DNA of 64,000 nt from Paenibacillus amylolyticus. GTDB lineage: Bacteria > Bacillota > Bacilli > Paenibacillales > Paenibacillaceae. The translations under genes and the position numbers were made by a program. The stretch is taken from positions 310,001 through 374,000 of the forward strand of contig NZ_CP121451.1 in the NCBI RefSeq assembly GCF_029689945.1, read 5' to 3'. Under the pieces are notes generated by a model. That model searched no databases. It had not been told where the DNA came from and worked only from the letters and a program-made list of their open reading frames with translations. Shown one piece after another: positions 1-64,000 of this stretch (positions within the stretch are counted from its first letter, which is position 1; every line of letters starts with the position of its first letter).

Positions 1-696
1 TCCGCCCAGACCATTGAGTTATTTGAGCCCATGAGGTTATACAAACAGCATTCCAGTTACGAACCGATCCGGCTCCATCATCTTCTTGATGGATTACGGG
101 AACCAGCTTCCGTCATTCTCTTACCATCGGTCTCAACCAGGAATGAAACGTGGTTCAATGGCGATAAAAACCCACCCCTTGTTAGAATGGATGGATTTTA
201 TGTCATTTCCCAAGGCAAAAGTCAGGGTAGAGTTGCGGGAGCAGATGCAGACGGTACACGATACGTAAATTATGAACGCGTTCATCACTATCCATTGTAC
301 GTGTATGGGAATGGTAGGAAGACTCCTGATCTAACCTTAATGCTTCGGAATCCCAAGACTAGAATTAAGGCGAAGAAACAAGGAGACGGCGTCACATTCA
401 ATCTGGTTACCACAGTCAAAAGTTCCATCATCGAAGACCATGGAGCCCCACGCACGCCTCATGCCATGGAGCTGGAAGCCGAAAAACAGATCAAATCCCA
501 AATCCGAGATACGTTCGAAAAAACCAAGGCACGCAAGATTGATTCATACGGTCTTGTGGAACATCTCTATCGCAACAATTTACCCTTATGGCAGGAATTC
601 GCCAAACGAGATGATCCCCTCGAACGTTTCAAGCTTGGCAAAGTAGAGGTCCATGTGGATATTCTGAATGCGAGCACGTATAGATACAGTAACTAA
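1..696 (+). CDS. Ger(x)C family spore germination protein, C-terminal part (5' end outside window)
   Basis: The frame is open from base 1 and ends at the TAA at 694-696, so the gene begins before the window. The ATG at 31 is internal. The visible part has the conserved stretch with LDGLREP followed by a hydrophobic LLP segment, then the C-terminal GerAC domain, recognisable by EKQIKSQIRDTFEK and the final KVEVHVDI. In this family these are membrane-anchored lipoproteins that form nutrient germinant receptors in the inner spore membrane with GerA and GerB subunits. The N-terminal lipobox and partner genes would lie upstream. A hairpin follows the stop. The family call is solid; the germinant cannot be predicted. 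Confidence 0.85.
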   Translation, partial: SAQTIELFEPMRLYKQHSSYEPIRLHHLLDGLREPASVILLPSVSTRNETWFNGDKNPPLVRMDGFYVISQGKSQGRVAGADADGTRYVNYERVHHYPLYVYGNGRKTPDLTLMLRNPKTRIKAKKQGDGVTFNLVTTVKSSIIEDHGAPRTPHAMELEAEKQIKSQIRDTFEKTKARKIDSYGLVEHLYRNNLPLWQEFAKRDDPLERFKLGKVEVHVDILNASTYRYSN

Positions 697-697
697 A

Positions 698-742
698 TAA
701 GACCGGTGACCTGCATTACATGCAAAGTTATCGGTCTTCTTT
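698..742. terminator. Bidirectional terminator between gerC-like gene and ASRT-family gene
   Basis: AAGACCGGT pairs with ATCGGTCTT (one mismatch) and is followed by TCTTTT on the plus strand. It sits between two convergent genes. Confidence 0.7.
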
Positions 743-771
743 TGGGTTGAATTCCATGCCAAGTCGTAATT

Positions 772-1188
772 CTATTCTAATGGATACGCCATGACACTCA
801 TCAGAGCCAATTCCGGCTGGGTCGTGTCCAAACGGCTGTACTGGATAATGACAGGTATGTTGCTTGAAACCGTAATCGCATAAGGTACGCCTGACGGGAT
901 AGACTGCTCTCCAGATTGCAGCGATACAGTACGAATATGTTTTGTTCTTCTCGCAGGCACCTCTGCCACAATATTTTCAAGCGGTTCCCTGTCTTCAAAA
1001 TAGATTGTGATATTCAGCTCCGCATCCGTTGCACCTGTGTTTAATACACAGATGCTTTCGTGACTCTCCAGTGTGCCGCTGCTCTCCGGTGGGATGTAGC
1101 CATCAGGGATAACCCAGTAGGTATGACCTGTGGCGGTCGGATCGTTCTTATGGGTTGATCCGCCTGGGTTGGTCGAGTCCAATGTCAT
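772..1188 (-). CDS. Anabaena sensory rhodopsin transducer (ASRT) family protein, PF07100-like
   Basis: 138 residues, the full length of the family. Family features visible are GHTYWVIPDGYIP near residues 21-33, a central SICVLNTG segment, a TIYFEDREP strand and an ARRTKHIR segment. Members form small all-beta tetramers. The founding protein interacts with Anabaena sensory rhodopsin, but most bacterial relatives have no rhodopsin nearby and often sit in carbohydrate loci. Here it is the last gene downstream of the rhamnogalacturonan acetylesterase, separated from it by about 720 bases of repetitive DNA. GGAGGA lies upstream of the ATG. A ligand-binding or regulatory role in sugar use is an inference from position only. 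Confidence 0.8.
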   Translation of the reverse strand: MTLDSTNPGGSTHKNDPTATGHTYWVIPDGYIPPESSGTLESHESICVLNTGATDAELNITIYFEDREPLENIVAEVPARRTKHIRTVSLQSGEQSIPSGVPYAITVSSNIPVIIQYSRLDTTQPELALMSVMAYPLE

Positions 1189-1210
1189 TGAAATATATCC
1201 TCCTCAATAA

Positions 1211-1830
1211 TTAAGTTAAAATCGAGTGGGCTCGCACGGCAGTCGCTCCGGTGGACGGATCGGGCTGTGGGCCGCTGTTGGCTCTTCGGCTCATTCGCGG
1301 GGAAAAATTCTTAAAATCGGTGGGCTCGCACGGCAGTCGCTCCGGCGGACGGATCGGGCTATGGGCCGCTGTTGGCTCGGGATTTCTATTCATTCCCCCT
1401 CAGCAGGGGAAATCCCGCTCCAAAGGCGGACGCTTCGCTCCCTCTTCCCGATTCCGTCCTCCTCCGCTGACGCTCGCCGAACTGATTTTAAAAAATTATT
1501 GCCCTCGCTCTTCGCTGGGCAACCTTTTTGTTGGCTCATTACTTCGTTTAACTCGCTACCGTTCTTAAACCCTGAATACTCGCTGAGCTGGCGCTTCGGT
1601 GGACGGATCGGGCTATGGGCCGCTGTTGGCTCGGGATTTCTATTCATTCCCCCTCAGCAGGGGAAATCCCGCTCCAAAGGCGGACGCTTCGCTCCCTCTA
1701 CCCGATTCCGTCCTCCTCCGCTGCTACGCTCGCCGAACTGATTTAAAAATATTATTGGCTTCGCTCTTCGCTGGGCAACTTTTGGCTCGCTCGTTACTTC
1801 GTTTAACTCGCTTCGCTTAAATACAGACGC
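1211..1830. repeat. Imperfect tandem repeat block, 254-bp period
   Basis: The segment starting GGACGGATCGGGCTATGGGC at 1347 recurs at 1601, an offset of 254 bases, and the two copies agree closely for about 150 bases. A shorter copy of its first part lies at about 1226-1276. The units include a hairpin-prone CCCCTCAGCAGGGG motif and many CGCTCGC/CTTCGCT words. Open frames across it in several directions translate the same repeat and show no known domain, so I treat it as non-coding. It lies between the acetylesterase and ASRT genes. Confidence 0.75.
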
Positions 1831-1908
1831 ACAGGACTTGAAATCCTGCGGTATTTTATCTCCTAGAGTAGTAAAAACAAGTCCTCTATAACTTCGACAA
1901 TTACTCAC

Positions 1909-3150
1909 CTACCGCAGATACATCTGCAACGGTTGCAATTTCAACTCGCAGATGGCTTCTGCCACCTGCTGGGCAAGACGGCGGGCACCGCGTTCCTGAA
2001 AATGCGTGTTATCCTCCACGCCTGAGGGGAAGTTCACATACTCGCCTGGCAGCACCCACATGAAGTCGTCCTTGGTGCCCTCAACGCCCGCCTCTTCGAA
2101 CAGAAGACGGCTGCGCTCTGCCAGATCGATCAGCGGGACATCCTCCTCTTCCGCCAGTTCACGTACGGCGATGATATAATCGCCATGCGTATCGGTCAAT
2201 GTGCCATCATCCGTGAAATAGCGACGATGCACCGGGGTTATGAGCACCGGACGCGCCTTGGCTTCACGGGCAGCATCGATATACTTTTTCAAATATTCCT
2301 TATATGTTGTGAATGGGTCGGTTCCACGTTCAGGGTCCGGCTTCTCATCGTTATGTCCAAATTGAATAAACAGAAAATCTTCGGGCTTGATTCGCTCCAT
2401 AATGGCGCTGAGTCTGCCTTCGTTAATAAAACTGCGGGAACTTCGCCCTGACTGGGCATGATTATCCACTGCCACATCATGTTTAAACTGTGCTGGCAGG
2501 AGCTGACCCCAACCGCAATACGGATATCCACTTTCCGGCTGATCTGTAACGGTTGAATCCCCGGCAAGAAATACGGTCATCGTCTGATTCGCAAGGGTAA
2601 TCTCCATAACATTAATTCTTGGCGCAGCACCGGAGAATGACAGGCGAAGTCTGCCGCCGCGAACAACAACCGAGAATCGCACCTCTGCAAATTGCCCAGG
2701 AAGTGTACGAATGGTTGGCAGTACTAGTCTGCCTTCACCAGCTTTAACACGAGTTACGGTCTCAGCCAATTCATCCCCTGCAACAAGCAAAACCTGATAG
2801 GTACCATCGGGGACATCCACGACGAAGGATGCTTTGAGCGGAATACAGAAGCCGGAACGCAATCGGGCAGACATGGATGTCTGCCCCGAATTATTATGAT
2901 GTTGTTTCGTGGAATTCGGCACATCGTCATCTCCGATGCGTTGTTTCTCATACACCAGAGAACCCGCTTCGAACCCGTATGCTCCTCGTTCCTCATATGC
3001 GGTTGTTGCAGTTACTTGCAGATAATCCCCTGTCTCATCTGCTCCTCCCGAGTCCGGTCCAAAGTTAAACTTCCAGCTGGTCACGGACACTGCCTGGCCC
3101 TCTGCCGCTGCCTCCATGGCAACGGCCTGACTACCCTGAGCTTTATTCAA
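1909..3150 (-). CDS. rhgT: Rhamnogalacturonan acetylesterase (SGNH/GDSL hydrolase, YesT/RhgT-like)
   Basis: 413 residues. Residues 25-190 form a beta-rich domain beginning KFNFGPD, typical of the N-terminal domain of these esterases. The SGNH hydrolase domain follows: GDSTVTDQ with nucleophile Ser199, an oxyanion Gly/Asn region including FGHND, and a C-terminal DNTHFQERGA segment with the catalytic Asp and His. It removes acetyl groups from galacturonate residues of rhamnogalacturonan-type pectin. No signal peptide is seen, so it probably acts on imported oligosaccharides. The start is TTG at 3150, with AAGGAGG about 9 bases upstream. It is the last enzyme of the yes-type transport operon. 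Confidence 0.87.
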   Translation of the reverse strand: MNKAQGSQAVAMEAAAEGQAVSVTSWKFNFGPDSGGADETGDYLQVTATTAYEERGAYGFEAGSLVYEKQRIGDDDVPNSTKQHHNNSGQTSMSARLRSGFCIPLKASFVVDVPDGTYQVLLVAGDELAETVTRVKAGEGRLVLPTIRTLPGQFAEVRFSVVVRGGRLRLSFSGAAPRINVMEITLANQTMTVFLAGDSTVTDQPESGYPYCGWGQLLPAQFKHDVAVDNHAQSGRSSRSFINEGRLSAIMERIKPEDFLFIQFGHNDEKPDPERGTDPFTTYKEYLKKYIDAAREAKARPVLITPVHRRYFTDDGTLTDTHGDYIIAVRELAEEEDVPLIDLAERSRLLFEEAGVEGTKDDFMWVLPGEYVNFPSGVEDNTHFQERGARRLAQQVAEAICELKLQPLQMYLR

Positions 3151-3236
3151 AAGTGATAACCTCCTTGGTTAACTTTCGTACAACGTTCATTTGGGCGACG
3201 ATACAAAGATCCGAAGATACAGCGAATGAATCCTGC

Positions 3237-4076
3237 TTATCCTTTTAATCCACTCGTGCTCATCCCTTGAACAATCTGTTTCTGGAAAATGAAGAACACC
3301 GCTACAACCGGTACCAGACTGACAATGGACATCGCGAACATTGCACCCCAGTTGGAAGCAGATTCACTATCCAGGAACATTTTCAGCGCCATCGACACGG
3401 TATATTTCTCAGGCGAGTTCAGGTACAATACCGGACCGAGCAGGTCTTCCCATCTCCAGTAGAAGGAGAAAATCGCTGCTGTTGCCAAAGAAGACTTGAT
3501 GAGCGGCATAATAATCTGGATATACAGTCTGAATTTGTTACAGCCATCGATAGTTGCAGCCTCATCCAATTCCTTCGGAATCGTTCGAATGAACTGTACC
3601 ATCAGGAAGATGAAGAATGGCATTCCGAAGAATGTAGGTACGACGATTGGAAGAATCGTATTCAGCCAACCCAGCTTCGTGAAGATAATGTATTGCGGAA
3701 CCAATACCACGTCATGTGGCAGCATCAGCGTCAACATCATAATGGAGAACCAGAAGCTACGACCTTTGAAGCTAAGTCTGGCAAAACCAAAAGCGATCAG
3801 CGATGACGATATCACTGCACCGATAGTAGATATAACTACGATTACAAGGGAGTTGGTAATGTAATCCATGAACGGTCTGCCTGCTGTGCCTTTCCAACCG
3901 TCCACATAGTTACTCCAGATCCACTTGGTAGGAAACAGGGAATCTGCAGTGACAAAGATCGTACGGCTTTCCTTGAAGGAACTGAAGAGCATCCAAAGTA
4001 CAGGATAGAGCATCAGGAGGGCAAGAGCTGCAACGAACAGGTGATAAATGGGCCATTTCACATTTCTCCAAACCAT
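3237..4076 (-). CDS. yesQ: Carbohydrate ABC transporter permease, MalG type (YesQ-like)
   Basis: 279 residues with six hydrophobic segments. The first is near residues 12-30. The EAA loop is [24 protein letters not shown] around residues 190-212, and the C-terminus is the typical [15 protein letters not shown]. It is the second inner-membrane subunit of a CUT1-type sugar importer. The ATG at 4076 lies two bases after the YesP stop and has GAAGGAGGG upstream, so the two permeases are translationally linked. By synteny the substrate is a rhamnogalacturonan oligosaccharide. The ATPase is not encoded here; in this family a shared MsmX-type ATPase encoded elsewhere usually energises the importer. 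Confidence 0.88.
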
Positions 4077-4078
4077 CG

Positions 4079-4981
4079 TTACTTCCCTCCTTCAGATTCG
4101 TAGAATACCCAGTACTTGGATGTCAGGAACACAGCTACCGTGAGCATACCAATCATAATGAGCATGATCCAGGCCATTGCCGAAGCATAACCCATGTTGT
4201 TAAACATAAAGGCCTGACGGAACAGATACAGGGAGTACAGCATAGTACCATCCATTGGACCGCCTTCGCCTTTGGAGATAATGTAAGCAGGTACGAAGGT
4301 CATGAATGCTCCAATCGTCTGCATAATCATATTGAACAGGACGATTGGGCTAAGGAGCGGCAAGGTGATGCTGAAAAATTTCCGTACAGGATTCGCACCA
4401 TCCACGCCTGCGGCCTCATACATCTCAGGGGAGATATTTTTGAGACCCGCCAGGAAGATCAGCATGGAAGAACCAAACTGCCACACAGACAGGGATATTA
4501 GCATAACCAGGGACGCATTCGGGTCACCGAACCAGCTGATAGGCCCGATCCCAATTGCCGTTAGAGCACTATTGATGACACCCTCATTACTGAAGAGGTT
4601 ACGCCACATAATGGATACAGCCACACTACCACCGATAATGGAGGGCAGGTAATACAACGTCCGGTACGTTCCAATCATACGAGAGCCAGTGTTCAGGACC
4701 ATCGCTACGAAGAGGGCAAAGATCAATCTTAACGGTACCCCAATGAATACATACAAGAACGTCACTTTGACTGAGTTCCAATATTTTGGATCATCAAAAA
4801 ACATTTTGGTGTAGTTATCGAGCCCAATCCACCGTGGAGAAGTGAACAGGTTATAACTCGTGAACGACATATATAAGGAAACAAACATGGGGATGAGTGT
4901 GAAGCCCAGGAATCCAATAATAAACGGGCTTATGAACGCATATCCGGTTAAGTTTCTACGTAACGACGAATACTGCCTCAA
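4079..4981 (-). CDS. yesP: Carbohydrate ABC transporter permease, MalF type (YesP-like)
   Basis: 300 residues with six membrane segments. The EAA loop is [17 protein letters not shown] around residues 185-200. It pairs with the YesQ-like permease directly downstream. The start is TTG at 4981 with AAGGAGG about 10 bases upstream; no in-frame ATG lies nearby. Order binding lipoprotein, MalF-type, MalG-type permease matches the B. subtilis yesOPQ arrangement. Family assignment is firm; substrate is inferred from the adjacent acetylesterase. Confidence 0.87.
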
Positions 4982-5120
4982 TGGAACGAACCTCCTTCAT
5001 GGATCAGCTTGCTTTCTCATCCTTGCTTCGGTCATCTGGACGGGGAAAGGCCCTCGCATTTGCGAGTAGCCCCATTCCCGACCATCCCTGCAGTGGGACG
5101 AGCAAGTCATCATTCAACTG

Positions 5121-6404
5121 TTATTTATTGTTCGCTAGAACAGATTCGGCGTTCTTGCGGAATGTTTCTGCTGCCTGTTCAGGTGTGATTTTGCCAAAGT
5201 TCAACTCTTCAACTACATCTGCCAGCGCAGAGATTACTTCAGGTGAACCAACCGGTGGCGGAGGACTCATTGGTGAAGCCTTAGGCTCCATGGCTGCTAC
5301 GAATTCAAAGACCTGTTTTGTTGCGTCACTCAGCTCAGGTGCGATGGCTTCTTTGATGGCTCCTGAGATAGGCACACCGCGCTCCCCTTTGATCAGTTTG
5401 TTGGCTTCCACGTCATTCACCCAGAAATCAATGAACTTAGCCGCTTCTTCCTTCACTTTGGAGTTGGACGTTACACCCCAGTACATACTTGGTTGCATAT
5501 AAAGGCCTTTTTCCATATCCGGTCCTGGCATTGGAGCGATTGCGAGCGGACGGTTCGCTACCTGTTGCAAGGCTACAAACTGGTTGGACCATTGCCAGAC
5601 GCCAATTCCTTTTTCCTTCACGAGATCTGATTCCTCAATAATGCCTTTGGTTTGGTTGGCTACATCCGGTGTAGGTGCTGCGCCCTGTTCAATCATACGG
5701 CGCATAAGTCCGAAGAACTCCACAAACAATTGGTCATCATCATAACCAAGACCTGTTCCTTCCGCATTGTACAGCGACAATCCTTTGGTACGCAGGAAGT
5801 AATGGAAGAAGATATCCGGAGCTACTCCTCCATCCAGATACAGTCCTTTTTCTGCGGTTTGTTTACCCAATGCTTCGTACGATTCCCAGGTCATATTGTC
5901 AGGGATGGCATCCACGCCTGCCTTTTTAAGCAACGCCGGATCATATTGGAAGCCCAGAACGTTAACACCGGCAGGTACACCGTATTGTTTGCCGTTTATG
6001 ACACCTGTGCTAATGACATTTTCGGACACATCATCCACTTTGATCTGGTTGCCCAGATAAGGTGCGAGATCCTCAAGCTGACCATTCTGTGCATATTGGC
6101 TGATGTAGGAAATATCCATCTGAACGATGTCAGGCAACTGATTTGCCGCTGCTTGTGGTGCGAGTTTTTTCCAGTAGTCATCAAATGAAGCATATTCCAC
6201 ATCGATTTTGACATTCGGGTTTTTCGATTTGTAAAGGTCGATGACCTTCTGTGTATATTCATGCCGTGTATCCGAGCCCCACCAAGCGATCCGCAGGGTA
6301 ACCGATCCATCCGATGATCCCTGTTCACTGCCTCCACCTGAACTACACGCCGCCGTAAAAACGAGCAATGCAGCCATCATCAGGAATATTGCCTTTTTCA
6401 CCAT
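5121..6404 (-). CDS. yesO: Extracellular sugar-binding lipoprotein of ABC importer (YesO-like)
   Basis: 427 residues from the ATG at 6404, chosen because AGGGGAG lies just upstream and a lipoprotein signal begins there: MVKKAIF, a hydrophobic core, then FTAAC with lipidated Cys20 followed by a Ser/Gly-rich linker. The longer open frame to 6527 lacks a signal. Family 1 solute-binding features include LRIAWWGSD near residue 40 and an RGVPIS segment near the C-terminus. It captures sugar outside the membrane for the YesP/YesQ permeases, 140 bases downstream. A catabolite-repression-like box lies about 58 bases upstream of the start. Confidence 0.88.
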   Translation of the reverse strand: MVKKAIFLMMAALLVFTAACSSGGGSEQGSSDGSVTLRIAWWGSDTRHEYTQKVIDLYKSKNPNVKIDVEYASFDDYWKKLAPQAAANQLPDIVQMDISYISQYAQNGQLEDLAPYLGNQIKVDDVSENVISTGVINGKQYGVPAGVNVLGFQYDPALLKKAGVDAIPDNMTWESYEALGKQTAEKGLYLDGGVAPDIFFHYFLRTKGLSLYNAEGTGLGYDDDQLFVEFFGLMRRMIEQGAAPTPDVANQTKGIIEESDLVKEKGIGVWQWSNQFVALQQVANRPLAIAPMPGPDMEKGLYMQPSMYWGVTSNSKVKEEAAKFIDFWVNDVEANKLIKGERGVPISGAIKEAIAPELSDATKQVFEFVAAMEPKASPMSPPPPVGSPEVISALADVVEELNFGKITPEQAAETFRKNAESVLANNK

Positions 6405-6461
6405 GCCAATCTCCCCTTTTATGTTGATATGGTTGTGTGAACGAGTTATCCTTTTTATTCG

Positions 6462-6475
6462 TGATAACGCTTTCA
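6462..6475. promoter_or_regulatory. cre-like site (CcpA binding) upstream of yesO
   Basis: TGATAACGCTTTCA matches the consensus TGWAANCGNTNWCA at 13 of 14 positions. It lies between the yesN terminator and the yesO start, where CcpA would repress a sugar importer when glucose is present. Confidence 0.6.
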
Positions 6476-6544
6476 CAAACTTGTTAATGTCATTTTCGCA
6501 AATGTACGACCAGAGTTGAATACACAAAACCGTCTTGTTGGTTC

Positions 6545-6592
6545 AAAAAACAGAGGAGGACAACAGGCTCCTCTCGGCGCTGTCCGTCCTCC
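6545..6592 (-). terminator. Terminator after yesN
   Basis: GGAGGAC (6586-6592, read on the minus strand) pairs with GTCCTCC (6555-6561), and a T-run follows at 6545-6550. It separates the yesMN unit from the importer operon. Confidence 0.7.
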
Positions 6593-6625
6593 CCAGTCAT
6601 GACTCTCATGATTGGTAGTCCATTG

Positions 6626-8185
6626 TTATATGCCAAACCTGCGGAATTCCGTAGGTGTCATACCGGTCCACTTTTTGAACACCTGGCTGAAATACTGCGA
6701 GTTGCCCCCGAAACCGAACAATTCAGCAAGCTCGAATACTTTCACATCTCCGCCTCTGCGAATATGGTCACATGCGCGTTCAATGCGCAGACGATTTACG
6801 TAGTTGGAGAAATTCTCTCCTGTGACTTTTTTGAAAATCTTGCCCAGGTAATCCGGATTCATATACAACATCTGATGAGCGACTCCATTCAGAGAGAGAT
6901 CCGCCTCTCCATAATGACGATCCACGATATCCATCATCTTCTCCACGGCGGAAGACTGGCGACTGATATGGTTTTTGTAATAACCGGAAGTTAGCCGGGC
7001 TGCACTGCTTGCAACGAAAGACTTCAAACCAGACAACGTATCGATATGAGGCAGTTCTGCCATGCGTTGGGTGAATTCCGTTGCCTCCTCGGGCGGACAG
7101 ACATGAACCATTGCCGAGTAGAGCTGCACTACATAAGAGCGAGTCACCTCAATCTCCAGCTGCTGGCGTGATAATAGATCAAACAGACGATCCACCTCGA
7201 CCGCTGTCTCCTCGGTATTGCCCGATTTGATCAACAGACACAGTTGCTCCGCATCCTGTTCTACATGCACGCCGTCGCATTCTCCGGCCAGAACCAGATC
7301 GTTCTTCGTAATCAGCTTGCCTTCACCGATAAAAAAGCGATGGTTCAGGTACTGCAATGCCTCACGAAACAACCGCCGGGACTCGATCATTCGATCTGGC
7401 TCACTCAGCGCAGCGGTCACTTCCAATTTGTATAGTCTGGTAAATGCGGCCCGAACCTCTTCAATGCTTTCTTTCAGTTCAGTCGGGTCAGCTGAATCTG
7501 CAAGCAGAATCAGGAGTTTGCCTTCAATGGTTGTGCTTAACAGGACATGTGGGAGCAGGTCACTGGCAATGTTTTTGATCGCAAATAAGTGACTGTAATC
7601 ATGTTCATCCACGATTCGGAACAGCAGCAGCCGCACTGTATTCTCTTCAAGCTCCAGATCGAACAGCTTCTGATAATACTCCAGATCAACCGGCCCATAG
7701 GTGCGGTTGGTCATGAACTCCAGCAGAAATTGCTCCTTCACATGCGGAAGGACACGCTGCAATCGCTGTTTCATCTCACCGGCAACATGCTCCTTCACCT
7801 GAGCATCCTGATGTTCCTGCAACAATTCAGTTAACGCATCATGGATCTGATTCTCATTGCAGGGTTTGAGCAAATAATGCTTCACACCGTATTGCATCGC
7901 TCTGCGGGCGTATTCGAACTCCTTGTAGCCAGATAACATGATGAAACGAACTCCCGGGTAGGCTTCAGATGCCTTCTCTATGAGTCCGAGACCATCCAGA
8001 CCTGGCATGGAAATATCCGTGATGATAATATCCGGTCTCGACTGTCCAATTTTGTCCAATGCCTCGATCCCGTTCCTCGCCGTTCCCACCAATTCCGTAC
8101 CTGCCGCGGCCCAATCGACCACTTGGGAAATCCCTTCCAGAATGACACGTTCATCATCTACGAGCATCACTTTGTACATCGTCAT
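6626..8185 (-). CDS. yesN: AraC-type response regulator (YesN-like)
   Basis: 519 residues. Receiver domain at residues 3-125: acidic pair DDE at 10-12, phospho-acceptor Asp57 in ITDISMPG, and the conserved Lys in YLLKP. A long central linker domain follows, then an AraC/XylS double helix-turn-helix in the last 100 residues (SLNGVAHQMLYMNPDYLGKIFKK and FGFGGNSQYFSQVFKKWTG). It overlaps the end of yesM by 32 bases, the usual arrangement of such pairs. It most likely activates the downstream yesO importer operon when the kinase senses pectin fragments. Confidence 0.88.
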   Translation of the reverse strand: MTMYKVMLVDDERVILEGISQVVDWAAAGTELVGTARNGIEALDKIGQSRPDIIITDISMPGLDGLGLIEKASEAYPGVRFIMLSGYKEFEYARRAMQYGVKHYLLKPCNENQIHDALTELLQEHQDAQVKEHVAGEMKQRLQRVLPHVKEQFLLEFMTNRTYGPVDLEYYQKLFDLELEENTVRLLLFRIVDEHDYSHLFAIKNIASDLLPHVLLSTTIEGKLLILLADSADPTELKESIEEVRAAFTRLYKLEVTAALSEPDRMIESRRLFREALQYLNHRFFIGEGKLITKNDLVLAGECDGVHVEQDAEQLCLLIKSGNTEETAVEVDRLFDLLSRQQLEIEVTRSYVVQLYSAMVHVCPPEEATEFTQRMAELPHIDTLSGLKSFVASSAARLTSGYYKNHISRQSSAVEKMMDIVDRHYGEADLSLNGVAHQMLYMNPDYLGKIFKKVTGENFSNYVNRLRIERACDHIRRGGDVKVFELAELFGFGGNSQYFSQVFKKWTGMTPTEFRRFGI

Positions 8186-9941
8186 CGTCCTCTCTGATCC
8201 AAGGTATGCTGATCGATACTACAGTTCCTGATCCGGGCTTGCTGCTCATCACCATTCCACCTTCATCGCCGAAGGTCAGTCTGATTCGTTCCTGAATGTT
8301 AGATAACCCAATGCCCTGTCCTCTTGTCTGAATACGTCCTTCATGCAGTTGTTCCAGGAATTCCGGTGTCATTCCCGGGCCATCGTCCTCGACTTCAATC
8401 ATCACCTTATCTCCATCTGCTCTCGCCCGAATACGGATACGGCAAGGGTCAATGCTTGGTTCGAGTGCATAATGTATGGCGTTCTCCACCAAAGGCTGTA
8501 ATGTTAACTTGGGAATCCGAGCCGTTCCCACCTCTGGGGCAATCTCCATGTCGAAATCCAGTCTTTCCTCAAAACGGGTGCGCTGAATGGTCACGTAACT
8601 GCGGACAATGTCCAGCTCTCTTTCCAGTGTGATCCACTTCTCGGACATATTCACAGAGCTGCGCAGCAGAAATCCGAGAGCCTCGACCATTTCCGAGATC
8701 TGTCGTTGCTTCTGTACTTTAGCGAGCCAGTTAATCGATTCCAGCGTGTTGTATAGAAAATGTGGATTAATCTGCGCCTGAAGCGCTTTCAATTCAGTCT
8801 CACGAATCACCAGTTGCTTGGCATAATTCTCATCAATCAACTCGCGTATTCGTTGAAGCATCATCTTGAATGTTCGATGCAGCAGCCCAACCTCATTCTG
8901 GGGCGATATCGGAACATTGCCGAGAGCAGCCTCCTCCAGTTTATCCAGATCACCTTTTTCGATATTACGCATTTTTTTGATCAACTGCGCAATCGGATGG
9001 GTAATACTGCGAGAGAATCTCGCTCCAATGATCAGTGCTGCCAGAAAAATCATGATGAAGATCACCGTAACCAACTGTTTGACAAACTGGATCTGTTTAA
9101 ACATCTGGTCATAGGGGGTGGTGTACAAATAGGTCCAATCCGTATAGGAAGAGTGAGCACGCGCTACAAAGTGTCTCCCCTGCTCCAGCATGGCAATTCC
9201 ATAGGGCTGGGTGCGTTTCAGTTCTGACTCAATCTCCGCTTCGCTGACGGCTGATTCTGTAGGATAGATCACTTCTTTTCCATCGGTAATCAGTAGTTGG
9301 GAGTCCTCAGCCGGTTCTTGCATCTGATCCTGTACAATTCGGTCCAGCCGTACACGGATGATCAGTGTGCCCAGGTCCTCCAACGTAAATGCTCCGCCAA
9401 TAAAGGATTTCACCTGTCGGACCGACAAGAGTCGGGACTGTTTATCCCCACTGGTATGCCAGGCATTGGAGCCAGAGTATTGCTGTCCCAGTGCAACCAG
9501 TTCCTTTTGCTTCGACTCTGAAATGCCCTCCCGATTGCCTGCGGCCATAACGTTATTATCATTATCTATAAATAACATGGAATAGACGTATTTTTCGGAA
9601 CCTGCGTAAGCGACTAACCTGTTGGTAATCTTTTTACGCAATCCATTTTTCTCATAACCCGTTTCGACCTTTTTCAATTGGAGCAGATATTGCTGAAGCG
9701 GCTCATCCGACATGACCTTGAAGGAGAGGTTGGAAATCTCACGCAGTTGATTCTCAATGCCTACGGAAGACATATTGAGGACTTGAGAGGATTTTTCGTA
9801 AATCTGACGGTCGTAGATACTGAATACATATCGGAGTACGGACGCATAAAACGTAAAGCTGATCAACATCAAAAGTCCGATGAGAAGAATCGTTTTGTGA
9901 TGGATCGGCAATGTAGTGAAAGCGTTTTTAATTTTGCTCAT
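8154..9941 (-). CDS. yesM: Sensor histidine kinase (YesM-like)
   Basis: 595 residues. Membrane helices at about 18-41 and 287-308 flank a 245-residue extracellular sensor domain. A HAMP-like linker follows, then a His_kinase (PF06580) core with phospho-acceptor His394 in NPHFLYNTLESINWL. The ATPase motifs are N-box VENAI at 485, EDDGPGMTP near 518 and GQGIGLSNI near 541. It phosphorylates the overlapping YesN regulator. ATG at 9941 has AAAGGAG upstream. A second cre-like sequence lies inside the first codons (9917-9930, 13 of 14 consensus matches). Confidence 0.89.
   Translation of the reverse strand: MSKIKNAFTTLPIHHKTILLIGLLMLISFTFYASVLRYVFSIYDRQIYEKSSQVLNMSSVGIENQLREISNLSFKVMSDEPLQQYLLQLKKVETGYEKNGLRKKITNRLVAYAGSEKYVYSMLFIDNDNNVMAAGNREGISESKQKELVALGQQYSGSNAWHTSGDKQSRLLSVRQVKSFIGGAFTLEDLGTLIIRVRLDRIVQDQMQEPAEDSQLLITDGKEVIYPTESAVSEAEIESELKRTQPYGIAMLEQGRHFVARAHSSYTDWTYLYTTPYDQMFKQIQFVKQLVTVIFIMIFLAALIIGARFSRSITHPIAQLIKKMRNIEKGDLDKLEEAALGNVPISPQNEVGLLHRTFKMMLQRIRELIDENYAKQLVIRETELKALQAQINPHFLYNTLESINWLAKVQKQRQISEMVEALGFLLRSSVNMSEKWITLERELDIVRSYVTIQRTRFEERLDFDMEIAPEVGTARIPKLTLQPLVENAIHYALEPSIDPCRIRIRARADGDKVMIEVEDDGPGMTPEFLEQLHEGRIQTRGQGIGLSNIQERIRLTFGDEGGMVMSSKPGSGTVVSISIPWIREDDDDVQSDARR
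9917..9930. promoter_or_regulatory. cre-like site inside the yesM start region
   Basis: TGAAAGCGTTTTTA differs from the cre consensus at one position. It lies 11-24 bases inside the coding sequence, a position known for some CcpA roadblock sites. It could also be chance in an AT-rich stretch. Confidence 0.35.
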
Positions 9942-10106
9942 TCTAAGCGCTCCTTTGGCTTGCGAAGGGTGCTGTCATATTATGCATTAGTGGTTGTATT
10001 GTAAGTTATTTTCATATTTACACATCCATTGGTCATCTGACAAGATATATTTATGCAACATTTCAGGTCATCAGAGATGGTATACATCTGTGTCAGCAAG
10101 TCAAAA

Positions 10107-10160
10107 AGAACACAAAACAGCCAGAATACCTTGAACAGATCAAGGCATTCCGGCTGTTAA
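10107..10160 (-). terminator. Strong hairpin terminator after the GDSL esterase gene
   Basis: On the minus strand AACAGCCGGAATGCCTTGA pairs with TCAAGGTATTCTGGCTGTT around a five-base loop, followed by TTGTG. A long, nearly perfect stem. Confidence 0.8.
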
Positions 10161-10189
10161 ATCACATCATGCTATGGCATGAAATGACC

Positions 10190-11512
10190 TTACGGATTAA
10201 CAAATACAGTTCTCAGTTTCGCTACATATTGCACATCAAAGCCAAGACCTTCTGCCACCATGGCAAGGGGTACATAGGTTTTAGACTCTTTGCCTACCTT
10301 ATTCAAAAATGCAGGTGTATCCACGGTAACCGATGCTCCATTTACCTTCACAGCGTTGGCACCAATCTTCACAGCAACCTTGCGGTCTCCATATGTAATG
10401 GTTGCGGTTGAAGTCTTGTTATCCCATACCGTTGTAGCACCGACAGCATTCACGATATCTTGGATCGCCACAAAGTTTTTGCCGTTACGGATAATTGGTT
10501 TGTACGGTGTATTCAAGGTTTTGCCACTCACGATAATATTCATTGGTTCACCTGTGGCAGGTGCAGTCAGCTTGGTGTAATCTCCCCAGATCGTTTTGGC
10601 AAATACTTCGGCAATGGCCGCATATCCGAATTGATTCGGGTGGAAATCACGATCTTTGATCATATGAGTCATCGTGCCTTCACCGCCAACAAACTCTTTG
10701 GCCACGTGTGCGACTTTGACATTAGTACCTTGAGCAGAGAATTTCGCTGCGATTCCATCAATCGTCTGTGTGAAGCCTTGGGAAGCCTCCATCAGTTTCG
10801 CATAGAGTGCCTTGCCTGCTACTTCTGGCATCGGGTTATACTGGTCTGCGATGACTATTGTAGCTGTCGGATTAATTTCATGGATCGTATTAATCGTTGC
10901 AGTAACATTGTCTGTATATGTTGCAAGTAATTCTTTTAACTTTCCTTGCAACTCCTGATCACTCAGTTTGTCTGCTGTACCGAGGAGCTCCGATACATCA
11001 TTTCCCCCAATGGTAATTGCAACCAGATTAGCCTGTGCTACACTCTCCCGGATTGCGGCAGTGTTGGCTCCGATCTGTCCCGCTCTTGGATCAGGAAGGC
11101 TTGGTTGAATGGCATCAGAAGTCAGCGTTTTGCCATCCTTCATTGCAGTAGTGAAGTTTTTCAGGCCACTGGTTTTCAATCCGGCAATCCCGTAGTTGTC
11201 CACCTGTGTACGTCCATGCAACAAACCTTGCTCCTGCAGACGTTCTACATAACCATAAGGCAACTCTTTCGTGTTGGGCTCATAACCTACTGTTATGGAA
11301 TCTCCCAATGTGACGATGCGGAACTCCTTGGTTACAGCTACTGCATCTTTCTTCGCAGTCAGCGAAGCCTCATTCGTACCCGCTGGCAATACACTTGTTT
11401 TGGTGTCAGCAGCGTGTGCGGGCAATGCAGAAGATGTGAAGAGCAGCATTCCTGCCAACATGCTCACCGTTAAACCGGCAGCCGTATTTTCCCATATACG
11501 TTTACGCTTCAT
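10190..11512 (-). CDS. Secreted SGNH/GDSL lipase-esterase with C-terminal copper-amine-oxidase-like domain
   Basis: 440 residues from the ATG at 11512. An in-frame GTG at 11524 exists but overlaps the ribosome site AAAGGAG, which is well spaced for the ATG. A classical signal peptide ends at about residue 34 (ALPAHA). The SGNH domain has VTLGDSIT (Ser71), a NYGIAGLKT block, ITIGGNDV and DRDFHPNQFGY with the catalytic Asp and His. The last 110 residues form a copper-amine-oxidase N-terminal-like (PF07833) domain, common in secreted Paenibacillus proteins and thought to mediate surface attachment. Substrate unknown; it is transcribed separately from the yes locus. Confidence 0.85.
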   Translation of the reverse strand: MKRKRIWENTAAGLTVSMLAGMLLFTSSALPAHAADTKTSVLPAGTNEASLTAKKDAVAVTKEFRIVTLGDSITVGYEPNTKELPYGYVERLQEQGLLHGRTQVDNYGIAGLKTSGLKNFTTAMKDGKTLTSDAIQPSLPDPRAGQIGANTAAIRESVAQANLVAITIGGNDVSELLGTADKLSDQELQGKLKELLATYTDNVTATINTIHEINPTATIVIADQYNPMPEVAGKALYAKLMEASQGFTQTIDGIAAKFSAQGTNVKVAHVAKEFVGGEGTMTHMIKDRDFHPNQFGYAAIAEVFAKTIWGDYTKLTAPATGEPMNIIVSGKTLNTPYKPIIRNGKNFVAIQDIVNAVGATTVWDNKTSTATITYGDRKVAVKIGANAVKVNGASVTVDTPAFLNKVGKESKTYVPLAMVAEGLGFDVQYVAKLRTVFVNP

Positions 11513-11562
11513 TCGGGTTAACACTCCTTTTCGAGAATCTATAATTACACTTATTGTAAGTA

Positions 11563-11768
11563 TTCAAAAAGGACGGTTTTCAGTACCGAGAAGATGGGAT
11601 GAAGCTAGAAATGGAGTAGCGGAGCGTAGATAGTGCTACGTGAGCAACTACAATGTTTCCGAAGGAAACATACTTCGTAAGCCTCCCGCTTATTTCGGCT
11701 GAATTCCATATTCGATGCTGATGATGCCTATTAGGCATCCTTGGTAATCAAAAGCGGACTTTTTGAAC
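11563..11768. repeat. Interspersed repeat family A, long copy (terminal inverted repeats)
   Basis: The element is bounded by TTCAAAAAGGACGG and CGGACTTTTTGAAC, imperfect inverted repeats of about 14 bases. The two end segments recur in reverse orientation, without the middle, at 44793-44867. No open frame of note. The structure resembles a MITE or a mobile intergenic repeat. Confidence 0.7.
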
Positions 11769-11875
11769 AACCTCACTAATATATAGTAGATCGGTCATTG
11801 GAATGACATCTATTCGTGTTACTCTATTCTATCATTTTAAAGTAGGCGCTGTCTTCTCTGCTGAAGCGCGCATGA

Positions 11876-11909
11876 AATAACAGACTCCCTGATCGGGAGC
11901 CTGTTATTG
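11876..11909. terminator. Bidirectional hairpin downstream of the 96-residue gene
   Basis: AATAACAG and CTGTTATT flank a second stem ACTCCC/GGGAG(c) around TGAT. Located 32 bases past the stop of the minus-strand gene at 11941. Confidence 0.65.
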
Positions 11910-11940
11910 GTGAAGCACAATGTTGACGTTCAGTGATTCA

Positions 11941-12231
11941 TTAAGATTGCGGTTTATCCGAGTCCTCAGAATTCGAATGCCCCTTGTCGCTCTCTGGTTT
12001 ATTCCCGGCAGCTCGCTCCAGATATCGATCATAACGCTCATCCAATTCGCGTGCCATCTTTCGGAACTTTAACGTTTCCTCGACAATTGGATCATGTTCT
12101 GTCTGAATTCGCACTTCATATTTGGGAGGAATCAGCTGGCGTTCACGCTGATCGGTGTCGCCGGACTCTTCCATGTCCCCTTCCGTCAGCATATCACTGA
12201 GCCGTCGTTCCAGTTCTTTGGATTCATCCAT
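11941..12231 (-). CDS. Hypothetical acidic/charged protein, 96 residues
   Basis: Start taken as the ATG at 12231, eight bases after AAAGGAG; the open frame extends upstream to 12258 without a better signal. The protein is highly charged, with an N-terminal ESKELERRLSDML segment and a central helix ETLKFRKMARELDERYDRYLE of coiled-coil character. The tail is rich in Ser, Asp and Lys. No membrane segment or signal. I do not recognise the family. Confidence 0.6.
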   Translation of the reverse strand: MDESKELERRLSDMLTEGDMEESGDTDQRERQLIPPKYEVRIQTEHDPIVEETLKFRKMARELDERYDRYLERAAGNKPESDKGHSNSEDSDKPQS

Positions 12232-12303
12232 TGTTCTCGCTCCTTTAATTAAAGTCATACTTGAATTAACTGTAATATTGTATTTTCACTTCGTGTACAG
12301 AAC

Positions 12304-12414
12304 CATCTTCCGATCGCTGTTATCCCCAGATTTCTTTGATTCCCTTTTCCAAGGGAGAAATCTGGGGATAAGGCGAGCACTTCGTTTCTTCAGATGCTTT
12401 CTGTCCCCTCCGTT
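12304..12414. repeat. Interspersed repeat family B, copy 1
   Basis: Contains CGATCGCTGTTATCCCCAGA followed by a long hairpin (AGATTTC ... GAAATCTGGGGATAA) and ends in CTGTCCCCTCCGTTA. Related copies are at 23890-24011 (reverse) and 61663-61818. All lie in intergenic DNA. Confidence 0.75.
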
Positions 12415-12459
12415 AATGTACAATTACAGTTTATTAAATCATGGATGAGTTGAATAAAC

Positions 12460-13331
12460 TCACTCCAGACCAGTAGCCTTCGCTTCCTTCAGCACATCCG
12501 TCAGTGCATCATGGATTTTGCCATTACTGGCAACGACATGATTCACAGAGAGTTGGTATGGCGTTCCGATGGTATCGGTCACCTTGCCGCCGGATTCTGC
12601 AACCAGCAGCGCACCTGCCGCTATATCCCACGGCTTCAGGCCAACTTCGGTGTAGGCGCTGAGACGTCCTGCGGCAACATACGCCAGATGGAGAGCGGCA
12701 GATCCGCCTGCACGCAAATTACGAACTTGCGGAGCCAGCGCCTGTACAGCGGCCATATTCAAGGGCAACGCAAAGGTTGTATCTGCCGGGAATCCAACCG
12801 CAATCAGGCTCTGGGCCAGTTTCTGTTCACCAGATACTTGCATCCGGTTGCCGTGGACGTAAGCTCCTTTACCTTTTTCCGCAACAAACATCTCATCACG
12901 GGAAGGGTCGTAAATTGCGCCAACAATGATTTCACCATTGTGAGCCAATGCGATGGACACGGAATAAAAGGGAATCCATGTACGAAGTTCGTCGTTCCAT
13001 CCACCGGATCAACAATCCAGAGGAACTCTTCTTCCTCCGCCTCTTTCAGTGCTTTTGCTGAAGCTTCCGGTCCCGGCTCAACGCCTTCTTCACCCAGAAT
13101 GGCATGGTGAGGGAAATGCGTGAGAATCAGGCGGCGAATCATCTGCTCCGCTCCTTTATCCACTTCGGTTACCAGATCCTGCGGTGAATATTTGGTGCCT
13201 GGTTCGGTTACCGTCCCAAGACGGCTTTTGATCCATTCGCCAGCTTTGGAAGCTGCATTAATAGCAACGGCAGTATAGCTTTTGCTTGTCACGACATAAG
13301 GTATCTTTTCCTTCTCATTCAAAGCGTTCAC
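12460..13331 (-). CDS. Inositol monophosphatase family protein (frameshifted at 12966-12969)
   Basis: The two halves together give a complete Mg-dependent inositol-monophosphatase fold of about 290 residues. The N-terminal half has GEEGVEPG and the metal site WIVDPVDGTTNFVHG. The C-terminal half has VGLKPWDIAAGALLVAESGG. The reading frame slips between FVHGFPF and YSVSIALAHNG; adding one A to the four-A run at 12966-12969 (plus strand) restores it, so a sequencing error is likely. The start is GTG at 13331 with a weak ribosome site; a TTG three codons later is possible. Substrate may be inositol phosphates or another sugar phosphate. Confidence 0.82.
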
Positions 13332-13429
13332 TCTACTTTCTATATCAATCTACGAAAAGTTGAAATACTTGTTAAAAGTATACGCCCCGCAAGTCGTAAA
13401 GTTTCTCGTTGCCCAAGCCCCTTTTGGCT

Positions 13430-14431
13430 CTACGGATGAATAATGACGGTAGACTCGTCCACCCACTCCACGCCCTCTTCGTGATAGAATGCCAGCTTCT
13501 GCATCAATTGCACAAGAGCCTCATCCTTGCGTTTGGCCTCAATCATCACGTCAAGCCTTGGGGTGTCTGCTGCGATATGACGCAGAAAGTCGAGCACAGG
13601 CTCTACCTCCACGCCATCCGCATGGCCTCGCACATCCTTTTCACTCTTCGGACTGGAGACATGGATTTTGGGCGGCAATGGCTGATCAGCCGGTGAATCT
13701 GCCTGGGCAAGCGGTGACTGCCAGGTCTTCAGAATATCAGGCCACAGATCCCAGGGTTGTTCTCCTTCGTTGTTCACCCACTGGTGATGGATATCCAGTA
13801 CCATAGGCAATCCCAGGCGCTGGCATACGGCCAGTGTCTCGGGCGCATTGAACGTTTTGTCATCATTTTCGAGTGTCAATCGCTCCTGGATGTCCCGATC
13901 CAGCTTCAAAAAGTTCTCTTCAAAACGGAGTGCCGCCGAAGGCTTGTCTCCATATGCACCACCAATATGTATATTGTTCTTGGCAGTGGCATTCAGCCCC
14001 ATGGCATCCAGCATCCGGACATGATGGCGAAGGTCGCGAATCGAGTTGTGCAGAACTTGCTCGCGAGGTGTACTAAGTACGGTAAAATGATCCGGATGAA
14101 AGGACACACGCATATGATTTTCCTTCACAAAATCACCAATGGCCGCAAAGTCCTGCTTCAATGCCGGAAACGGGTCCCAGTCAATCAGGTCCTCGTGTGT
14201 TGCCAGTGGAATCAATTTGGAAGAGAAGCGATATACATGAATATGGCTGCCCTTATTGTGCCTGAGCAAACGTAATGTATTGTGCAGGTTCTCGGCTGCA
14301 ATCCGTTCGAGCTTGCGGATCGCTGCCTCCCTGTCATCGATTTTGTTAAAACTCGACATGGTCATCGTCCGGGAAGGTGAGGCGTTCTCTATAAGCACGG
14401 ACATGGCCACGTAACCAAAGCGTACGAGCAT
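13430..14431 (-). CDS. uvsE: UV damage endonuclease UvsE/UvdE
   Basis: 333 residues with a TIM-barrel fold. It begins with VRFGYVAMS, has RFSSKLIPLATHEDL near residue 69, VSFHPDHFTVLSTP near 109, NIHIGGAYGDK near 152, and LDIHHQW near 213. These supply the conserved His/Asp/Glu ligands of the metal site. It nicks DNA 5' to UV photoproducts and starts an excision-repair route independent of UvrABC. In sporeformers it contributes to UV survival. ATG at 14431 with GAGAGGAAG upstream. It stands alone between an unrelated phosphatase and an unknown gene. Confidence 0.92.
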   Translation of the reverse strand: MLVRFGYVAMSVLIENASPSRTMTMSSFNKIDDREAAIRKLERIAAENLHNTLRLLRHNKGSHIHVYRFSSKLIPLATHEDLIDWDPFPALKQDFAAIGDFVKENHMRVSFHPDHFTVLSTPREQVLHNSIRDLRHHVRMLDAMGLNATAKNNIHIGGAYGDKPSAALRFEENFLKLDRDIQERLTLENDDKTFNAPETLAVCQRLGLPMVLDIHHQWVNNEGEQPWDLWPDILKTWQSPLAQADSPADQPLPPKIHVSSPKSEKDVRGHADGVEVEPVLDFLRHIAADTPRLDVMIEAKRKDEALVQLMQKLAFYHEEGVEWVDESTVIIHP

Positions 14432-14585
14432 GGATTTCTTCCTCTCTGTTAGGGCGGAGAACCCCGGGGCATATTCTGCCGTCAGGATGTACCGTCACTG
14501 TATATAACCAAGTTTTACCCTAAAAGAGTGACCATAATCGTATTCTCACAAATCAGTCCATTCGATTCTCATTGACAGTCAGCAA

Positions 14586-14909
14586 CTATTCCTGTGCTTG
14601 CTCTCCAAAGAACATCTCATCCGCAAGGGCAGTCTGGATGCGTGATTCTTCCTCCGTCAACTTGCGGACGAGCTGCATCTCCACCTCCGTTACCTCTTGC
14701 CCCTGGAAGTTGATCTCTGCAATGGAAACCACGATCTTGACGATGGCTACAGCCACGTTATCCGGTGTGTATGCAATCACTTTCTGGCCGGTAGGAAATA
14801 CCCGGAAGCCCTGTTTGACCATTTTGCCGCGACCGTATTCAAGCAGTTCGAACAGCTCCTGCTCACTCTTGAATTTGCATACGGAATTGAATTCAGTCTG
14901 AAATCCCAT
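14586..14909 (-). CDS. Conserved-looking hypothetical protein, 107 residues
   Basis: Start set at the ATG at 14909, seven bases after AGGAGG; the open frame runs upstream to 14954 but only as an Arg-rich stretch overlapping the ddl end. The protein is soluble, mixed alpha/beta, with FKSEQELFELLEYGRGKM, a VFPTGQKVIAYTP segment and an acidic helical C-terminus. It starts 32 bases after the ddl stop and is probably co-transcribed with it. I do not recognise the family. Confidence 0.65.
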   Translation of the reverse strand: MGFQTEFNSVCKFKSEQELFELLEYGRGKMVKQGFRVFPTGQKVIAYTPDNVAVAIVKIVVSIAEINFQGQEVTEVEMQLVRKLTEEESRIQTALADEMFFGEQAQE

Positions 14910-14940
14910 GCATACCCCTCCTGATTCTTGTCGTCTTCGT

Positions 14941-16041
14941 CTACGCCTGTACACCGTTCTCGTAATTCAGAGCCTGCTTGCGGTTATAACGTTCCAATGC
15001 CAGCTCAATCATGCGATCCAGCAGCTCCGCATACGATACACCGGTCTCACGCCAAAGAAGTGGATACATGCTATATGGTGTGAAACCAGGCATGGTGTTA
15101 ACTTCATTAATAAGCAATGCGCCGTCATTTTTACGAATGAAGAAGTCTGCGCGTGAAATACCGTTGCCCTCAATCGCACGGAACGCCTGCAGAGCTGCCT
15201 CGCGAATGCGATCTGCGGCCTCTGGGTCCAGTGGAGCGGGGATCAGCATCTGTGATTGACCATCAATATACTTGGCTGCGTAGTCATAATACTCACCGGA
15301 GGATACGATCTCACCTGGAATCGAAGCCATTGGTTCGTCATTGCCGAGCACGCTGACCTCTACTTCACGTGCTTCAACGAACTCCTCAATAACAACCTTC
15401 GTATCATACCGCAGGGCGAACTCGACAGCTGTCTTCAGCTCATCGCGGTTACGCGCTTTGGAGATGCCTACACTGGAGCCCAGATTAGCCGGTTTGATAA
15501 AACATGGATACCCTAGCTGATCTTCGACCTGTACGATCATCTCGTGCTCTGTCTGCTTCCATTGTGTGGCGTTAAAATACGTGAAGGCACATTGGTCAAT
15601 GCCCGCCTGCGCGAACAGCTTTTTCATGACCACTTTGTCCATGCCGCCAGCCGAAGCCAGTACTCCTGCTCCTACATATGGCATATCCGCCATCTCGAAC
15701 ATGCCCTGAATGGTGCCATCCTCACCAAACGTACCATGCAGCAGAGGGAACATCACGTCCAGCGCTTCCGCTCCGCCATACAAACGGCCAAACAGTGCGT
15801 TCAGCGCATCCTGCGTTCCACCCGCGGATTGCTCCAGCTTCAAATCTTCAATCTGCGCGAACGGCGCATGCATGACAGGTCCTTTTTTCCACGTCCCCTG
15901 CTTGGAGATATAAAAAGGAACCAGTTCATACTTCTCGTAATCAAATGCGTTTGTTACAGCAAACGCCGTTTGCAGCGACACCTCATGCTCGCCTGATTTT
16001 CCGCCGTACACGACGCCTACTTTTAATTTATCCATACTCAT
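14941..16041 (-). CDS. ddl: D-alanine--D-alanine ligase
   Basis: 366 residues from the ATG at 16041, with GGAGGG five bases upstream; the second Met two codons later is also possible. Ddl features are VGVVYGGKSGEHEVS at the N-terminus, LHGTFGEDGTIQG near 90, PCFIKPANLGSSVGISK in the ATP-grasp domain, EVEVSVLG, and NEVNTMPGFTPYSMYP near the C-terminus. A YYDYAAKY segment carries the Tyr typical of D-Ala rather than D-Lac specificity. It makes the D-Ala-D-Ala dipeptide for peptidoglycan. The window also contains a VanY-like carboxypeptidase acting on such termini, about 5 kb away. Confidence 0.93.
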   Translation of the reverse strand: MSMDKLKVGVVYGGKSGEHEVSLQTAFAVTNAFDYEKYELVPFYISKQGTWKKGPVMHAPFAQIEDLKLEQSAGGTQDALNALFGRLYGGAEALDVMFPLLHGTFGEDGTIQGMFEMADMPYVGAGVLASAGGMDKVVMKKLFAQAGIDQCAFTYFNATQWKQTEHEMIVQVEDQLGYPCFIKPANLGSSVGISKARNRDELKTAVEFALRYDTKVVIEEFVEAREVEVSVLGNDEPMASIPGEIVSSGEYYDYAAKYIDGQSQMLIPAPLDPEAADRIREAALQAFRAIEGNGISRADFFIRKNDGALLINEVNTMPGFTPYSMYPLLWRETGVSYAELLDRMIELALERYNRKQALNYENGVQA

Positions 16042-16177
16042 GTGTACCCTCCGATTATCTGTCCCTGATGCTGTCATGCTTGCTGCTCAGCACCCTTGTT
16101 TTTCTGCTTGCGTTATCTGGTCTTATTTTACACGGAACTGGATGTCTGCGTCACCGCATCCCGAAAATCTTTCGTCA

Positions 16178-17197
16178 TCAAAACTCATCTGCAATATGAA
16201 AAAGCCGGTATACCGTCCGCTCCGTCCAAGCGTAAGAATCCCGGTAATCCCAAAATCGGTGACGGCTGCTAACCGTATGTGCGTTAACCAGCGGCATTCC
16301 CCCCGCATCAAACGCCGTTACAACGGTGCTGTGCTGGAACCGTCCATCTCCATCCCAATCATAGAGAATAACATCACCGAGCATCAATTGCTCAGGACGT
16401 TCCACTTCTATCGCAGTCAGACCCCAGCTGCTGCCTGACAAATAACGCTCCAGACTATTGGAGACTGCCCAGCTGTAACTCCACATTTCCGAGCCACCCA
16501 CATACCCTTTATACCACCAGCCAGCTTCTCTTCTACCAGTATAGTGGATGGGTGCGCCCCCTGCAAAGAGACATTGGGACACGTAATTGGTGCAATCCAC
16601 ATCAAATTCCTCAAATGCCGGATTCCCCGCATTCCACCATCGATCTGCATAGGCAACCGCCAGATCTCTGCGATATAACTGTTGCCGAGAGCTTCTTCCT
16701 TGACCGAGCACTTCCCGATTCAGCAACGGCCGATTCATCGCCTGTACAAAATCAGCTTGTTGAAACGGACGCCCTTCCCCAGCAGGGCGACGCTCCGGCA
16801 CTTCTCGCTCGACCCGTCCAATGCTCCATACACCACTCTGCCGCAGAAAGGTTAACCGCTCCCGCTCAATCCGGTCCTCCCGGTGGGTAATCCCGCTCTT
16901 CTCGTAGAACAGTCTGCTGTACAATTGTACATCCACCACCGCTTCTTCCTGCCCATCCATAAGCGTGCGCACAAGCTTGGCGCTGGTCTCACTGCGAAGA
17001 GGCACGGCGCGCCGCTTACGATACCATTCGTCCAGCCTTGCCATACGCTCTCCCCGTTCCACCACGAAGTCAGGATCGGTAACGATCCGCTCGCTGGTCT
17101 GTGGACGATAGTCGATCTCACAGCGATTGTACTGGTTCACGTAAGTATACAAGGCACTCTTCCATTCCCGTTCCAAGCCTGTGTCCCCCTTTGGCAT
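16178..17197 (-). CDS. Amidase domain (PF12671-like, Amidase_6) protein
   Basis: The C-terminal 170 residues carry the putative amidase/CHAP-like domain: FDVDCTNYVSQCLFAGG (catalytic Cys), QLMLGDVILYDWDGDGRFQHSTVV (His) and NAHTVSSRHR. The N-terminal half holds a helical region starting EWKSALYTYVNQYN, usual for this family. The start is uncertain: ATG at 17197 fits the family but has no clear ribosome site; in-frame ATG at 17248 and TTG at 17296 are alternatives. No signal peptide is visible. Probably a cell-wall or peptide amidase. Confidence 0.78.
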   Translation of the reverse strand: MPKGDTGLEREWKSALYTYVNQYNRCEIDYRPQTSERIVTDPDFVVERGERMARLDEWYRKRRAVPLRSETSAKLVRTLMDGQEEAVVDVQLYSRLFYEKSGITHREDRIERERLTFLRQSGVWSIGRVEREVPERRPAGEGRPFQQADFVQAMNRPLLNREVLGQGRSSRQQLYRRDLAVAYADRWWNAGNPAFEEFDVDCTNYVSQCLFAGGAPIHYTGRREAGWWYKGYVGGSEMWSYSWAVSNSLERYLSGSSWGLTAIEVERPEQLMLGDVILYDWDGDGRFQHSTVVTAFDAGGMPLVNAHTVSSRHRFWDYRDSYAWTERTVYRLFHIADEF

Positions 17198-17574
17198 GAG
17201 TACTGTCTGGAATATTTCATTGCGTAATATTAAGCTCCTACTATTCATATGAGAGGGTCTTCGGTTGTATGTACACGGCTCGGGAGGGAGACCCAAAATT
17301 CGGCAAATACAGGTACACCAGATATCTTATTCCTGCTCACTTCACGAAAACGCCTTCATCGGTTCAAAACATCGGTTCAAAAGCTTGCTTGATCAGGCAA
17401 AAAGACCTTTACGTACGGAGGTGAAAACGGTATACTTAAAACTAAAGTTATGATTATGAAATTACGTTTCATCTGATGAAACTAACGAACAAGAACACGG
17501 AACGATGAAGGCCTGTTCTTCACCTAAATGAACGTTTTCTTCATCTCACCGACACATCCCAAGGAGGTACATGT
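17198..17574. other. Intergenic region between divergent amidase gene and acnA
   Basis: About 370 bases. It holds the acnA leader, including a GGAGGTGAAAACG run near 17420 and an AAGAACA/TGTTCTT inverted repeat at about 17488-17520. No convincing gene, riboswitch or terminator was seen. Confidence 0.4.
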
Positions 17575-20288
17575 ATGTCAGCAAAGAATCATTTCTCCGC
17601 CGCTCGCAGTCTTGAGGTTGGAGGCAAGTCTTACCGCTACTACAGTCTCGATGCTCTTCAGGAAAACGGCCACGGCGATCTTTCCAGGCTTCCTTTCTCC
17701 ATTAAAGTGTTGCTTGAAGCAGCAATTCGTCAATTCGACGGACGTGCCATCACCGAAGAACACGTAAAACAACTGACCGGCTGGGCAGATGGCCGTGATA
17801 ATAACAAGGAAATTCCGTTCATCCCTGCACGTATCGTTCTGCAGGATTTCACCGGTGTACCGGTTGTCGTAGACCTCGCTGCAATGCGTGATACTGTAAA
17901 AAAGCAGGCGGCGATCCAAAACAGATCAACCCGCTTGTACCCGTCGATCTCGTTATCGACCACTCCGTCATGGTTGATGCTTTTGGTACCAACGATGCGC
18001 TGGATTACAATATCCAGGTTGAGTTTGAGCGTAATGAAGAACGTTACCGCTTCCTGCGCTGGGCACAAACGGCATTCAACAACTTCCGTGCGGTTCCGCC
18101 ATCCACAGGGATTGTTCACCAGGTTAACCTGGAGTATCTCGCTTCCGTGGCAGCAACGAAAACCGTTGACGGCGAGACCGTGGTATTCCCGGATTCCCTC
18201 GTAGGTACTGACTCCCACACCACCATGATCAACGGGCTTGGCGTTGTTGGTTGGGGTGTTGGTGGAATCGAGGCCGAAGCAGGTATGCTGGGCCAACCGC
18301 TCTACTTTGTAACACCGGACGTGATCGGTTTCAAACTGACAGGCAGCCTGAGTGAAGGCGCAACAGCAACGGATCTGGCACTGACCGTTACCCAATTGCT
18401 TCGTAAAAAAGGCGTTGTTGGTAAATTCGTAGAGTTCTACGGACCAGGTCTTGCGAACATCGGTCTGGCTGACCGTGCAACAGTAGCCAACATGGCACCA
18501 GAGTACGGCGCTACCATCGGTTTCTTCCCTGTCGATAGTGAAACGTTGAACTACCTGCGCAGCACAGGTCGTCCTGACGAACAGGTTGAATTGGTTGAAG
18601 CTTACTACAAAGCTCAAGGCATGTTCCGTACTTCCAGCACCGTTGACCCAGAATTCACAGATGTGATTGAACTGGATCTCGGCTCTGTTGTACCAAGTCT
18701 TGCAGGACCAAAACGTCCACAGGATCGCATCGAGCTGACACAAATGAAAGAAAGCTTCAACAGCATCATCCGCACACCTGTAGATAAAGGTGGTTACGGG
18801 CTGAGCGATGAGAAAATGGAGCAAACGGTACCTGTGAAGCACCCTAACGGTTCCACCAGTGAACTGAAAGCAGGCGCTGTGGTGATCGCCGCGATCACAA
18901 GTTGTACGAACACTTCGAATCCAAGTGTTATGGTTGGAGCGGGACTGCTGGCGAAAAAAGCAGTTGAACGCGGCCTGACCAAGCCAGGGTATGTGAAAAG
19001 CAGTCTGACACCAGGTTCCCTTGTCGTTACCGAGTACCTGGAAAAAGCAGGCCTGATTCCGTATCTGGACCAACTCGGATTCAACGTTGCCGGCTACGGC
19101 TGTGCGACTTGCATTGGTAACTCCGGTCCACTACCGGACGAAGTGAGCGAAGCGATTGCTGAGAATGATATGACCGTAGCGGCTGTATTGTCCGGTAACC
19201 GTAACTTCGAAGGCCGTGTGCACGCACAAGTTAAAGCCAACTACCTGGCATCTCCACCACTCGTTGTGGCATATGCACTTGCAGGTACTGTAAATATTGA
19301 CTTTGAAACCGATCCAATCGGTTATGATACGAACAATGAGCCTGTATTCCTGAAAGACCTCTGGCCTAGCTCCGAGGAAATCAAGGATACCATTGCAAGT
19401 TCCCTGAACGCTCAGATGTTCCGCAACAAGTACGAGAATGTATTTACAGCCAATGAGCGTTGGAATGCAATTTCGGTACCGGAAGGCGAATTGTACGAGT
19501 GGGATCCGAATTCCACATACATTCAGAATCCTCCGTTCTTCCAGGAGCTTGGCGACAAGTTGAACGATATCGCAGATATCCGTTCTGCACGTGTCATGGC
19601 ATTGCTTGCGGATTCCGTAACAACGGATCATATCTCGCCAGCTGGTAATATTGCCGTATCCAGCCCGGCTGGACTGTACCTGAAAGAACATGGCGTAGAG
19701 CGTAAAGACTTCAACTCCTACGGTTCACGCCGTGGTAACCATGAAGTGATGATGCGTGGTACGTTTGCCAACATTCGTATTCGTAACCAGGTGGCTCCGG
19801 GCACCGAGGGTGGTATTACGAAGTACCTGCCGACAGACGAAGAAATGTCCATCTACGATGCTTCCATGAAGTATCAGGATGAAGGACAGAATCTGATCGT
19901 TATCGCAGGTAAAGAGTATGGTACAGGAAGTTCCCGTGACTGGGCGGCAAAAGGAACATTCCTGCTCGGCGTCAAAGCCGTTATCGCGGAAAGCTTCGAG
20001 CGGATTCACCGCAGTAACCTGGTGGGCATGGGTGTAATGCCATTGCAATTCCAGGAAGGTCACGGCTGGTCCAGCCTTGGTCTGAACGGACGTGAAACGT
20101 ATGACATTACTGGGCTCAGCAATGATGTGAAGCCAGGACAAGAGTTGAAAGTTACCGTAACTCGTGAGGACGGTACACAGTTCGAATTCCCTGTCATCGC
20201 TCGTCTAGACAGCATGGTTGACGTGGACTACTACCATAACGGCGGTATCCTGCAAACCGTATTGCGTCAAATGATGAAGAAAGCTTAA
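17575..20288 (+). CDS. acnA: Aconitate hydratase AcnA/CitB (frameshifted at 17898-17903)
   Basis: Reconstructed length about 904 residues, full length for the bacterial AcnA/IRP1 type. The start ATG has CAAGGAGG upstream. After AMRDTVKK the frame breaks; one more A in the six-A run at 17898-17903 restores [21 protein letters not shown] and joins the long second frame. Fe-S cluster cysteines lie in [11 protein letters not shown] and [14 protein letters not shown]. The swivelling C-terminal domain has [13 protein letters not shown] and ends MMKKA. It interconverts citrate and isocitrate in the TCA cycle; iron-free forms of this family bind mRNA. A monocistronic unit closed by a strong terminator. 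Confidence 0.94.
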
Positions 20289-20321
20289 TGACTTGAATCA
20301 TTAATGTGATGAAGTTATACC

Positions 20322-20368
20322 AAAAAGCTCCCCATTACGTGCAATCAGCACGTGACGGGGAGCTTTTG
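20322..20368 (+). terminator. acnA terminator
   Basis: AAAAGCTCCCC and GGGGAGCTTTT form a perfect outer stem, with an inner CACGTG-like stem, followed by TTTTG. Confidence 0.85.
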
Positions 20369-20417
20369 TTATCTATGAACATGCTCACGGTTGCTTAAAC
20401 TTTAAACCAACTGTCTG

Positions 20418-20633
20418 TTAATGCCCAATATGATGTGAGGCTTGATCCAACAGTTGGACTGTGCCCATGATCAGGAACAAACACGACAGAACAATCAGCG
20501 AACCGCCGAGCCATCTCGACATGATCACTCGCTCTGTAATCTGTTTCTCCGTAGCATCCGTTATACTGCGCGGATACACGAGAAACATCAGCCCTGCGCT
20601 AATGAACAGTACCGCCATCATAATCAACGTCAT
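20418..20633 (-). CDS. Hypothetical two-helix membrane protein
   Basis: Up to 71 residues with two hydrophobic segments (about 3-22 and 44-62) separated by a charged loop. GGGAGGA abuts the ATG at 20633, so translation may instead begin at TTG 20627 or ATG 20621. It lies 28 bases downstream of the truncated vanZ-like gene and is likely in the same transcript. Family not recognised. Confidence 0.55.
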   Translation of the reverse strand: MTLIMMAVLFISAGLMFLVYPRSITDATEKQITERVIMSRWLGGSLIVLSCLFLIMGTVQLLDQASHHIGH

Positions 20634-20661
20634 TCCTCCCTACACATGACTCTCCCTGGAA

Positions 20662-21003
20662 TTATACTTCTTCGGTGTCACGTTTGCCCGTCAACACAGG
20701 GATAAAGATGCCGAGCGGGATAAAAGCTATTACATTGCCTACCAGATGGATTGCGGTGCCCGGGCGATGTAATGACAGGCTGTTCCAGTCTCGTGAGATT
20801 TCCTGAAATGGCGTTAGGTTAACGGTTCTTGTATGGATCAAACCCGGTTGTTGCAAGAATGCCATAAGTCGAACCTTCACGATGCCAAAGTCGATCGGAC
20901 TTCCTTTGAACAGGATCAGCTTTGTCAGCACATATACATAGATCACGAACACGGCAATCCAAAGGATGTAATGTTTGCTTTTCTTCTGGTTGTTCTGCTC
21001 CAT
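20662..21003 (-). CDS. VanZ-like membrane protein, C-terminally truncated
   Basis: 113 residues with the first half of a VanZ domain: an N-terminal helix with YVLTKLILFKG, the NLTPF motif near residue 59 and HLVGNVIAFIPLGIFIP near 86. Family members usually continue with two or more helices and an ILGG-type segment. Here the protein stops at GKRDTEEV. The other frames just downstream do not encode the missing helices, so this looks like a real truncation or deletion rather than a one-base slip. VanZ proteins confer low-level teicoplanin resistance. It sits next to a vanY-like gene. Confidence 0.7.
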   Translation of the reverse strand: MEQNNQKKSKHYILWIAVFVIYVYVLTKLILFKGSPIDFGIVKVRLMAFLQQPGLIHTRTVNLTPFQEISRDWNSLSLHRPGTAIHLVGNVIAFIPLGIFIPVLTGKRDTEEV

Positions 21004-21031
21004 GTTGTTTAGCCTCCCTTGCGTTGCCCTA

Positions 21032-21895
21032 TTATTTCTTTACGGTGACGATGACACCCTCCATGTTATCACCTGATATTTCAGTTTGTCCTTGCTCAGG
21101 TATGTAAATGGTCGTATCCTGGGTGGCCCTATAGTAGCGGATATGATACACCTCACCCTCTACCTCCACATTGATGTCCTCTTTCTCTTTTAGCATATCC
21201 AGATACTCTTCCAGCACCAGATTATTCCTATACATGACAGCACTATGCGGCAGCCCTACATATCGAAAGTGCCATGGTTCATACTGTATACCCGTGATGT
21301 GGACCTTATCCTTCGGATAACGCAGAACAAATCCGTATTTCCATGCATTCTTCTCCAGCCAGGCTCCTTCTGGTGCTTCATTCATGGCAGCCAATGTGGA
21401 ACCAACATCCAGGGATAACCCGAGATTGTGCTCACTGTGACCGGCAGGCAGTGCGTAGTCGCCACCTTTTTCCTGATACAGCTCGTCCTGCTTCGCAAAG
21501 TCCCTGTACCCGCTGCTGACAAGGAAATATCGGACGCCCTCTTTCCCTGCTGCTTCAACCATCCTCCCAAACTCCTGTGCCACCAGTCGGGATAACATGA
21601 TATTCCGATCCATTATTCCATATCCACGAAGCAGATCATCCTCATCCGCCACATATACAATATCGGATCTAACCCCCTCCTCGTGAACGGGGTATTGCTT
21701 ATTAACCAGTAACAGGTTGCCCTTATGTACCTGATCCTGAATATTTCCCGTAACAGATACCTTGTAACCTGCGGGTTTTTCACGCGTATTCTGAATCTCG
21801 ATGGGTACATCATCCTTCTGCTGAAGCCACCCTGGTGATTGTGTAACAATATATCCGATCACAACGATACATATTAAAAAAACCCACTTCTTCAT
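21032..21895 (-). CDS. VanY-type D-alanyl-D-alanine carboxypeptidase (peptidase M15B)
   Basis: 287 residues from ATG 21895, which has AAAGGAGG upstream. A membrane anchor lies at residues 3-19. The zinc-peptidase domain shows SSGYRDFAKQDELY, the ligand motif GHSEHNLGLSLDVG and EPWHFRYVG with the second Glu/His pair. It trims the terminal D-Ala from peptidoglycan stem peptides on the outer face of the membrane, remodelling the wall and lowering glycopeptide targets. It lies between the two-component genes and the vanZ-like gene on the same strand, an arrangement like vanRS-YZ. Confidence 0.86.
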   Translation of the reverse strand: MKKWVFLICIVVIGYIVTQSPGWLQQKDDVPIEIQNTREKPAGYKVSVTGNIQDQVHKGNLLLVNKQYPVHEEGVRSDIVYVADEDDLLRGYGIMDRNIMLSRLVAQEFGRMVEAAGKEGVRYFLVSSGYRDFAKQDELYQEKGGDYALPAGHSEHNLGLSLDVGSTLAAMNEAPEGAWLEKNAWKYGFVLRYPKDKVHITGIQYEPWHFRYVGLPHSAVMYRNNLVLEEYLDMLKEKEDINVEVEGEVYHIRYYRATQDTTIYIPEQGQTEISGDNMEGVIVTVKK

Positions 21896-21994
21896 GCTTG
21901 TTCCTCCTTTTACCTCATACATCAAGGATAGACAAAACAAGTTAAAGAAAAAGCAGGGCATTTTTAAAGTTTTTCTTAAATTTGGGGTCGAACC

Positions 21995-23082
21995 TCATTG
22001 AAGTATGGGCAAACGAACTTCAAATAACGTCCGCACCACATCACTCTGGGCCGAGATCGTACCATCATGCTGTTCCACGATATTGCGTGCGATAAATAAG
22101 CCGAGACCTGTCCCGCCCTCTTGCGGGGTCCGGGCACGATCTCCGGTGTAATACATATCGAAGATATGCGGCAATTCCTCTGGGCGAATATGTCCACCAT
22201 AGTTAATCACCTGAATAACGATTCGGTCTGCATCGCGATATCCGTTAATATCTACGTACATGCCATCCTTGCCGTGCCGAGCAGCGTTAATCAGCAGATT
22301 CTCGAACACACGGGCCAGCAACTCACCATCACCGGAGATGGTAAGATCCGTGTCTATTTTCAACCGAGTGACCAGCTGGTTCTTTTCAAATACAGGATAG
22401 AGCTCTTCGTTCATCTGCTTCAGCAGTTCGCTAAGATCCAGCCGTGTTTTGTTTATAGGCAACATGCCATAATTCATGCGCGTAATTTCGAACAAATCAT
22501 CAATCAGCTTCTCCAGACGCTGAGATTTGGTGAAGGCAATCGATGTAAAATGTCGCACCTGCTCCTCCGTCAGCTGATCGTCCTTCATGAGGAGATCCAG
22601 ATAACCAAGCACTGAGGTCAGCGGGGTTCGCAGGTCATGCGCCAGATTGACAACAAGCTGGTCCTTACTATTTTCAGCAAAATCCCCTCGTTTCATCGCC
22701 TCCCGCAGCTTCTGACTTGCCATATTCACACTCTCCGCAATCGAACCCAACTCGTCCTTGGACGAGATCTGAACACGATGCTGAAAGTCTCCATTCGCCA
22801 AATGATTAATGCCTGCGGAAATCTCTTTGAAATACGTGACATAGGGTCTCGTAAACAAGTAGAAAAATAAAATCGCAAGCGGGATGAAGAGCAGCATAAA
22901 GACATATATGTCACCAATACTTCTCATGATATTACGATATTCCGCCAGCGGATCTCTCTCCTGACCCCTGCATAATACATCTGCAACAGCCTGTACACGA
23001 TAAATGTTACGGCGCCAGAAGACAGCATGCTCAGACCGAGCAGCATAATCATCGTTGTGCGAAAGCTTCTGCGTTTAGTCAT
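21995..23082 (-). CDS. VanS-like sensor histidine kinase (frameshifted near 22952-22960)
   Basis: The full protein begins at ATG 23082 (MTKRRSFRTTM), overlapping the regulator stop by 8 bases, and has a first membrane helix. The frame is lost after YYAGVRRE; one extra base near 22952-22960 joins it to DPLAEYRNIMRSIGD, after which the rest is open. A second helix, a HAMP domain and HisKA with NLAHDLRTPLTSVLGYL follow. The ATPase motifs are NLLINAARHG and GGTGLGLFIARNIV. Without the repair, annotation would start at 22927 and lose the sensor half. It should phosphorylate the adjacent OmpR-type regulator. Confidence 0.85.
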
Positions 23083-23770
23083 TGAACGTGTACCCCACGC
23101 CCCAGATGGTTTTGATAAACTTGTTCTTGTTTACATCTTCTCCCAGCTTTTTGCGCAGGGTACGAATATGGACCATCACGGTATTCCCGCTCTCGTAATA
23201 GGCTTCTCCCCATACCTGTTCAAAAATACTTTCTGCACTGAACACCTGCTTGGGATGGCTCGCGAGCAAATACAGAATATCGAACTCCTTCGGTGTTAGT
23301 TCTACTGATTTGCCGTAGAGTGTAACGCTGTGTTGTTCTGGCGTGATGATGAGCCCGCCTTTCTCCAGAATGGGCCTTTGAACAGGCACAGACTGGCTGA
23401 ATTGCAGGGAACGACGCAGCTGAGAGTTGACCCGGGCAACAAGCTCCATTGGATTGAACGGTTTGGTCATATAATCGTCCGCGCCCATCACAAGCCCTGT
23501 GATTTTGTCCATATCTGACGTCTTGGCACTCAGGAAAATGATTGGCATATGGTGTTGTTCCCGAATTTTGCGGGTTACTTCGTAACCGTCCATGCCAGGC
23601 ATCATGATATCCAGGATCGCCAAATCTATGGCTTGATTCTGAACAGCTTGAACCGCCGCCTTTCCGTCGAAGGCTTTAATGGTGTGGTATCCCTCTTTTT
23701 GTAAATGTAAAGCTACCAGATCAGCGATCTCAACTTCATCGTCTGCGATCAGAATTGTAATTCGCTTCAT
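23075..23770 (-). CDS. OmpR-family response regulator (VanR-like)
   Basis: 231 residues. Receiver domain: DDE at 10-12, phospho-acceptor Asp in AILDIMMPGMDGYE near 54, Thr/Ser in FLSAK and Lys in DDYMTKPFNP near 103. The C-terminal winged helix ends NKFIKTIWGVGYTFND. Overlaps the kinase start. It probably controls the downstream vanY/vanZ-like genes in response to a wall signal. ATG at 23770 has AGGAGTG ten bases upstream. Confidence 0.9.
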   Translation of the reverse strand: MKRITILIADDEVEIADLVALHLQKEGYHTIKAFDGKAAVQAVQNQAIDLAILDIMMPGMDGYEVTRKIREQHHMPIIFLSAKTSDMDKITGLVMGADDYMTKPFNPMELVARVNSQLRRSLQFSQSVPVQRPILEKGGLIITPEQHSVTLYGKSVELTPKEFDILYLLASHPKQVFSAESIFEQVWGEAYYESGNTVMVHIRTLRKKLGEDVNKNKFIKTIWGVGYTFND

Positions 23771-23889
23771 TGCTTATTCCACTCCTATGTGTGATGCTGG
23801 GCATTATAATACCTATGAATCTAACAGATAAGTAACAGATAAACAATTGAAAGCAATGTTATATACGTTGGACTTTTCTTTTACACTTT

Positions 23890-24011
23890 AACGGAGAGGA
23901 CAGAAAAAACCTGAAAAAGCGAAGCGTTCGCCTTTATCACCGGATTTTCCCTTTTCAAAAGGGAATCAAAAAATCTGGGGATAACAGCGATTGGAAGGTT
24001 ATTCTGTCATC
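23890..24011. repeat. Interspersed repeat family B, copy 2 (reverse orientation)
   Basis: Read on the minus strand it carries the same ATCGCTGTTATCCCCAGATT word, a hairpin of AAAAGGGAA-type arms and the end CTGTCCTCTCCGTTA. It fills most of the gap between the response regulator and the WYL regulator. Confidence 0.75.
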
Positions 24012-24074
24012 GTAGTGTTCAGTGTAAATGTTGTCCAATTTATATAGACCCGTAAAGGAAAGGACATAAAAACT

Positions 24075-25025
24075 ATGAAACTCGAGCGTTTGTTAGCCAT
24101 CGTTGTACTGCTTATCAACCGGGGGCGATTACAGGCAAAAGACCTGGCCGATATGTTTGAAGTTTCCATCCGTACGATCTATCGGGATATCGACACATTG
24201 GGACAAGCCGGAATTCCGGTCGTGACCTATCAGGGAGCAAGCGGAGGCATCGGGCTAGCCGAGGGGTATCGTCTGGATCGCAATCTGTTAACCGACAAGG
24301 ATCTTGTTTCCATCGTCACCGCCCTGCGCAGCATATCCACCTCACATACAAATACTGCACGTGAACTGCTCGTGGAGAAGCTAAGCAGTATCGTTCCAGA
24401 AGCCAAAAATGAAGATTTTCAGGCCAGCACGCACCGATTCATCGTGGATCATTCCACGTGGACGCACCCTGAGGCGCTGCAACAGAAATTAAAAGTCATT
24501 GATCAGGGAATCGATCAGCTTCAATGCATTCATTTCGCCTATTGCAGCGCCGAAGGTGCACAGACCTATCGCACGGTTGAACCCCACACGCTTGTGCTGA
24601 AGAGGCACGCGTGGTATCTGTATGCTTTTTGCCATGAACGAGTTGAATTCCGCATGTTCAAGCTGGTTCGTATGAAAGAGGTCTCTCTTGCTGCAGAACA
24701 CTTTGAACGAAAATCCATCAACCTTCAAGACCGGCCGTGGCAGCAGGAATGGAGCCGACCAGACAACCAGATTGGGATTACCCTGAGATTCCATGCCCGT
24801 ATGCGTCATCTTGCGGAGGAATGGTTCGGTATTGAGAATGTATTGCCTGACGGGGACGGCTATTATATCAGCCAGGTCGCTTTTCCAGAAGATAACTGGC
24901 TGTACGGCTTCATCTTGGGCTTCGGGGCGGATGTTGAGGTGCTGGAACCCTTGCATATTCGGGATAATGTGTGTCGCATAGCCGAACAAATTGTTCAGAA
25001 TTATAAAACCTCCGCTCAAACCTGA
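24075..25025 (+). CDS. Transcriptional regulator with HTH_11 and WYL domains (YafY-like)
   Basis: 316 residues. The N-terminal winged helix (about 5-60) shows LQAKDLADMFEVSIRTIYRDIDTLGQAGIP broken over the recognition helix. The WYL ligand-sensing domain at about 145-220 contains YRTVEPHTLVLKRHAWYLYAFC. A C-terminal WCX-like extension follows. Such proteins sense small ligands or nucleic acids. The next gene, 80 bases downstream on the same strand, carries a GyrI-like domain, a combination often seen in stress loci. Start ATG with AAAGGAAAGGA upstream. Confidence 0.85.
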   Translation: MKLERLLAIVVLLINRGRLQAKDLADMFEVSIRTIYRDIDTLGQAGIPVVTYQGASGGIGLAEGYRLDRNLLTDKDLVSIVTALRSISTSHTNTARELLVEKLSSIVPEAKNEDFQASTHRFIVDHSTWTHPEALQQKLKVIDQGIDQLQCIHFAYCSAEGAQTYRTVEPHTLVLKRHAWYLYAFCHERVEFRMFKLVRMKEVSLAAEHFERKSINLQDRPWQQEWSRPDNQIGITLRFHARMRHLAEEWFGIENVLPDGDGYYISQVAFPEDNWLYGFILGFGADVEVLEPLHIRDNVCRIAEQIVQNYKTSAQT

Positions 25026-25105
25026 CAGACTGTTGTCCAGTTCCTCCCCGTATACTTCAAATATGCTCAGGTTGAAGTTGCATATATAATAAGGAGGAAT
25101 GAAAG

Positions 25106-25898
25106 ATGAACGTTACGGTATGTCAAAGCTGCGGTATGCCGCTCACAACACCTGCCCAATTCGGAACGGAAGCAGATGGAGGCACAACCCGTGAGTACTG
25201 TATCTATTGTTACAAGGATGGGAAGTTTGCACAGCCAGGAATTACACTTGAAGGCATGACGGAGATGTGCACCACCATTCTGAAGGAAGAGGGTATGGAT
25301 GAGGAATCCGCTCGCTCGATGTTACGCAACCAACTGCCCTTTTTGAAACGTTGGCGTATTGAAGGAAATGCAGGAAACGCTCAGGACGGGGCAGCAACTG
25401 TCGCCAATGCACCTATTCATGCCGGGCAACCCGTTCGCTACGTCACCCTTCCGGGCAAACGCCTAGCCGGACTGTCCGCACGTACGACCAACGCGATGGA
25501 GATGAGCGGTCAAGGCAGCATCGGTGCGTTGTGGAGTCGTTATTTTGCCTCCGAACATATTCCGGCTGCTGAAGCTGCACGGTACGGCTGTTACACGGAT
25601 TATGCGGATGGTATTGTCGGTGAATATACCATTTTGATCGGACATGAGGTCGGTGAGAGTGAACTGCTGCCTGAAGAATTTGATGAGGTGCAGCTACCTC
25701 CTGCTACTTATGCAGTGTTTACTTCGAGAACCGGACCGATGGTTGAAGTGGTCAGCGAAGTGTGGGAAGCCGTGTGGGCGTGGAGCCATCAGAGCTGACC
25801 GCACATTTGCGGGAGATTTTGAGTATTACGATGAGCGGAGTTTAGACCCGGAGCACACACAGGTGGATGTATATATTGCGGTAAAAGAACGCAGGTAA
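25106..25898 (+). CDS. Zinc-ribbon plus GyrI-like effector-binding protein (frameshifted near 25786-25798)
   Basis: The N-terminal 80 residues contain a putative zinc ribbon (CQSCGMPL and EYCIYCYKDG, four Cys). The rest resembles the GyrI-like/AraC effector-binding domain (PF06445/PF14526 type) with YVTLPGKRLAGLSART and LPPATYAVFTSR. The first frame stops after WAWSHQS, but the next frame continues with RTFAGDFEYYDERSLDPE and VDVYIAVKERR, the normal end of the domain. One missing base at about 25786-25798 explains this; total about 264 residues. Likely a small-molecule-binding protein. Confidence 0.75.
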
Positions 25899-25972
25899 CA
25901 GAAGTTATACTAACGGATGCCCCTCTTCAAAAACGGAATTTAATGAGAGAATTGAATGAGGAAAACAGTGAC

Positions 25973-25999
25973 TGCCAAGAGCTCTTGGCAGTTTTTTGA
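25973..25999 (+). terminator. Perfect-palindrome terminator
   Basis: CTGCCAAGAG/CTCTTGGCAG followed by six T. It ends the WYL/zinc-ribbon unit. Confidence 0.85.
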
Positions 26000-26394
26000 C
26001 ATTTTATGAGAAATATACCCCGACCATAGGACCAAGTTAGTTAGCATATATCATACCTAGTCACTTGGACATATGCCTCAGAAGCGAGCACCATTGACTT
26101 CCCTAAAATTAGGACCATTCACATAACAACCGATACCATGCTCCCATAACCCGACTTTCATATCAGGTTCTTTGTTCCTGAATTTCCCTAAAACCGTTTA
26201 CATCCTCTCCATACCGGGTAAAATCACTACATCCGAGTCGGAATTGCGATTCAATTCCCGCTTTTTCATGTAACCAGTCATAGTACCTATAAGCGTACTG
26301 GGTGAATTTATTTTATTTCGACCCACAAAACTACTGTTGAAAATACATATAAATAACCGATGCATGTCCATCATGCACATAAGGAGGAACCAAG
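26000..26394. other. Unassigned intergenic region with a cre-like box
   Basis: About 395 bases, AT-rich. TAAAACCGTTTACA at 26189-26202 matches the cre consensus at 13 of 14 positions. The region presumably contains the promoter of the small gene at 26395. No other gene or structured RNA was recognised. Confidence 0.4.
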
Positions 26395-26562
26395 ATGATC
26401 CGCATGCCTATTCAGCAAATGATCCCGTATCACCACCAATATCCGCGCAACACGGCGACCAATGCGCCCAAAAAGGAAAATGAGAACACTCAAGGCCTAT
26501 CCTTCCATGAAATTTTACAGCAAAAAATGGCGAAGAAAAACGTATCCATGAACCTGAGATAA
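26395..26562 (+). CDS. Small unknown protein, 55 residues
   Basis: Too short for usual gene cut-offs but preceded by a near-perfect AAGGAGG seven bases before the ATG. The product starts MIRMPIQQMIPYHHQ, has a Lys/Glu/Asn-rich middle and a C-terminal basic helix FHEILQQKMAKKN. No membrane segment, signal or metal motif. Supported by its ribosome site and isolated position; function unknown. Confidence 0.6.
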   Translation: MIRMPIQQMIPYHHQYPRNTATNAPKKENENTQGLSFHEILQQKMAKKNVSMNLR

Positions 26563-26701
26563 CGCTTTACATCTCTGCGGTCACTCCCTATACTACCTGT
26601 AAAAGGTGACATTTCAGGCGTGAGGTTGCTTACCGATGTATCGCGCTCATTGTAAGATCTGGTCGCGCCCTATGCTCACCTCTACATAAAGGGGATTACC
26701 T

Positions 26702-27376
26702 ATGAGCACTATTGCCTGTTTCCACGCGCATTACTCCAATATTAGTGTAATTGAACAAGCACTGACTTCCTATAATCTCGAACTGGTTCACTATGTAGAC
26801 CCCGGTCTTGATCGGCTCAAGCATGATGAGGATTTCAATAGTGCCCTTGTTCAGGAAAAATTATCTCAGACACTGCAATGGATGAGCCGTTGTCACGCTG
26901 ACGCTATTCTTGTGACATGCACCTTGTTCGCAGCCGTGCTGGAACAAATTCAACCGTTACCGATTCCGGTAACGGGTATTGACGATTCACTGCTCGCGAT
27001 GATGGTAAAGCATCCGAAGCGGTATTTACTCGCGTTTACCAACCCCGCTACGGTAGAGCCAACGATGGCTCGATATCATGAGTATGTGGATCAACACTTG
27101 GCAGGAAAGGACAAGACGGAGTTAGAGTCTGTGTTACTCCCCGGTCTATTCGACATGGTCATGCGAGGCGACCAAGAAGGCTACGTCACAGCATTAAATG
27201 AAGCATTACAGCAGCTTGTTCTTGAACGCAAGGATACATGTCTTGTGGCTGCTCAGCTCTCCATGGCCCCTGCCGCCAAGCAGGCATCTGCCAATGCAGG
27301 TGTGACCATTTATACTCCGCTTTCATTATTGGGCGCGAGTCTGGAGCGGGATATCGGCATCACGAAGAAGATATAG
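26702..27376 (+). CDS. Asp/Glu racemase-superfamily-like protein
   Basis: 224 residues. The fold is suggested by an N-terminal beta strand with IACFHAHYSN, the ILVTCTLFAAVL segment holding one catalytic-type Cys near residue 81, a PVTGIDDSLLAMM segment and a C-terminal CLVAAQLSMAPAA stretch. In canonical glutamate racemases the second half carries a second catalytic Cys in a CTH context; here that position reads AAQLSMA. It may therefore be a divergent isomerase or decarboxylase. Stand-alone gene; AAAGGGG lies upstream of the ATG. Confidence 0.65.
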   Translation: MSTIACFHAHYSNISVIEQALTSYNLELVHYVDPGLDRLKHDEDFNSALVQEKLSQTLQWMSRCHADAILVTCTLFAAVLEQIQPLPIPVTGIDDSLLAMMVKHPKRYLLAFTNPATVEPTMARYHEYVDQHLAGKDKTELESVLLPGLFDMVMRGDQEGYVTALNEALQQLVLERKDTCLVAAQLSMAPAAKQASANAGVTIYTPLSLLGASLERDIGITKKI

Positions 27377-27530
27377 GTAACTTAATACTGCACGCATCCC
27401 TATCATTTTGCACACACAGCTAACTTATCTAGCTCTTTCGTTATATCGTTCACCATGAAGTAACCTATGCTCTTTTTCATTGCACCAAAAGTACAAAGGT
27501 AACTACGATGATCTCGGAGGGAATGAAACG

Positions 27531-27974
27531 ATGAAAAATCTTGCTGTAGAGCCAGGTCAATCTATTGGGGATATCAGGTTGGGCATGACACAGAATGAAG
27601 TCGAACAGACGGATGCATTCAGCTTTGATCCCAATGTGGAGTATGATACTGAAGGCAAAGCGAATTTTATTGAGTTTTATGAAAGTGATGAGTTTAAATG
27701 TATGCTTGGAGAACTCGATCTGCTGGGCACCGAAGCTGACGTTCTTATTCCGCAGTTGGATGTCATTGCGCCATATGACCGCGAAGATCCTGAGCTTGGT
27801 TGCAGTTACCAGTTCGATCCGATCGGTCTGATTCTGTGGCGTCCGGTACCTATGACCCGAGAGGATATGAAGGAGCCATGGTTCCTGGAGATGCCGCCCG
27901 AAAATCAGCAAGATGAAATGAAACACCTCCGCTTCTCGACGGCGGCTGTCTATACCAAAGGATATTACGAGTAA
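27531..27974 (+). CDS. Hypothetical protein, 147 residues
   Basis: Start at ATG 27531 with GGAGGG nine bases upstream; an in-frame ATG at 27480 lacks one. It begins AVEPGQSIGDIRLGMTQNEV, a strand-helix signature seen in several small bacterial domains of unknown function. It is acidic, soluble and without signal peptide. Family not identified. Confidence 0.6.
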   Translation: MKNLAVEPGQSIGDIRLGMTQNEVEQTDAFSFDPNVEYDTEGKANFIEFYESDEFKCMLGELDLLGTEADVLIPQLDVIAPYDREDPELGCSYQFDPIGLILWRPVPMTREDMKEPWFLEMPPENQQDEMKHLRFSTAAVYTKGYYE

Positions 27975-28090
27975 CCAAGATACGGATCATTTTTATGGTT
28001 ACATGAATGGACAAATGCTACGATTATCAACAATGCATACAATCAAAAGGATGATCGCAGGATAATCACTAGCCCATTCTTACTTAACCG

Positions 28091-28290
28091 CTAACGATCT
28101 GAGAGAGCGCTATTTGTCCCATTTCAGCCCCTTTAAATTCTAACGTTCCTGAGAAACCCTATTTTAGGTTTTCAGCAGCAAATCACCCCTTTTTCAGCTA
28201 ATTTCGGTGAAATAGAGTCGCTGAGGATCGTTAGACATTTTATCTACGGCCAAAACGCTAAAATAAGCTTTGTGGAGATCGTTAGAGCAC
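28091..28290. repeat. Interspersed repeat family C, copy 1
   Basis: Begins CTAACGATCTGAGAGAGCGC and ends GTGGAGATCGTTAGAGC. Inverted CTAACG/CGTTAG words bracket about 200 bases that contain GAAACCC...TTTTAGG-type segments. A related element with the same ends and a shared CGCTATTT core is at 42802-42951. Confidence 0.65.
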
Positions 28291-28403
28291 ACTGCCATTA
28301 CATTTTATAGAATCTACAGATTCTTTTATAGTGTTCCGGTTGGCTCTTACATCCCTTAGTGTATTCGGACATTGTTACGCACCTCTCCCATATACTGAGA
28401 CGT

Positions 28404-28452
28404 AAAAAGTGACCTAGACGCAGGCTTACACCTTGAGTCTAGGTCACTTTTT
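28404..28452. terminator. Bidirectional terminator downstream of thiC
   Basis: AAAAAGTGACCTAGAC and GTCTAGGTCACTTTTT form a perfect 16-base stem with a 17-base loop. Confidence 0.85.
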
Positions 28453-28506
28453 AATAACTCGAAAGAGCCGTCTGCTTCACTTCGCAGCACCCTGTACGCA
28501 TACCAA

Positions 28507-30458
<1,952 letters not shown>

Positions 30459-30596
30459 TCATGTACAGTTCACAGCAGACCCGAAGTTAGCACATATCAT
30501 GGATCTACGCCAGGTTCTCACTTCATCCAAGCCCACTTTCGCAGGTATCGCAAAAGCAATCCATGGAGTGTGTGTTATACCGCCCGTTCACTGTAT

Positions 30597-30630
30597 ATAA
30601 AAAAAGCCGGCCCCGAAGGAACCGACTTTC
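30597..30630 (-). terminator. Leader terminator of the thiC TPP riboswitch
   Basis: On the minus strand AAGTCGGTTCC and GGGGCCGGCTT pair (with G-U pairs) around TTCG, then seven T. It lies about 90 bases downstream of the aptamer and before thiC, as expected for transcription attenuation. Confidence 0.75.
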
Positions 30631-30722
30631 ATGTCCATCACCAATAATGCTCCTGTCTACAGCCCCCTTAACGGAGGCCTTCAAGAGTCACATGTGGTGG
30701 TTGTGGTCATATCGCCGATTAC

Positions 30723-30810
30723 TTCCCTACGCTGGTATGATCCAGATCAGGTGCAAAGGGTCCGGAATCTCATGCGATTCCGTCTCAGTCCGGACAATTC
30801 GGACTCCCCC
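30723..30810 (-). ncRNA. TPP riboswitch (THI element)
   Basis: On the minus strand the aptamer reads GGGGGAGTCC at the 5' end, then the invariant CTGAGA, ACCCTTTGCACCTGATCTGG and the 3' end CCAGCGTAGGGAA. These are the P1, P2 and P4/P5 consensus parts in order and spacing. Binding of thiamine pyrophosphate should favour the terminator at 30597-30630 and shut off thiC. The leader from aptamer to start codon is about 400 bases. Confidence 0.93.
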
Positions 30811-30968
30811 AGTAACGTTAACAAGTTGCGGCATACATCAGCCGCCGTTCATATTAAATGAAGCTGACCCGGCTGGGCCGTCCATTACAGAGTAGCGCAA
30901 CCGGAACATAAAAACAACCTTTATATTCCAGAACACCAACTTCATTGGTGACAGACCTTACGTCAACA

Positions 30969-31712
30969 TCAGGATAGCATGAGCCCCATCTGCGTAGCAG
31001 CATCCTTTAGGACAGGTGCGTATTCGTGCAAAGTCTCCTGCGAGAGTCGGCTGACGGGACCTGAGACCGAAAGGGCAGCTGCGATATTGCCTCGGCGATC
31101 CATAATGGGTACAGATACCGCGGCAACTCCCCGGCTCACGTTCCTCATAACTCGTCGCATATCCGTTGTCCCGGATATCTCCCATTTGCGCCAAATACAC
31201 CGCAGGGTCAATAAACATCGGCCATTCCGGCCCGTTCATCAGTTCTTCACGATCCTCATCCGTGGCAAACGCCATCAGGACTTTGCTGGACGCGCCCACG
31301 GATAACGGGAGTCTGACACCGACAGGAGCGACTCGGCGGATTGCCTGATCACTCTGCACAGCCTGAATCCGTATCCGTTCACTGCCATCACGCAGGTACA
31401 GACTCACGGTCTCCCCAATCGATCTCTCAATCGCTCCATCGCAGGCAGCAACAGAATCGCCGGATCATCACTGCGGGACATATGAGCCGACAGTTCCCAG
31501 ATTCGGATGCCAAGTCGGTACTTCTCTGTTGCTGCATCACGGATCACGAACCCTCGATCCTCCAGCGTCGCCATCAAACGGTGTACTGTACTTTTGTGCA
31601 AGCCGATGTGGCTGGCAATTTCGGTGAGTCCCAGATCACTGCGTGTGGTAAAACATAATAATATATCCAGCGCCCGTTCTACAGCCCGGACGGTTAACTT
31701 GCGATCTTCCAT
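30969..31712 (-). CDS. IclR-family transcriptional regulator (two frameshifts)
   Basis: Three frames together give one complete IclR protein of about 248 residues. The N-terminal winged helix has LTEIASHIGLHKSTVHRLMATL; the ligand domain has VGVRLPLSVGASSKVLMAF, and the end is AATQMGLMLS. Break 1: the four-C run at 31413-31416 needs one more base to pass from RDRLG to ETVSLYLRDG. Break 2: near 31125-31132 one base is extra, joining EEREPG to VAAVSVPIMDRRGN. ATG at 31712 has GGAGGG upstream. A palindrome over the start region suggests autorepression. Confidence 0.85.
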
Positions 31713-31731
31713 GGCATAATGCCCTCCTCAT

Positions 31732-31748
31732 GTTTCATCACATGAAAC
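31732..31748. promoter_or_regulatory. Palindromic operator candidate for the IclR regulator
   Basis: GTTTCAT-CAC-ATGAAAC is a perfect 7+7 inverted repeat 20 bases upstream of the iclR-type start. IclR regulators commonly bind short palindromes of this shape and repress themselves. Confidence 0.55.
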
Positions 31749-32071
31749 TTGGTTACATAAATTATATGAGAAACGGTCTCATCTGTAAACCAAAAAGAGC
31801 CAAAAATGATATGGGCCAACGTATAATTTTTTCCTTTTTATAAGACATAATCCCCTGTAATTTGCACACTAAGGTAATGTTACCCATATATCTTAAGAAC
31901 TATATAACAATTGCGTAACAAATGCCCTCAATCAATTGACTTTGACTATATTGGAACATACGATAAAGATATATTACATTAAGATATCGCTCTGAAGCAG
32001 GCTCTGAAATAAACGCAATTCTCTTTCCATGTCGTTGTTATCTTCAACTGAACTTCAAAGGAGGGGCATTC
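31749..32071. other. Divergent promoter region, IclR regulator and alpha/beta hydrolase
   Basis: About 320 AT-rich bases containing GAGAAACGGTCTC at about 31768-31780, a second palindromic sequence. It must hold the promoters of both divergent genes. No further gene was seen. Confidence 0.4.
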
Positions 32072-33097
32072 ATGTATCCAACATCCCAGAGCGAAGCCCC
32101 GCTGCATACAAAGGTGTCCGATCTGCCCTCTTCGCTGTCACCGAGGCTGATTCGGTTCAAACATATTATCGTAGCGTTGCTGCTCTCCGTTGTATTTTTC
32201 CTGCTATTTTGTTTTATTGCACTGCATGGGTATATCGCATGGGTACTATCCAATCCAACGGTAGCGCCTGTCTTTTCCAACCCGATGCAGGCCAAGAATA
32301 TGAAGTACGAAGACATCACGTTCCCCGCAGCAGATGGCAGCCGGACGATGCAGGGATGGTATATACCTGCTGACGATGCCGCAAGCAAAACCATTATTTT
32401 CAGTCACGGCTATGGTGCCAATCGGGAAGAAACATGGGTACCCATGTATGATCTTGCACACTACGCCCATCAACTTGGTTTTAACGTGGTCATGTTCGAT
32501 TATGGCTTCGCCTCACAGGTGAACAAAGCTGTAGCCACAGGTGGCAAAGCGGAGTCACAGCAATTGCTGGGTGCGATCCAGTTCGCCAAGCAGCGTGGTG
32601 CGCAGGAACTGGTTGTCTGGGGTTTCTCCATGGGTGCCGGTACGGCGCTTCAAACTGGACTGATTACAAAGGAAGTGGATGCAATGATTCTGGACAGTAC
32701 GTTCCTGCTTGAGCCGGATACGCTGTACCACAACATTCATAACCAGATCAATCTCCCGCGTCAGCCTACACTGGAGATTATGAAGCTGTTGTTCCCTGTT
32801 CTGAACGGTACGGGATTGCAACAGATCCCATATCAGGAAGTGAAGAAGGAAGATTATCCGTTCCCGATTTTCTTCATTCATGGTACGGAAGATGAGAAAG
32901 CGCCTTACCCGATTGCAGAGCAGCTCGCTGCCAACCAGACCAATCCCTACTCGGATGTATGGATCGTTCAGGATGCACACCATGAGTTGATCTTCCGGGA
33001 GCATCCAAAAGAATATCTGCGCCGTGTCTCCACCTTCCTGAGTCATGTAACGAAGACAAGCAGTGACGATGTGCAGAACACGAATAGTGGAGAATAA
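32072..33097 (+). CDS. Membrane-anchored alpha/beta hydrolase
   Basis: 341 residues. One membrane helix at about 32-54 anchors an alpha/beta-hydrolase domain. The oxyanion-region motif is IFSHGYGANREE near 113; the nucleophile elbow is WGFSMGAGTAL with Ser near 188; acid and histidine lie in IHGTEDEKAP and QDAHHEL. It resembles YqkD/Fsh1-like hydrolases of unknown substrate. ATG has CAAAGGAGG upstream and a terminator follows. Confidence 0.82.
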   Translation: MYPTSQSEAPLHTKVSDLPSSLSPRLIRFKHIIVALLLSVVFFLLFCFIALHGYIAWVLSNPTVAPVFSNPMQAKNMKYEDITFPAADGSRTMQGWYIPADDAASKTIIFSHGYGANREETWVPMYDLAHYAHQLGFNVVMFDYGFASQVNKAVATGGKAESQQLLGAIQFAKQRGAQELVVWGFSMGAGTALQTGLITKEVDAMILDSTFLLEPDTLYHNIHNQINLPRQPTLEIMKLLFPVLNGTGLQQIPYQEVKKEDYPFPIFFIHGTEDEKAPYPIAEQLAANQTNPYSDVWIVQDAHHELIFREHPKEYLRRVSTFLSHVTKTSSDDVQNTNSGE

Positions 33098-33129
33098 CCG
33101 TTTCACTTAACGAATCATCCGTTGATTCT

Positions 33130-33155
33130 AGAGCCCCTCAGGGGCTCTTTTTTTT
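33130..33155 (+). terminator. Terminator of the alpha/beta hydrolase gene
   Basis: AGAGCCCCT/AGGGGCTCT with a short loop, then eight T. Confidence 0.85.
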
Positions 33156-33250
33156 GCACTCATAGGACAACAGGCTCGCCGAATATACTCTTGGGACGCA
33201 TGAATAGACATCTGCATGCAATGAATTCATCTGAAGGAGGTTCAACATAG

Positions 33251-34528
33251 ATGAACTGGTATGATTATGGTCACCTGCTGCCTCTGAGGATATTGGAGGA
33301 AATACGCTTTTGGAAGGAGCAAGAGAAAGAACACACCCTCGTCATTCGTGCCCTGGTTCCTGATCTGGAGCCCCCGTACGTCAAGCTGCTGGAAGAATGG
33401 GAGGCTACCTTTGCGAACAGTGAGCGAGTAGCCAATCAGCTTTTAAAACAACTGCTGCCCGCAACCCATCCTCCTGCCCCTACATCGTTCGTTGTATCGA
33501 TCAACTGGTGTCGGCGGCTCGGCAGCAATCGAGGGAGTTCATCAAACAGCTGTATGTTTTGCTGGAGCAAAGTGCTGCGGTGCAAGCTGTGCCGCTTGCC
33601 AAAGTTCTTGTCCTGCATTTTATCCGCGAATCAGAGTATTTCCTGGGCGTATTGGATACGCTTGGCCAACCTGGTATCTTGCGAGAAACGGATTCGAAGC
33701 CGTCACTTTTTCTGGAAAATGCACTGCATACGTCAGGGTCAGAGACCACCCATCGCCAAGCCTCAGAAGCTCCAACTTCGCCAGAGGAGAATGTAAACGC
33801 ACCTGCCACTTCAGCGCAGATCCAATCCGCAACCGTTCAACCGCCTTCTACCGGAACAACACAAGCCGCGCCCAGCTCCCCAACACCTCCTGTAAAAGAA
33901 AAGCCGGTTCCCATTGGAGGACATACGCTGCCCCCCTCCCCTATGCGTATAATGCGCTGGAGCCGCATATTGATGAACTGACGATGCGTATCCATCATGA
34001 CAAACACCATCAATCTTATGTGGACGGACTGAATGTAGCAGAGAAGAAGCTGGCGGAATCGCGAAAAAGAATAACTTTGAACTCATCAAGCATTGGGAAC
34101 GTGAACTCGCCTTTAACGGGGCAGGCCACTACCTGCATACGATCTTCTGGACAATTATGAATCCTGCTGGCGGCGGTAAACCTTCCGGTTTGCTCGCAGA
34201 GCAGATCAAGCGGGATTTCGGAAGCTATGAAGCGTTCAAGAATCAATTCACGGAAGCTGCGAACAAAGTGGAAGGCAGCGGCTGGGCGATGCTTGTCTGG
34301 AGTCCGAGAGCACACCGTTTGGAGATTTTGCAGGCGGAAAAACACCAGAACCTGTCCCAGTCCGATATCGTGCCGCTCCTGCCTCTGGATGTGTGGGAAC
34401 ATGCCTACTATCTAAAGCATCAAAATGAACGCAAAAAGTATATTGAAGACTGGTGGAATGTGATCTACTGGCCGGCTGTGGCTGAGAGATACGAAACAGC
34501 ACGCAAGCTGTTGTGGCCGCCTTATTAA
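33251..34528 (+). CDS. sodF: SodF-like Fe/Mn superoxide dismutase with N-terminal DUF2935-like domain (three frameshifts)
   Basis: Reconstructed length about 426 residues. The N-terminal 150 residues ([16 protein letters not shown]) resemble the DUF2935 helical bundle, then a Pro/Thr/Ser/Gln-rich linker, then a complete Fe/Mn-[54 protein letters not shown] and [18 protein letters not shown] with the metal-binding His, His, Asp, His. Breaks lie near 33478-33490, in the six-C run at 33931-33936 and in the A-run at about 34064-34068. Each is one base, so sequencing error is likely. AAGGAGG precedes the ATG. No signal peptide. Confidence 0.82.
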
Positions 34529-34551
34529 GCGTAAGGTTCAATGAATTAGAG

Positions 34552-34593
34552 AAAGAGATATCTCCAGCCGAATGACTGAACGATATCTCTTTT
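34552..34593 (+). terminator. sodF-like gene terminator
   Basis: AAAGAGATATC pairs with GATATCTCTTT(T). Confidence 0.75.
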
Positions 34594-34603
34594 GGTGTAG
34601 AGA

Positions 34604-34637
34604 AAAAAGCAAGCCTCCTATATAAGAGACTTGCTTA
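34604..34637 (-). terminator. Terminator for the 74-residue gene
   Basis: On the minus strand AAGCAAG and CTTGCTT flank a TCTCTTATATAGGAGG loop, followed by TTTT. Confidence 0.65.
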
Positions 34638-34677
34638 TATTTTGGTAGTCCAGCTATTTCAACATGCTCATGCTCAT

Positions 34678-34902
34678 TTAAGAAGCACAGCCCTCGCACG
34701 CCACATAGTTGTCGCCAACCTGTTTGCTAATAGCGATCAGATCGCCCAGCTTGATGTCTGCCTCATCTGTAAACTCCAGATCTGCAATACGAGCAACGAT
34801 CAGTGCAGCCGCCTCTTCCTTGCTTGTTGCCATTTGGCTGAACTCAGACTTTTCGCCTGTGGATACAACCTCATATAAGTACGTATATCTCAACGTCTCC
34901 AT
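34678..34902 (-). CDS. Hypothetical protein, 74 residues
   Basis: Begins METLRYTYLYEVVSTGEKSEF and ends with ACEGCAS, a CxxC pair at the C-terminus. It is acidic, with a central KEEAAALIVARIADLEF helix. AAGGAGAG lies 8 bases before the ATG. The size and CxxC tail might suggest a metal or redox role, but no family is recognised. Confidence 0.65.
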   Translation of the reverse strand: METLRYTYLYEVVSTGEKSEFSQMATSKEEAAALIVARIADLEFTDEADIKLGDLIAISKQVGDNYVACEGCAS

Positions 34903-34973
34903 CCTAGCACTCTCCTTCCGAAATCACATCATATCATCTCTATTACCCAATTCCAAGTCCGATTATCAAGAAA

Positions 34974-35828
34974 TCAATCATAGCGCAGCTTCATCTGCTC
35001 AGCCGTCAAACGTACTTCTTCAGCGCCAACGCTAAGCACCCTGCTGGCTTCCGCCTGCGGATAGCGATTACGCAGAGTTCGAACCAGAGAGGCGGTATAT
35101 GCTGCCGCAGAAGGAACACCTGCCAACTCCTTCAGACTTGCCATCGTGCCTGGCTGAACATCAGGATATCCTTCACTCGCCCCACCTGCTGCATGCTGGT
35201 AAAATTGACGCACGTTCGCTGCCAGTTGATCTCCCTGTCCTTCCACGATGATAAAAGCAGTAATAATATATGCCTTTGCCTGTCTACGCTGGGCAATCCC
35301 ACAGAATTTCAACCCACCTACACTGACATCATAATCTCCCGGGCAAAAAGCACCCTGAACCTCACCCGTTTGCGCCTGATTCGACCATGGCGTTAGCGAG
35401 TCGGCAATAATCGATGCCATCTCCCGGAAATCATCATGGATATTGATGGCATGTCCGGGATTAGGCAGAATCAGTGACACATTAACTACCCCTGGATTGA
35501 GGGGTACGGCTGCTCCACCGGAAGGTCGAACACAGACCGCTGTCCCTTGGCTCCTTATCCGTTCCATCGCTTCTACAGCCTGTGGCAACCTGCGGTCACG
35601 CAAACCCGCTACAAAGGCATCTGGATGTCGCCATATATGTGCAACAGGCAGATGCCCTGCCCCAACTCGCCTGCACATGACTTCTTCCCATGCAAAAGCG
35701 TCGAGTACACTACTGCCTTGTCGCTTAAGTGGTGTCTCCCAGATTTGCAGACGCAATGTAGCATGTTTCTCCGCTTGTAGACTCTTGTCCGACTGAATCG
35801 GATGTTCTGAATGGGAAGGTGTACTCAT
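34974..35828 (-). CDS. lipL: Octanoyl-[GcvH]:protein N-octanoyltransferase LipL
   Basis: 284 residues with the BPL/LplA fold. Diagnostic features are VRPSGGAAVPLNPGVVNVSLI near residue 100 and GAFCPGDYDVSVGGLKFCGIAQRRQ near 160, where the Cys of FCPGDYD is the catalytic residue of LipL. It moves octanoyl groups from GcvH to E2 subunits of 2-oxoacid dehydrogenases, a step of lipoate assembly particular to B. subtilis and relatives. Single-gene unit; ATG at 35828. Confidence 0.9.
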   Translation of the reverse strand: MSTPSHSEHPIQSDKSLQAEKHATLRLQIWETPLKRQGSSVLDAFAWEEVMCRRVGAGHLPVAHIWRHPDAFVAGLRDRRLPQAVEAMERIRSQGTAVCVRPSGGAAVPLNPGVVNVSLILPNPGHAINIHDDFREMASIIADSLTPWSNQAQTGEVQGAFCPGDYDVSVGGLKFCGIAQRRQAKAYIITAFIIVEGQGDQLAANVRQFYQHAAGGASEGYPDVQPGTMASLKELAGVPSAAAYTASLVRTLRNRYPQAEASRVLSVGAEEVRLTAEQMKLRYD

Positions 35829-35900
35829 CGTTCCATTACCTCCGGCTTAACGAATTCGTATGTATTCAGTATATATAGAAATGATAACGCCATATATAAA

Positions 35901-35930
35901 TAAGCCGGTTCCCCTGGGAACACGGCTTAT
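35901..35930 (-). terminator. Terminator after folE
   Basis: TAAGCCG and CGGCTTA arms with an inner GTTCCC/GGGAAC stem, AT-rich on the minus-strand exit side. Confidence 0.65.
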
Positions 35931-36016
35931 CATATCCTGCGGCTTCAGAAGCTGCTGCTTCCAAAACCACAAGGACCTACTCATCCGGCTTGTCCATGAA
36001 GTGGACGTACCGAATT

Positions 36017-36610
36017 TTAATCTTTTACCAAAGACAGGAACTCTGCACGTTGTGCCGGATTCTCACGGAAAGAACCACGTACAGCAGACGTTACCGTCTT
36101 GCTTCCCGGTTTCTTCACGCCGCGGGAACACATGCACAAGTGCTCGCCTTCCACCACGACCATAACGCCGTGAGGCTCGACAGCTTCTGTCAGAATGTCA
36201 GCGATCTGTGAAGTAATACGTTCCTGAACTTGCAGGCGACGTGTTACCGCTTCGACCAGACGAGCCATTTTGCTCAAACCAACAATCTTGCCGCTTGGTA
36301 CATACCCAATGTGCACCTTGCCGAAGAACGGCGCCATATGGTGCTCACACTGACTGTAGTAGACGATATCCTTGACGATAACCAGTTCTTCATGATTCTC
36401 GTCAAACGTGACACCGAGCACATCGCGCGGGTTTACTTCATATCCGCCAAAGATTTCTTCGTACATACGGGTCACACGTGCAGGCGTTTCAAGCAGACCT
36501 TCACGTGTACTATCTTCTCCGATCAATTTCAGGATCTGCTCTACATGATACTCGATCTTTTCCCGATTGTCGGATACTTTTGAATTCATATAATCTTTAA
36601 CGCCAGCCAC
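36017..36610 (-). CDS. folE: GTP cyclohydrolase I
   Basis: 197 residues, full length. Features: EGLLETPARVTRMYEEIF near 36, zinc ligands in YYSQCEHHMAPFFGKVHIGY (Cys, His) and HLCMCSRGVKKPGSKTVTS (second Cys). It converts GTP to dihydroneopterin triphosphate, the first step to folate and, via the shared enzyme, queuosine. The start is GTG at 36610 with AAAGGAGG ten bases upstream; ATG 36589 is a weaker option. Confidence 0.94.
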   Translation of the reverse strand: MAGVKDYMNSKVSDNREKIEYHVEQILKLIGEDSTREGLLETPARVTRMYEEIFGGYEVNPRDVLGVTFDENHEELVIVKDIVYYSQCEHHMAPFFGKVHIGYVPSGKIVGLSKMARLVEAVTRRLQVQERITSQIADILTEAVEPHGVMVVVEGEHLCMCSRGVKKPGSKTVTSAVRGSFRENPAQRAEFLSLVKD

Positions 36611-36660
36611 TGCCGAACGCCTCCTTTCGAACCACTACTGTAAGCAGCCATTCACTGCTA

Positions 36661-36923
36661 TTATTTTCGGCGGCCCGAACTTTTACGCGCAGGATGCTGT
36701 TGCGGCTGAGGCATTTTCGCTCCTGGCTGCTGATTCTTCATCATCTGCTGGGCACGCTGCATTTGCTTGCCATTCAAGTTGTAGCCCATTTGCTTCGCCA
36801 TTTTCTGAAGCATGTCCGGATTGCTTTGCATTTTCTCGAGTTGTTTACGCAAGTAGAACACCCCGATGAAAAATCCCCGACCAGACCAACAATCAATGTG
36901 ATAATCGGTATAACAATATCCAT
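36661..36923 (-). CDS. yneF: YneF family (UPF0154) membrane protein (frameshifted at 36875-36878)
   Basis: Starts at ATG 36923 (MDIVIPIITLIVGLVG) and, with one extra G in the four-G run (minus strand) at 36875-36878, continues GFFIGVFYLRKQLEKMQSNPDML. The result is about 87 residues: one N-terminal membrane helix, then NPDMLQKMAKQMGYNLNGKQ, the conserved UPF0154 core, and a Gln/Pro-rich tail ending SSGRRK. The open frame alone would start at 36861 and lose the membrane anchor. Function unknown. Confidence 0.8.
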
Positions 36924-37088
36924 CTCTTAGACACCTCTGTATGCATTCTAAAAAGCCTGATAATCCGTGTCACTTCATGATGTTCGACACCTATGCTGCA
37001 AACCTGACACAGACCGGATTTCCTGAAAGTATCATAGCATTTCCGCACGCCTTGAGCAAACGGATTTTCCAGTTGAATTGCCCACAAG

Positions 37089-38120
37089 CTATGTCATGAC
37101 AGCTTCAATGAAAACGGTTGTATGCTGCGCCAGATCGATTTCAACCACATCCAGAGAATAACGCGTACTACCGCGCGCCACCCTGATCACAGGTCTGCCG
37201 GGCAATCCCCGATGTTGACGCACGATGACTCCAGTCTCTTTGGTAGACAGTCGTACCGCTGTACCGTTGGGATACACGGATACACTCTTGTTAAACTCAA
37301 TTAGAATGTCCCGATCCAGCTTCGTACCCGACAACGCCATCATCTCTTCACAGGCCTCATGTGGCAACAAACTATCCTTGGATAACCCATTAATGAGATT
37401 ATCATAGATATTAGCCACACTAACAATTCTCGCGAACAGATGGATGTCACTGCCCTTGATCCCTCTCGGCATGCCTGTGCCATCTACATGCTCATGATGT
37501 TGCAGAGCTGTATGGGCAACCAACAGACTGAACTCCCGTTTGTTTTTAATTACTTCGAATCCACGCCATGTATGGTGCAACGAAGAATTCGCAGCAGAGC
37601 CACTGCCAGGAGGTTCCCCCACTTTGCCAATATCATGCAATAATGCCCCCACAGCAAGGTCCTTCAGTTGATTATAATTGAGTCCCATATTTAGTCCGAT
37701 GACCGAAGACAACAAACATACATTCATCGCATGAACATACTGTGCATTGTCTTTGGTACGGATATCGGTGAGCTGTACCAGCAGTTCACGCCCGTTCAGT
37801 ACATCGTTCAGCAACTTTTCTATACTGAGGGCAACCTTCCTGGGACTCCAATCTTTCCCCGAGCGAATGGATTCGAGTGTAACACTCATCTCGTTAATTA
37901 TTGCCCGTTTCGTGGTTTCATCCAGAATGTCTTCTGTATCCACATCTTTGTACGCTTCATCCTGGATGTATAGCATGGTCACGCCAATACGCTTCAGCGT
38001 ATTGACCATGTATACGGTGAGCTGGACTCCGGAAGACAGCAGTACCGTGCCGTTACTGGAATATACCGTCTTGCCCAGAAGCTCCCCCGCTTCCACGCTC
38101 TCCACGTTTACATACTTCAT
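37089..38120 (-). CDS. HD-GYP domain protein (putative c-di-GMP phosphodiesterase)
   Basis: 343 residues. The N-terminal 90 residues resemble the DUF3391-like region before HD-GYP domains. The metal site is GALLHDIGKVG near 165-172. The second signature reads HHEHVDGTGMPRGIKGSDI near 205, so the GYP tripeptide position has GMP; this variant may or may not retain c-di-GMP hydrolysis. A C-terminal beta-rich domain of about 80 residues follows. It lies 16 bases downstream of the queG-ogt gene on the same strand. Confidence 0.82.
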   Translation of the reverse strand: MKYVNVESVEAGELLGKTVYSSNGTVLLSSGVQLTVYMVNTLKRIGVTMLYIQDEAYKDVDTEDILDETTKRAIINEMSVTLESIRSGKDWSPRKVALSIEKLLNDVLNGRELLVQLTDIRTKDNAQYVHAMNVCLLSSVIGLNMGLNYNQLKDLAVGALLHDIGKVGEPPGSGSAANSSLHHTWRGFEVIKNKREFSLLVAHTALQHHEHVDGTGMPRGIKGSDIHLFARIVSVANIYDNLINGLSKDSLLPHEACEEMMALSGTKLDRDILIEFNKSVSVYPNGTAVRLSTKETGVIVRQHRGLPGRPVIRVARGSTRYSLDVVEIDLAQHTTVFIEAVMT

Positions 38121-38135
38121 GAACGTCCCCCGCCC

Positions 38136-40005
38136 TTACGATTGCTGCTCCAATGCGAGCAATTGCTCCTTGGTTTGCAGACCGCCTACATAACCCACCA
38201 GGGTGCCGTCTTTACCGCTGATGCGGTGACAGGGAATAATAATCGGAATCGGATTCTTGCTAATGGCGTCCAGAACTGCACGAACAGCCTTGGGTCTGCC
38301 GATGGTTTCCGCAACCTGTTGGTGTGATGAGGCCTCTCCATAAGGTATATCGGACAGAACTTGCCATACTTGTAGCTGGAATGGTGTTCCAAGCCGATCA
38401 AGCTGCAAGTCGAACGTTTTTCTCTCCCCTGCAAAATACTGCCGGACCTGCTGTGCAGCTTCGCTGAGCTTCTCTTCATTCTTCTCATATCGATACTCGC
38501 CAATCCAGGTACGCGCCCATTGTTGCAGGTGAGCTTCGCGTACGTGAAAGGCGCCAAAATCAATGTGACACAGTCCTTCATCTGTAGCGCATAACGTAAG
38601 TGTACCGATCGGTGTCAGTACTTCATCATAGTAGACGGGCTTGCCATGAAGACCTGTCACTGCTGAAGGCCTCCACGCTGCGGCTTCCGGTTTGGCAGGA
38701 TGTGCAGGTTGCTCAGGTTCACTCCCGGCTTCCATTTTCAAATCCTGTTGTAACCCACGTAATGCATCAAGCTCTTTCTGTTGCTCTGGCTGCTTCTCAC
38801 TCACTTGCCCAGCCTCTGGCTGTTTGGGTAAGGTCTCGGACGAACGCAGTCGCTCCTCAGCCTTCTGCAGCATGCTTAGTACGTTCCCATCTTGTTCGTT
38901 AGCGGCAGCTTCCCCAATTGCTCTCATGGCGTCTTCTCCTCCAATTCTGCTTAACGCCCAGGCTGCGGTTCCCCGCAACTCGGGGCGCGGATCACGTTTT
39001 AATACTTCTGTAAGTTTGGGTACAGCACTTTTGTCTTTGAAATTGCCCAAGGCAATAACGGCGTTGCGTTGAATTGGCTTCTTGCCCCGCCAGGCGGCGG
39101 AACTCTGACCGAAACGTTCTTTGAATTCCCGGTTACCGATGTCCAGTAGCGGCAGCAGAAGCGGCTTCACAATCTCCGGATCGGGGTGAAACTCGGGATG
39201 ATGATCCCAGTTCTTGCCCCTGTTCTTCGGACAGACGATCTGACACGTATCACAACCGTACAGACGGTTGCCTATTTTCAGCATAAATTCTTCATCCACG
39301 AACCCTTTCGTCTGGGTTACAAAAGAAATACAACGCTGTGAATTCAACTGACCCGGCCCCACCAATGCTCCTGTCGGACAGGCATCAATACATTTCGTAC
39401 ATTCACCACAGTCTTCGGTCACAGGGGTGTCCGGTTGAAATGGAATATTGGTCACCAGTTCCCCTAGAAAAATCCATGATCCGAATTTGGGTGATATAAT
39501 GGCACAGTTCTTGGCGCTAAAACCAATTCCCGCACGCTGGGACACTGCACGATCCACCAGTGCTCCGGTGTCTACCATGCTTTCGATCATCGCATCAGGT
39601 ACGCGCTCCCGTATGAAATTCACCAGCTTGTCCATCGCTGTACGCAGAACCTGGTGATAATCCTGGCCCCATGCAGAACGGCAAATATGCCCCGGTAGGC
39701 TCCTGGCTCCGATTTCGGTGGATTCACCATCTTGGACTGATACGCTACTGCTATCGCAATAAGCGACGCTGGTTCGCCCTCCTTCAATGAAGGGTGTACC
39801 CTTTTTTCAATATCCGGCTCTTCAAAACCTGAAGCATATCCCTTATCCCGTGACTGCTCCAGCAGTGACTTCAGGGAAACAAAGGGATCGGCAGAAGCAA
39901 ATCCGATATCATCAATGCCCAGTCCGGGGCCAGCTGCCTTGATCTCCTGTTTTAACTTCTCCCATACGGAGGCTTCCTGTGCTGCCCGGTCTGTACGCTC
40001 GTCAT
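38136..40005 (-). CDS. queG: Epoxyqueuosine reductase QueG fused to C-terminal O6-alkylguanine-DNA alkyltransferase (two frameshifts near 5' end)
   Basis: Reconstructed length about 623 residues. QueG part: an N-terminal region with GIDDIGFASADPF, cobalamin-binding domain, two 4Fe-4S motifs (CGECTKCIDACPTG and CDTCQIVCPKN), then HEAT-like repeats (ELRGTAAWALSRIG). A roughly 65-residue Gln/Glu/Pro-rich linker leads to a complete Ogt/MGMT domain: YYDEVLTPIGTLTL, IPYGEASSHQQVAETIGRPKAVRAV and the methyl-acceptor IIIPCHRI. QueG makes queuosine in tRNA; Ogt repairs alkylated guanine. Single-base losses near 39678-39685 and 39999-40002 break the start; ATG 40005 fits once repaired. Confidence 0.85.
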
Positions 40006-40177
40006 TTCTCTTCCCTCTCTTCTTCCGACACGTATTCCGTAAATAGTGAACGCCCGCCTCACGGTAAGAGGACAGGCGTTAATTTCTATATATGCCTTGC
40101 TTATTTGCATTCAAAACGGATCGAGTCTATATGGTTTAACGCAAAATGCAGTCTGAAGTTGTTGTCCTGTCAGCATT

Positions 40178-40783
40178 TTACAATTTCTTCAATTCAGAAA
40201 ACGGCCAGAAAATAAATTCAGCCTTGCCCACAATCTGGTCAGATGTAATACTGCCAAACACTCGGCTATCCTTACTTTTGCCTTCATGACGATTATCCCC
40301 CATCACGAAGAAATGATCCGGCGCAAGTGTAATTGGGCCAAAATCCGGGTCTTGCACTTCAATATCGGTGTACGTCTCCGCTTGCCGCTCGCCGTTCACA
40401 TACAGATGGTGATCCTTGACCTCAATGGTATCTCCCGGAAGTCCGACGATCCGTTTCACCAGAAAATCCTTCTTCTCCACACCTTCGCTTGGATCACGAA
40501 GTACAATCACATCGGATCGGGAAGGCGCACCCAGATGATATACGATTTTGTTGACAAAAAGGCGATCCCGCTCAACCAGTGTCGGCTGCATGGACTGTCC
40601 TTTGACCATCGACAGGTTAAACACAAACAGGTTCAGCAGCATCATGATTACAAAAGCAACCACTATCGTTTTGACCCAGTCCCACAGCTCGACAACCCAG
40701 GATTTCCCCGGTTGTTCAGGCATGGCTGGTTGATTACGTTCCTCGGAAGCCATATGTTCCATTGAATGATGATTGGAATTCAA
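40178..40783 (-). CDS. sipS: Signal peptidase I (SipS/LepB type)
   Basis: 201 residues. Cytoplasmic N-terminus, one membrane helix at about 36-56, catalytic Ser in VKGQSMQPTL, catalytic Lys in VKRIVGLPGDTIE, and the box GDNRHEGKSKDSRVFG. It cleaves signal peptides of exported proteins. The start is TTG at 40783 with GAGGTG close upstream; in-frame ATG at 40762 is possible. Bacillales carry several paralogues. Confidence 0.91.
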   Translation of the reverse strand: MNSNHHSMEHMASEERNQPAMPEQPGKSWVVELWDWVKTIVVAFVIMMLLNLFVFNLSMVKGQSMQPTLVERDRLFVNKIVYHLGAPSRSDVIVLRDPSEGVEKKDFLVKRIVGLPGDTIEVKDHHLYVNGERQAETYTDIEVQDPDFGPITLAPDHFFVMGDNRHEGKSKDSRVFGSITSDQIVGKAEFIFWPFSELKKL

Positions 40784-41020
40784 AGGGACACCTCATTTTA
40801 TGAATTAATTGAATTAAACCTGTAACGCAGTGACCATACTCCCTTTCAGTCTACTTCATTTGTGAGAGTGAAACAATTGGTTATGAGCACCAATACCTTG
40901 GATGTTAGGAATACAGCCGGGATAGGCGCAATGGTCTAATTGAATTGGGAGAAGCCGAAGCGTGTTCAGAGAATGAGAAAATCAGAGGAATATTACGTAA
41001 AGGTCGTTTCATACAAATAG
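40784..41020. other. Intergenic DNA without recognised gene
   Basis: About 240 bases between the signal peptidase start and the acetyltransferase terminator. No convincing open frame or RNA structure. Confidence 0.4.
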
Positions 41021-41065
41021 AAAGGCATATCCCTCACGTTCTTACACGTTAAAGAGATATGCCTA
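41021..41065 (-). terminator. Acetyltransferase gene terminator
   Basis: On the minus strand AGGCATATC and GATATGCCT enclose an ACGTG-containing loop, then TTTCTATTT. Confidence 0.65.
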
Positions 41066-41108
41066 ATATGAAATGAACATCTTTTTTATTTCTTTTTAAA
41101 CATGCAAA

Positions 41109-41534
41109 CTAAGCTTTAGACAAAATACTAAGATTTTGGAAAGCGCTCATAATCTGATTGGCACCGTAACCCATAGCTTCATATAGAGGCATGGCTACTT
41201 TGTTGTGCTCATCACCCGCCACCCATACCTGGCTGACTTTACGCTGCTGGAACCTTTGTTCCATAGCCTCGACAAGTGTTTTGCCGACTCCACGGCGACG
41301 ATAGTCTGGATGAACCGCAATACGGTAGATGCAACCCTGGTTTTGATCAATCGTACCGATCAAAGCGCCGACGAGGTCTCCCTCTTCTTCCGCAACCATG
41401 ATCAGGTCAGAATCCCATGACAATTGACGGGCAAACGGGCCCATCGTGTTCTCATAACACTCTTCCGATAGTGCAACCTGGAGAAGCTCCGTCATCTGGC
41501 TTGCATCACTCAACTGAAAGGAACGAACGTGCAT
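41109..41534 (-). CDS. GNAT family N-acetyltransferase
   Basis: 141 residues with the GNAT core: VGALIGTIDQNQGCIYRIAVHPDYRRRGVGKTLVEAME, including the acetyl-CoA motif RRRGVGKT near residue 82. Ends with an ALYEAMGY-like segment. Substrate unknown. Divergent from sodA across a 417-base intergenic region. ATG with AAGGGAG upstream. Confidence 0.85.
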   Translation of the reverse strand: MHVRSFQLSDASQMTELLQVALSEECYENTMGPFARQLSWDSDLIMVAEEEGDLVGALIGTIDQNQGCIYRIAVHPDYRRRGVGKTLVEAMEQRFQQRKVSQVWVAGDEHNKVAMPLYEAMGYGANQIMSAFQNLSILSKA

Positions 41535-41706
41535 GTCTTAAATCTCCCTTTTCGTTAGCTTAGATGAGGTTTTTACAAAAAGGAATTCCTTTTTACCAAA
41601 AACCCAATGTTCATATAATGACAAAAAACGAGAAAATACCGCTTCTTCGTCAATTAAACCATACTTTTCTCCATAAAACACGCATTTTCTTTTGAAAGCG
41701 CTTAAT

Positions 41707-41720
41707 TGTAACCGTTTACA
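41707..41720. promoter_or_regulatory. Perfect cre consensus site between acetyltransferase gene and sodA
   Basis: TGTAACCGTTTACA fits TGWAANCGNTNWCA at all 14 positions. A second partial box, TGAAAGCGCTTAAT (12 of 14), lies just before it at about 41693-41706. Either divergent gene could be controlled. The rest of the 417-base region is AT-rich and shows no gene I trust. Confidence 0.6.
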
Positions 41721-41951
41721 TACGAATATTAAACTTTGTCGCTGTTTAAACGCCTGAAAACACATAAATAGTTGCATAAAGGGTAAAATATGTTTGTTAT
41801 CTCTGGCCCATCATTAGATCAACGTTTCGGGGACTTAATAAACAAAAATGTTGCTTAATTAGCCCGAATGCGGTTTAATATTAGTGGCAAGGGTATTATT
41901 ACATATGTACCTGTTTCTAAAAAAACCTAAAATCTCAGGAGGTATTTCATT

Positions 41952-42564
41952 ATGGCTTTTCAATTACCGGCACTTCCTTACGCTAACGACGCATTGGAAC
42001 CACATATCGATGCACAAACGATGGAAATTCACCACGATCGCCATCACAATACTTATGTAACTAACTTGAAACGCAGCTCTGGAAAGCGCTCCTGAACTGC
42101 AAGAAAAAAGTTTGGAAGATCTGATTGCTAACCTTGACAGCGTACCTGAAAGCATCCGCACAGCGGTTCGCAACAATGGTGGTGGACATGCTAACCACAG
42201 CTTGTTCTGGGAAATCATCGGACCTAATGGCGGCGGCGCTCCTACAGGCGACATCGCAGCAGCAATCGATAGCGAACTGGGTGGCTTTGATAAATTCAAA
42301 GAAGATTTCGCTAAAGCAGCTACAACTCGCTTCGGTTCCGGCTGGGCTTGGCTCGTAGTTGGCAAAGATGGCAAGTTGTCCATCACTAGCACACCTAACC
42401 AAGACAGCCCGCTCTTCGAAGGTCTGACTCCGGTTCTGGGTCTGGATGTATGGGAGCACGCTTACTACCTGAAATATCAAAACAAACGTCCTGATTACAT
42501 CGGAGCTTTCTGGAATGTAATCAACTGGGATGAAGTGAACAAACGTTACGCTTCTGCAAAATAA
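41952..42564 (+). CDS. sodA: Manganese superoxide dismutase SodA (frameshifted near 42067-42070)
   Basis: About 203 residues when repaired. The start ([21 protein letters not shown]) is preceded by CAGGAGG. After YVTNL an additional A at about 42067-42070 shifts the frame; removing it gives [18 protein letters not shown], continuous with the rest. Metal ligands are in [19 protein letters not shown] and [21 protein letters not shown]-containing [11 protein letters not shown] is typical for MnSOD. A cytoplasmic detoxifying enzyme for superoxide. It shares the window with a second, multidomain SOD at 33251. Confidence 0.93.
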
Positions 42565-42589
42565 GACTGTTTGCATGCAACAGTTAACA

Positions 42590-42637
42590 TAAAAGAGAGC
42601 CTGATTCGGTCATCATGACCGTGATCAGGCTCTCTTT
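42590..42637 (+). terminator. sodA terminator
   Basis: AAAAGAGAGCCTGAT and ATCAGGCTCTCTTTT form a 15-base stem with an inner CGGTCAT/ATGACCG hairpin. Confidence 0.85.
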
Positions 42638-42661
42638 TGCTATCGCAATCGGTGTAGCTAT

Positions 42662-42734
42662 AGTTATTGTTATTGTTATTGTTATCGTTATTGTTATTGT
42701 TATGGTTATGGTTATGGTTATGGTTATGGTTATA
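42662..42734 (+). repeat. Hexanucleotide microsatellite (GTTATT/GTTATG)
   Basis: About a dozen tandem GTTATT and GTTATG units with one GTTATC variant, in intergenic DNA past the sodA terminator. Not in a gene. Confidence 0.9.
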
Positions 42735-42801
42735 GATAATGGATGTTTTTTCTAACGAACCAAGGACACGCTATTGCTCCATATTTCATCGTATTCCGAA
42801 C

Positions 42802-42951
42802 CTAACGAATCTCAGAGCCGCTATTTCCCAATCTAAGGGCTTTGATGCGCACTTTTGGGTTAATCCGGCTATGATAACGTCACTCAAGTTCTTTAGAATT
42901 TATAACTGTAGTTTTAACCACATGATAAGACCTCTGGAGTTCGTTAGCTCC
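42802..42951. repeat. Interspersed repeat family C, copy 2
   Basis: Begins CTAACGAATCTCAGAGCCGC and ends CTGGAGTTCGTTAGCTC. Shares its ends and CGCTATTT core with 28091-28290 but is about 50 bases shorter. Confidence 0.65.
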
Positions 42952-42956
42952 CCCAT

Positions 42957-44325
42957 TTAATCATTCACTTGATCATACGCACCGGCAAAATAACTGCTGA
43001 TCAGCTTCAGGAATATGTTCGGGAATGCCATCTTGTCCATGTCTTCAGGACCGATCCAGCGGTAGGTCAAGCCATCGCCTTTACCTGTCAATATCGGAGT
43101 GCTCAGCGCTAGGTCACTCCCATCAGATGGTGCCAACATCTCTCCATCGTTAAGCGATGTTGAGATGATGTTCTGCGCATCAGGCGTGCCTGGCTGCGAT
43201 GAATGTGTTGTCTCTGACTCAGGTGACACAGCGGATGATGAGGCTGTGGCCTTCCCTGTTGCAGCCTGTGCCTCGTAGGCGGCTCTGGCTTCCGCTGCGA
43301 TCAGCGGAAGCTCACTGCTCTGGTCCTGCTCGGTACACTTGTACACCTGCAGGCTCCAGACAATGTGGCTGAATACATGCTCCGCATGGGTAGCCAGCCC
43401 TTCCGGGCGGGCAGCGAAGCCTTCCGCCCACAGACTGCCGGCCAGCAATGCCATGGCCGGCTCATCCGCCAGCGGCGCCGCCTTCTTGCTGGCTGCGGCG
43501 GGCGCCGCCAGCACATGCGGCAGCTCCCACATCCGGGCAAGCAGGCCCGTCTCTGGGCGCTGGCGCACAAGCACTTGGCCGCGATGCTCACCGCGGCCCT
43601 CCACAATCGCGACCAGCCGCTGCTCAGGACGCGGCGGCTTCGCCTTGGTCTTGACCGGCAGCGTAAGCTCTCTTCCGGCGATGCGGCCGGAACATTGCTC
43701 CATGACCGGGCAAGTCAGGCAGTGCGGCGCTTTGGGTGTACACACCAGCGCACCAAGCTCCATCAGCGCCTGATTGAAATCACGCGCTCGCCCTTCCGGA
43801 ATGAGCTCTCCTGCGAGCTCTTCCATCAACACCCGGGTGCTGCCCTTCATAATGTCCTCATCGATGAGGAAGTATCGGGACAGGACCCGCATGACATTGC
43901 CATCTACCGCAGGCTGCGGCTGGTTGAAGGCAATGCTGAGAATGGCCCCGGCAGTGTACGGGCCGACCCCTTTTAATGCAAAGACAGCCTGCTTGTCCTG
44001 AGGCATCTCGCCTCCGTGCAGCTCCATAACTTGTCTCGCGGCTGCCTGAAGATTACGTGCACGGGAGTAATAGCCGAGTCCCTCCCAATTTTTTAGAACA
44101 TCCTCCTCCGGTGCTTCCGCAAGTGCTCTCACGGTCGGGAAATTCCCAATAAAACGATTGAAATACGGAATGACCGTATCCACCCGGGTCTGCTGAAGCA
44201 TAATTTCCGAAACCCAGGTGAAATATGGATTGTTGTGGCGACGCCACGGCAAATCCCGTCGGTTGATCATATACCAGTCCAGCAAATTCACGCTGAAATG
44301 TTGTTTCTGTTCCTGTAAACCCATA
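42957..44325 (-). CDS. mutY: A/G-specific adenine glycosylase MutY
   Basis: About 455 residues from ATG 44325 (MGLQEQKQHF), preceded by AGGAGAGGAAGGG. Features: catalytic Glu in VSEIMLQQTRVDTVIPYF, helix-hairpin-helix LKGVGPYTAGAI, catalytic Asp in AVDGNVMRVLSR, 4Fe-4S Cys in CTPKAPHCLTCPVMEQC and a C-terminal NUDIX-like 8-oxoG-recognition domain with an unusually long Ala/Ser/Thr-rich insertion before the end. It removes A opposite 8-oxoguanine. In the raw sequence this frame runs without a stop from the upstream acpS, which I attribute to a missing base (see findings). Confidence 0.85.
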
Positions 44326-44345
44326 AGCCCTTCCTCTCCTATTGC

Positions 44346-44756
44346 CAAGCTAGCTACTTTTTCCATCTGTTCCACAATCGCAAAGGCCGCTGCCAATTCG
44401 GTCTGATGCGTAATACTCAAATGAATATCATATTGCTTATCGTATGGCAGCTGCAGACGTTCCCAGGCTTGACTGGACAGCGAAGCCACTGGGCGGCCTG
44501 TCCCATCTGGAAGCACTTCAATGTCATTGAAGCCCATGACACCACCAATCCCGCAGCCAAATGCCTTGGATACCGCCTCTTTTGCAGCAAATCGGCCGGA
44601 CACAAACTCCGTCATCCGCTTCCCGCGTTGAAACGCAATCTCCTGCTCTGCTGGCGTTAAAATGCGTTTCAGAAAAGCTTCCGCATGGCGACCGGACAGT
44701 AGCTTCCGCATACGTCCAATCTCCAGCACATCATTGCCAATGCCATATATCATCAA
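44346..44756 (-). CDS. acpS: Holo-[acyl-carrier-protein] synthase AcpS
   Basis: About 130 residues: MIYGIGNDVLEIGRM with the Mg-binding Asp, RFAAKEAVSKAFGCG with the Glu, and LSITHQTELAAAFAIVEQ, the usual ending of AcpS. It transfers phosphopantetheine to acyl carrier protein. In the raw sequence the frame continues into mutY. One extra A in the five-base run at 44358-44362 would create a TAG right after VEQMEKSS, at the normal AcpS length. The end coordinate given is approximate and assumes that stop. Confidence 0.85.
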
Positions 44757-44792
44757 CGCTTCACCCGCTTAATCTTTTATACTGTAAAGGTA

Positions 44793-44867
44793 GTTCAAAA
44801 AAAGTCCGCTTTTGATTACGAAGGATGACTAACCATCTTCTCGTACTGAAAACCGCTCTTTTTGAAC
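44793..44867. repeat. Interspersed repeat family A, short copy (reverse orientation)
   Basis: GTTCAAAAAAAGTCCGC at one end and GCTCTTTTTGAAC at the other, with TTTGATTACGAAGGAT and CATCTTCTCGTACTGAAAAC inside. These match the two ends of 11563-11768 joined directly, lacking about 130 central bases. Confidence 0.7.
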
Positions 44868-45030
44868 ATGCATTGTATAAGATCTCCATTCAATCACATG
44901 ATCGGCAACGAATCCGAACACGTATTCTATTGTAGCAGGAGGGGCGCACAGAAGCGAGTACCTATCCGCATTACCATATATGCTAAAATATGAATTAGGA
45001 ATCGTCTGAAATTCTGAGGAGGTCTAGATC

Positions 45031-45845
45031 ATGCCCATAACTTTTGAATTGCCCACTGACGTAGAAGCTATCATTCGCGGGACTTTTTCCCTGCACAACA
45101 ACCCGCTCAAGGCGTCATCATTCTGTCCCACGGATACAAAGGCTTCAAAGACTGGGGCATGTTCCCCTATGCAGCTTCACAGCTAAGCCAGACGCATCAT
45201 GTATTGACCTTTAATTTCTCTCACAACGGTATTGGCGAATATCCGGAGCAATTCTCTGAACTTGAAAAGTTCGCAGTGAATACGTACAGTCGGGAGCTTG
45301 CCGATCTGGCTCTGGTACTGGAACATGTGGCTACACAGCCTGAATTCACCGGACTTCCTGTATACCTGGTTGGTCATAGCCGCGGTGCGGGCGTCAGTCT
45401 CGTCTATGCACTGGATCATCCCGAACAGGTGGCAGGTGTCATCTCCTGGAATGGCGTAACCAATCTGGATCTCTTCACTGCGGAGCAAAAAGAAGAGATG
45501 CGTACCCATGGCCGCAGCCATGTCGTTAACGGACGTACAGGTCAGCAGATGCCACTGGACGTGTCTATACTCGAGGACTTGGACAAGCATAGCGAACGTT
45601 ACGCTATTATTGACCGCTTGGCTTCTTCAACTTTGCGAGTCGCACTCATTCAGGGAACAGAAGATCCCCAGCGTCTGCGGGACGGTTCTGCCGCACTTGT
45701 GCAAGCACGCCCTGATATCCCGTGGCACCAGATTAATGAGGGTAACCACACCTTCAACACCGTTCACCCATTTGAGGAAACCACTCCGCAACTGGAACAA
45801 GCCATCACCCAGACCCTGCAACAGATCAAAGACTGGAGTAACTAA
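45031..45845 (+). CDS. Alpha/beta hydrolase (dienelactone-hydrolase/YitV-like; frameshifted at 45102-45104)
   Basis: About 271 residues when repaired. ATG 45031 has GAGGAGG upstream. After LHNNP one C is missing in the CCC at 45102-45104; restoring it gives AQGVIILSHGYKGFKDWGMFPYAA. The nucleophile elbow is LVGHSRGAGVSLVYA, acid in QGTEDPQRL and histidine in NEGNHTFNTVHPF. A soluble serine hydrolase of unknown substrate. Confidence 0.82.
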
Positions 45846-45900
45846 CTCATCTTTGCCACTAGGAGTGCCCAGAATTTCGGATTTTCCCATTCCACATAAC

Positions 45901-45935
45901 AAAAAGAGTCACTGCCCGAGCAGTGACTCTTTTTG
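45901..45935. terminator. Bidirectional terminator between convergent hydrolase and nadE genes
   Basis: AAAAAGAGTCACTGC/GCAGTGACTCTTTTT, a perfect 15-base stem. Confidence 0.9.
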
Positions 45936-45972
45936 CATTCCCTAATATAACAAATAGGCTCATTCATCCGTA

Positions 45973-46781
45973 TTAGATACCCGGAATGGCATTACGTTTG
46001 TGATGTGTACGCGTATAGAACGCTTCGAGGCGCTCTTGTGCAGCTGGGTCAATCTGTTTGCCTTCGAGATAGTCGCTGTTCGCTTCATACGAAATTCCCA
46101 GCTCATCTTCGTCCGTCTGACCTTCCCATAGCCCTGCAGATGGTGCCTTGTCCAAAATAGCCTGTGGCACATTCAGATATGCTGCCAGCTGGCGTACCTG
46201 ACGTTTGTTCAGCGTGCTCAGTGGCGTGATATCCACAGCGCCATCGCCCCATTTGGTGTAGAAGCCCGTGATGGCTTCGGATGCATGATCCGTACCTACA
46301 ACAAGCAGGTTTTCTTCAAACGAAAGCGCATATTGCATTACCATACGAGTTCTCGCCTTAACGTTACCTTTGCCTTGGTGAGTCATATGGCGTGGGCTGC
46401 CAAGGATTTGAAACCTTGCTCCACTTCCAGTGCAATTTCATTCACCGCATCTTCAATATTCGTCTCCACAACATGCTTCAGGTCGTATGCTTTTGCTACA
46501 GCATAGCTATGGTCGATATCGGATTGTTCACCGTAAGGTTGGAATACCCCCAGTGTTTTGTACTCCTGGTTGTTTTCTTGTGTGAGCTCGTCCGTCGCTT
46601 TTTTGCAAAGCGCCGTAGCCACTGCACTGTCAATACCGCCGCTGATCGCAATCAGCAAGCCCTTGGCACCTGCATTTTTCACATACGTTTTCAGAAAATC
46701 AACACGCTTGCGTACTTCCTCTTCTTCATTAATGCTTGGTTTAACCTTCAATTCAGCGATGATCTGTTGTTGCAAACTCAT
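45973..46781 (-). CDS. nadE: NH3-dependent NAD+ synthetase (frameshifted near 46386-46392)
   Basis: About 270 residues, full length. The first frame has the PP-loop LLIAISGGIDSAVATALC; the second has GKGNVKARTRMVMQYAL, VVGTDHASEAITGFYTKWGDG and PSAGLWEGQTDEDELG. One missing base near 46386-46392, just after SLAAH, separates the two. The enzyme amidates nicotinate adenine dinucleotide, the last step of NAD synthesis. ATG 46781 has ACGGGGTG upstream. Confidence 0.93.
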
Positions 46782-46867
46782 CGTTCACACACCCCGTTTC
46801 TAAATTAATGAAAGTTGATGTCCATCTTGAAAGGTCCGAATGGTTCAATAACCTTATCTATCCAAAA

Positions 46868-46910
46868 TGAAACGCCCCGGCATCGGTGATCCGAAGGGCG
46901 GGGCGTTCTA
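46868..46910 (-). terminator. Terminator after bacilliredoxin gene
   Basis: AACGCCCCG/CGGGGCGTT stem with a loop containing CATCGGTGATCCGA. Confidence 0.75.
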
Positions 46911-46919
46911 TGGAGCGAA

Positions 46920-47354
46920 TTAACGGCAATAACGTTCAAATGCATTGGTCAGATCAGCCGCAATTTCCTCTGCAGAACGGTCTTCCACTTGATGACGCTC
47001 GATAAAGTGAACGAGTTCTCCGTCTTTCATCAGAGCAATGGACGGTGAAGATGGCGGATACGGTGCAAAGAATTCACGAGCTTTTGCAGTTGCTTCCTTG
47101 TCCTGACCAGCAAATACGGTGTACAGGTGATCCGGTGTAATATCGTGCTGAAGGGCTTGGGACACACCCGGACGGCATTGACCTGCGGCACATCCGCACA
47201 CAGAGTTAATGACAACCAGTGCTGTTCCTTTTGCATCCGGCAGACTTGCTTCCACTTCTTCAGGAGTACGCAACTCCTGGATTCCTAGACGAGTTAACTC
47301 ATCCCGCATGGGTTGAACCATATCTTTCATGTATTGATCAAATGACATCGACAT
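46920..47354 (-). CDS. BrxA/BrxB family bacilliredoxin (YphP/YqiW-like)
   Basis: 144 residues with a thioredoxin-like fold and the hallmark VVINSVCGCAAGQCRPG (CGC redox motif at about 53-55), FAGQDKEATAKAREFF and PPSSPSIALMKDG with the cis-Pro. In Firmicutes these remove bacillithiol mixed disulfides from proteins after oxidative stress. Which paralogue it corresponds to cannot be decided. ATG has AAGGAGTG upstream. Confidence 0.92.
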   Translation of the reverse strand: MSMSFDQYMKDMVQPMRDELTRLGIQELRTPEEVEASLPDAKGTALVVINSVCGCAAGQCRPGVSQALQHDITPDHLYTVFAGQDKEATAKAREFFAPYPPSSPSIALMKDGELVHFIERHQVEDRSAEEIAADLTNAFERYCR

Positions 47355-47576
47355 TCGGTTTCACTCCTTATAAATGGTTGTTCTATGATCTTGATCGAAT
47401 TTAAAGGCAAATAACTTCCAAAACAACGTTACATTCATATCGAACATTATGGATGTAATGATGTGCTATTCCTATTATACATCCATAAGCAATGAAAGCA
47501 AGGTTCAGAAACCGCCTGCGGAAAGGCTTCTTCCATAATATTATGTCTCAAGGTCTGGCAAAATATGCTGATATGG

Positions 47577-49270
47577 CTAACGTTCAAATGCCACTTTGAA
47601 GGTGGTACCCGGCCTTCCTCCGATTCCACAGTAATGGTTCCGTTATGTCGTTCCACAATACTCAGGCACATGGACAATCCAAGTCCGGTTCCCTTGGCTT
47701 TTGTCGTGTAAAACGGTTCAAACAGCTTTTCCTTTTTCACTCTCGGTATACCCGGTCCTGTATCACGTACACACAATTCCACCTTATCATCCACGATCCG
47801 CGTCTCCAGCGTAAGCACACCCTTCTCATTCATGGCTTCCATCCCGTTACGGGCAAGGTTCAACACCACCTGTTTGATTTCCTTTGAATTGAGATGCAGC
47901 TTCGGCACATTATGGTCAAGCATGAGTTCAATACTCTGACCACGCAGGTTCGCATCCGCCCATAACAATGGACTGAGTTCATGGATGATATCGTGCAGCT
48001 GGGATTCCTCTTTCTCGGCAATGCGATTCTGAGCCAGGGACAAGAAATCATTAATGATACTGTTGGCCCGGTCCAACTCTTCCAGAACGATCCGGTAATA
48101 ATGATCCAGGGAGTCGGGACTCTTTTCCTGCATAAGTTGAAGAAAGCCCCTTACAACCGCCATTGGATTGCGCACCTCATGCGTGATGCTTGCGGCCATC
48201 TGACCCACCAGACTGAGGCGATCCACATTATCCAGTTCACTTCGCAGCATCTCAAGCTCCGTGATATCCTGAATGATCAGCATGGCACCTGTAACTTCTC
48301 TAGAAGTCTCTGTTGGAAAGGCATAGATCGGTACGGTTCGGGACTGAAATACGTGCGCACCGTAACGAACGGTCAATCCACTAATCTCACCATGAACAAC
48401 AGCTTTACGAATGCTTTTGTCCATCTTGTCCGCCTGACCTTGTTCAACAAACTGACTGGCAGGCTGTCCAATGAGATCAGGCGTGGTGGTACAGGGAAGC
48501 TGCTCTCTTGCGGTTTGCTCCATCATTTCATTGACAAACATCACTGTGCCTTGTTTATCCACGGTAGCAATGGCAAGCGGCACTGCGTTCAGAATCTGAT
48601 GAAGTTTCTCCGTCTCGGCTATGTATCGGTGGTGAACTTCCGAGAGATGCTGCTCCAGCCCGCGATAGTGTTTCATCCGTTCCAGCCATAGCAGACTCAG
48701 ACTGCCCGTAATAATGGCTCCAGCGGTGTATCCAAATGCTGTAAGTATCATGTAGGTCGCAGAGTATGTGGATTCATTCTGGAGGGATACGATCCATAGC
48801 AGACTCGTTACAACCAGTTCCATTGTAATCAGGATGATAAGGATCGCCATTTTGCGCGAAGGTGTATTATGCTTGAATCGTTTGGCAGACAACCATACAA
48901 TAGGATAGAGAAGAATACCCGTATGAAGGAGAAATCCGTACAGTTCATAGGGATGCGCAAACAGAAAATAGAAGAGAATATGTAGAACGGACAGCGTTAC
49001 GCCTATAGCGGACTTACAATACAATATAACAAGTATCACAGGTACGATGCTTAATGATATGGGTGCGGCTGCCGGACTTGCATGGAGCGCAAACAGCAGA
49101 CACAACAACATGCTCGCGATACTTGTCACGGCAAAACTGGTATAAACGGTTCCGGCATGTTCCATTCTGGCAATATCCCGTTTGGAGAGTACCAGACGGA
49201 ATAAGGGAATCAGAAATACCGCCGACCCTGCCAGCAGTACTTGTAAAAGCATGTCCTTTAACGCAACCAC
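47577..49270 (-). CDS. PAS-domain sensor histidine kinase, multi-pass membrane (frameshifted at C-terminus, 47608-47610)
   Basis: About 565 residues. Six to seven membrane helices within residues 1-205, a PAS domain (IATVDKQGTVMFVNEMME) at about 230-340, HisKA with SITHEVRNPMAVVRGFLQLM, and ATPase motifs NLARNGMEAM, DTGPGIP and GTGLGLSMCLSIVE. At the end the frame reads GRVPPSK; one more C in the CCC at 47608-47610 gives GRGTTFKVAFER and a TAG at 47577, the expected terminus. The raw frame runs on to 47447. Architecture resembles Spo0A-phosphorelay-type kinases; no regulator is adjacent. GTG start with AGGAGGAG upstream. Confidence 0.85.
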
Positions 49271-49462
49271 AATGCCATCTCCTCCTCTGCCTGCATTCCC
49301 TCATGTATTTCTGATTAAAACATAGGCGACAGTTTATTACAATATATCCCTTAAGGCTGCACAATAGAACTACTCATAACTCCATTATATTTCAGAAAAA
49401 GCCAGGAGTAGACACATTTTACGTAAACCAGACAAAATCAATGAAAAAGAGGGTAATAACAT

Positions 49463-50730
49463 ATGTATGATGTCATTGTAATTGGTGGTGGATCTGCGGG
49501 CCTGATGGCTTGCGTTGCTGCCGCCGAGCATGGAGCCTCCGTGCTTCTGCTGGATAAAGGAGATCAACTGGGTCGTAAACTCGGCATCTCTGGCGGAGGT
49601 CGATGCAATGTAACCAATGCCAAGGAAACGGATGAACTCATTCGGCATATTCCGGGTAACGGGCGCTTTTTATATAGTTCGTTTCAGAATTTGGACAATC
49701 AGGGAATCATGCGTTTCTTCGAGAATCTCGGAATTGCCCTGAAAGAAGAAGACAACGGCAGAATGTTCCCTGTAACCGATAAAGCGAAAACCGTTGTGGA
49801 TGCACTGGTAGGCAAAATTGTCTCCCTCGGTGTCGAGATTCGTACCAAAGAACCGGTGAAGGAACTCATTCAGAACGGTCAGCAAGTACAGGGTGTTAAA
49901 TTGCAGTCAGGTAAAACGATCCTTGGACGCTCTGTCATTATCGCTACTGGTGGCAAATCCGTACCCCAAACCGGATCAACCGGAGACGGTTATCCCTGGG
50001 CTGAAGCTGCGGGTCACACGATTACGGAGTTGTATCCAACCGAAGTGCCTATTGTGTCTGGGGAGAGTTGGATTCAATCCAAAGAACTGCAAGGTTTGTC
50101 TTTGAGGGATATCGGTTTATCTGTTTTGGACGCCAAAGGTAAAACGGTCATCTCTCATCGCGGGGATATGCTCTTTACGCATTTTGGAGTGTCTGGACCG
50201 GTTGCACTGCGTTGCAGCCAATTTATCCGCAAAGTGCAGATGAAGTCTGGAAACACACAGGTCATCATGAGCATTGATCTGTTCCCGGAGTTATCTGCAG
50301 GCGCACTGGAAGCACAGGTTCACCAGGTATTGGAACAAGAGTCCCGCAAGGCTGTCAAAAACATACTGAAAACATGGATTCCAGAGCGCATGATTCCATT
50401 AATGATGAAACGGGCAGAGATCAGCGAAGACCTCACTTTTCACCATTTTCCCAAAGGTATGTTAAGCAACTTGTGCGGGCTAATGAAAGCTTTTACCTTC
50501 CGTGCAGACGGAACGAGATCGCTCAAAGAAGCCTTCGTCACCGGGGGCGGAATTCACTTAAAAGAGATATACCCAAAAACAATGGAATCCAAGCTGTTGC
50601 CTGGACTATTCTTTTGCGGTGAAGTTCTGGACATTCACGGCTACACCGGGGGTATAATATCACCGCTGCATTCTCCACGGGATATACGGCTGGCATGCAT
50701 GCGGCTGAATATAAACACGTTACTTTTTAA
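49463..50730 (+). CDS. BaiN/HI0933-like NAD(P)/FAD-dependent oxidoreductase (frameshifted at 50648-50652)
   Basis: About 422 residues when repaired. Rossmann motif VIGGGSAGLMA at the N-terminus, GRKLGISGGGRCNVTNA near 43, THFGVSGPVAL near 236 and C-terminal GEVLDIHGYTGGYNITAAFSTG. In the raw sequence the last motif breaks at the five-G run 50648-50652; one more G restores the end HAAEYKHVTF and a TAA at 50728. The raw frame otherwise runs to 50776. Family members are soluble flavoproteins of largely unknown substrate. Confidence 0.87.
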
Positions 50731-50788
50731 TAGAGGTTGTTCAATAATAGATATGCCCACTATATGTGGACGATGAATTACTTTAGAT

Positions 50789-50836
50789 GCCAAAAACCCC
50801 GATATCCACGATCTGTGGATTATCGGGGTTTTTGGG
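50789..50836. terminator. Bidirectional terminator after BaiN-like gene
   Basis: CAAAAACCCCGATA and TATCGGGGTTTTTG arms with inner ATCCAC/GTGGAT pairing. Confidence 0.85.
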
Positions 50837-50896
50837 CATTATCCCTTTTTAGAAAGGCGGAACGAACCATTTTTAGCTTGTGATCTTTCCCTTCTT

Positions 50897-51283
50897 CTAT
50901 GCTTTGACACTGCCGGAGAATCCATCAGCCGAATCATCGTATGCCGGGTCCTCGCTATGGTTATGCCTGCCTTGTTCCGTTTGGATTCCCTGACTTCCGT
51001 TCGCATACCCCTCATTCCAGTCCTCATTCACGAGATGCGCCGGAATCGATATATTCTGAAACTGATCCAGTTCTTCCGTTTGCGAGGCAAAAACGGCACT
51101 TCCTCCATGAGATTGAACAATCTCTACGGCAGACTGAGGATCTTGGCGATCTGTGGGGATATACAATTCCAACGGGCCGGACTGATATGGCTTATATCCC
51201 AATTCCTCCAAGGTTGCTTTGGCGGCATTCAACGCTGAACCGTCTGAGAAGTGTACCTGTAGTTCGCTATTATCCATCATCAT
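50897..51283 (-). CDS. Hypothetical protein, about 128 residues
   Basis: Three successive ATG codons begin the frame behind AAGGAGG. The N-terminal 75 residues look like a small alpha/beta domain (LQVHFSDGSALNAAKATLEELGY, AVEIVQSHGGSAVFAS) and the tail is acidic and Ser/Asp/Gly-rich, probably disordered. The first part resembles the shape of small general-stress proteins, but I cannot name a family. Confidence 0.6.
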   Translation of the reverse strand: MMMDNSELQVHFSDGSALNAAKATLEELGYKPYQSGPLELYIPTDRQDPQSAVEIVQSHGGSAVFASQTEELDQFQNISIPAHLVNEDWNEGYANGSQGIQTEQGRHNHSEDPAYDDSADGFSGSVKA

Positions 51284-51392
51284 CTCTTCCTCCTTGCTAC
51301 AGTTAATCTCTCATCATCCATAGATGAGATTCTTCTTCTATAGCATGGTCAGTTACAGCGCGTGATATGCTCAGACTTAGAAAGGAATTCCT

Positions 51393-52639
51393 TTAGGCAC
51401 GTGTAAGACGAACCCATCCTGCAATAGATAACACACAGAGTCCGAAGGCCGCCGCACCTGCAGCTGTCAGAATACCCACAATCCAGCCGAGCCAGGCCAA
51501 TCCCAGCGTGAATCCCATAACAATCCCAATCGGGATGAACAACATCCGAACCATCATTGAACCTGCAAGATGAAGCGCCTCCGAGTCATACGTAATAAGC
51601 TGAACATAATCCGACGTGGCAAAAACATCCCAGGAACGATAAAACATCACCGTCAACATGATGATTAATAACGCACACACAATAACATTGACCGGAAAAG
51701 GGGGTAATGCAACGGCTGCGATGGATAGTCCTCCAAGCTGCAAATACAATTTCATCGTGGCCGAGTTTCGAAAAAGGCTTTAAACGCAATCTCCGCTGTC
51801 CGATTTGCAATGGACCGATGACGTAACAGTTTACGCGGTTTGCGGAAGATAATAGAACGTGTTCGCGGAGCTTTCGGCTTGCTCACCGCCCGACTTAACA
51901 TTAGAGCCGTAAGCTGAAGTCTGCTCCGCAGATCCTCTCGCACATCCCCTTCGAACGTTCCCTTCATCAATAGCCTCATCTGTCCAACGGTCATCAGAAG
52001 AAGCATGATCACCCCGATTCCAAAACTGATTTTCCACGTCTGCCCATGCATCCATGATGTTGCATGAATGGTCATATAACCTATAGCAATGACGAGAGGG
52101 ATCATCCGAATCCAGCGCCGCCATCCTGTATGTCGAACCTTCGTCATATGCAGTGTTATGGCTTGCAGTGAAGCTACTGCACCGAACCAGACAGCCATAA
52201 GTGCTATCTGGAGATTCGACATCTCATAGACACGGGACCACAGAGGAGCAGTCAGTGCTGTAACCAAGATCATTTTGCCCAGATGTTGCAGACAAGACCG
52301 ATAGAGCCCATGCCTCATTAACGTGCGCATCCATAGCTGTCTTGATTTCAAAAACAATACATCCGCTTCCTCCACAAATATCAACACACCACCGGTAAGC
52401 ATAACCACATCAATCAGCCCAGTCAGCACCGGGAGTGGTAATCCTGTCGCCCATACCGGCAGCGGTTTGGTCCACAGACTCGTGTACCACCCAATCAGAT
52501 AGAGCAGACCCGGAACAAGCAGGTATACCCACACCGTCCAATCCACGACAAGTCTGAGATTTTTCATCTGTTCCCTGACGTGCTCTTTGCGTCTTCGCCT
52601 GTATAAACGAATTGGTGTATAACGCTGGGAAGTCTTCAT
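51393..52639 (-). CDS. ecsB: ABC transporter permease EcsB (frameshifted at 51771-51775)
   Basis: About 415 residues when repaired, the usual EcsB length. The first 290 residues contain several membrane helices and begin with a basic KTSQRYTPIRLYRRRRKEH. The frame breaks in KAFF: one more T in the run at 51771-51775 gives RNSATMKLYLQLGGL, joining the second frame (four more helices) that otherwise overlaps by ATGA. EcsAB affects secretion and proteolytic processing in Bacillus; the transported substrate is unknown. Follows ecsA by about 20 bases. Confidence 0.83.
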
Positions 52640-52660
52640 CTTCTCTCACCTTCTCTCTAT

Positions 52661-53392
52661 CTAAGACGTCAGTATATCGAAACAGTCAAACAAAGAGGCT
52701 TCTGGCAATCCTGCCGCTTCACGGATCTCATCCAATGTTCCTTCGGCAGCAGATCTGCCCGAAGCAATCAGAACATATCGGTCGCAGATTCGTTCAGCGG
52801 TATCCAGTACATGCGTAGACATGAGCACACCCGCACCGCGGCGACGTTCATCATCCAGTAATTGCAGAAAATCCTTGGTTGCGCGAGGGTCCAGTCCGAT
52901 GAACGGCTCGTCCACGATATAGATATCCGGCGAAGACAGAAATCCGATCATCAGCATCATTTTCTGCCGCATGCCCTTCGAAAAACTGGCTGGAAGATCA
53001 TTCCGAACGTGATCCATGCCGAAACGAATCAACAGTTCCTCTGCTCTGACGATAAAGAACTCTTCCTCCATTTCATACGCCGCGGCGGCCAGATCGAGAT
53101 GTTCCCACAAGGTCATATATTCGTAAAAAACCGGTTGCTCCGGGATATAGGCATAGCGGCCCTCTCCCCCAATCGTCACTTCATAGTTCGCATGTTCCAG
53201 CAGACCAAGCAGTGTTTTGATCGTGGTACTTTTGCCTGCACCATTTGGTCCGATAATGCCCACCAGCTCTCCTCGCGCCACATTCATTCGAATATTGCGT
53301 ATGGTTGTTTGCCCTGGCTCATATCCGGCCTCTGTAATATGTACGTCCAATATGGACTCCTGTATTTCGGTGCTTTTATATTCCGTTCCCAT
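52661..53392 (-). CDS. ecsA: ABC transporter ATP-binding protein EcsA
   Basis: 243 residues from ATG 53392; an in-frame GTG three codons upstream overlaps its GGGAG ribosome site. Walker A GPNGAGKST near residue 48, Q-loop region YIPEQPVFYEY, signature variant FSKGMRQKMMLMIGF (signature serine shown as SKGMR), Walker B IYIVDEPFIGLDP and the H-loop STHVLD. It pairs with the EcsB permease immediately downstream. Confidence 0.9.
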   Translation of the reverse strand: MGTEYKSTEIQESILDVHITEAGYEPGQTTIRNIRMNVARGELVGIIGPNGAGKSTTIKTLLGLLEHANYEVTIGGEGRYAYIPEQPVFYEYMTLWEHLDLAAAAYEMEEEFFIVRAEELLIRFGMDHVRNDLPASFSKGMRQKMMLMIGFLSSPDIYIVDEPFIGLDPRATKDFLQLLDDERRRGAGVLMSTHVLDTAERICDRYVLIASGRSAAEGTLDEIREAAGLPEASLFDCFDILTS

Positions 53393-53503
53393 ATCATTCA
53401 CTCCCTGTTCTGATCAGGTGTTTCACTCGTTCTTTAGGTTTTATTGTAATCGGGTTGCAGGTTGTATGTTTGATCATTTTAAGCATTTCAAAGAATAAAT
53501 CAT

Positions 53504-53535
53504 GTATTAATGTTCTTACATACTAACATTAATAC
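53504..53535. promoter_or_regulatory. Perfect inverted repeat, operator candidate of the toxin-antitoxin module
   Basis: GTATTAATGTT (53504-53514) and AACATTAATAC (53525-53535) are exact 11-base inverted arms separated by 10 bases, about 55 bases upstream of the antitoxin start. Type II antitoxins of AbrB/MazE fold usually bind such palindromes and repress their own operon. Confidence 0.65.
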
Positions 53536-53589
53536 ATACTGATGTATTACTTTCATAAGTTGGATCATACTATATAGGAGGAATATATC

Positions 53590-53883
53590 ATGAATGGTGG
53601 GGCTCAGATGAAAAAAGAGCATTCCAAAAGAAAAATTCTTTCTCGCAAAATAGTAAAAATGGGAAACAGCTTGGGCATTAGCTTACCCAAAGTTTTGATC
53701 GATAAGCTTCATGTCTCTCAGGGTGATGAGATTGAATTTATTGAAAACAGTCAGGGAGAAATCATATTAAAAAAGGTTAAACAATTGAAAATACCCGAAA
53801 ATGTAAGACCCGAAGTACTGGAAGCTTTCTACGACGTTTTTGAAGAAGATAAGGATATCTTAAATGATTTAAGGGATCGTTAA
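53590..53883 (+). CDS. AbrB/MazE-fold antitoxin
   Basis: 97 residues from ATG 53590; AGGAGG lies seven bases upstream. The ATG six codons later (MKKEHSKRK) is possible. SpoVT/AbrB swapped-hairpin domain at about 18-60: RKIVKMGNSLGISLPKVLIDKLHVSQGDEIEF. The acidic C-terminal tail PEVLEAFYDVFEEDKDIL probably wraps and neutralises the toxin. The toxin gene starts one base after the stop. Codon use is visibly more AT-rich than neighbouring genes, hinting at horizontal acquisition. Confidence 0.85.
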   Translation: MNGGAQMKKEHSKRKILSRKIVKMGNSLGISLPKVLIDKLHVSQGDEIEFIENSQGEIILKKVKQLKIPENVRPEVLEAFYDVFEEDKDILNDLRDR

Positions 53884-53884
53884 A

Positions 53885-54277
53885 ATGACTATATTCCTTT
53901 CCATTGAAGAAGTAGTAGCCGCTCACCATTTTATGATGAAAAAGATGATTCATACGGCACAAGCTGGGATTAAGGATCTTGCTTTGTTGGATTTTGCCAT
54001 AAATAGACCCCTCCAGAGTTTGTTTGGAGAGGATGCCTGCCCCTCCATATTTGATAAAGCTACTGCCTTATTAGAGTCATTGGTTAAAAACCACTGTTTC
54101 TATAACGGAAATAAACGTACAGCTTATCTTGTAACCAAGTCCTTTCTGCGAATGAATGGCTACCATCTACAGATGGAACGTAAATATGCCGTAGAATTTA
54201 TGGTCAAGATTGCCGAAGGCGAGTATACATTTGAAAAAATAGTTCCTTTATTAGAAGAACATTCAGAAGAACGCTAG
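53885..54277 (+). CDS. Doc-family (Fic fold) toxin, death-on-curing type
   Basis: 130 residues. The Fic/Doc core motif is NHCFYNGNKRTA near residue 73, agreeing with HxFx(N/D)(A/G)NKR of Doc. Doc toxins phosphorylate EF-Tu and stop translation. An upstream LSIEEVVAAHHFMM helix and ALLDFAINRPLQSLFG match the family N-terminus. It pairs with an AbrB/MazE-fold antitoxin instead of the classical Phd. ATG overlaps the antitoxin stop region (TAAAATG). Followed by a terminator. Confidence 0.88.
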   Translation: MTIFLSIEEVVAAHHFMMKKMIHTAQAGIKDLALLDFAINRPLQSLFGEDACPSIFDKATALLESLVKNHCFYNGNKRTAYLVTKSFLRMNGYHLQMERKYAVEFMVKIAEGEYTFEKIVPLLEEHSEER

Positions 54278-54296
54278 TTCATATATCTTATAAAGA

Positions 54297-54331
54297 AAAA
54301 GAAGCAGGGGTTCCGGAGCCCCTGCTTCTTC
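54297..54331. terminator. Bidirectional terminator between toxin gene and repeat-protein gene
   Basis: AAGAAGCAGGGG/CCCCTGCTTCTT stem around TTCCGGAG(c), a convergent-gene boundary. Confidence 0.9.
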
Positions 54332-54353
54332 ATATTACAGTGAAAATCCCATA

Positions 54354-55914
54354 TTAGCGATTTGTCTCCACCACAGATGTAGTTTCGCTCTCAGCATCTG
54401 CATCCACGTTCAGACCTAGATCCAGGGCTCCACGGCTTTCGCTCGCAACGTTTTTGTTCACGTTACGTTCGCTGTCTTTCACGCTGTTCGTGCGTTCAGA
54501 TTGAGCCCATGTTGCACCCTCTCCTTCGGCTTTTGCGTTCAAACCCAGATCCAGGGCGCCACGGCTTTCGCTCGCAACGTTTTTGCTCACGTTACGTTCG
54601 CTGTTTTTCACGCTGTTGTTGCGTTCAGATTGAGCCCATGTTGCACTCTCTCCTTCGGCTTTCGCGTTCAGACCCAGATCCAGGGCGCCACGGCTTTCGC
54701 TCGCAACGTTTTTGCTCACGTTACGCTCGCTGTTTTTCACGCTGTTGTTGCGTTCAGATTGAGCCCATGTTGCACTCTCTCCTTTCGCTTTCACGTTCAG
54801 ACCCAGATCCAGGGCGCCACGGCTTTCGCTCGCATAGCTGCTGTTCACGTTACGTTCGCTGTCTTTCACACTGTTGTTGCGTTCAGATTGAGCCCATGTT
54901 GCACTCTCTCCTTCGGCTTTTGCGTTCAGACCCAGATCCAGGGCTCCACGGCTTTCGCTCGCAACGTTTTTGCTCACGTTACGCTCGCTGTCTTTCACGC
55001 TGTTGTTGCGTTCAGATTGAGCCCATGTTGCACTCTCTCCTTCGGCTTTTGCGTTCAGACCCAGATCCAGGGCTCCACGGCTTTCACTCGCAACGTTTTT
55101 GCTCACGTTACGCTCGCTGTCTTTCACGCTGTTGTTGCGTTCAGATTGAGCCCATGTTGCACTCTCTCCTTCGGCTTTTGCGTTCAGACCCAGATCCAGG
55201 GCGCCACGGCTTTCGCTCGCAACGTTTTTGCTCACGTTACGCTCGCTGTTTTTCACGCTGTTGTTGCGTTCAGATTGAGCCCATGTTGCACTCTCTCCTT
55301 CGGCTTTCGCGTTCAGACCCAGATCCAGGGCGCCACGGCTTTCGCTCGCAACGTTTTTGCTCACGTTACGCTCGCTGTCTTTCACGCTGTTGTTGCGTTC
55401 AGATTGAGCCCATGTTGCACTCTCTCCTTCGGCTTTCACGTTCAGACCCAGATCCAGGGCGCCGCGGCTTTCGCTCGCGTAGCTGCTGGTTCACGTTACG
55501 ATCATCGCCGCCTCTTGAATAGTCGCTCATCGTTGTACCTTCTCCCGACACATTGGCATTCAGACCAAGGCCCAGCTTGCCAGTACTGCTACGCTCAGCA
55601 GTATGGTCGGCAGAACGATCATTGTATCGGTTCGTGCTCTCTGAGGATAAGCCGGCATTAAGTCCAAGATCCAGATTCAATGCTCCGCTTGCACTGGAAG
55701 AACCTCCATGGCTACCATGGTTACCGTAACCAGTGTCACGTTGTCCTGACAGAAGCGATCCCAGTTCCAGACGCAAACCTGCATTCAGATCCAGATTACC
55801 ACTGCTGTTATTGCTATAGCTATCTGCGTAAGTTGCCTGCGAAGCTCCCAGCAATCCAGCCACCAACGTACCCGACAATACCGACAATTTTACCCAACGA
55901 TTCACTTTTTTCAT
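54354..55914 (-). CDS. Secreted repeat protein with eight near-identical 43-residue repeats (frameshifted near 55489-55491)
   Basis: About 520 residues when repaired. Start ATG 55914 (MKKVNRWVKLSVLSG) behind AAGGAG; signal peptide ends near ATYADS. A first, degenerate region has Gly/Ser/Asn-rich text with LNLDLGLNAGL and KLGLGLNANVSGEG. Then eight repeats of pattern KAEGESATWAQSERNN, SVKDSERNVSKNV, ASESRGALDLGLNA. A short tail ends SVVETNR. At about 55489-55491 one extra G breaks the frame between DDRNVN and SSYASESRG; the same junction is intact at 54838. No anchor or LPXTG seen. The gene starts 49 bases after another secreted repeat protein. Function unknown. Confidence 0.78.
54408..55439 (-). 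repeat. Eight tandem 129-bp coding repeats
   Basis: Units begin with GTTCAGAC (or GTTCAAAC) at 54408, 54537, 54666, 54795, 54924, 55053, 55182 and 55311, exactly 129 bases apart; a ninth, partial unit starts at 55440. Units differ at only a few positions, so recent expansion or gene conversion is likely. Copy number is probably variable and hard to assemble. Confidence 0.92.
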
Positions 55915-55963
55915 GATTATATACACTCCTTCTCAATTTTGGTTGAATTAACGCCAATGTTGT

Positions 55964-57268
55964 CTATGAGAAAGAGGTATATTGCGGCGGCCGTCCCGGT
56001 GGTGCCTGTGACCATTGACTGAACCCATCCGGCCGTTCCAGTCGGAAAGCAAAATGATAATCCGGCGTAACCAGACCTGTTGTTGCTCCCGGAAGTGCAG
56101 CGGCTGGAGCGGTTGCTCCACCTCCAGTTACACCTGACGCACCGGAGCTTGTCCCTGCGGAAGCATTAGCTGCTCCAGGAGAAGTTGCTGCAACAGACCA
56201 ACTTGTTGGTCGTTCGGTGCGAGGCTGTAATGGAAATGCTGCATCAGCATCGTCTTGTTTCAGATTGGCTTCCTGCTTACTCTGCACTTGTTCAGTGACA
56301 GATGGTTTAGCAGACGGCTGATCTGCGAGGAATAACTCGTTATCGGGCATACCTGCATTAACATTGGAATCCTGCGTCCGATCAGCTCCTTCCACAGGCA
56401 ATGCCTGCGGGACAACAGGTTGTTCTGGACGTACTGCGTCCTGTCCTTCCTCGTTGTTCTGTGGTGAAACTGGAGCTGCGAGTTCACTCGTATTGGAAGT
56501 TTCAACATTCGGTGTTTTGACGACCGCAGGTTGTTCCGGAGTGACTACAGGCCGTTCCGGCCTCACACTTGGAATCTCCACCTGTTCCTGATCAGGATTG
56601 AGTTCAGCGGTTACGTCTACAACTGGAACTTCTGCTCTCACAGAAGGAAGCTGGACATTTCCCTTACTCAGATCCACTTGGGATGAAGAGATATGGACGG
56701 AAGTAACTTCAGGCACATCCACCCTCACGGAAGGTAATTCAACCTTGCCCTGCCGAAGGTCCGTTTTCACAGCAGACGTCTCTGCCTTGATGACCTTGGG
56801 TACCTCTGCGGTAACGCCAGGCAAGGATGCTGTACCTTCGTTCAGGTTCACCTGACTGCTTGATACATCGGCTTGGATTACCGGTGTATCCGCCTTAACG
56901 GACGGCAGTTCGACGGTTCCCTTCTTCGCATCAATTGCAATCTCTGATGTTCCTGCCGATCCAAGCGGTGTATCTACTTTCAGCTCAGATACACTCAGCT
57001 TACCTGTCGATTCATTCGCTTTGATCGACGGAACTTCAACATCCAATAATGGTGTGGACACCGATACCGACGGAGTCAGGTTCAAACCGCCATCCGAATC
57101 ACGTGAAAGCAGATTTAGCGACAATCCGCTGGACGGTTTTTCAGAAGATATCTGAGCATCATCTGCATATACATGCGACGATCCAACCCCCAGCATCAAA
57201 GTCCCGGCAAGTATTGCCAGTGGTATGCTTCCAAGACGTACGATGGATTTTGGTAACTTTACATTCAA
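55964..57268 (-). CDS. Secreted Val/Pro-rich repeat protein of unknown function
   Basis: 434 residues. Start is TTG at 57268 with AAGGGGGTG eight bases upstream; the ATG overlapping it is out of frame. Signal peptide ends at about residue 35 (SSHVYADD). Residues 90-245 contain about six degenerate units of roughly 26-30 residues with the recurring pattern VELPSVKADTPVI and SSSQVDLSKGNV, suggesting stacked beta structure. A Pro/Gln/Glu-rich spacer follows, then a Gly/Ala/Thr-rich stretch and a C-terminus APPGRPPQYTSFS. No enzyme motif or sortase signal. It shares LxLNL words with the downstream gene and is probably co-transcribed. Confidence 0.72.
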   Translation of the reverse strand: MNVKLPKSIVRLGSIPLAILAGTLMLGVGSSHVYADDAQISSEKPSSGLSLNLLSRDSDGGLNLTPSVSVSTPLLDVEVPSIKANESTGKLSVSELKVDTPLGSAGTSEIAIDAKKGTVELPSVKADTPVIQADVSSSQVNLNEGTASLPGVTAEVPKVIKAETSAVKTDLRQGKVELPSVRVDVPEVTSVHISSSQVDLSKGNVQLPSVRAEVPVVDVTAELNPDQEQVEIPSVRPERPVVTPEQPAVVKTPNVETSNTSELAAPVSPQNNEEGQDAVRPEQPVVPQALPVEGADRTQDSNVNAGMPDNELFLADQPSAKPSVTEQVQSKQEANLKQDDADAAFPLQPRTERPTSWSVAATSPGAANASAGTSSGASGVTGGGATAPAAALPGATTGLVTPDYHFAFRLERPDGFSQWSQAPPGRPPQYTSFS

Positions 57269-57475
57269 GTTGCTTCACCCCCTTTCCGCTAATGCGTTGG
57301 TGGGACAAGGCATATGAGTTTTCCCCTAGGAATAATTAGAATACAGGGATTTCTGCCTGTTCCTCATTAAACGTGAAGGCGTTTACTCAAACGCTTTTTA
57401 ATCAAAAACTTAAAATTTGAAGTAAATTCAAACCTTCATTTCAAATGTTCAAACCTGAACAGGCCCGGCATATTT

Positions 57476-58807
57476 TTAGTCACCTGCAATCATGGTCTTG
57501 GCTGCAATGGAGCCATTCAGATCGGCTTTTTCCCTGTTGCGTTTCATCAAATAAATCAAACCAAGCAAGGTCAGCAGAATGCCTGAACAGACAAAAGCCG
57601 GCACTACTCCGAATGAAGTGGCCATGAATCCACCTACCACCGGGCCCATAATATTACTGGCTGTCATCACGCTGCCTACCGTTCTAAAGACCCTGCCTGT
57701 CATCGCCTCAGGTGTCTGTTCCTGTAGCAGGATTTGAAAAGGTACAATCGCAAACCCAATTCCGACACCAGCCAGGGCAAAGAGGGATACTAACAGCAGA
57801 TTGGCACCTAGTCCGGCATGCGGCCAGATCCCCACAATTAATCCGGCTCCGCCGATCACCAGACCCATGAGCATGGTACCCAGACCCATTTTCAAAACAT
57901 GCCCTGCATGCTTCCACTTCCGCACACTCATCGCTGCAATTAATGTACCTACACCACTGGCAGCCACGCACCATCCCAGCAGATCACTTGAAATTCCGGG
58001 AAGCTGTCTGAATAACACCACGGTCTGTGAATCGGCAAATTGCAGAAAAAGTATAGCTGAAGCTAGCAAAATCAGAGACGTTCCTACATAAGGGAGAGAT
58101 GCGAGCATGCGGATGCCCTCCTGTGTTTCCTTCCAAAAAGAGCTTTTGGGGCGGTTGCGAAGGCCCTCAGCTGTCTCTTCCTCTACCTCTGTTACGTTAT
58201 GAATTGCAGATTGGATCACCCGAGTTCCCGGAATCCACAATAAAATGATGCCAGAGATTAGAAAAGACGCAGAATCGAGAACAAAACACCAGGTGATGCC
58301 AAAAGCGGCTACCAGCAGTCCACCAAGCGCTGGACCGATAATTTTGGACAACTGTTCAATGATAGAACTGATGGATACCGCTTGCGCAAGCTGTTCGTGC
58401 GGTACAATTTCTTTGAGCTTTCCGTTTTTGGCAGGTGAAAAAATGACATCGAACAGAGATTTGAGGATAAGCAGTATGTAGACGTGCCAGATCTGATCGG
58501 CAAAAATCAATGCACCCACGATGAGAATCCGTGCACCATCGGCTACTATCATCAACCATTTTCGGTTCAGGCGATCTGCTAGTGTGCCTGCGAATGGCCC
58601 TGTCAACAGAATGGGTAGTGCGGCGGATAGTGTGACAAATGTAATCTCCCATGGCGTTGCATTCCAGCGGATACCCACGAGGGTCAGGATTGCGAGCAGA
58701 TGCAGCCAATCTCCCAGATTGGAAATGGCCTGTGCCACCATCAATGTTACAAAAGATCGGTTATTCTTCAGCGGTCGATGTCCTTCAAACGTTAAATCAC
58801 TTGTCAT
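57476..58807 (-). CDS. MFS transporter (MFS_3-like)
   Basis: 443 residues from ATG 58807 with GGAGGAG upstream. About 12 membrane helices. The motif GTLADRLNRKWLM near residue 80 is the loop 2-3 signature. LKEIVPHEQLAQAVSISSIIEQLSKIIGPALGG is typical of the enterobactin/macrolide exporter-like group (MFS_3). Substrate unknown, probably efflux. Gene stands alone. Confidence 0.85.
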   Translation of the reverse strand: MTSDLTFEGHRPLKNNRSFVTLMVAQAISNLGDWLHLLAILTLVGIRWNATPWEITFVTLSAALPILLTGPFAGTLADRLNRKWLMIVADGARILIVGALIFADQIWHVYILLILKSLFDVIFSPAKNGKLKEIVPHEQLAQAVSISSIIEQLSKIIGPALGGLLVAAFGITWCFVLDSASFLISGIILLWIPGTRVIQSAIHNVTEVEEETAEGLRNRPKSSFWKETQEGIRMLASLPYVGTSLILLASAILFLQFADSQTVVLFRQLPGISSDLLGWCVAASGVGTLIAAMSVRKWKHAGHVLKMGLGTMLMGLVIGGAGLIVGIWPHAGLGANLLLVSLFALAGVGIGFAIVPFQILLQEQTPEAMTGRVFRTVGSVMTASNIMGPVVGGFMATSFGVVPAFVCSGILLTLLGLIYLMKRNREKADLNGSIAAKTMIAGD

Positions 58808-59156
58808 CCTGCTTCTCCTCCATTGTCTTCCGAGTTCATAAGATGAACTCATTATAAGGGAGCAAGGCTTGACTCAACCTCCTGCCAGAGACGGAGAAGA
58901 AGCGGCATCTGAAGGATGATTTTTCCCCAAGACGAATGATCAAATTTTAAATGCTAAAAATGCAAATCTTGTGACATATCGCATGTTTTTCGTAGAAATA
59001 GAGGTTTACAATTAAACCATGGCGACAACCTGAATCGTCAAACCTAACAACCCAACTCATATAAGTTGAAATTATCTTTTACATGAACAGCATAACGGAG
59101 AGGAACACTCTTCATCATTTCAACTTATAAAATTAATCTGAAAAGGCGGGATCAGC
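58808..59156. other. Divergent promoter region between MFS exporter and MarR regulator
   Basis: Contains the 13-base inverted repeat described at 59060-59129. The rest is AT-rich promoter-like DNA with no gene. Confidence 0.45.
59060..59129. promoter_or_regulatory. Inverted repeat upstream of the marR-type gene
   Basis: TATAAGTTGAAAT (59060-59072) and ATTTCAACTTATA (59117-59129) are exact inverted copies with 44 bases between them. The second copy ends 27 bases before the start codon. They could be two regulator-binding half-site clusters or a large hairpin in the leader. Confidence 0.55.
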
Positions 59157-59618
59157 ATGCTGGAATTAGAAGAAATCGGAACCGAACGTTCACTTCATCT
59201 GTACCGCACCTTGGCCCAGACATTCAAGAGCGTGAATGAACACGCTGTATCCGGAAGCAAAGTGCATGGCTTCAACCCCACCGCATACGGGGTGCTCGAA
59301 GTGTTATATATGAAAGGAGCACAGCCGATTCAACAGGTTGGTGCACAGCTTCTGCTGCAAAGTGGTAATGTGACCTATGTGATTGATAAGCTGGAGCAAA
59401 AAAGATTGTTACACCGCAAACATTGCCCGCAAGACAGACGTATCATCTTTGTGGAACTGACTGAAGAAGGAAAGCGTACGATGGATGACATCTATCCAGG
59501 CTATGCATTAAAGATCGATCGCGCGGTAAGTGGACTCAGTGAGGAAGACAAGGATTTGTTGTCCGAACTCTTGGGAAGGCTTGCACATTCTGCAGATCGT
59601 CTATCAGCCAACAGCTAG
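59157..59618 (+). CDS. MarR-family transcriptional regulator
   Basis: 153 residues. Winged helix: AYGVLEVLYMKGAQPIQQVGAQLLLQSGNVTYVIDKLEQKRLL with the wing HCPQDRRIIFVELTEEGKRTMD. Members sense phenolic, oxidative or electrophilic signals. It is flanked by two MFS exporter genes, either of which may be its target. GGCGGG lies upstream of the ATG. Confidence 0.88.
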   Translation: MLELEEIGTERSLHLYRTLAQTFKSVNEHAVSGSKVHGFNPTAYGVLEVLYMKGAQPIQQVGAQLLLQSGNVTYVIDKLEQKRLLHRKHCPQDRRIIFVELTEEGKRTMDDIYPGYALKIDRAVSGLSEEDKDLLSELLGRLAHSADRLSANS

Positions 59619-60017
59619 AACGTATTTTCAAACCTGCCGAAAGCTGGAGCGTAACTGAATGTTCTGGAGCAGATATGGAGCGGGAGCGCTAACGAACCTG
59701 TGACGTCTTTTTCAGAGGTTTGAAGGTCTCGCAGCATTTTAAGGAATCTGACGCACGCTATCTTTGAATAAACAGCCGTGTACAACGTGTTTTTCAGGTA
59801 ATCTCCGGAAATAACGTGTCTCATGTTTCTTAAAAATTAAAAAGACCAGCAGAAGGTGAAGTAAGCTGTCCTCAGTTCCTTAGAATTTTCGTCTGCACGA
59901 TTCACCAGGAGCAGTCAGCATGTACTTCAAAACATGCTTTTGACTCGGACATCCACCTACGAATCCCATGTCTGAGTTAGAAGATACACTCCCGTTCACT
60001 GCACACGTACCATCAAT
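59619..60017. other. Intergenic region without recognised gene
   Basis: About 400 bases between the MarR gene and the exporter terminator. Contains GGAGCG/GAGCGGGAGCGC words but no convincing frame or RNA. Confidence 0.4.
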
Positions 60018-60058
60018 CAAAAAACCGGACTTGCCTGACATCGGCGAATCCGGTTTTT
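60018..60058. terminator. Terminator of the DHA2 exporter gene
   Basis: AAAAACCGGA and TCCGGTTTTT form a perfect outer stem, with inner GCCTGACATCGGC pairing. Confidence 0.8.
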
Positions 60059-60073
60059 CGTATACTTCCATTT

Positions 60074-61596
60074 TTATTTTGAGCCTTGTGGCTGCGCTGG
60101 AGCATCTGCATCTTCGGGGACAATCAAACGTTTGCGTAGAGCAAGCGTCGTTACCCATGAGACCAGAGCAATGACAAACATAATGACAAACAGGGAGTGT
60201 AAACTTCCTTCCAGCACGCTTCTCAGTAGCGCCCACTTGTCATCGGATAGCGCTGCATCCGTATGTGGTGCGAGCAGTTCATTCAGATCACTCTCCGATA
60301 TTCCGGCCTCCGCCAGATTTTGCTCACTCGATAACGTGGAGATCCGATAATTCAACCATGTCCCAAAAGCCGCTGCACCAATCGTCTGTCCCAATGTACG
60401 CATAAACGTATGCAGTGCTGTTGAGGAACCACGTTCCTGATATCCTACGGAAGACTGCGCAATAATGGTGAATATCGTAAACGCAAATCCAAAGCCAAGA
60501 CCATAGATAAAGGTCAATATAAATAACACAGCCTGCGGGGATGTCCCCCCCACCAGAAAGAGTCCGCCCGAACCGATCGCAATGCCTGTTAAACCAATCA
60601 ATGCGGTTAACCGTGATCCAATTTTCATCAGCAGGCGACCTGCGAGCACACTACCAATAAGCCAACCGACTGACATCGGCGCGAGTAGCAATCCGGATTC
60701 CGTCGCATTTCCTCCCCGAACGCCCTGCACCCAGAGCGGCAAATAACTGGTTAGGCCGATCATCAGGGTACTGGTTAACAGTCCGGCGATATTCGCCACA
60801 CGGATGTCCCGAATTCGGAACAGATGTAGTGGAACCATAGGGGCCTGAGCTCTTTTTCCACCACAAAAAATAAAATGATAAACAGAGCGGCAACCACACT
60901 CAGTCCTACAATCAACGGAGAACTCCATGCATAATACTGCCCACCCGCCGACAGGACAAATAACAATGCGGTAATGCCCACCGTGAAGGTCAGCGCACCG
61001 ACATAGTCAATTTTGGCTGTACGTGGAGAGATATCTTCTTTCAGATAACGAAATACAAACCACATCGCGAGCAGACCAAACGGCACATTAAAACCAAAGA
61101 TCCACTGCCAGCCAAGATTGTCTACAAAATAACCGCCAAGCAGCGGTCCTACCAGAGAGGAAATGCCCCACACGGAGCTAATCCAGCCCTGGACTTTGCC
61201 ACGTTCTTCAATAGAGTAGATGTCCCCAATAATCGTAAATGTGACAGGAACTACCGCACCCGCACCAATCCCCTGAATAGCACGAAAAATAATCAATTGC
61301 TCCATATTCTGTGACAGACAGCACAAGAGTGAACCCAATAAAAATAAGGCACAGCCAATCAGAAATACAGGCTTTCGTCCATACAAATCACTGATTTTAC
61401 CGAAAATGGGCGTACTCACTGCCATCGTCAGCAGATATGCGGTGAAAATCCAGCTCAGCAGCTGTACACTCCCCAGCTCACTGACAATGGTCGGTCCTGC
61501 TGGACCAATAACGGTACCTTCAATCGCTGACAGAAATGTCGCGAGCAACAGACCCGTCAGGATGAAACTGCGCTTCAAACCTCCAGTTGCATTCAC
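60074..61596 (-). CDS. DHA2-type MFS drug exporter (EmrB/QacA-like; frameshifted at 60852-60856)
   Basis: About 508 residues when repaired, with 14 predicted helices. The first half has LSAIEGTVIGPAGPTIV, GKISDLYGRKPVFLIG and RAIQGIGAGAVVPVTFTIIGDIY, the motif C-like antiporter signature (GPLLGGYFVDNLGWQWIF). After FFVVEK one A is missing at 60852-60856; restoring it gives RAQAPMVPLHLFRIRDIR and the remaining helices. GTG start at 61596 with AGAAGGG upstream. Likely a proton-driven multidrug exporter. Confidence 0.88.
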
Positions 61597-61662
61597 ACAA
61601 ACCCTTCTCTCTTTGTTCTCTATATAATTGCTACGTTAATTTACACATCTACTACGAACCAG

Positions 61663-61818
61663 AACAAGCTTCCGATCGCTGTTATCCCCAGATTTTTTCT
61701 ATTCCTCTCTATAAGAGAAATCCGGTGATAGCGTATGCTTCCGATGTAGCTTTCTTTCAGAAAGCTTAAAGGCGAACGCTTCGCTTCTCCAGCTTTGTTC
61801 TGTTTCTCCGTTTGCGTG
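61663..61818. repeat. Interspersed repeat family B, copy 3
   Basis: CCGATCGCTGTTATCCCCAGA, hairpin TCTCTATAAGAGA, GGCGAACGCTTCGCTTCTCC and the end CTGTTTCTCCG. About 35 bases longer than copy 1 because of a GTAGCTTTCTTTCAGAAAGC hairpin insertion. Confidence 0.75.
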
Positions 61819-61849
61819 TAAATTAAAAAAACAATTATATATTGTCTCT

Positions 61850-62422
61850 TTACTTACCTTTTTTACGAAGAAACTCATCATACAGCATCGAATACATCAC
61901 CATGTCCTTGTATCCGGTAGATGTATGTTGCACCTGACGCAGCAGCCCTTCTCGTGTGAAGCCGCGGTTCGTCAGAAACTCGCCGGAAGCCACATTACGC
62001 GGATCAACCAGCGCTTCGATCCGATTAAGGCCCATGGTCTCATATCCGAATGGCAACAATGCCGAGAAAGCCTCGGTCATATAACCGTGACGCCAGTAGT
62101 CACGTCCCAGCTCATAACCGATCTCTCCTCGGAATGCGCCTTCAAGCTGCCATGTGTTAAATCCACAGCTTCCGATGAGCCTGCCTGTTTCCTTCAATTC
62201 GATCCCCCAGCGGATTGCGTCCTCTTCTCCTGCCATTTGGTTAAGAAGTCCAATCATGTCCGCCGCTTCGCTTGTCCCAATCATGGGTGCAAGATTCATG
62301 TAACGGGTCACCTCACGATCTGACCAGCATGCGAACATCTGGGCCGCATCCCGGCGACGCATTTTACGCAGACGAAGCCGCGCAGTCTCCATCTCGGGAA
62401 TTCTTCCTTTGCATTTATACAT
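61850..62422 (-). CDS. GNAT acetyltransferase, RimJ/RimL type
   Basis: 190 residues from ATG 62422 (MYKCKGRIPEMETARLRLRKM), eight bases after GGAG; the frame opens with GTG 62431. GNAT features: IGSCGFNTW, GEIGYELGRDYWRHGYMTEAFSALLPF and IEALVDPRNVASGEFLTNRGF. Such enzymes acetylate N-terminal or antibiotic amines; substrate unknown. Followed by the repeat at 61663-61818. Confidence 0.87.
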   Translation of the reverse strand: MYKCKGRIPEMETARLRLRKMRRRDAAQMFACWSDREVTRYMNLAPMIGTSEAADMIGLLNQMAGEEDAIRWGIELKETGRLIGSCGFNTWQLEGAFRGEIGYELGRDYWRHGYMTEAFSALLPFGYETMGLNRIEALVDPRNVASGEFLTNRGFTREGLLRQVQHTSTGYKDMVMYSMLYDEFLRKKGK

Positions 62423-62527
62423 ATAAGACACTCCGATCCGATCTATCTCCGCAGACCATAAGATTCACTAGTCATCTAATCATAACCTGCGCCGAATGGC
62501 AACTGTTCAGTCATGGACACACGTCGA

Positions 62528-62560
62528 AAAAACCGGGCCAATGTCGCTCCCGGTCTTGTT
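62528..62560 (-). terminator. Terminator after the winged-helix gene
   Basis: On the minus strand ACCGGGAG and (C)CCCGGT arms around CGACATTGG, followed by TTTTTT. Confidence 0.7.
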
Positions 62561-62620
62561 GTCCGTATGGTTCCATTCAAGTTGGGATCAATCACATCAT
62601 CATGCTTGTCCGAATGAATG

Positions 62621-62917
62621 TTAAGCTTTGGACGTTTTCTTGTCCTTCGCCAGCAATTCATCACTAACCCGGCCAAGTACGGCGGTGATTTCCTTGAATT
62701 CTTCGATACCAGTCCCGGTTAGGCTCCATTGGTCCCCGTGGGCGGTCAGGAAGTTCTCCTGTGTCAGGTGTTCAAGCTCTTGCTTGATCTCCCGCTCTCC
62801 AACGCGATATCCCCGTTCTTCCAATAGGGGCAGTGCCTCGCTAACGTTCAGATCCTGATTTTGGGCAAAATATAATAGATGAATCCGTACAAATAGATTC
62901 TGTACCTCTGCATGCAT
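62621..62917 (-). CDS. Small winged-helix-like hypothetical protein
   Basis: 98 residues, ATG 62917 with AAGGAG upstream. The text LFVRIHLLYFAQNQDLNVSEALPLLEERGYRVGEREIKQELEHLTQENFLTAHGDQ (split over its helices) looks like a winged-helix PadR/replication-initiator-type domain, then a charged tail. DNA binding is inferred. Divergent from the methionine sulfoxide reductase gene. Confidence 0.65.
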   Translation of the reverse strand: MHAEVQNLFVRIHLLYFAQNQDLNVSEALPLLEERGYRVGEREIKQELEHLTQENFLTAHGDQWSLTGTGIEEFKEITAVLGRVSDELLAKDKKTSKA

Positions 62918-63101
62918 AAGCTAAGCTCCTTCCCGGGTTGTAGCCCTCCGTGGTTGCTAAGTAATTACCCCACGCGAGAAGCTGAGAAACAGGAGGATTC
63001 TTCTGGTATTCCCTTGCCTTTCCGAAATCCTCCGCTTGACTAACCGCATCCTCTGCACTATCTTGAAAATAAGTACCATTTTGCTCGGGAGGGTGATTTA
63101 C

Positions 63102-63599
63102 ATGTTTCAAGCTGTTTCCTATGAAGGAACACGAAGTGAGCAGCACACCGCCGTCCTGGGACAGTTAAGTGCTCTGATCCGCGATGAACCCAGTGCGATT
63201 GCCAATCTGGCAAACGCTGCTGCGCTGCTCAATGTATTTATGACCGACACCAATTGGGTCGGCTTCTATCTGTATGATGGAAAAGAACTGGTCCTCGGAC
63301 CATTCCAAGGACTGCCTGCCTGTATCCGAATTCCACTGGGACGTGGTGTATGCGGCACATCTGCTGCGGAAAAACGTACCCTGGTCGTTGACGATGTTCA
63401 TGCCTTTCCAGGCCATATTGCCTGTGACGCAGCATCGAACAGTGAGATTGTCGTACCTATTATCAAAAACGGCGAACTGTACGGGGTGCTGGATATCGAC
63501 AGCCCGATCAAAAACCGTTTTGACGACGAAGACCGCGTCTTCCTGGAGAAGGCCGTAAGTCTGCTCACAGAGCAGTTGGAAGCCACCGTATCCCTTTAG
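63102..63599 (+). CDS. Free methionine-(R)-sulfoxide reductase (GAF domain, YtsP/YebR type)
   Basis: 165 residues from ATG 63102 with GGGAGGG eight bases upstream; the longer frame to 63036 lacks a ribosome site. GAF fold with TDTNWVGFYLYDGKELVLGPFQG. The catalytic Cys set is ACIRIPLGRGVCGTSAAEKRT and HIACDAASNSEIVVPI, three Cys as in fRMsr. It reduces free methionine-R-sulfoxide using thioredoxin. Monocistronic, terminator after it. Confidence 0.92.
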   Translation: MFQAVSYEGTRSEQHTAVLGQLSALIRDEPSAIANLANAAALLNVFMTDTNWVGFYLYDGKELVLGPFQGLPACIRIPLGRGVCGTSAAEKRTLVVDDVHAFPGHIACDAASNSEIVVPIIKNGELYGVLDIDSPIKNRFDDEDRVFLEKAVSLLTEQLEATVSL

Positions 63600-63662
63600 G
63601 AAATGATGAATACGGTGATCGGAGTCCTCATCATACACGATGATGAAGAACCCGCAATAGCA

Positions 63663-63701
63663 AAGAGCGCAGTCCTCCCTTGAGGTCTGCGCTCTTTGTT
63701 A
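63663..63701 (+). terminator. fRMsr gene terminator
   Basis: AAGAGCGCAG and CTGCGCTCTT arms, then TGTTAT. Confidence 0.75.
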
Positions 63702-63752
63702 TCCATTATGTTTCACACCCATGTTCTTGCTCGCCCATGTTACTCTATGCAT

Positions 63753-64000
63753 CTAGGATAAATCGTGTTCCGCTTTAATCATCATCCCATCCCGCAGGAA
63801 TTCCGCCAGCCTCGGGTGGTATCCATCATACATCTGGCGGAAATTTTTATGCTCTACATACAGATTCGCCAAATCCCGATAGATCTCAGCGGTAGGTGTA
63901 TAATAACCTTTGATCCATTCAAGATGCCTGTCAATAATCCGTTGTACTTTCGCACTTCCGGGTTCCAATCCATCCTCAATGGCCTGTTGCAAATCAAGAT
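63753..64000 (-). CDS. TipAS-domain protein, C-terminal part (5' end outside window)
   Basis: The frame is open to the window end (LDLQQAIEDG...), so the gene starts beyond it. The visible 80 residues match the TipAS antibiotic-recognition domain: IDRHLEWIKGYYTPTAEIYRDLANLYVEH and MYDGYHPRLAEFLRDGM. Full-length relatives are MerR-family regulators (TipAL/Mta-like) that switch on multidrug or thiopeptide-resistance genes on ligand binding. A nearby DHA2 exporter could be a target, but this is speculation. Confidence 0.8.
   Translation of the reverse strand, partial: LDLQQAIEDGLEPGSAKVQRIIDRHLEWIKGYYTPTAEIYRDLANLYVEHKNFRQMYDGYHPRLAEFLRDGMMIKAEHDLS

Follow-up and report, generated by a model that had tools for sequence, protein, structure and literature searches.

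Within the window, the whole 64,000-nucleotide stretch of Paenibacillus amylolyticus DNA that was analysed, two adjacent genes on the minus strand encode apparently exported proteins. Gene 1 (55964..57268, minus strand) is a 434-aa ORF with a TTG start, and its product comprises, in this order, a signal peptide, Val/Pro beta-type repeats, a long low-complexity linker, a Ser/Gly-rich stretch, and a conserved C-terminal tag. The signal peptide (57164..57268, minus strand; residues 1–35) was read by eye as ending between ...HVYA and DDA, and A35, at its end, is near-invariant in alignment A1 and invariant in alignment A6. The Val/Pro repeat region (56639..57058, minus strand; approximately residues 71–210) is predicted with moderate confidence to form an open beta-meander, and the tag, GFSQWSQAPPGRPPQYTSFS (55967..56026, minus strand), fits the pattern QWxx[AP]PPxxPP. 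The gene is preceded by a conserved leader (57269..57425, minus strand) with a strong ribosome-binding site, GGGGGTGAAG.

An intergenic gap of 49 bases (55915..55963, minus strand) carries the conserved ribosome-binding site of gene 2, GAGAAGGAGTG, whose spacing varies by one base only among 30 loci. The first part of gene 2 (55399..55926, minus strand; a 175-aa ORF with the ATG at 55914) encodes a signal peptide up to residue 30, read by eye as ending between ATYA and DSY, followed by a conserved N-terminal region with LxLGLN-type units. The second part (54354..55439, minus strand) is a 361-aa ORF in another frame with eight 43-residue repeats (...SESRGALDLGLNAKAEGES...) and the C-terminal tail DADAESETTSVVETNR; gene 2 of the window ends in SVVETNR. 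At the DNA level the repeats appear as a tandem array (54407..55478, minus strand) of 129 bp in 8.3 copies with 95% matches. A strong intrinsic-terminator-like hairpin of 13 pairs with a T-rich tail (54298..54331, minus strand) lies 3' of gene 2. The gene pair is flanked by an MFS transporter and, beyond the terminator, by a toxin-antitoxin pair. Much of this layout is as described in an earlier sequence-only reading of the region, which reported same-strand neighbours 49 bases apart, signal peptides, and the repeats. Both N-termini are signal-peptide-like and have AxA-type sites. The LxLNL words shared by the two proteins, also pointed out there, are weak evidence as a sign of relatedness.

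The same reading overlooked a frame break in gene 2: the signal-peptide start is read in one frame and the repeats in another, the change falling at about 55.4–55.5 kb. Relatives have an uninterrupted gene 2 (for example, 433 codons from the ATG in L040), and P0050 reads across the stretch matching the break. Because three other genes of the window are broken in a like manner relative to all six relatives compared, and because the completeness of the window's genome is 95.84% versus 99–100% in most relatives, a sequencing or assembly error seems the likeliest cause of the break. A biological break, making gene 2 of this strain a true pseudogene in a decaying locus, is unlikely: the break is present in the assembly and loss does occur, as in G020, where gene 2 is missing and gene 1 is truncated, but the eight near-identical repeats are still open past the break, and further broken genes are what an error-prone assembly would be expected to contain. 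In nine pairs of relatives the dN/dS values are 0.20–0.39 for gene 1 and, over codons 1–140, 0.09–0.28 for gene 2. Purifying selection thus acts on both genes, and they are therefore real genes.

Gene 1 is present in 32 of 75 genomes of the window's genus, and gene 2 adjoins it in 31 of these, the window counted. Among the 31 relatives' loci of the genus gene 2 lies directly downstream of gene 1 at 30, the exception being G020, in which gene 2 has been lost along with the greater part of gene 1. A profile search across the family matched 49 of 394 genomes, and 46 were kept once the ORFs outside the genus had been read; the weak matches in G081, G163, and G236 (loci L102, L108, L112, and L114) were coiled-coil or unrelated ORFs and were dropped. 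Among the family's 24 genomes with gene 1 outside the genus, 21 have gene 2 beside it, including G086, counted as positive with an ORF that begins late and a signal peptide that looks incomplete; an adjoining gene 2 is lacking in G092, G095, and G103. In sum, 56 genomes of the window's family carry gene 1 (G020 included), and in 52 of them gene 2 adjoins it.

In an alignment of 18 divergent gene 1 proteins invariance is confined to residues of the tag QWxx[AP]PPxxPP, namely its Q, its W, and four of its P. In members outside the close clade the tag is located 5–31 residues before the C-terminus, except in G103, whose ORF extends 105 residues after it; the gene 1 frame of G103 looks disrupted and was retained in the counts. 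As a DNA pattern the tag was matched in 61 of 394 genomes of the family, whereas the reversed control was matched in 6 of the 394 and a pattern shifted by one base in 5; matching was exact, so variants would be overlooked. Thirty-one of the 61 genomes belong to the genus, and of the 30 outside it 24 carry real gene 1 homologues, while the matches in G118, G210, G240, G271, G283, and G373 were dropped on reading as chance. Real matches occur once per genome in the window's family, with the exception of G278, which has a tandem copy. Neither the Pfam nor the NCBIfam copy searched contains the tag. Substrates of Pro-Pro endopeptidases can be considered a possible lead.

The distribution beyond the family was assessed in an even class-wide sample of 299 genomes, 27 from the window's family and 272 others. 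Gene 1 is present in six of the 272 (G469, G471, G483, G583, G603, and G627), and the reversed tag was matched in 2 of the 299. Matches outside the family came from 12 genomes, namely the six kept, four that proved on reading to be chance (G466, G539, G560, and G575), and two left unread (G581 and G589). In G603 there are two tag matches, both real on reading. Within the family of G627 a narrower tag pattern was matched in 23 of 101 genomes versus 0 of 101 for the control; all 22 matches read were real gene 1, G757 having been left unread, and two tag matches were seen in four of the 23 genomes (both were read for G759 only). The presence of one or two copies per genome argues against the tag being a general sorting signal. 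Altogether the genomes with gene 1 number 81 and span five families of Bacilli (56 in the window's family, 22 in that of G627, and G469, G583, and G603), 80 of them with the tag. At all 17 loci read with their flanks, from 15 genomes of four other families, gene 2 adjoins gene 1. Co-occurrence, proposed earlier as a test of the pair, is thus near-strict and by no means limited to this strain: it is seen in 52 of 56 genomes of the family, the window's included, and at 17 of 17 loci elsewhere.

The conserved unit is apparently confined to these two genes. A comparison of neighbours at 24 loci from the window's family showed no specific gene other than gene 1 and gene 2 that recurs across distant genera; the largest other group consisted of generic parts of ABC transporters (8 of 24 loci), and the smaller groups, of three or four loci each, reflected close relatives or common protein types. 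A third recurring gene, such as one for a SipW-type signal peptidase, was not seen in this comparison of neighbours at the 24 loci. A search of about 5.8 billion proteins, with scoring limited to the 7999 candidates that shared the most words, gave 49 relatives of gene 1, the window's own included, and the divergent alignment A4 added three more. Relatives with a source name are labelled 'hypothetical', 'unknown', or 'uncharacterized' and are from Paenibacillus nearly throughout. With the repeat part of gene 2 as the query one partial protein was matched, and a plasmid search with two relatives yielded no match.

Gene 2, a signal peptide followed by fast-changing repeats, is far more variable in its body. 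Within the genus the estimated number of repeat copies ranges from 1 to 10 in 24 complete relatives, and for 16 of these the length fits a single exact ladder with steps of 43 residues, so that gene 2 evidently evolves by gain and loss of repeats. In genus g17 an LPXTG-type end (LPQTG or LPKTG and a membrane segment) is present in 7 of 9 genomes, the remaining two copies being cut off or masked; the gene 2 repeats there are of another type (e.g., LVNVDLDEVLGESVHVGVLENE), and gene 1 has the distinct repeat TVGGVSDSVNQTVNG. TIGR01167 scores above its cut-off in L176 and slightly below it in L178. Gene 2 also ends in an LPXTG-type anchor in L233 and L234, from two further families. Most members are without LPXTG, including the window's gene 2 and the complete copies from the window's genus. 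The earlier statement that there is no sortase signal is thus right for the genes of the window and does not extend to the family as a whole. In L222, L224, and L226 a GH25-like C-terminal domain replaces the long repeats (PF01183, E from 0.0013 to 4.7e-05, below Pfam's cut-off). Gene 2 can therefore be described, from its sequence features, as an exported protein, located at the wall in some lineages, with an exchangeable body. Since this body is exchanged while the tag of gene 1 and the pairing are fixed, gene 2 is referred to as the scaffold or cargo and gene 1 as the tagged partner.

The absence of a recognised family, noted from the start, was borne out by the searches in Pfam, NCBIfam, and the PDB profiles; these results concern sequence families and do not speak against a known fold. 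Apart from the TIGR01167 and GH25-like matches, Pfam and NCBIfam gave no convincing match for the proteins of the window or for 20 relatives, and the HMM searches, proposed earlier as a test, gave no confident match to a characterised family. The repeat ORF of the window scores 26.5 bits with YadA_head (PF05658; 8.1e-06; cut-off of 25 bits), which was read as an artefact of repeats and low complexity because no stretch passes alone and the best one spans 13 residues; YadA-head membership was therefore rejected. The match of the same ORF to MSCRAMM repeats (NF033845; 21.4 bits versus a cut-off of 999) was likewise set aside as a low-complexity effect. A score resembling the YadA_head case was obtained for gene 1 of L178 with Chlorosome_CsmC (27.3 bits versus a cut-off of 26.3), and gene 2 of L220 reached 48.2 bits with DUF3572 (cut-off of 25), again with no stretch passing by itself. 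In the PDB profile search nothing was found for gene 2 at E ≤ 1, and the best match for gene 1 (E of 0.058) was to the low-complexity linker. The AlphaFold model of gene 2 was unusable (mean pLDDT of 34.7) and was excluded from the fold comparison. For the repeat part of gene 1 block means of pLDDT reached 63–77 in one of five models only, and the single fold comparison of this moderate-confidence part gave a result that is a hint only. No SLH domain was found by profile search in the window's proteins or in ten relatives; TasA/CalY (PF12389) had no match in gene 1, gene 2, or the window's own genome, and curlin repeats from Pfam had none in the window's proteins or the relatives searched. PF12389 is present in 3 of 75 genomes of the genus, none of the three with gene 1, numbers too small for significance. 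A text search of the literature, with most subscription papers outside its reach, returned no paper with peptide words from the tag or the repeats and none on a two-gene secreted operon in Bacillales.

Candidate regulatory elements were found upstream of gene 1. Of 42 upstream regions taken from outside the close clade, 10 contain the motif GTGATCC-N16-CGT within 250 nt of gene 1. These 10 belong to two families; the motif has a spacing of 16 only (10–22 were tried) and does not recur in the 904,780 bases of the same loci on both strands; as the element was derived from the same sequences, this count is a description and no independent test. A stricter form (CGTRTC) had seven matches in 11 whole genomes, four at the module and three elsewhere, versus none for the reversed control. 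A wider regulon was rejected, the sites in L184 and L190 lying inside coding sequence and that in L187 immediately ahead of an unrelated exported-protein ORF. By its form GTGATCC-N16-CGT resembles the promoters that extracytoplasmic-function sigma factors recognise, and it may be one. A further element (e.g., CCGACAAAAA...CGAATG), derived in the same way from the sequences in which it was counted, precedes the module at 6 of the 11 loci from the other large family and was not seen elsewhere in 250,018 bases. Neither element was seen in the leader of the window's clade. This leader is strongly conserved among 24 sequences, in which none of 29 pairs changed on both sides, and it has no Rfam match at the gathering score. 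In an Rfam scan of 43 loci, 42 of them with gene 1 (L108 is without it), a well-placed c-di-GMP riboswitch was found at one: L100, from a genome without gene 2, has a c-di-GMP-I-GGC riboswitch on the same strand 68 nt upstream of gene 1. Two other c-di-GMP riboswitches near the module, divergent in L223 and about 3 kb upstream in L232, are not placed for direct control of gene 1.

The locus is best explained as a self-contained operon of two probably co-transcribed genes for an exported structural pair of the cell surface or matrix, a reading given a probability of about 0.5. In it gene 2 would be a repetitive scaffold of short alternating segments, probably of beta type (GALDLGLN), joined by hydrophilic linkers, with repeats that turn over quickly in copy number and sequence; in some lineages sortase would fix it covalently to the wall, and in the window's lineage it may be released or else retained by non-covalent means. 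Gene 1 would be the partner, with a beta-repeat region joined to a long flexible linker, and its invariant Trp/Pro tag, QWxx[AP]PPxxPP, may serve as a docking handle to assemble or hold the scaffold. This reading is favoured by the conserved pairing, the tag, the LPXTG and GH25-like ends of gene 2, its varying repeat number, the riboswitch of L100, and the small, non-significant TasA counts. Against a surface or matrix role stand the occurrence of gene 1 without gene 2 in some genomes, the loss in G020, the lack of LPXTG in most members, the low confidence of the structure models, and the rarity of the riboswitch, which precedes gene 1 at one locus in 42 and there in a genome without gene 2. 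For P. amylolyticus, the accessible part of one study names S-layer proteins and a peroxidase as matrix proteins, not the products of gene 1 or gene 2 (PMC11985002). The role suggested earlier holds insofar as an exported structural or surface protein is the most natural reading; S-layer membership is not supported, no SLH domain having been found in the window's proteins or in ten relatives.

Other functions have to be weighed against this structural pair. Gene 2 could be a wall-displayed stalk of an adhesin or ligand-binding surface protein, its length setting the reach and gene 1 aiding export or anchoring; LPXTG together with a variable repeat number resembles the stalks of wall-anchored adhesins, and GH25-like cargo is present at three loci, but both LPXTG and a recognisable binding domain are missing from most members, which leaves this proposal improbable. 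Still more doubtful is a pair of spore-surface proteins made in the mother cell and coating the spore or exosporium. Families of this kind are known mainly as spore formers, and the charged Ser/Arg/Asn-rich repeats are reminiscent of coat proteins such as CotB and CotG. Sec-type signal peptides, present on both proteins, are however unusual in mother-cell coat proteins, wall anchors are found in relatives, and the conserved upstream elements are, by eye, unlike sigma-E or sigma-K promoters. Least probable is that gene 1 encodes a secreted signal or bacteriocin-like precursor whose tag is the released active peptide, with gene 2 serving as its carrier or conferring immunity. The short conserved C-terminus of an otherwise freely evolving chain does resemble a mature peptide, but peptides of this sort usually diversify and the tag does not vary between genera, gene 2 is rather long and repetitive for such a part, and no locus-specific exporter, protease, or immunity gene recurs at the 24 loci.

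The structural pair can also be extended to an undescribed extracellular assembly system of Bacilli, a tentative proposal and on balance a rather unlikely one. Here the tag would be a docking peptide private to the system; its binding site may be the open beta-sheet of a second gene 1 protein or the repeats of gene 2, so that the two proteins would build a surface polymer, and a dedicated sigma factor would switch the module on through GTGATCC-N16-CGT, with a link to c-di-GMP in some species. The G-box of CPAP/SAS-4, an open beta-sheet that binds proline-rich motifs, is among the closest known systems.

Several other known systems resemble the module in part. TasA and TapA, of the matrix fibre of B. 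subtilis, share with it the plan of an exported, probably structural two-protein surface pair of Bacilli encoded in one compact locus; the module, however, has no TasA profile match and no recurring third gene such as one for a SipW-like peptidase, and it has repeats and a C-terminal Pro/Trp tag, which are not known from TasA and TapA. Gene 2 of g17, L233, and L234, with a signal peptide, repeats, and an anchor, is built like the LPXTG wall-anchored repeat adhesins, but in the window's lineage there is no anchor, a second exported and tagged protein is present, and no known ligand-binding domain is found. The curli proteins CsgA and CsgB and the Fap amyloids likewise combine a major repeat protein, with alternating hydrophobic residues in each repeat, and a companion; in contrast to them, the module has no curlin repeat match, and its export is Gram-positive with no dedicated secretion pore seen.

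The module can thus be regarded as a widespread, unnamed, apparently exported two-protein pair with a distinctive C-terminal tag. Kept over at least five families of Bacilli, the pair with its invariant tag is an unexplored handle on how the surface is built. As a TasA match is missing in 72 of the 75 genomes of the genus examined, the module allows matrix formation to be tested by gene removal in a genus mostly without such a match. Sharp, falsifiable predictions follow from the tag, with its one or two copies per genome, and from the almost private promoter-like element.

Frames are broken in three more genes of the window (49463-50776, 51393-52639 and 60074-61596) when these are compared with their counterparts in relatives, in all six of the six relatives compared, which suggests that the window assembly is indel-prone. 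Genes for an EcsA/EcsB-like ABC transporter lie close to the gene 1/gene 2 locus, at 51752-53401; the 383-position EcsB profile is matched by the window gene at positions 2-260 only, a partial match consistent with a frame break there. Convergent to gene 2 is a toxin-antitoxin pair (53590-54277) of a MazE/AbrB-type antitoxin, matched by TIGR02609 slightly below the cut-off, and a Doc/Fic toxin, matched by TIGR01550 above it; the pair is separated from gene 2 by the terminator hairpin (54298-54331, minus strand).

Among the loci of relatives, a promoter-like element, GTGATCC-N16-CGT, is present 5' of gene 1 in L097, L099, L103, L107, L109, L110, L169, L173, L220 and L221, which span two families. 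At L100, gene 1 is without a gene 2 partner and is preceded by a c-di-GMP-I-GGC riboswitch (L100:6945-7038). In L111 and L113 gene 2 is replaced by another ORF 3' of the gene 1 homologue; its end, KRQQLN...LDELINLFYR, resembles that of a Spo0E-type phosphatase. The complete module is present as a tandem duplicate, gene 1-gene 2-gene 1-gene 2, in genome G278 (locus L109).
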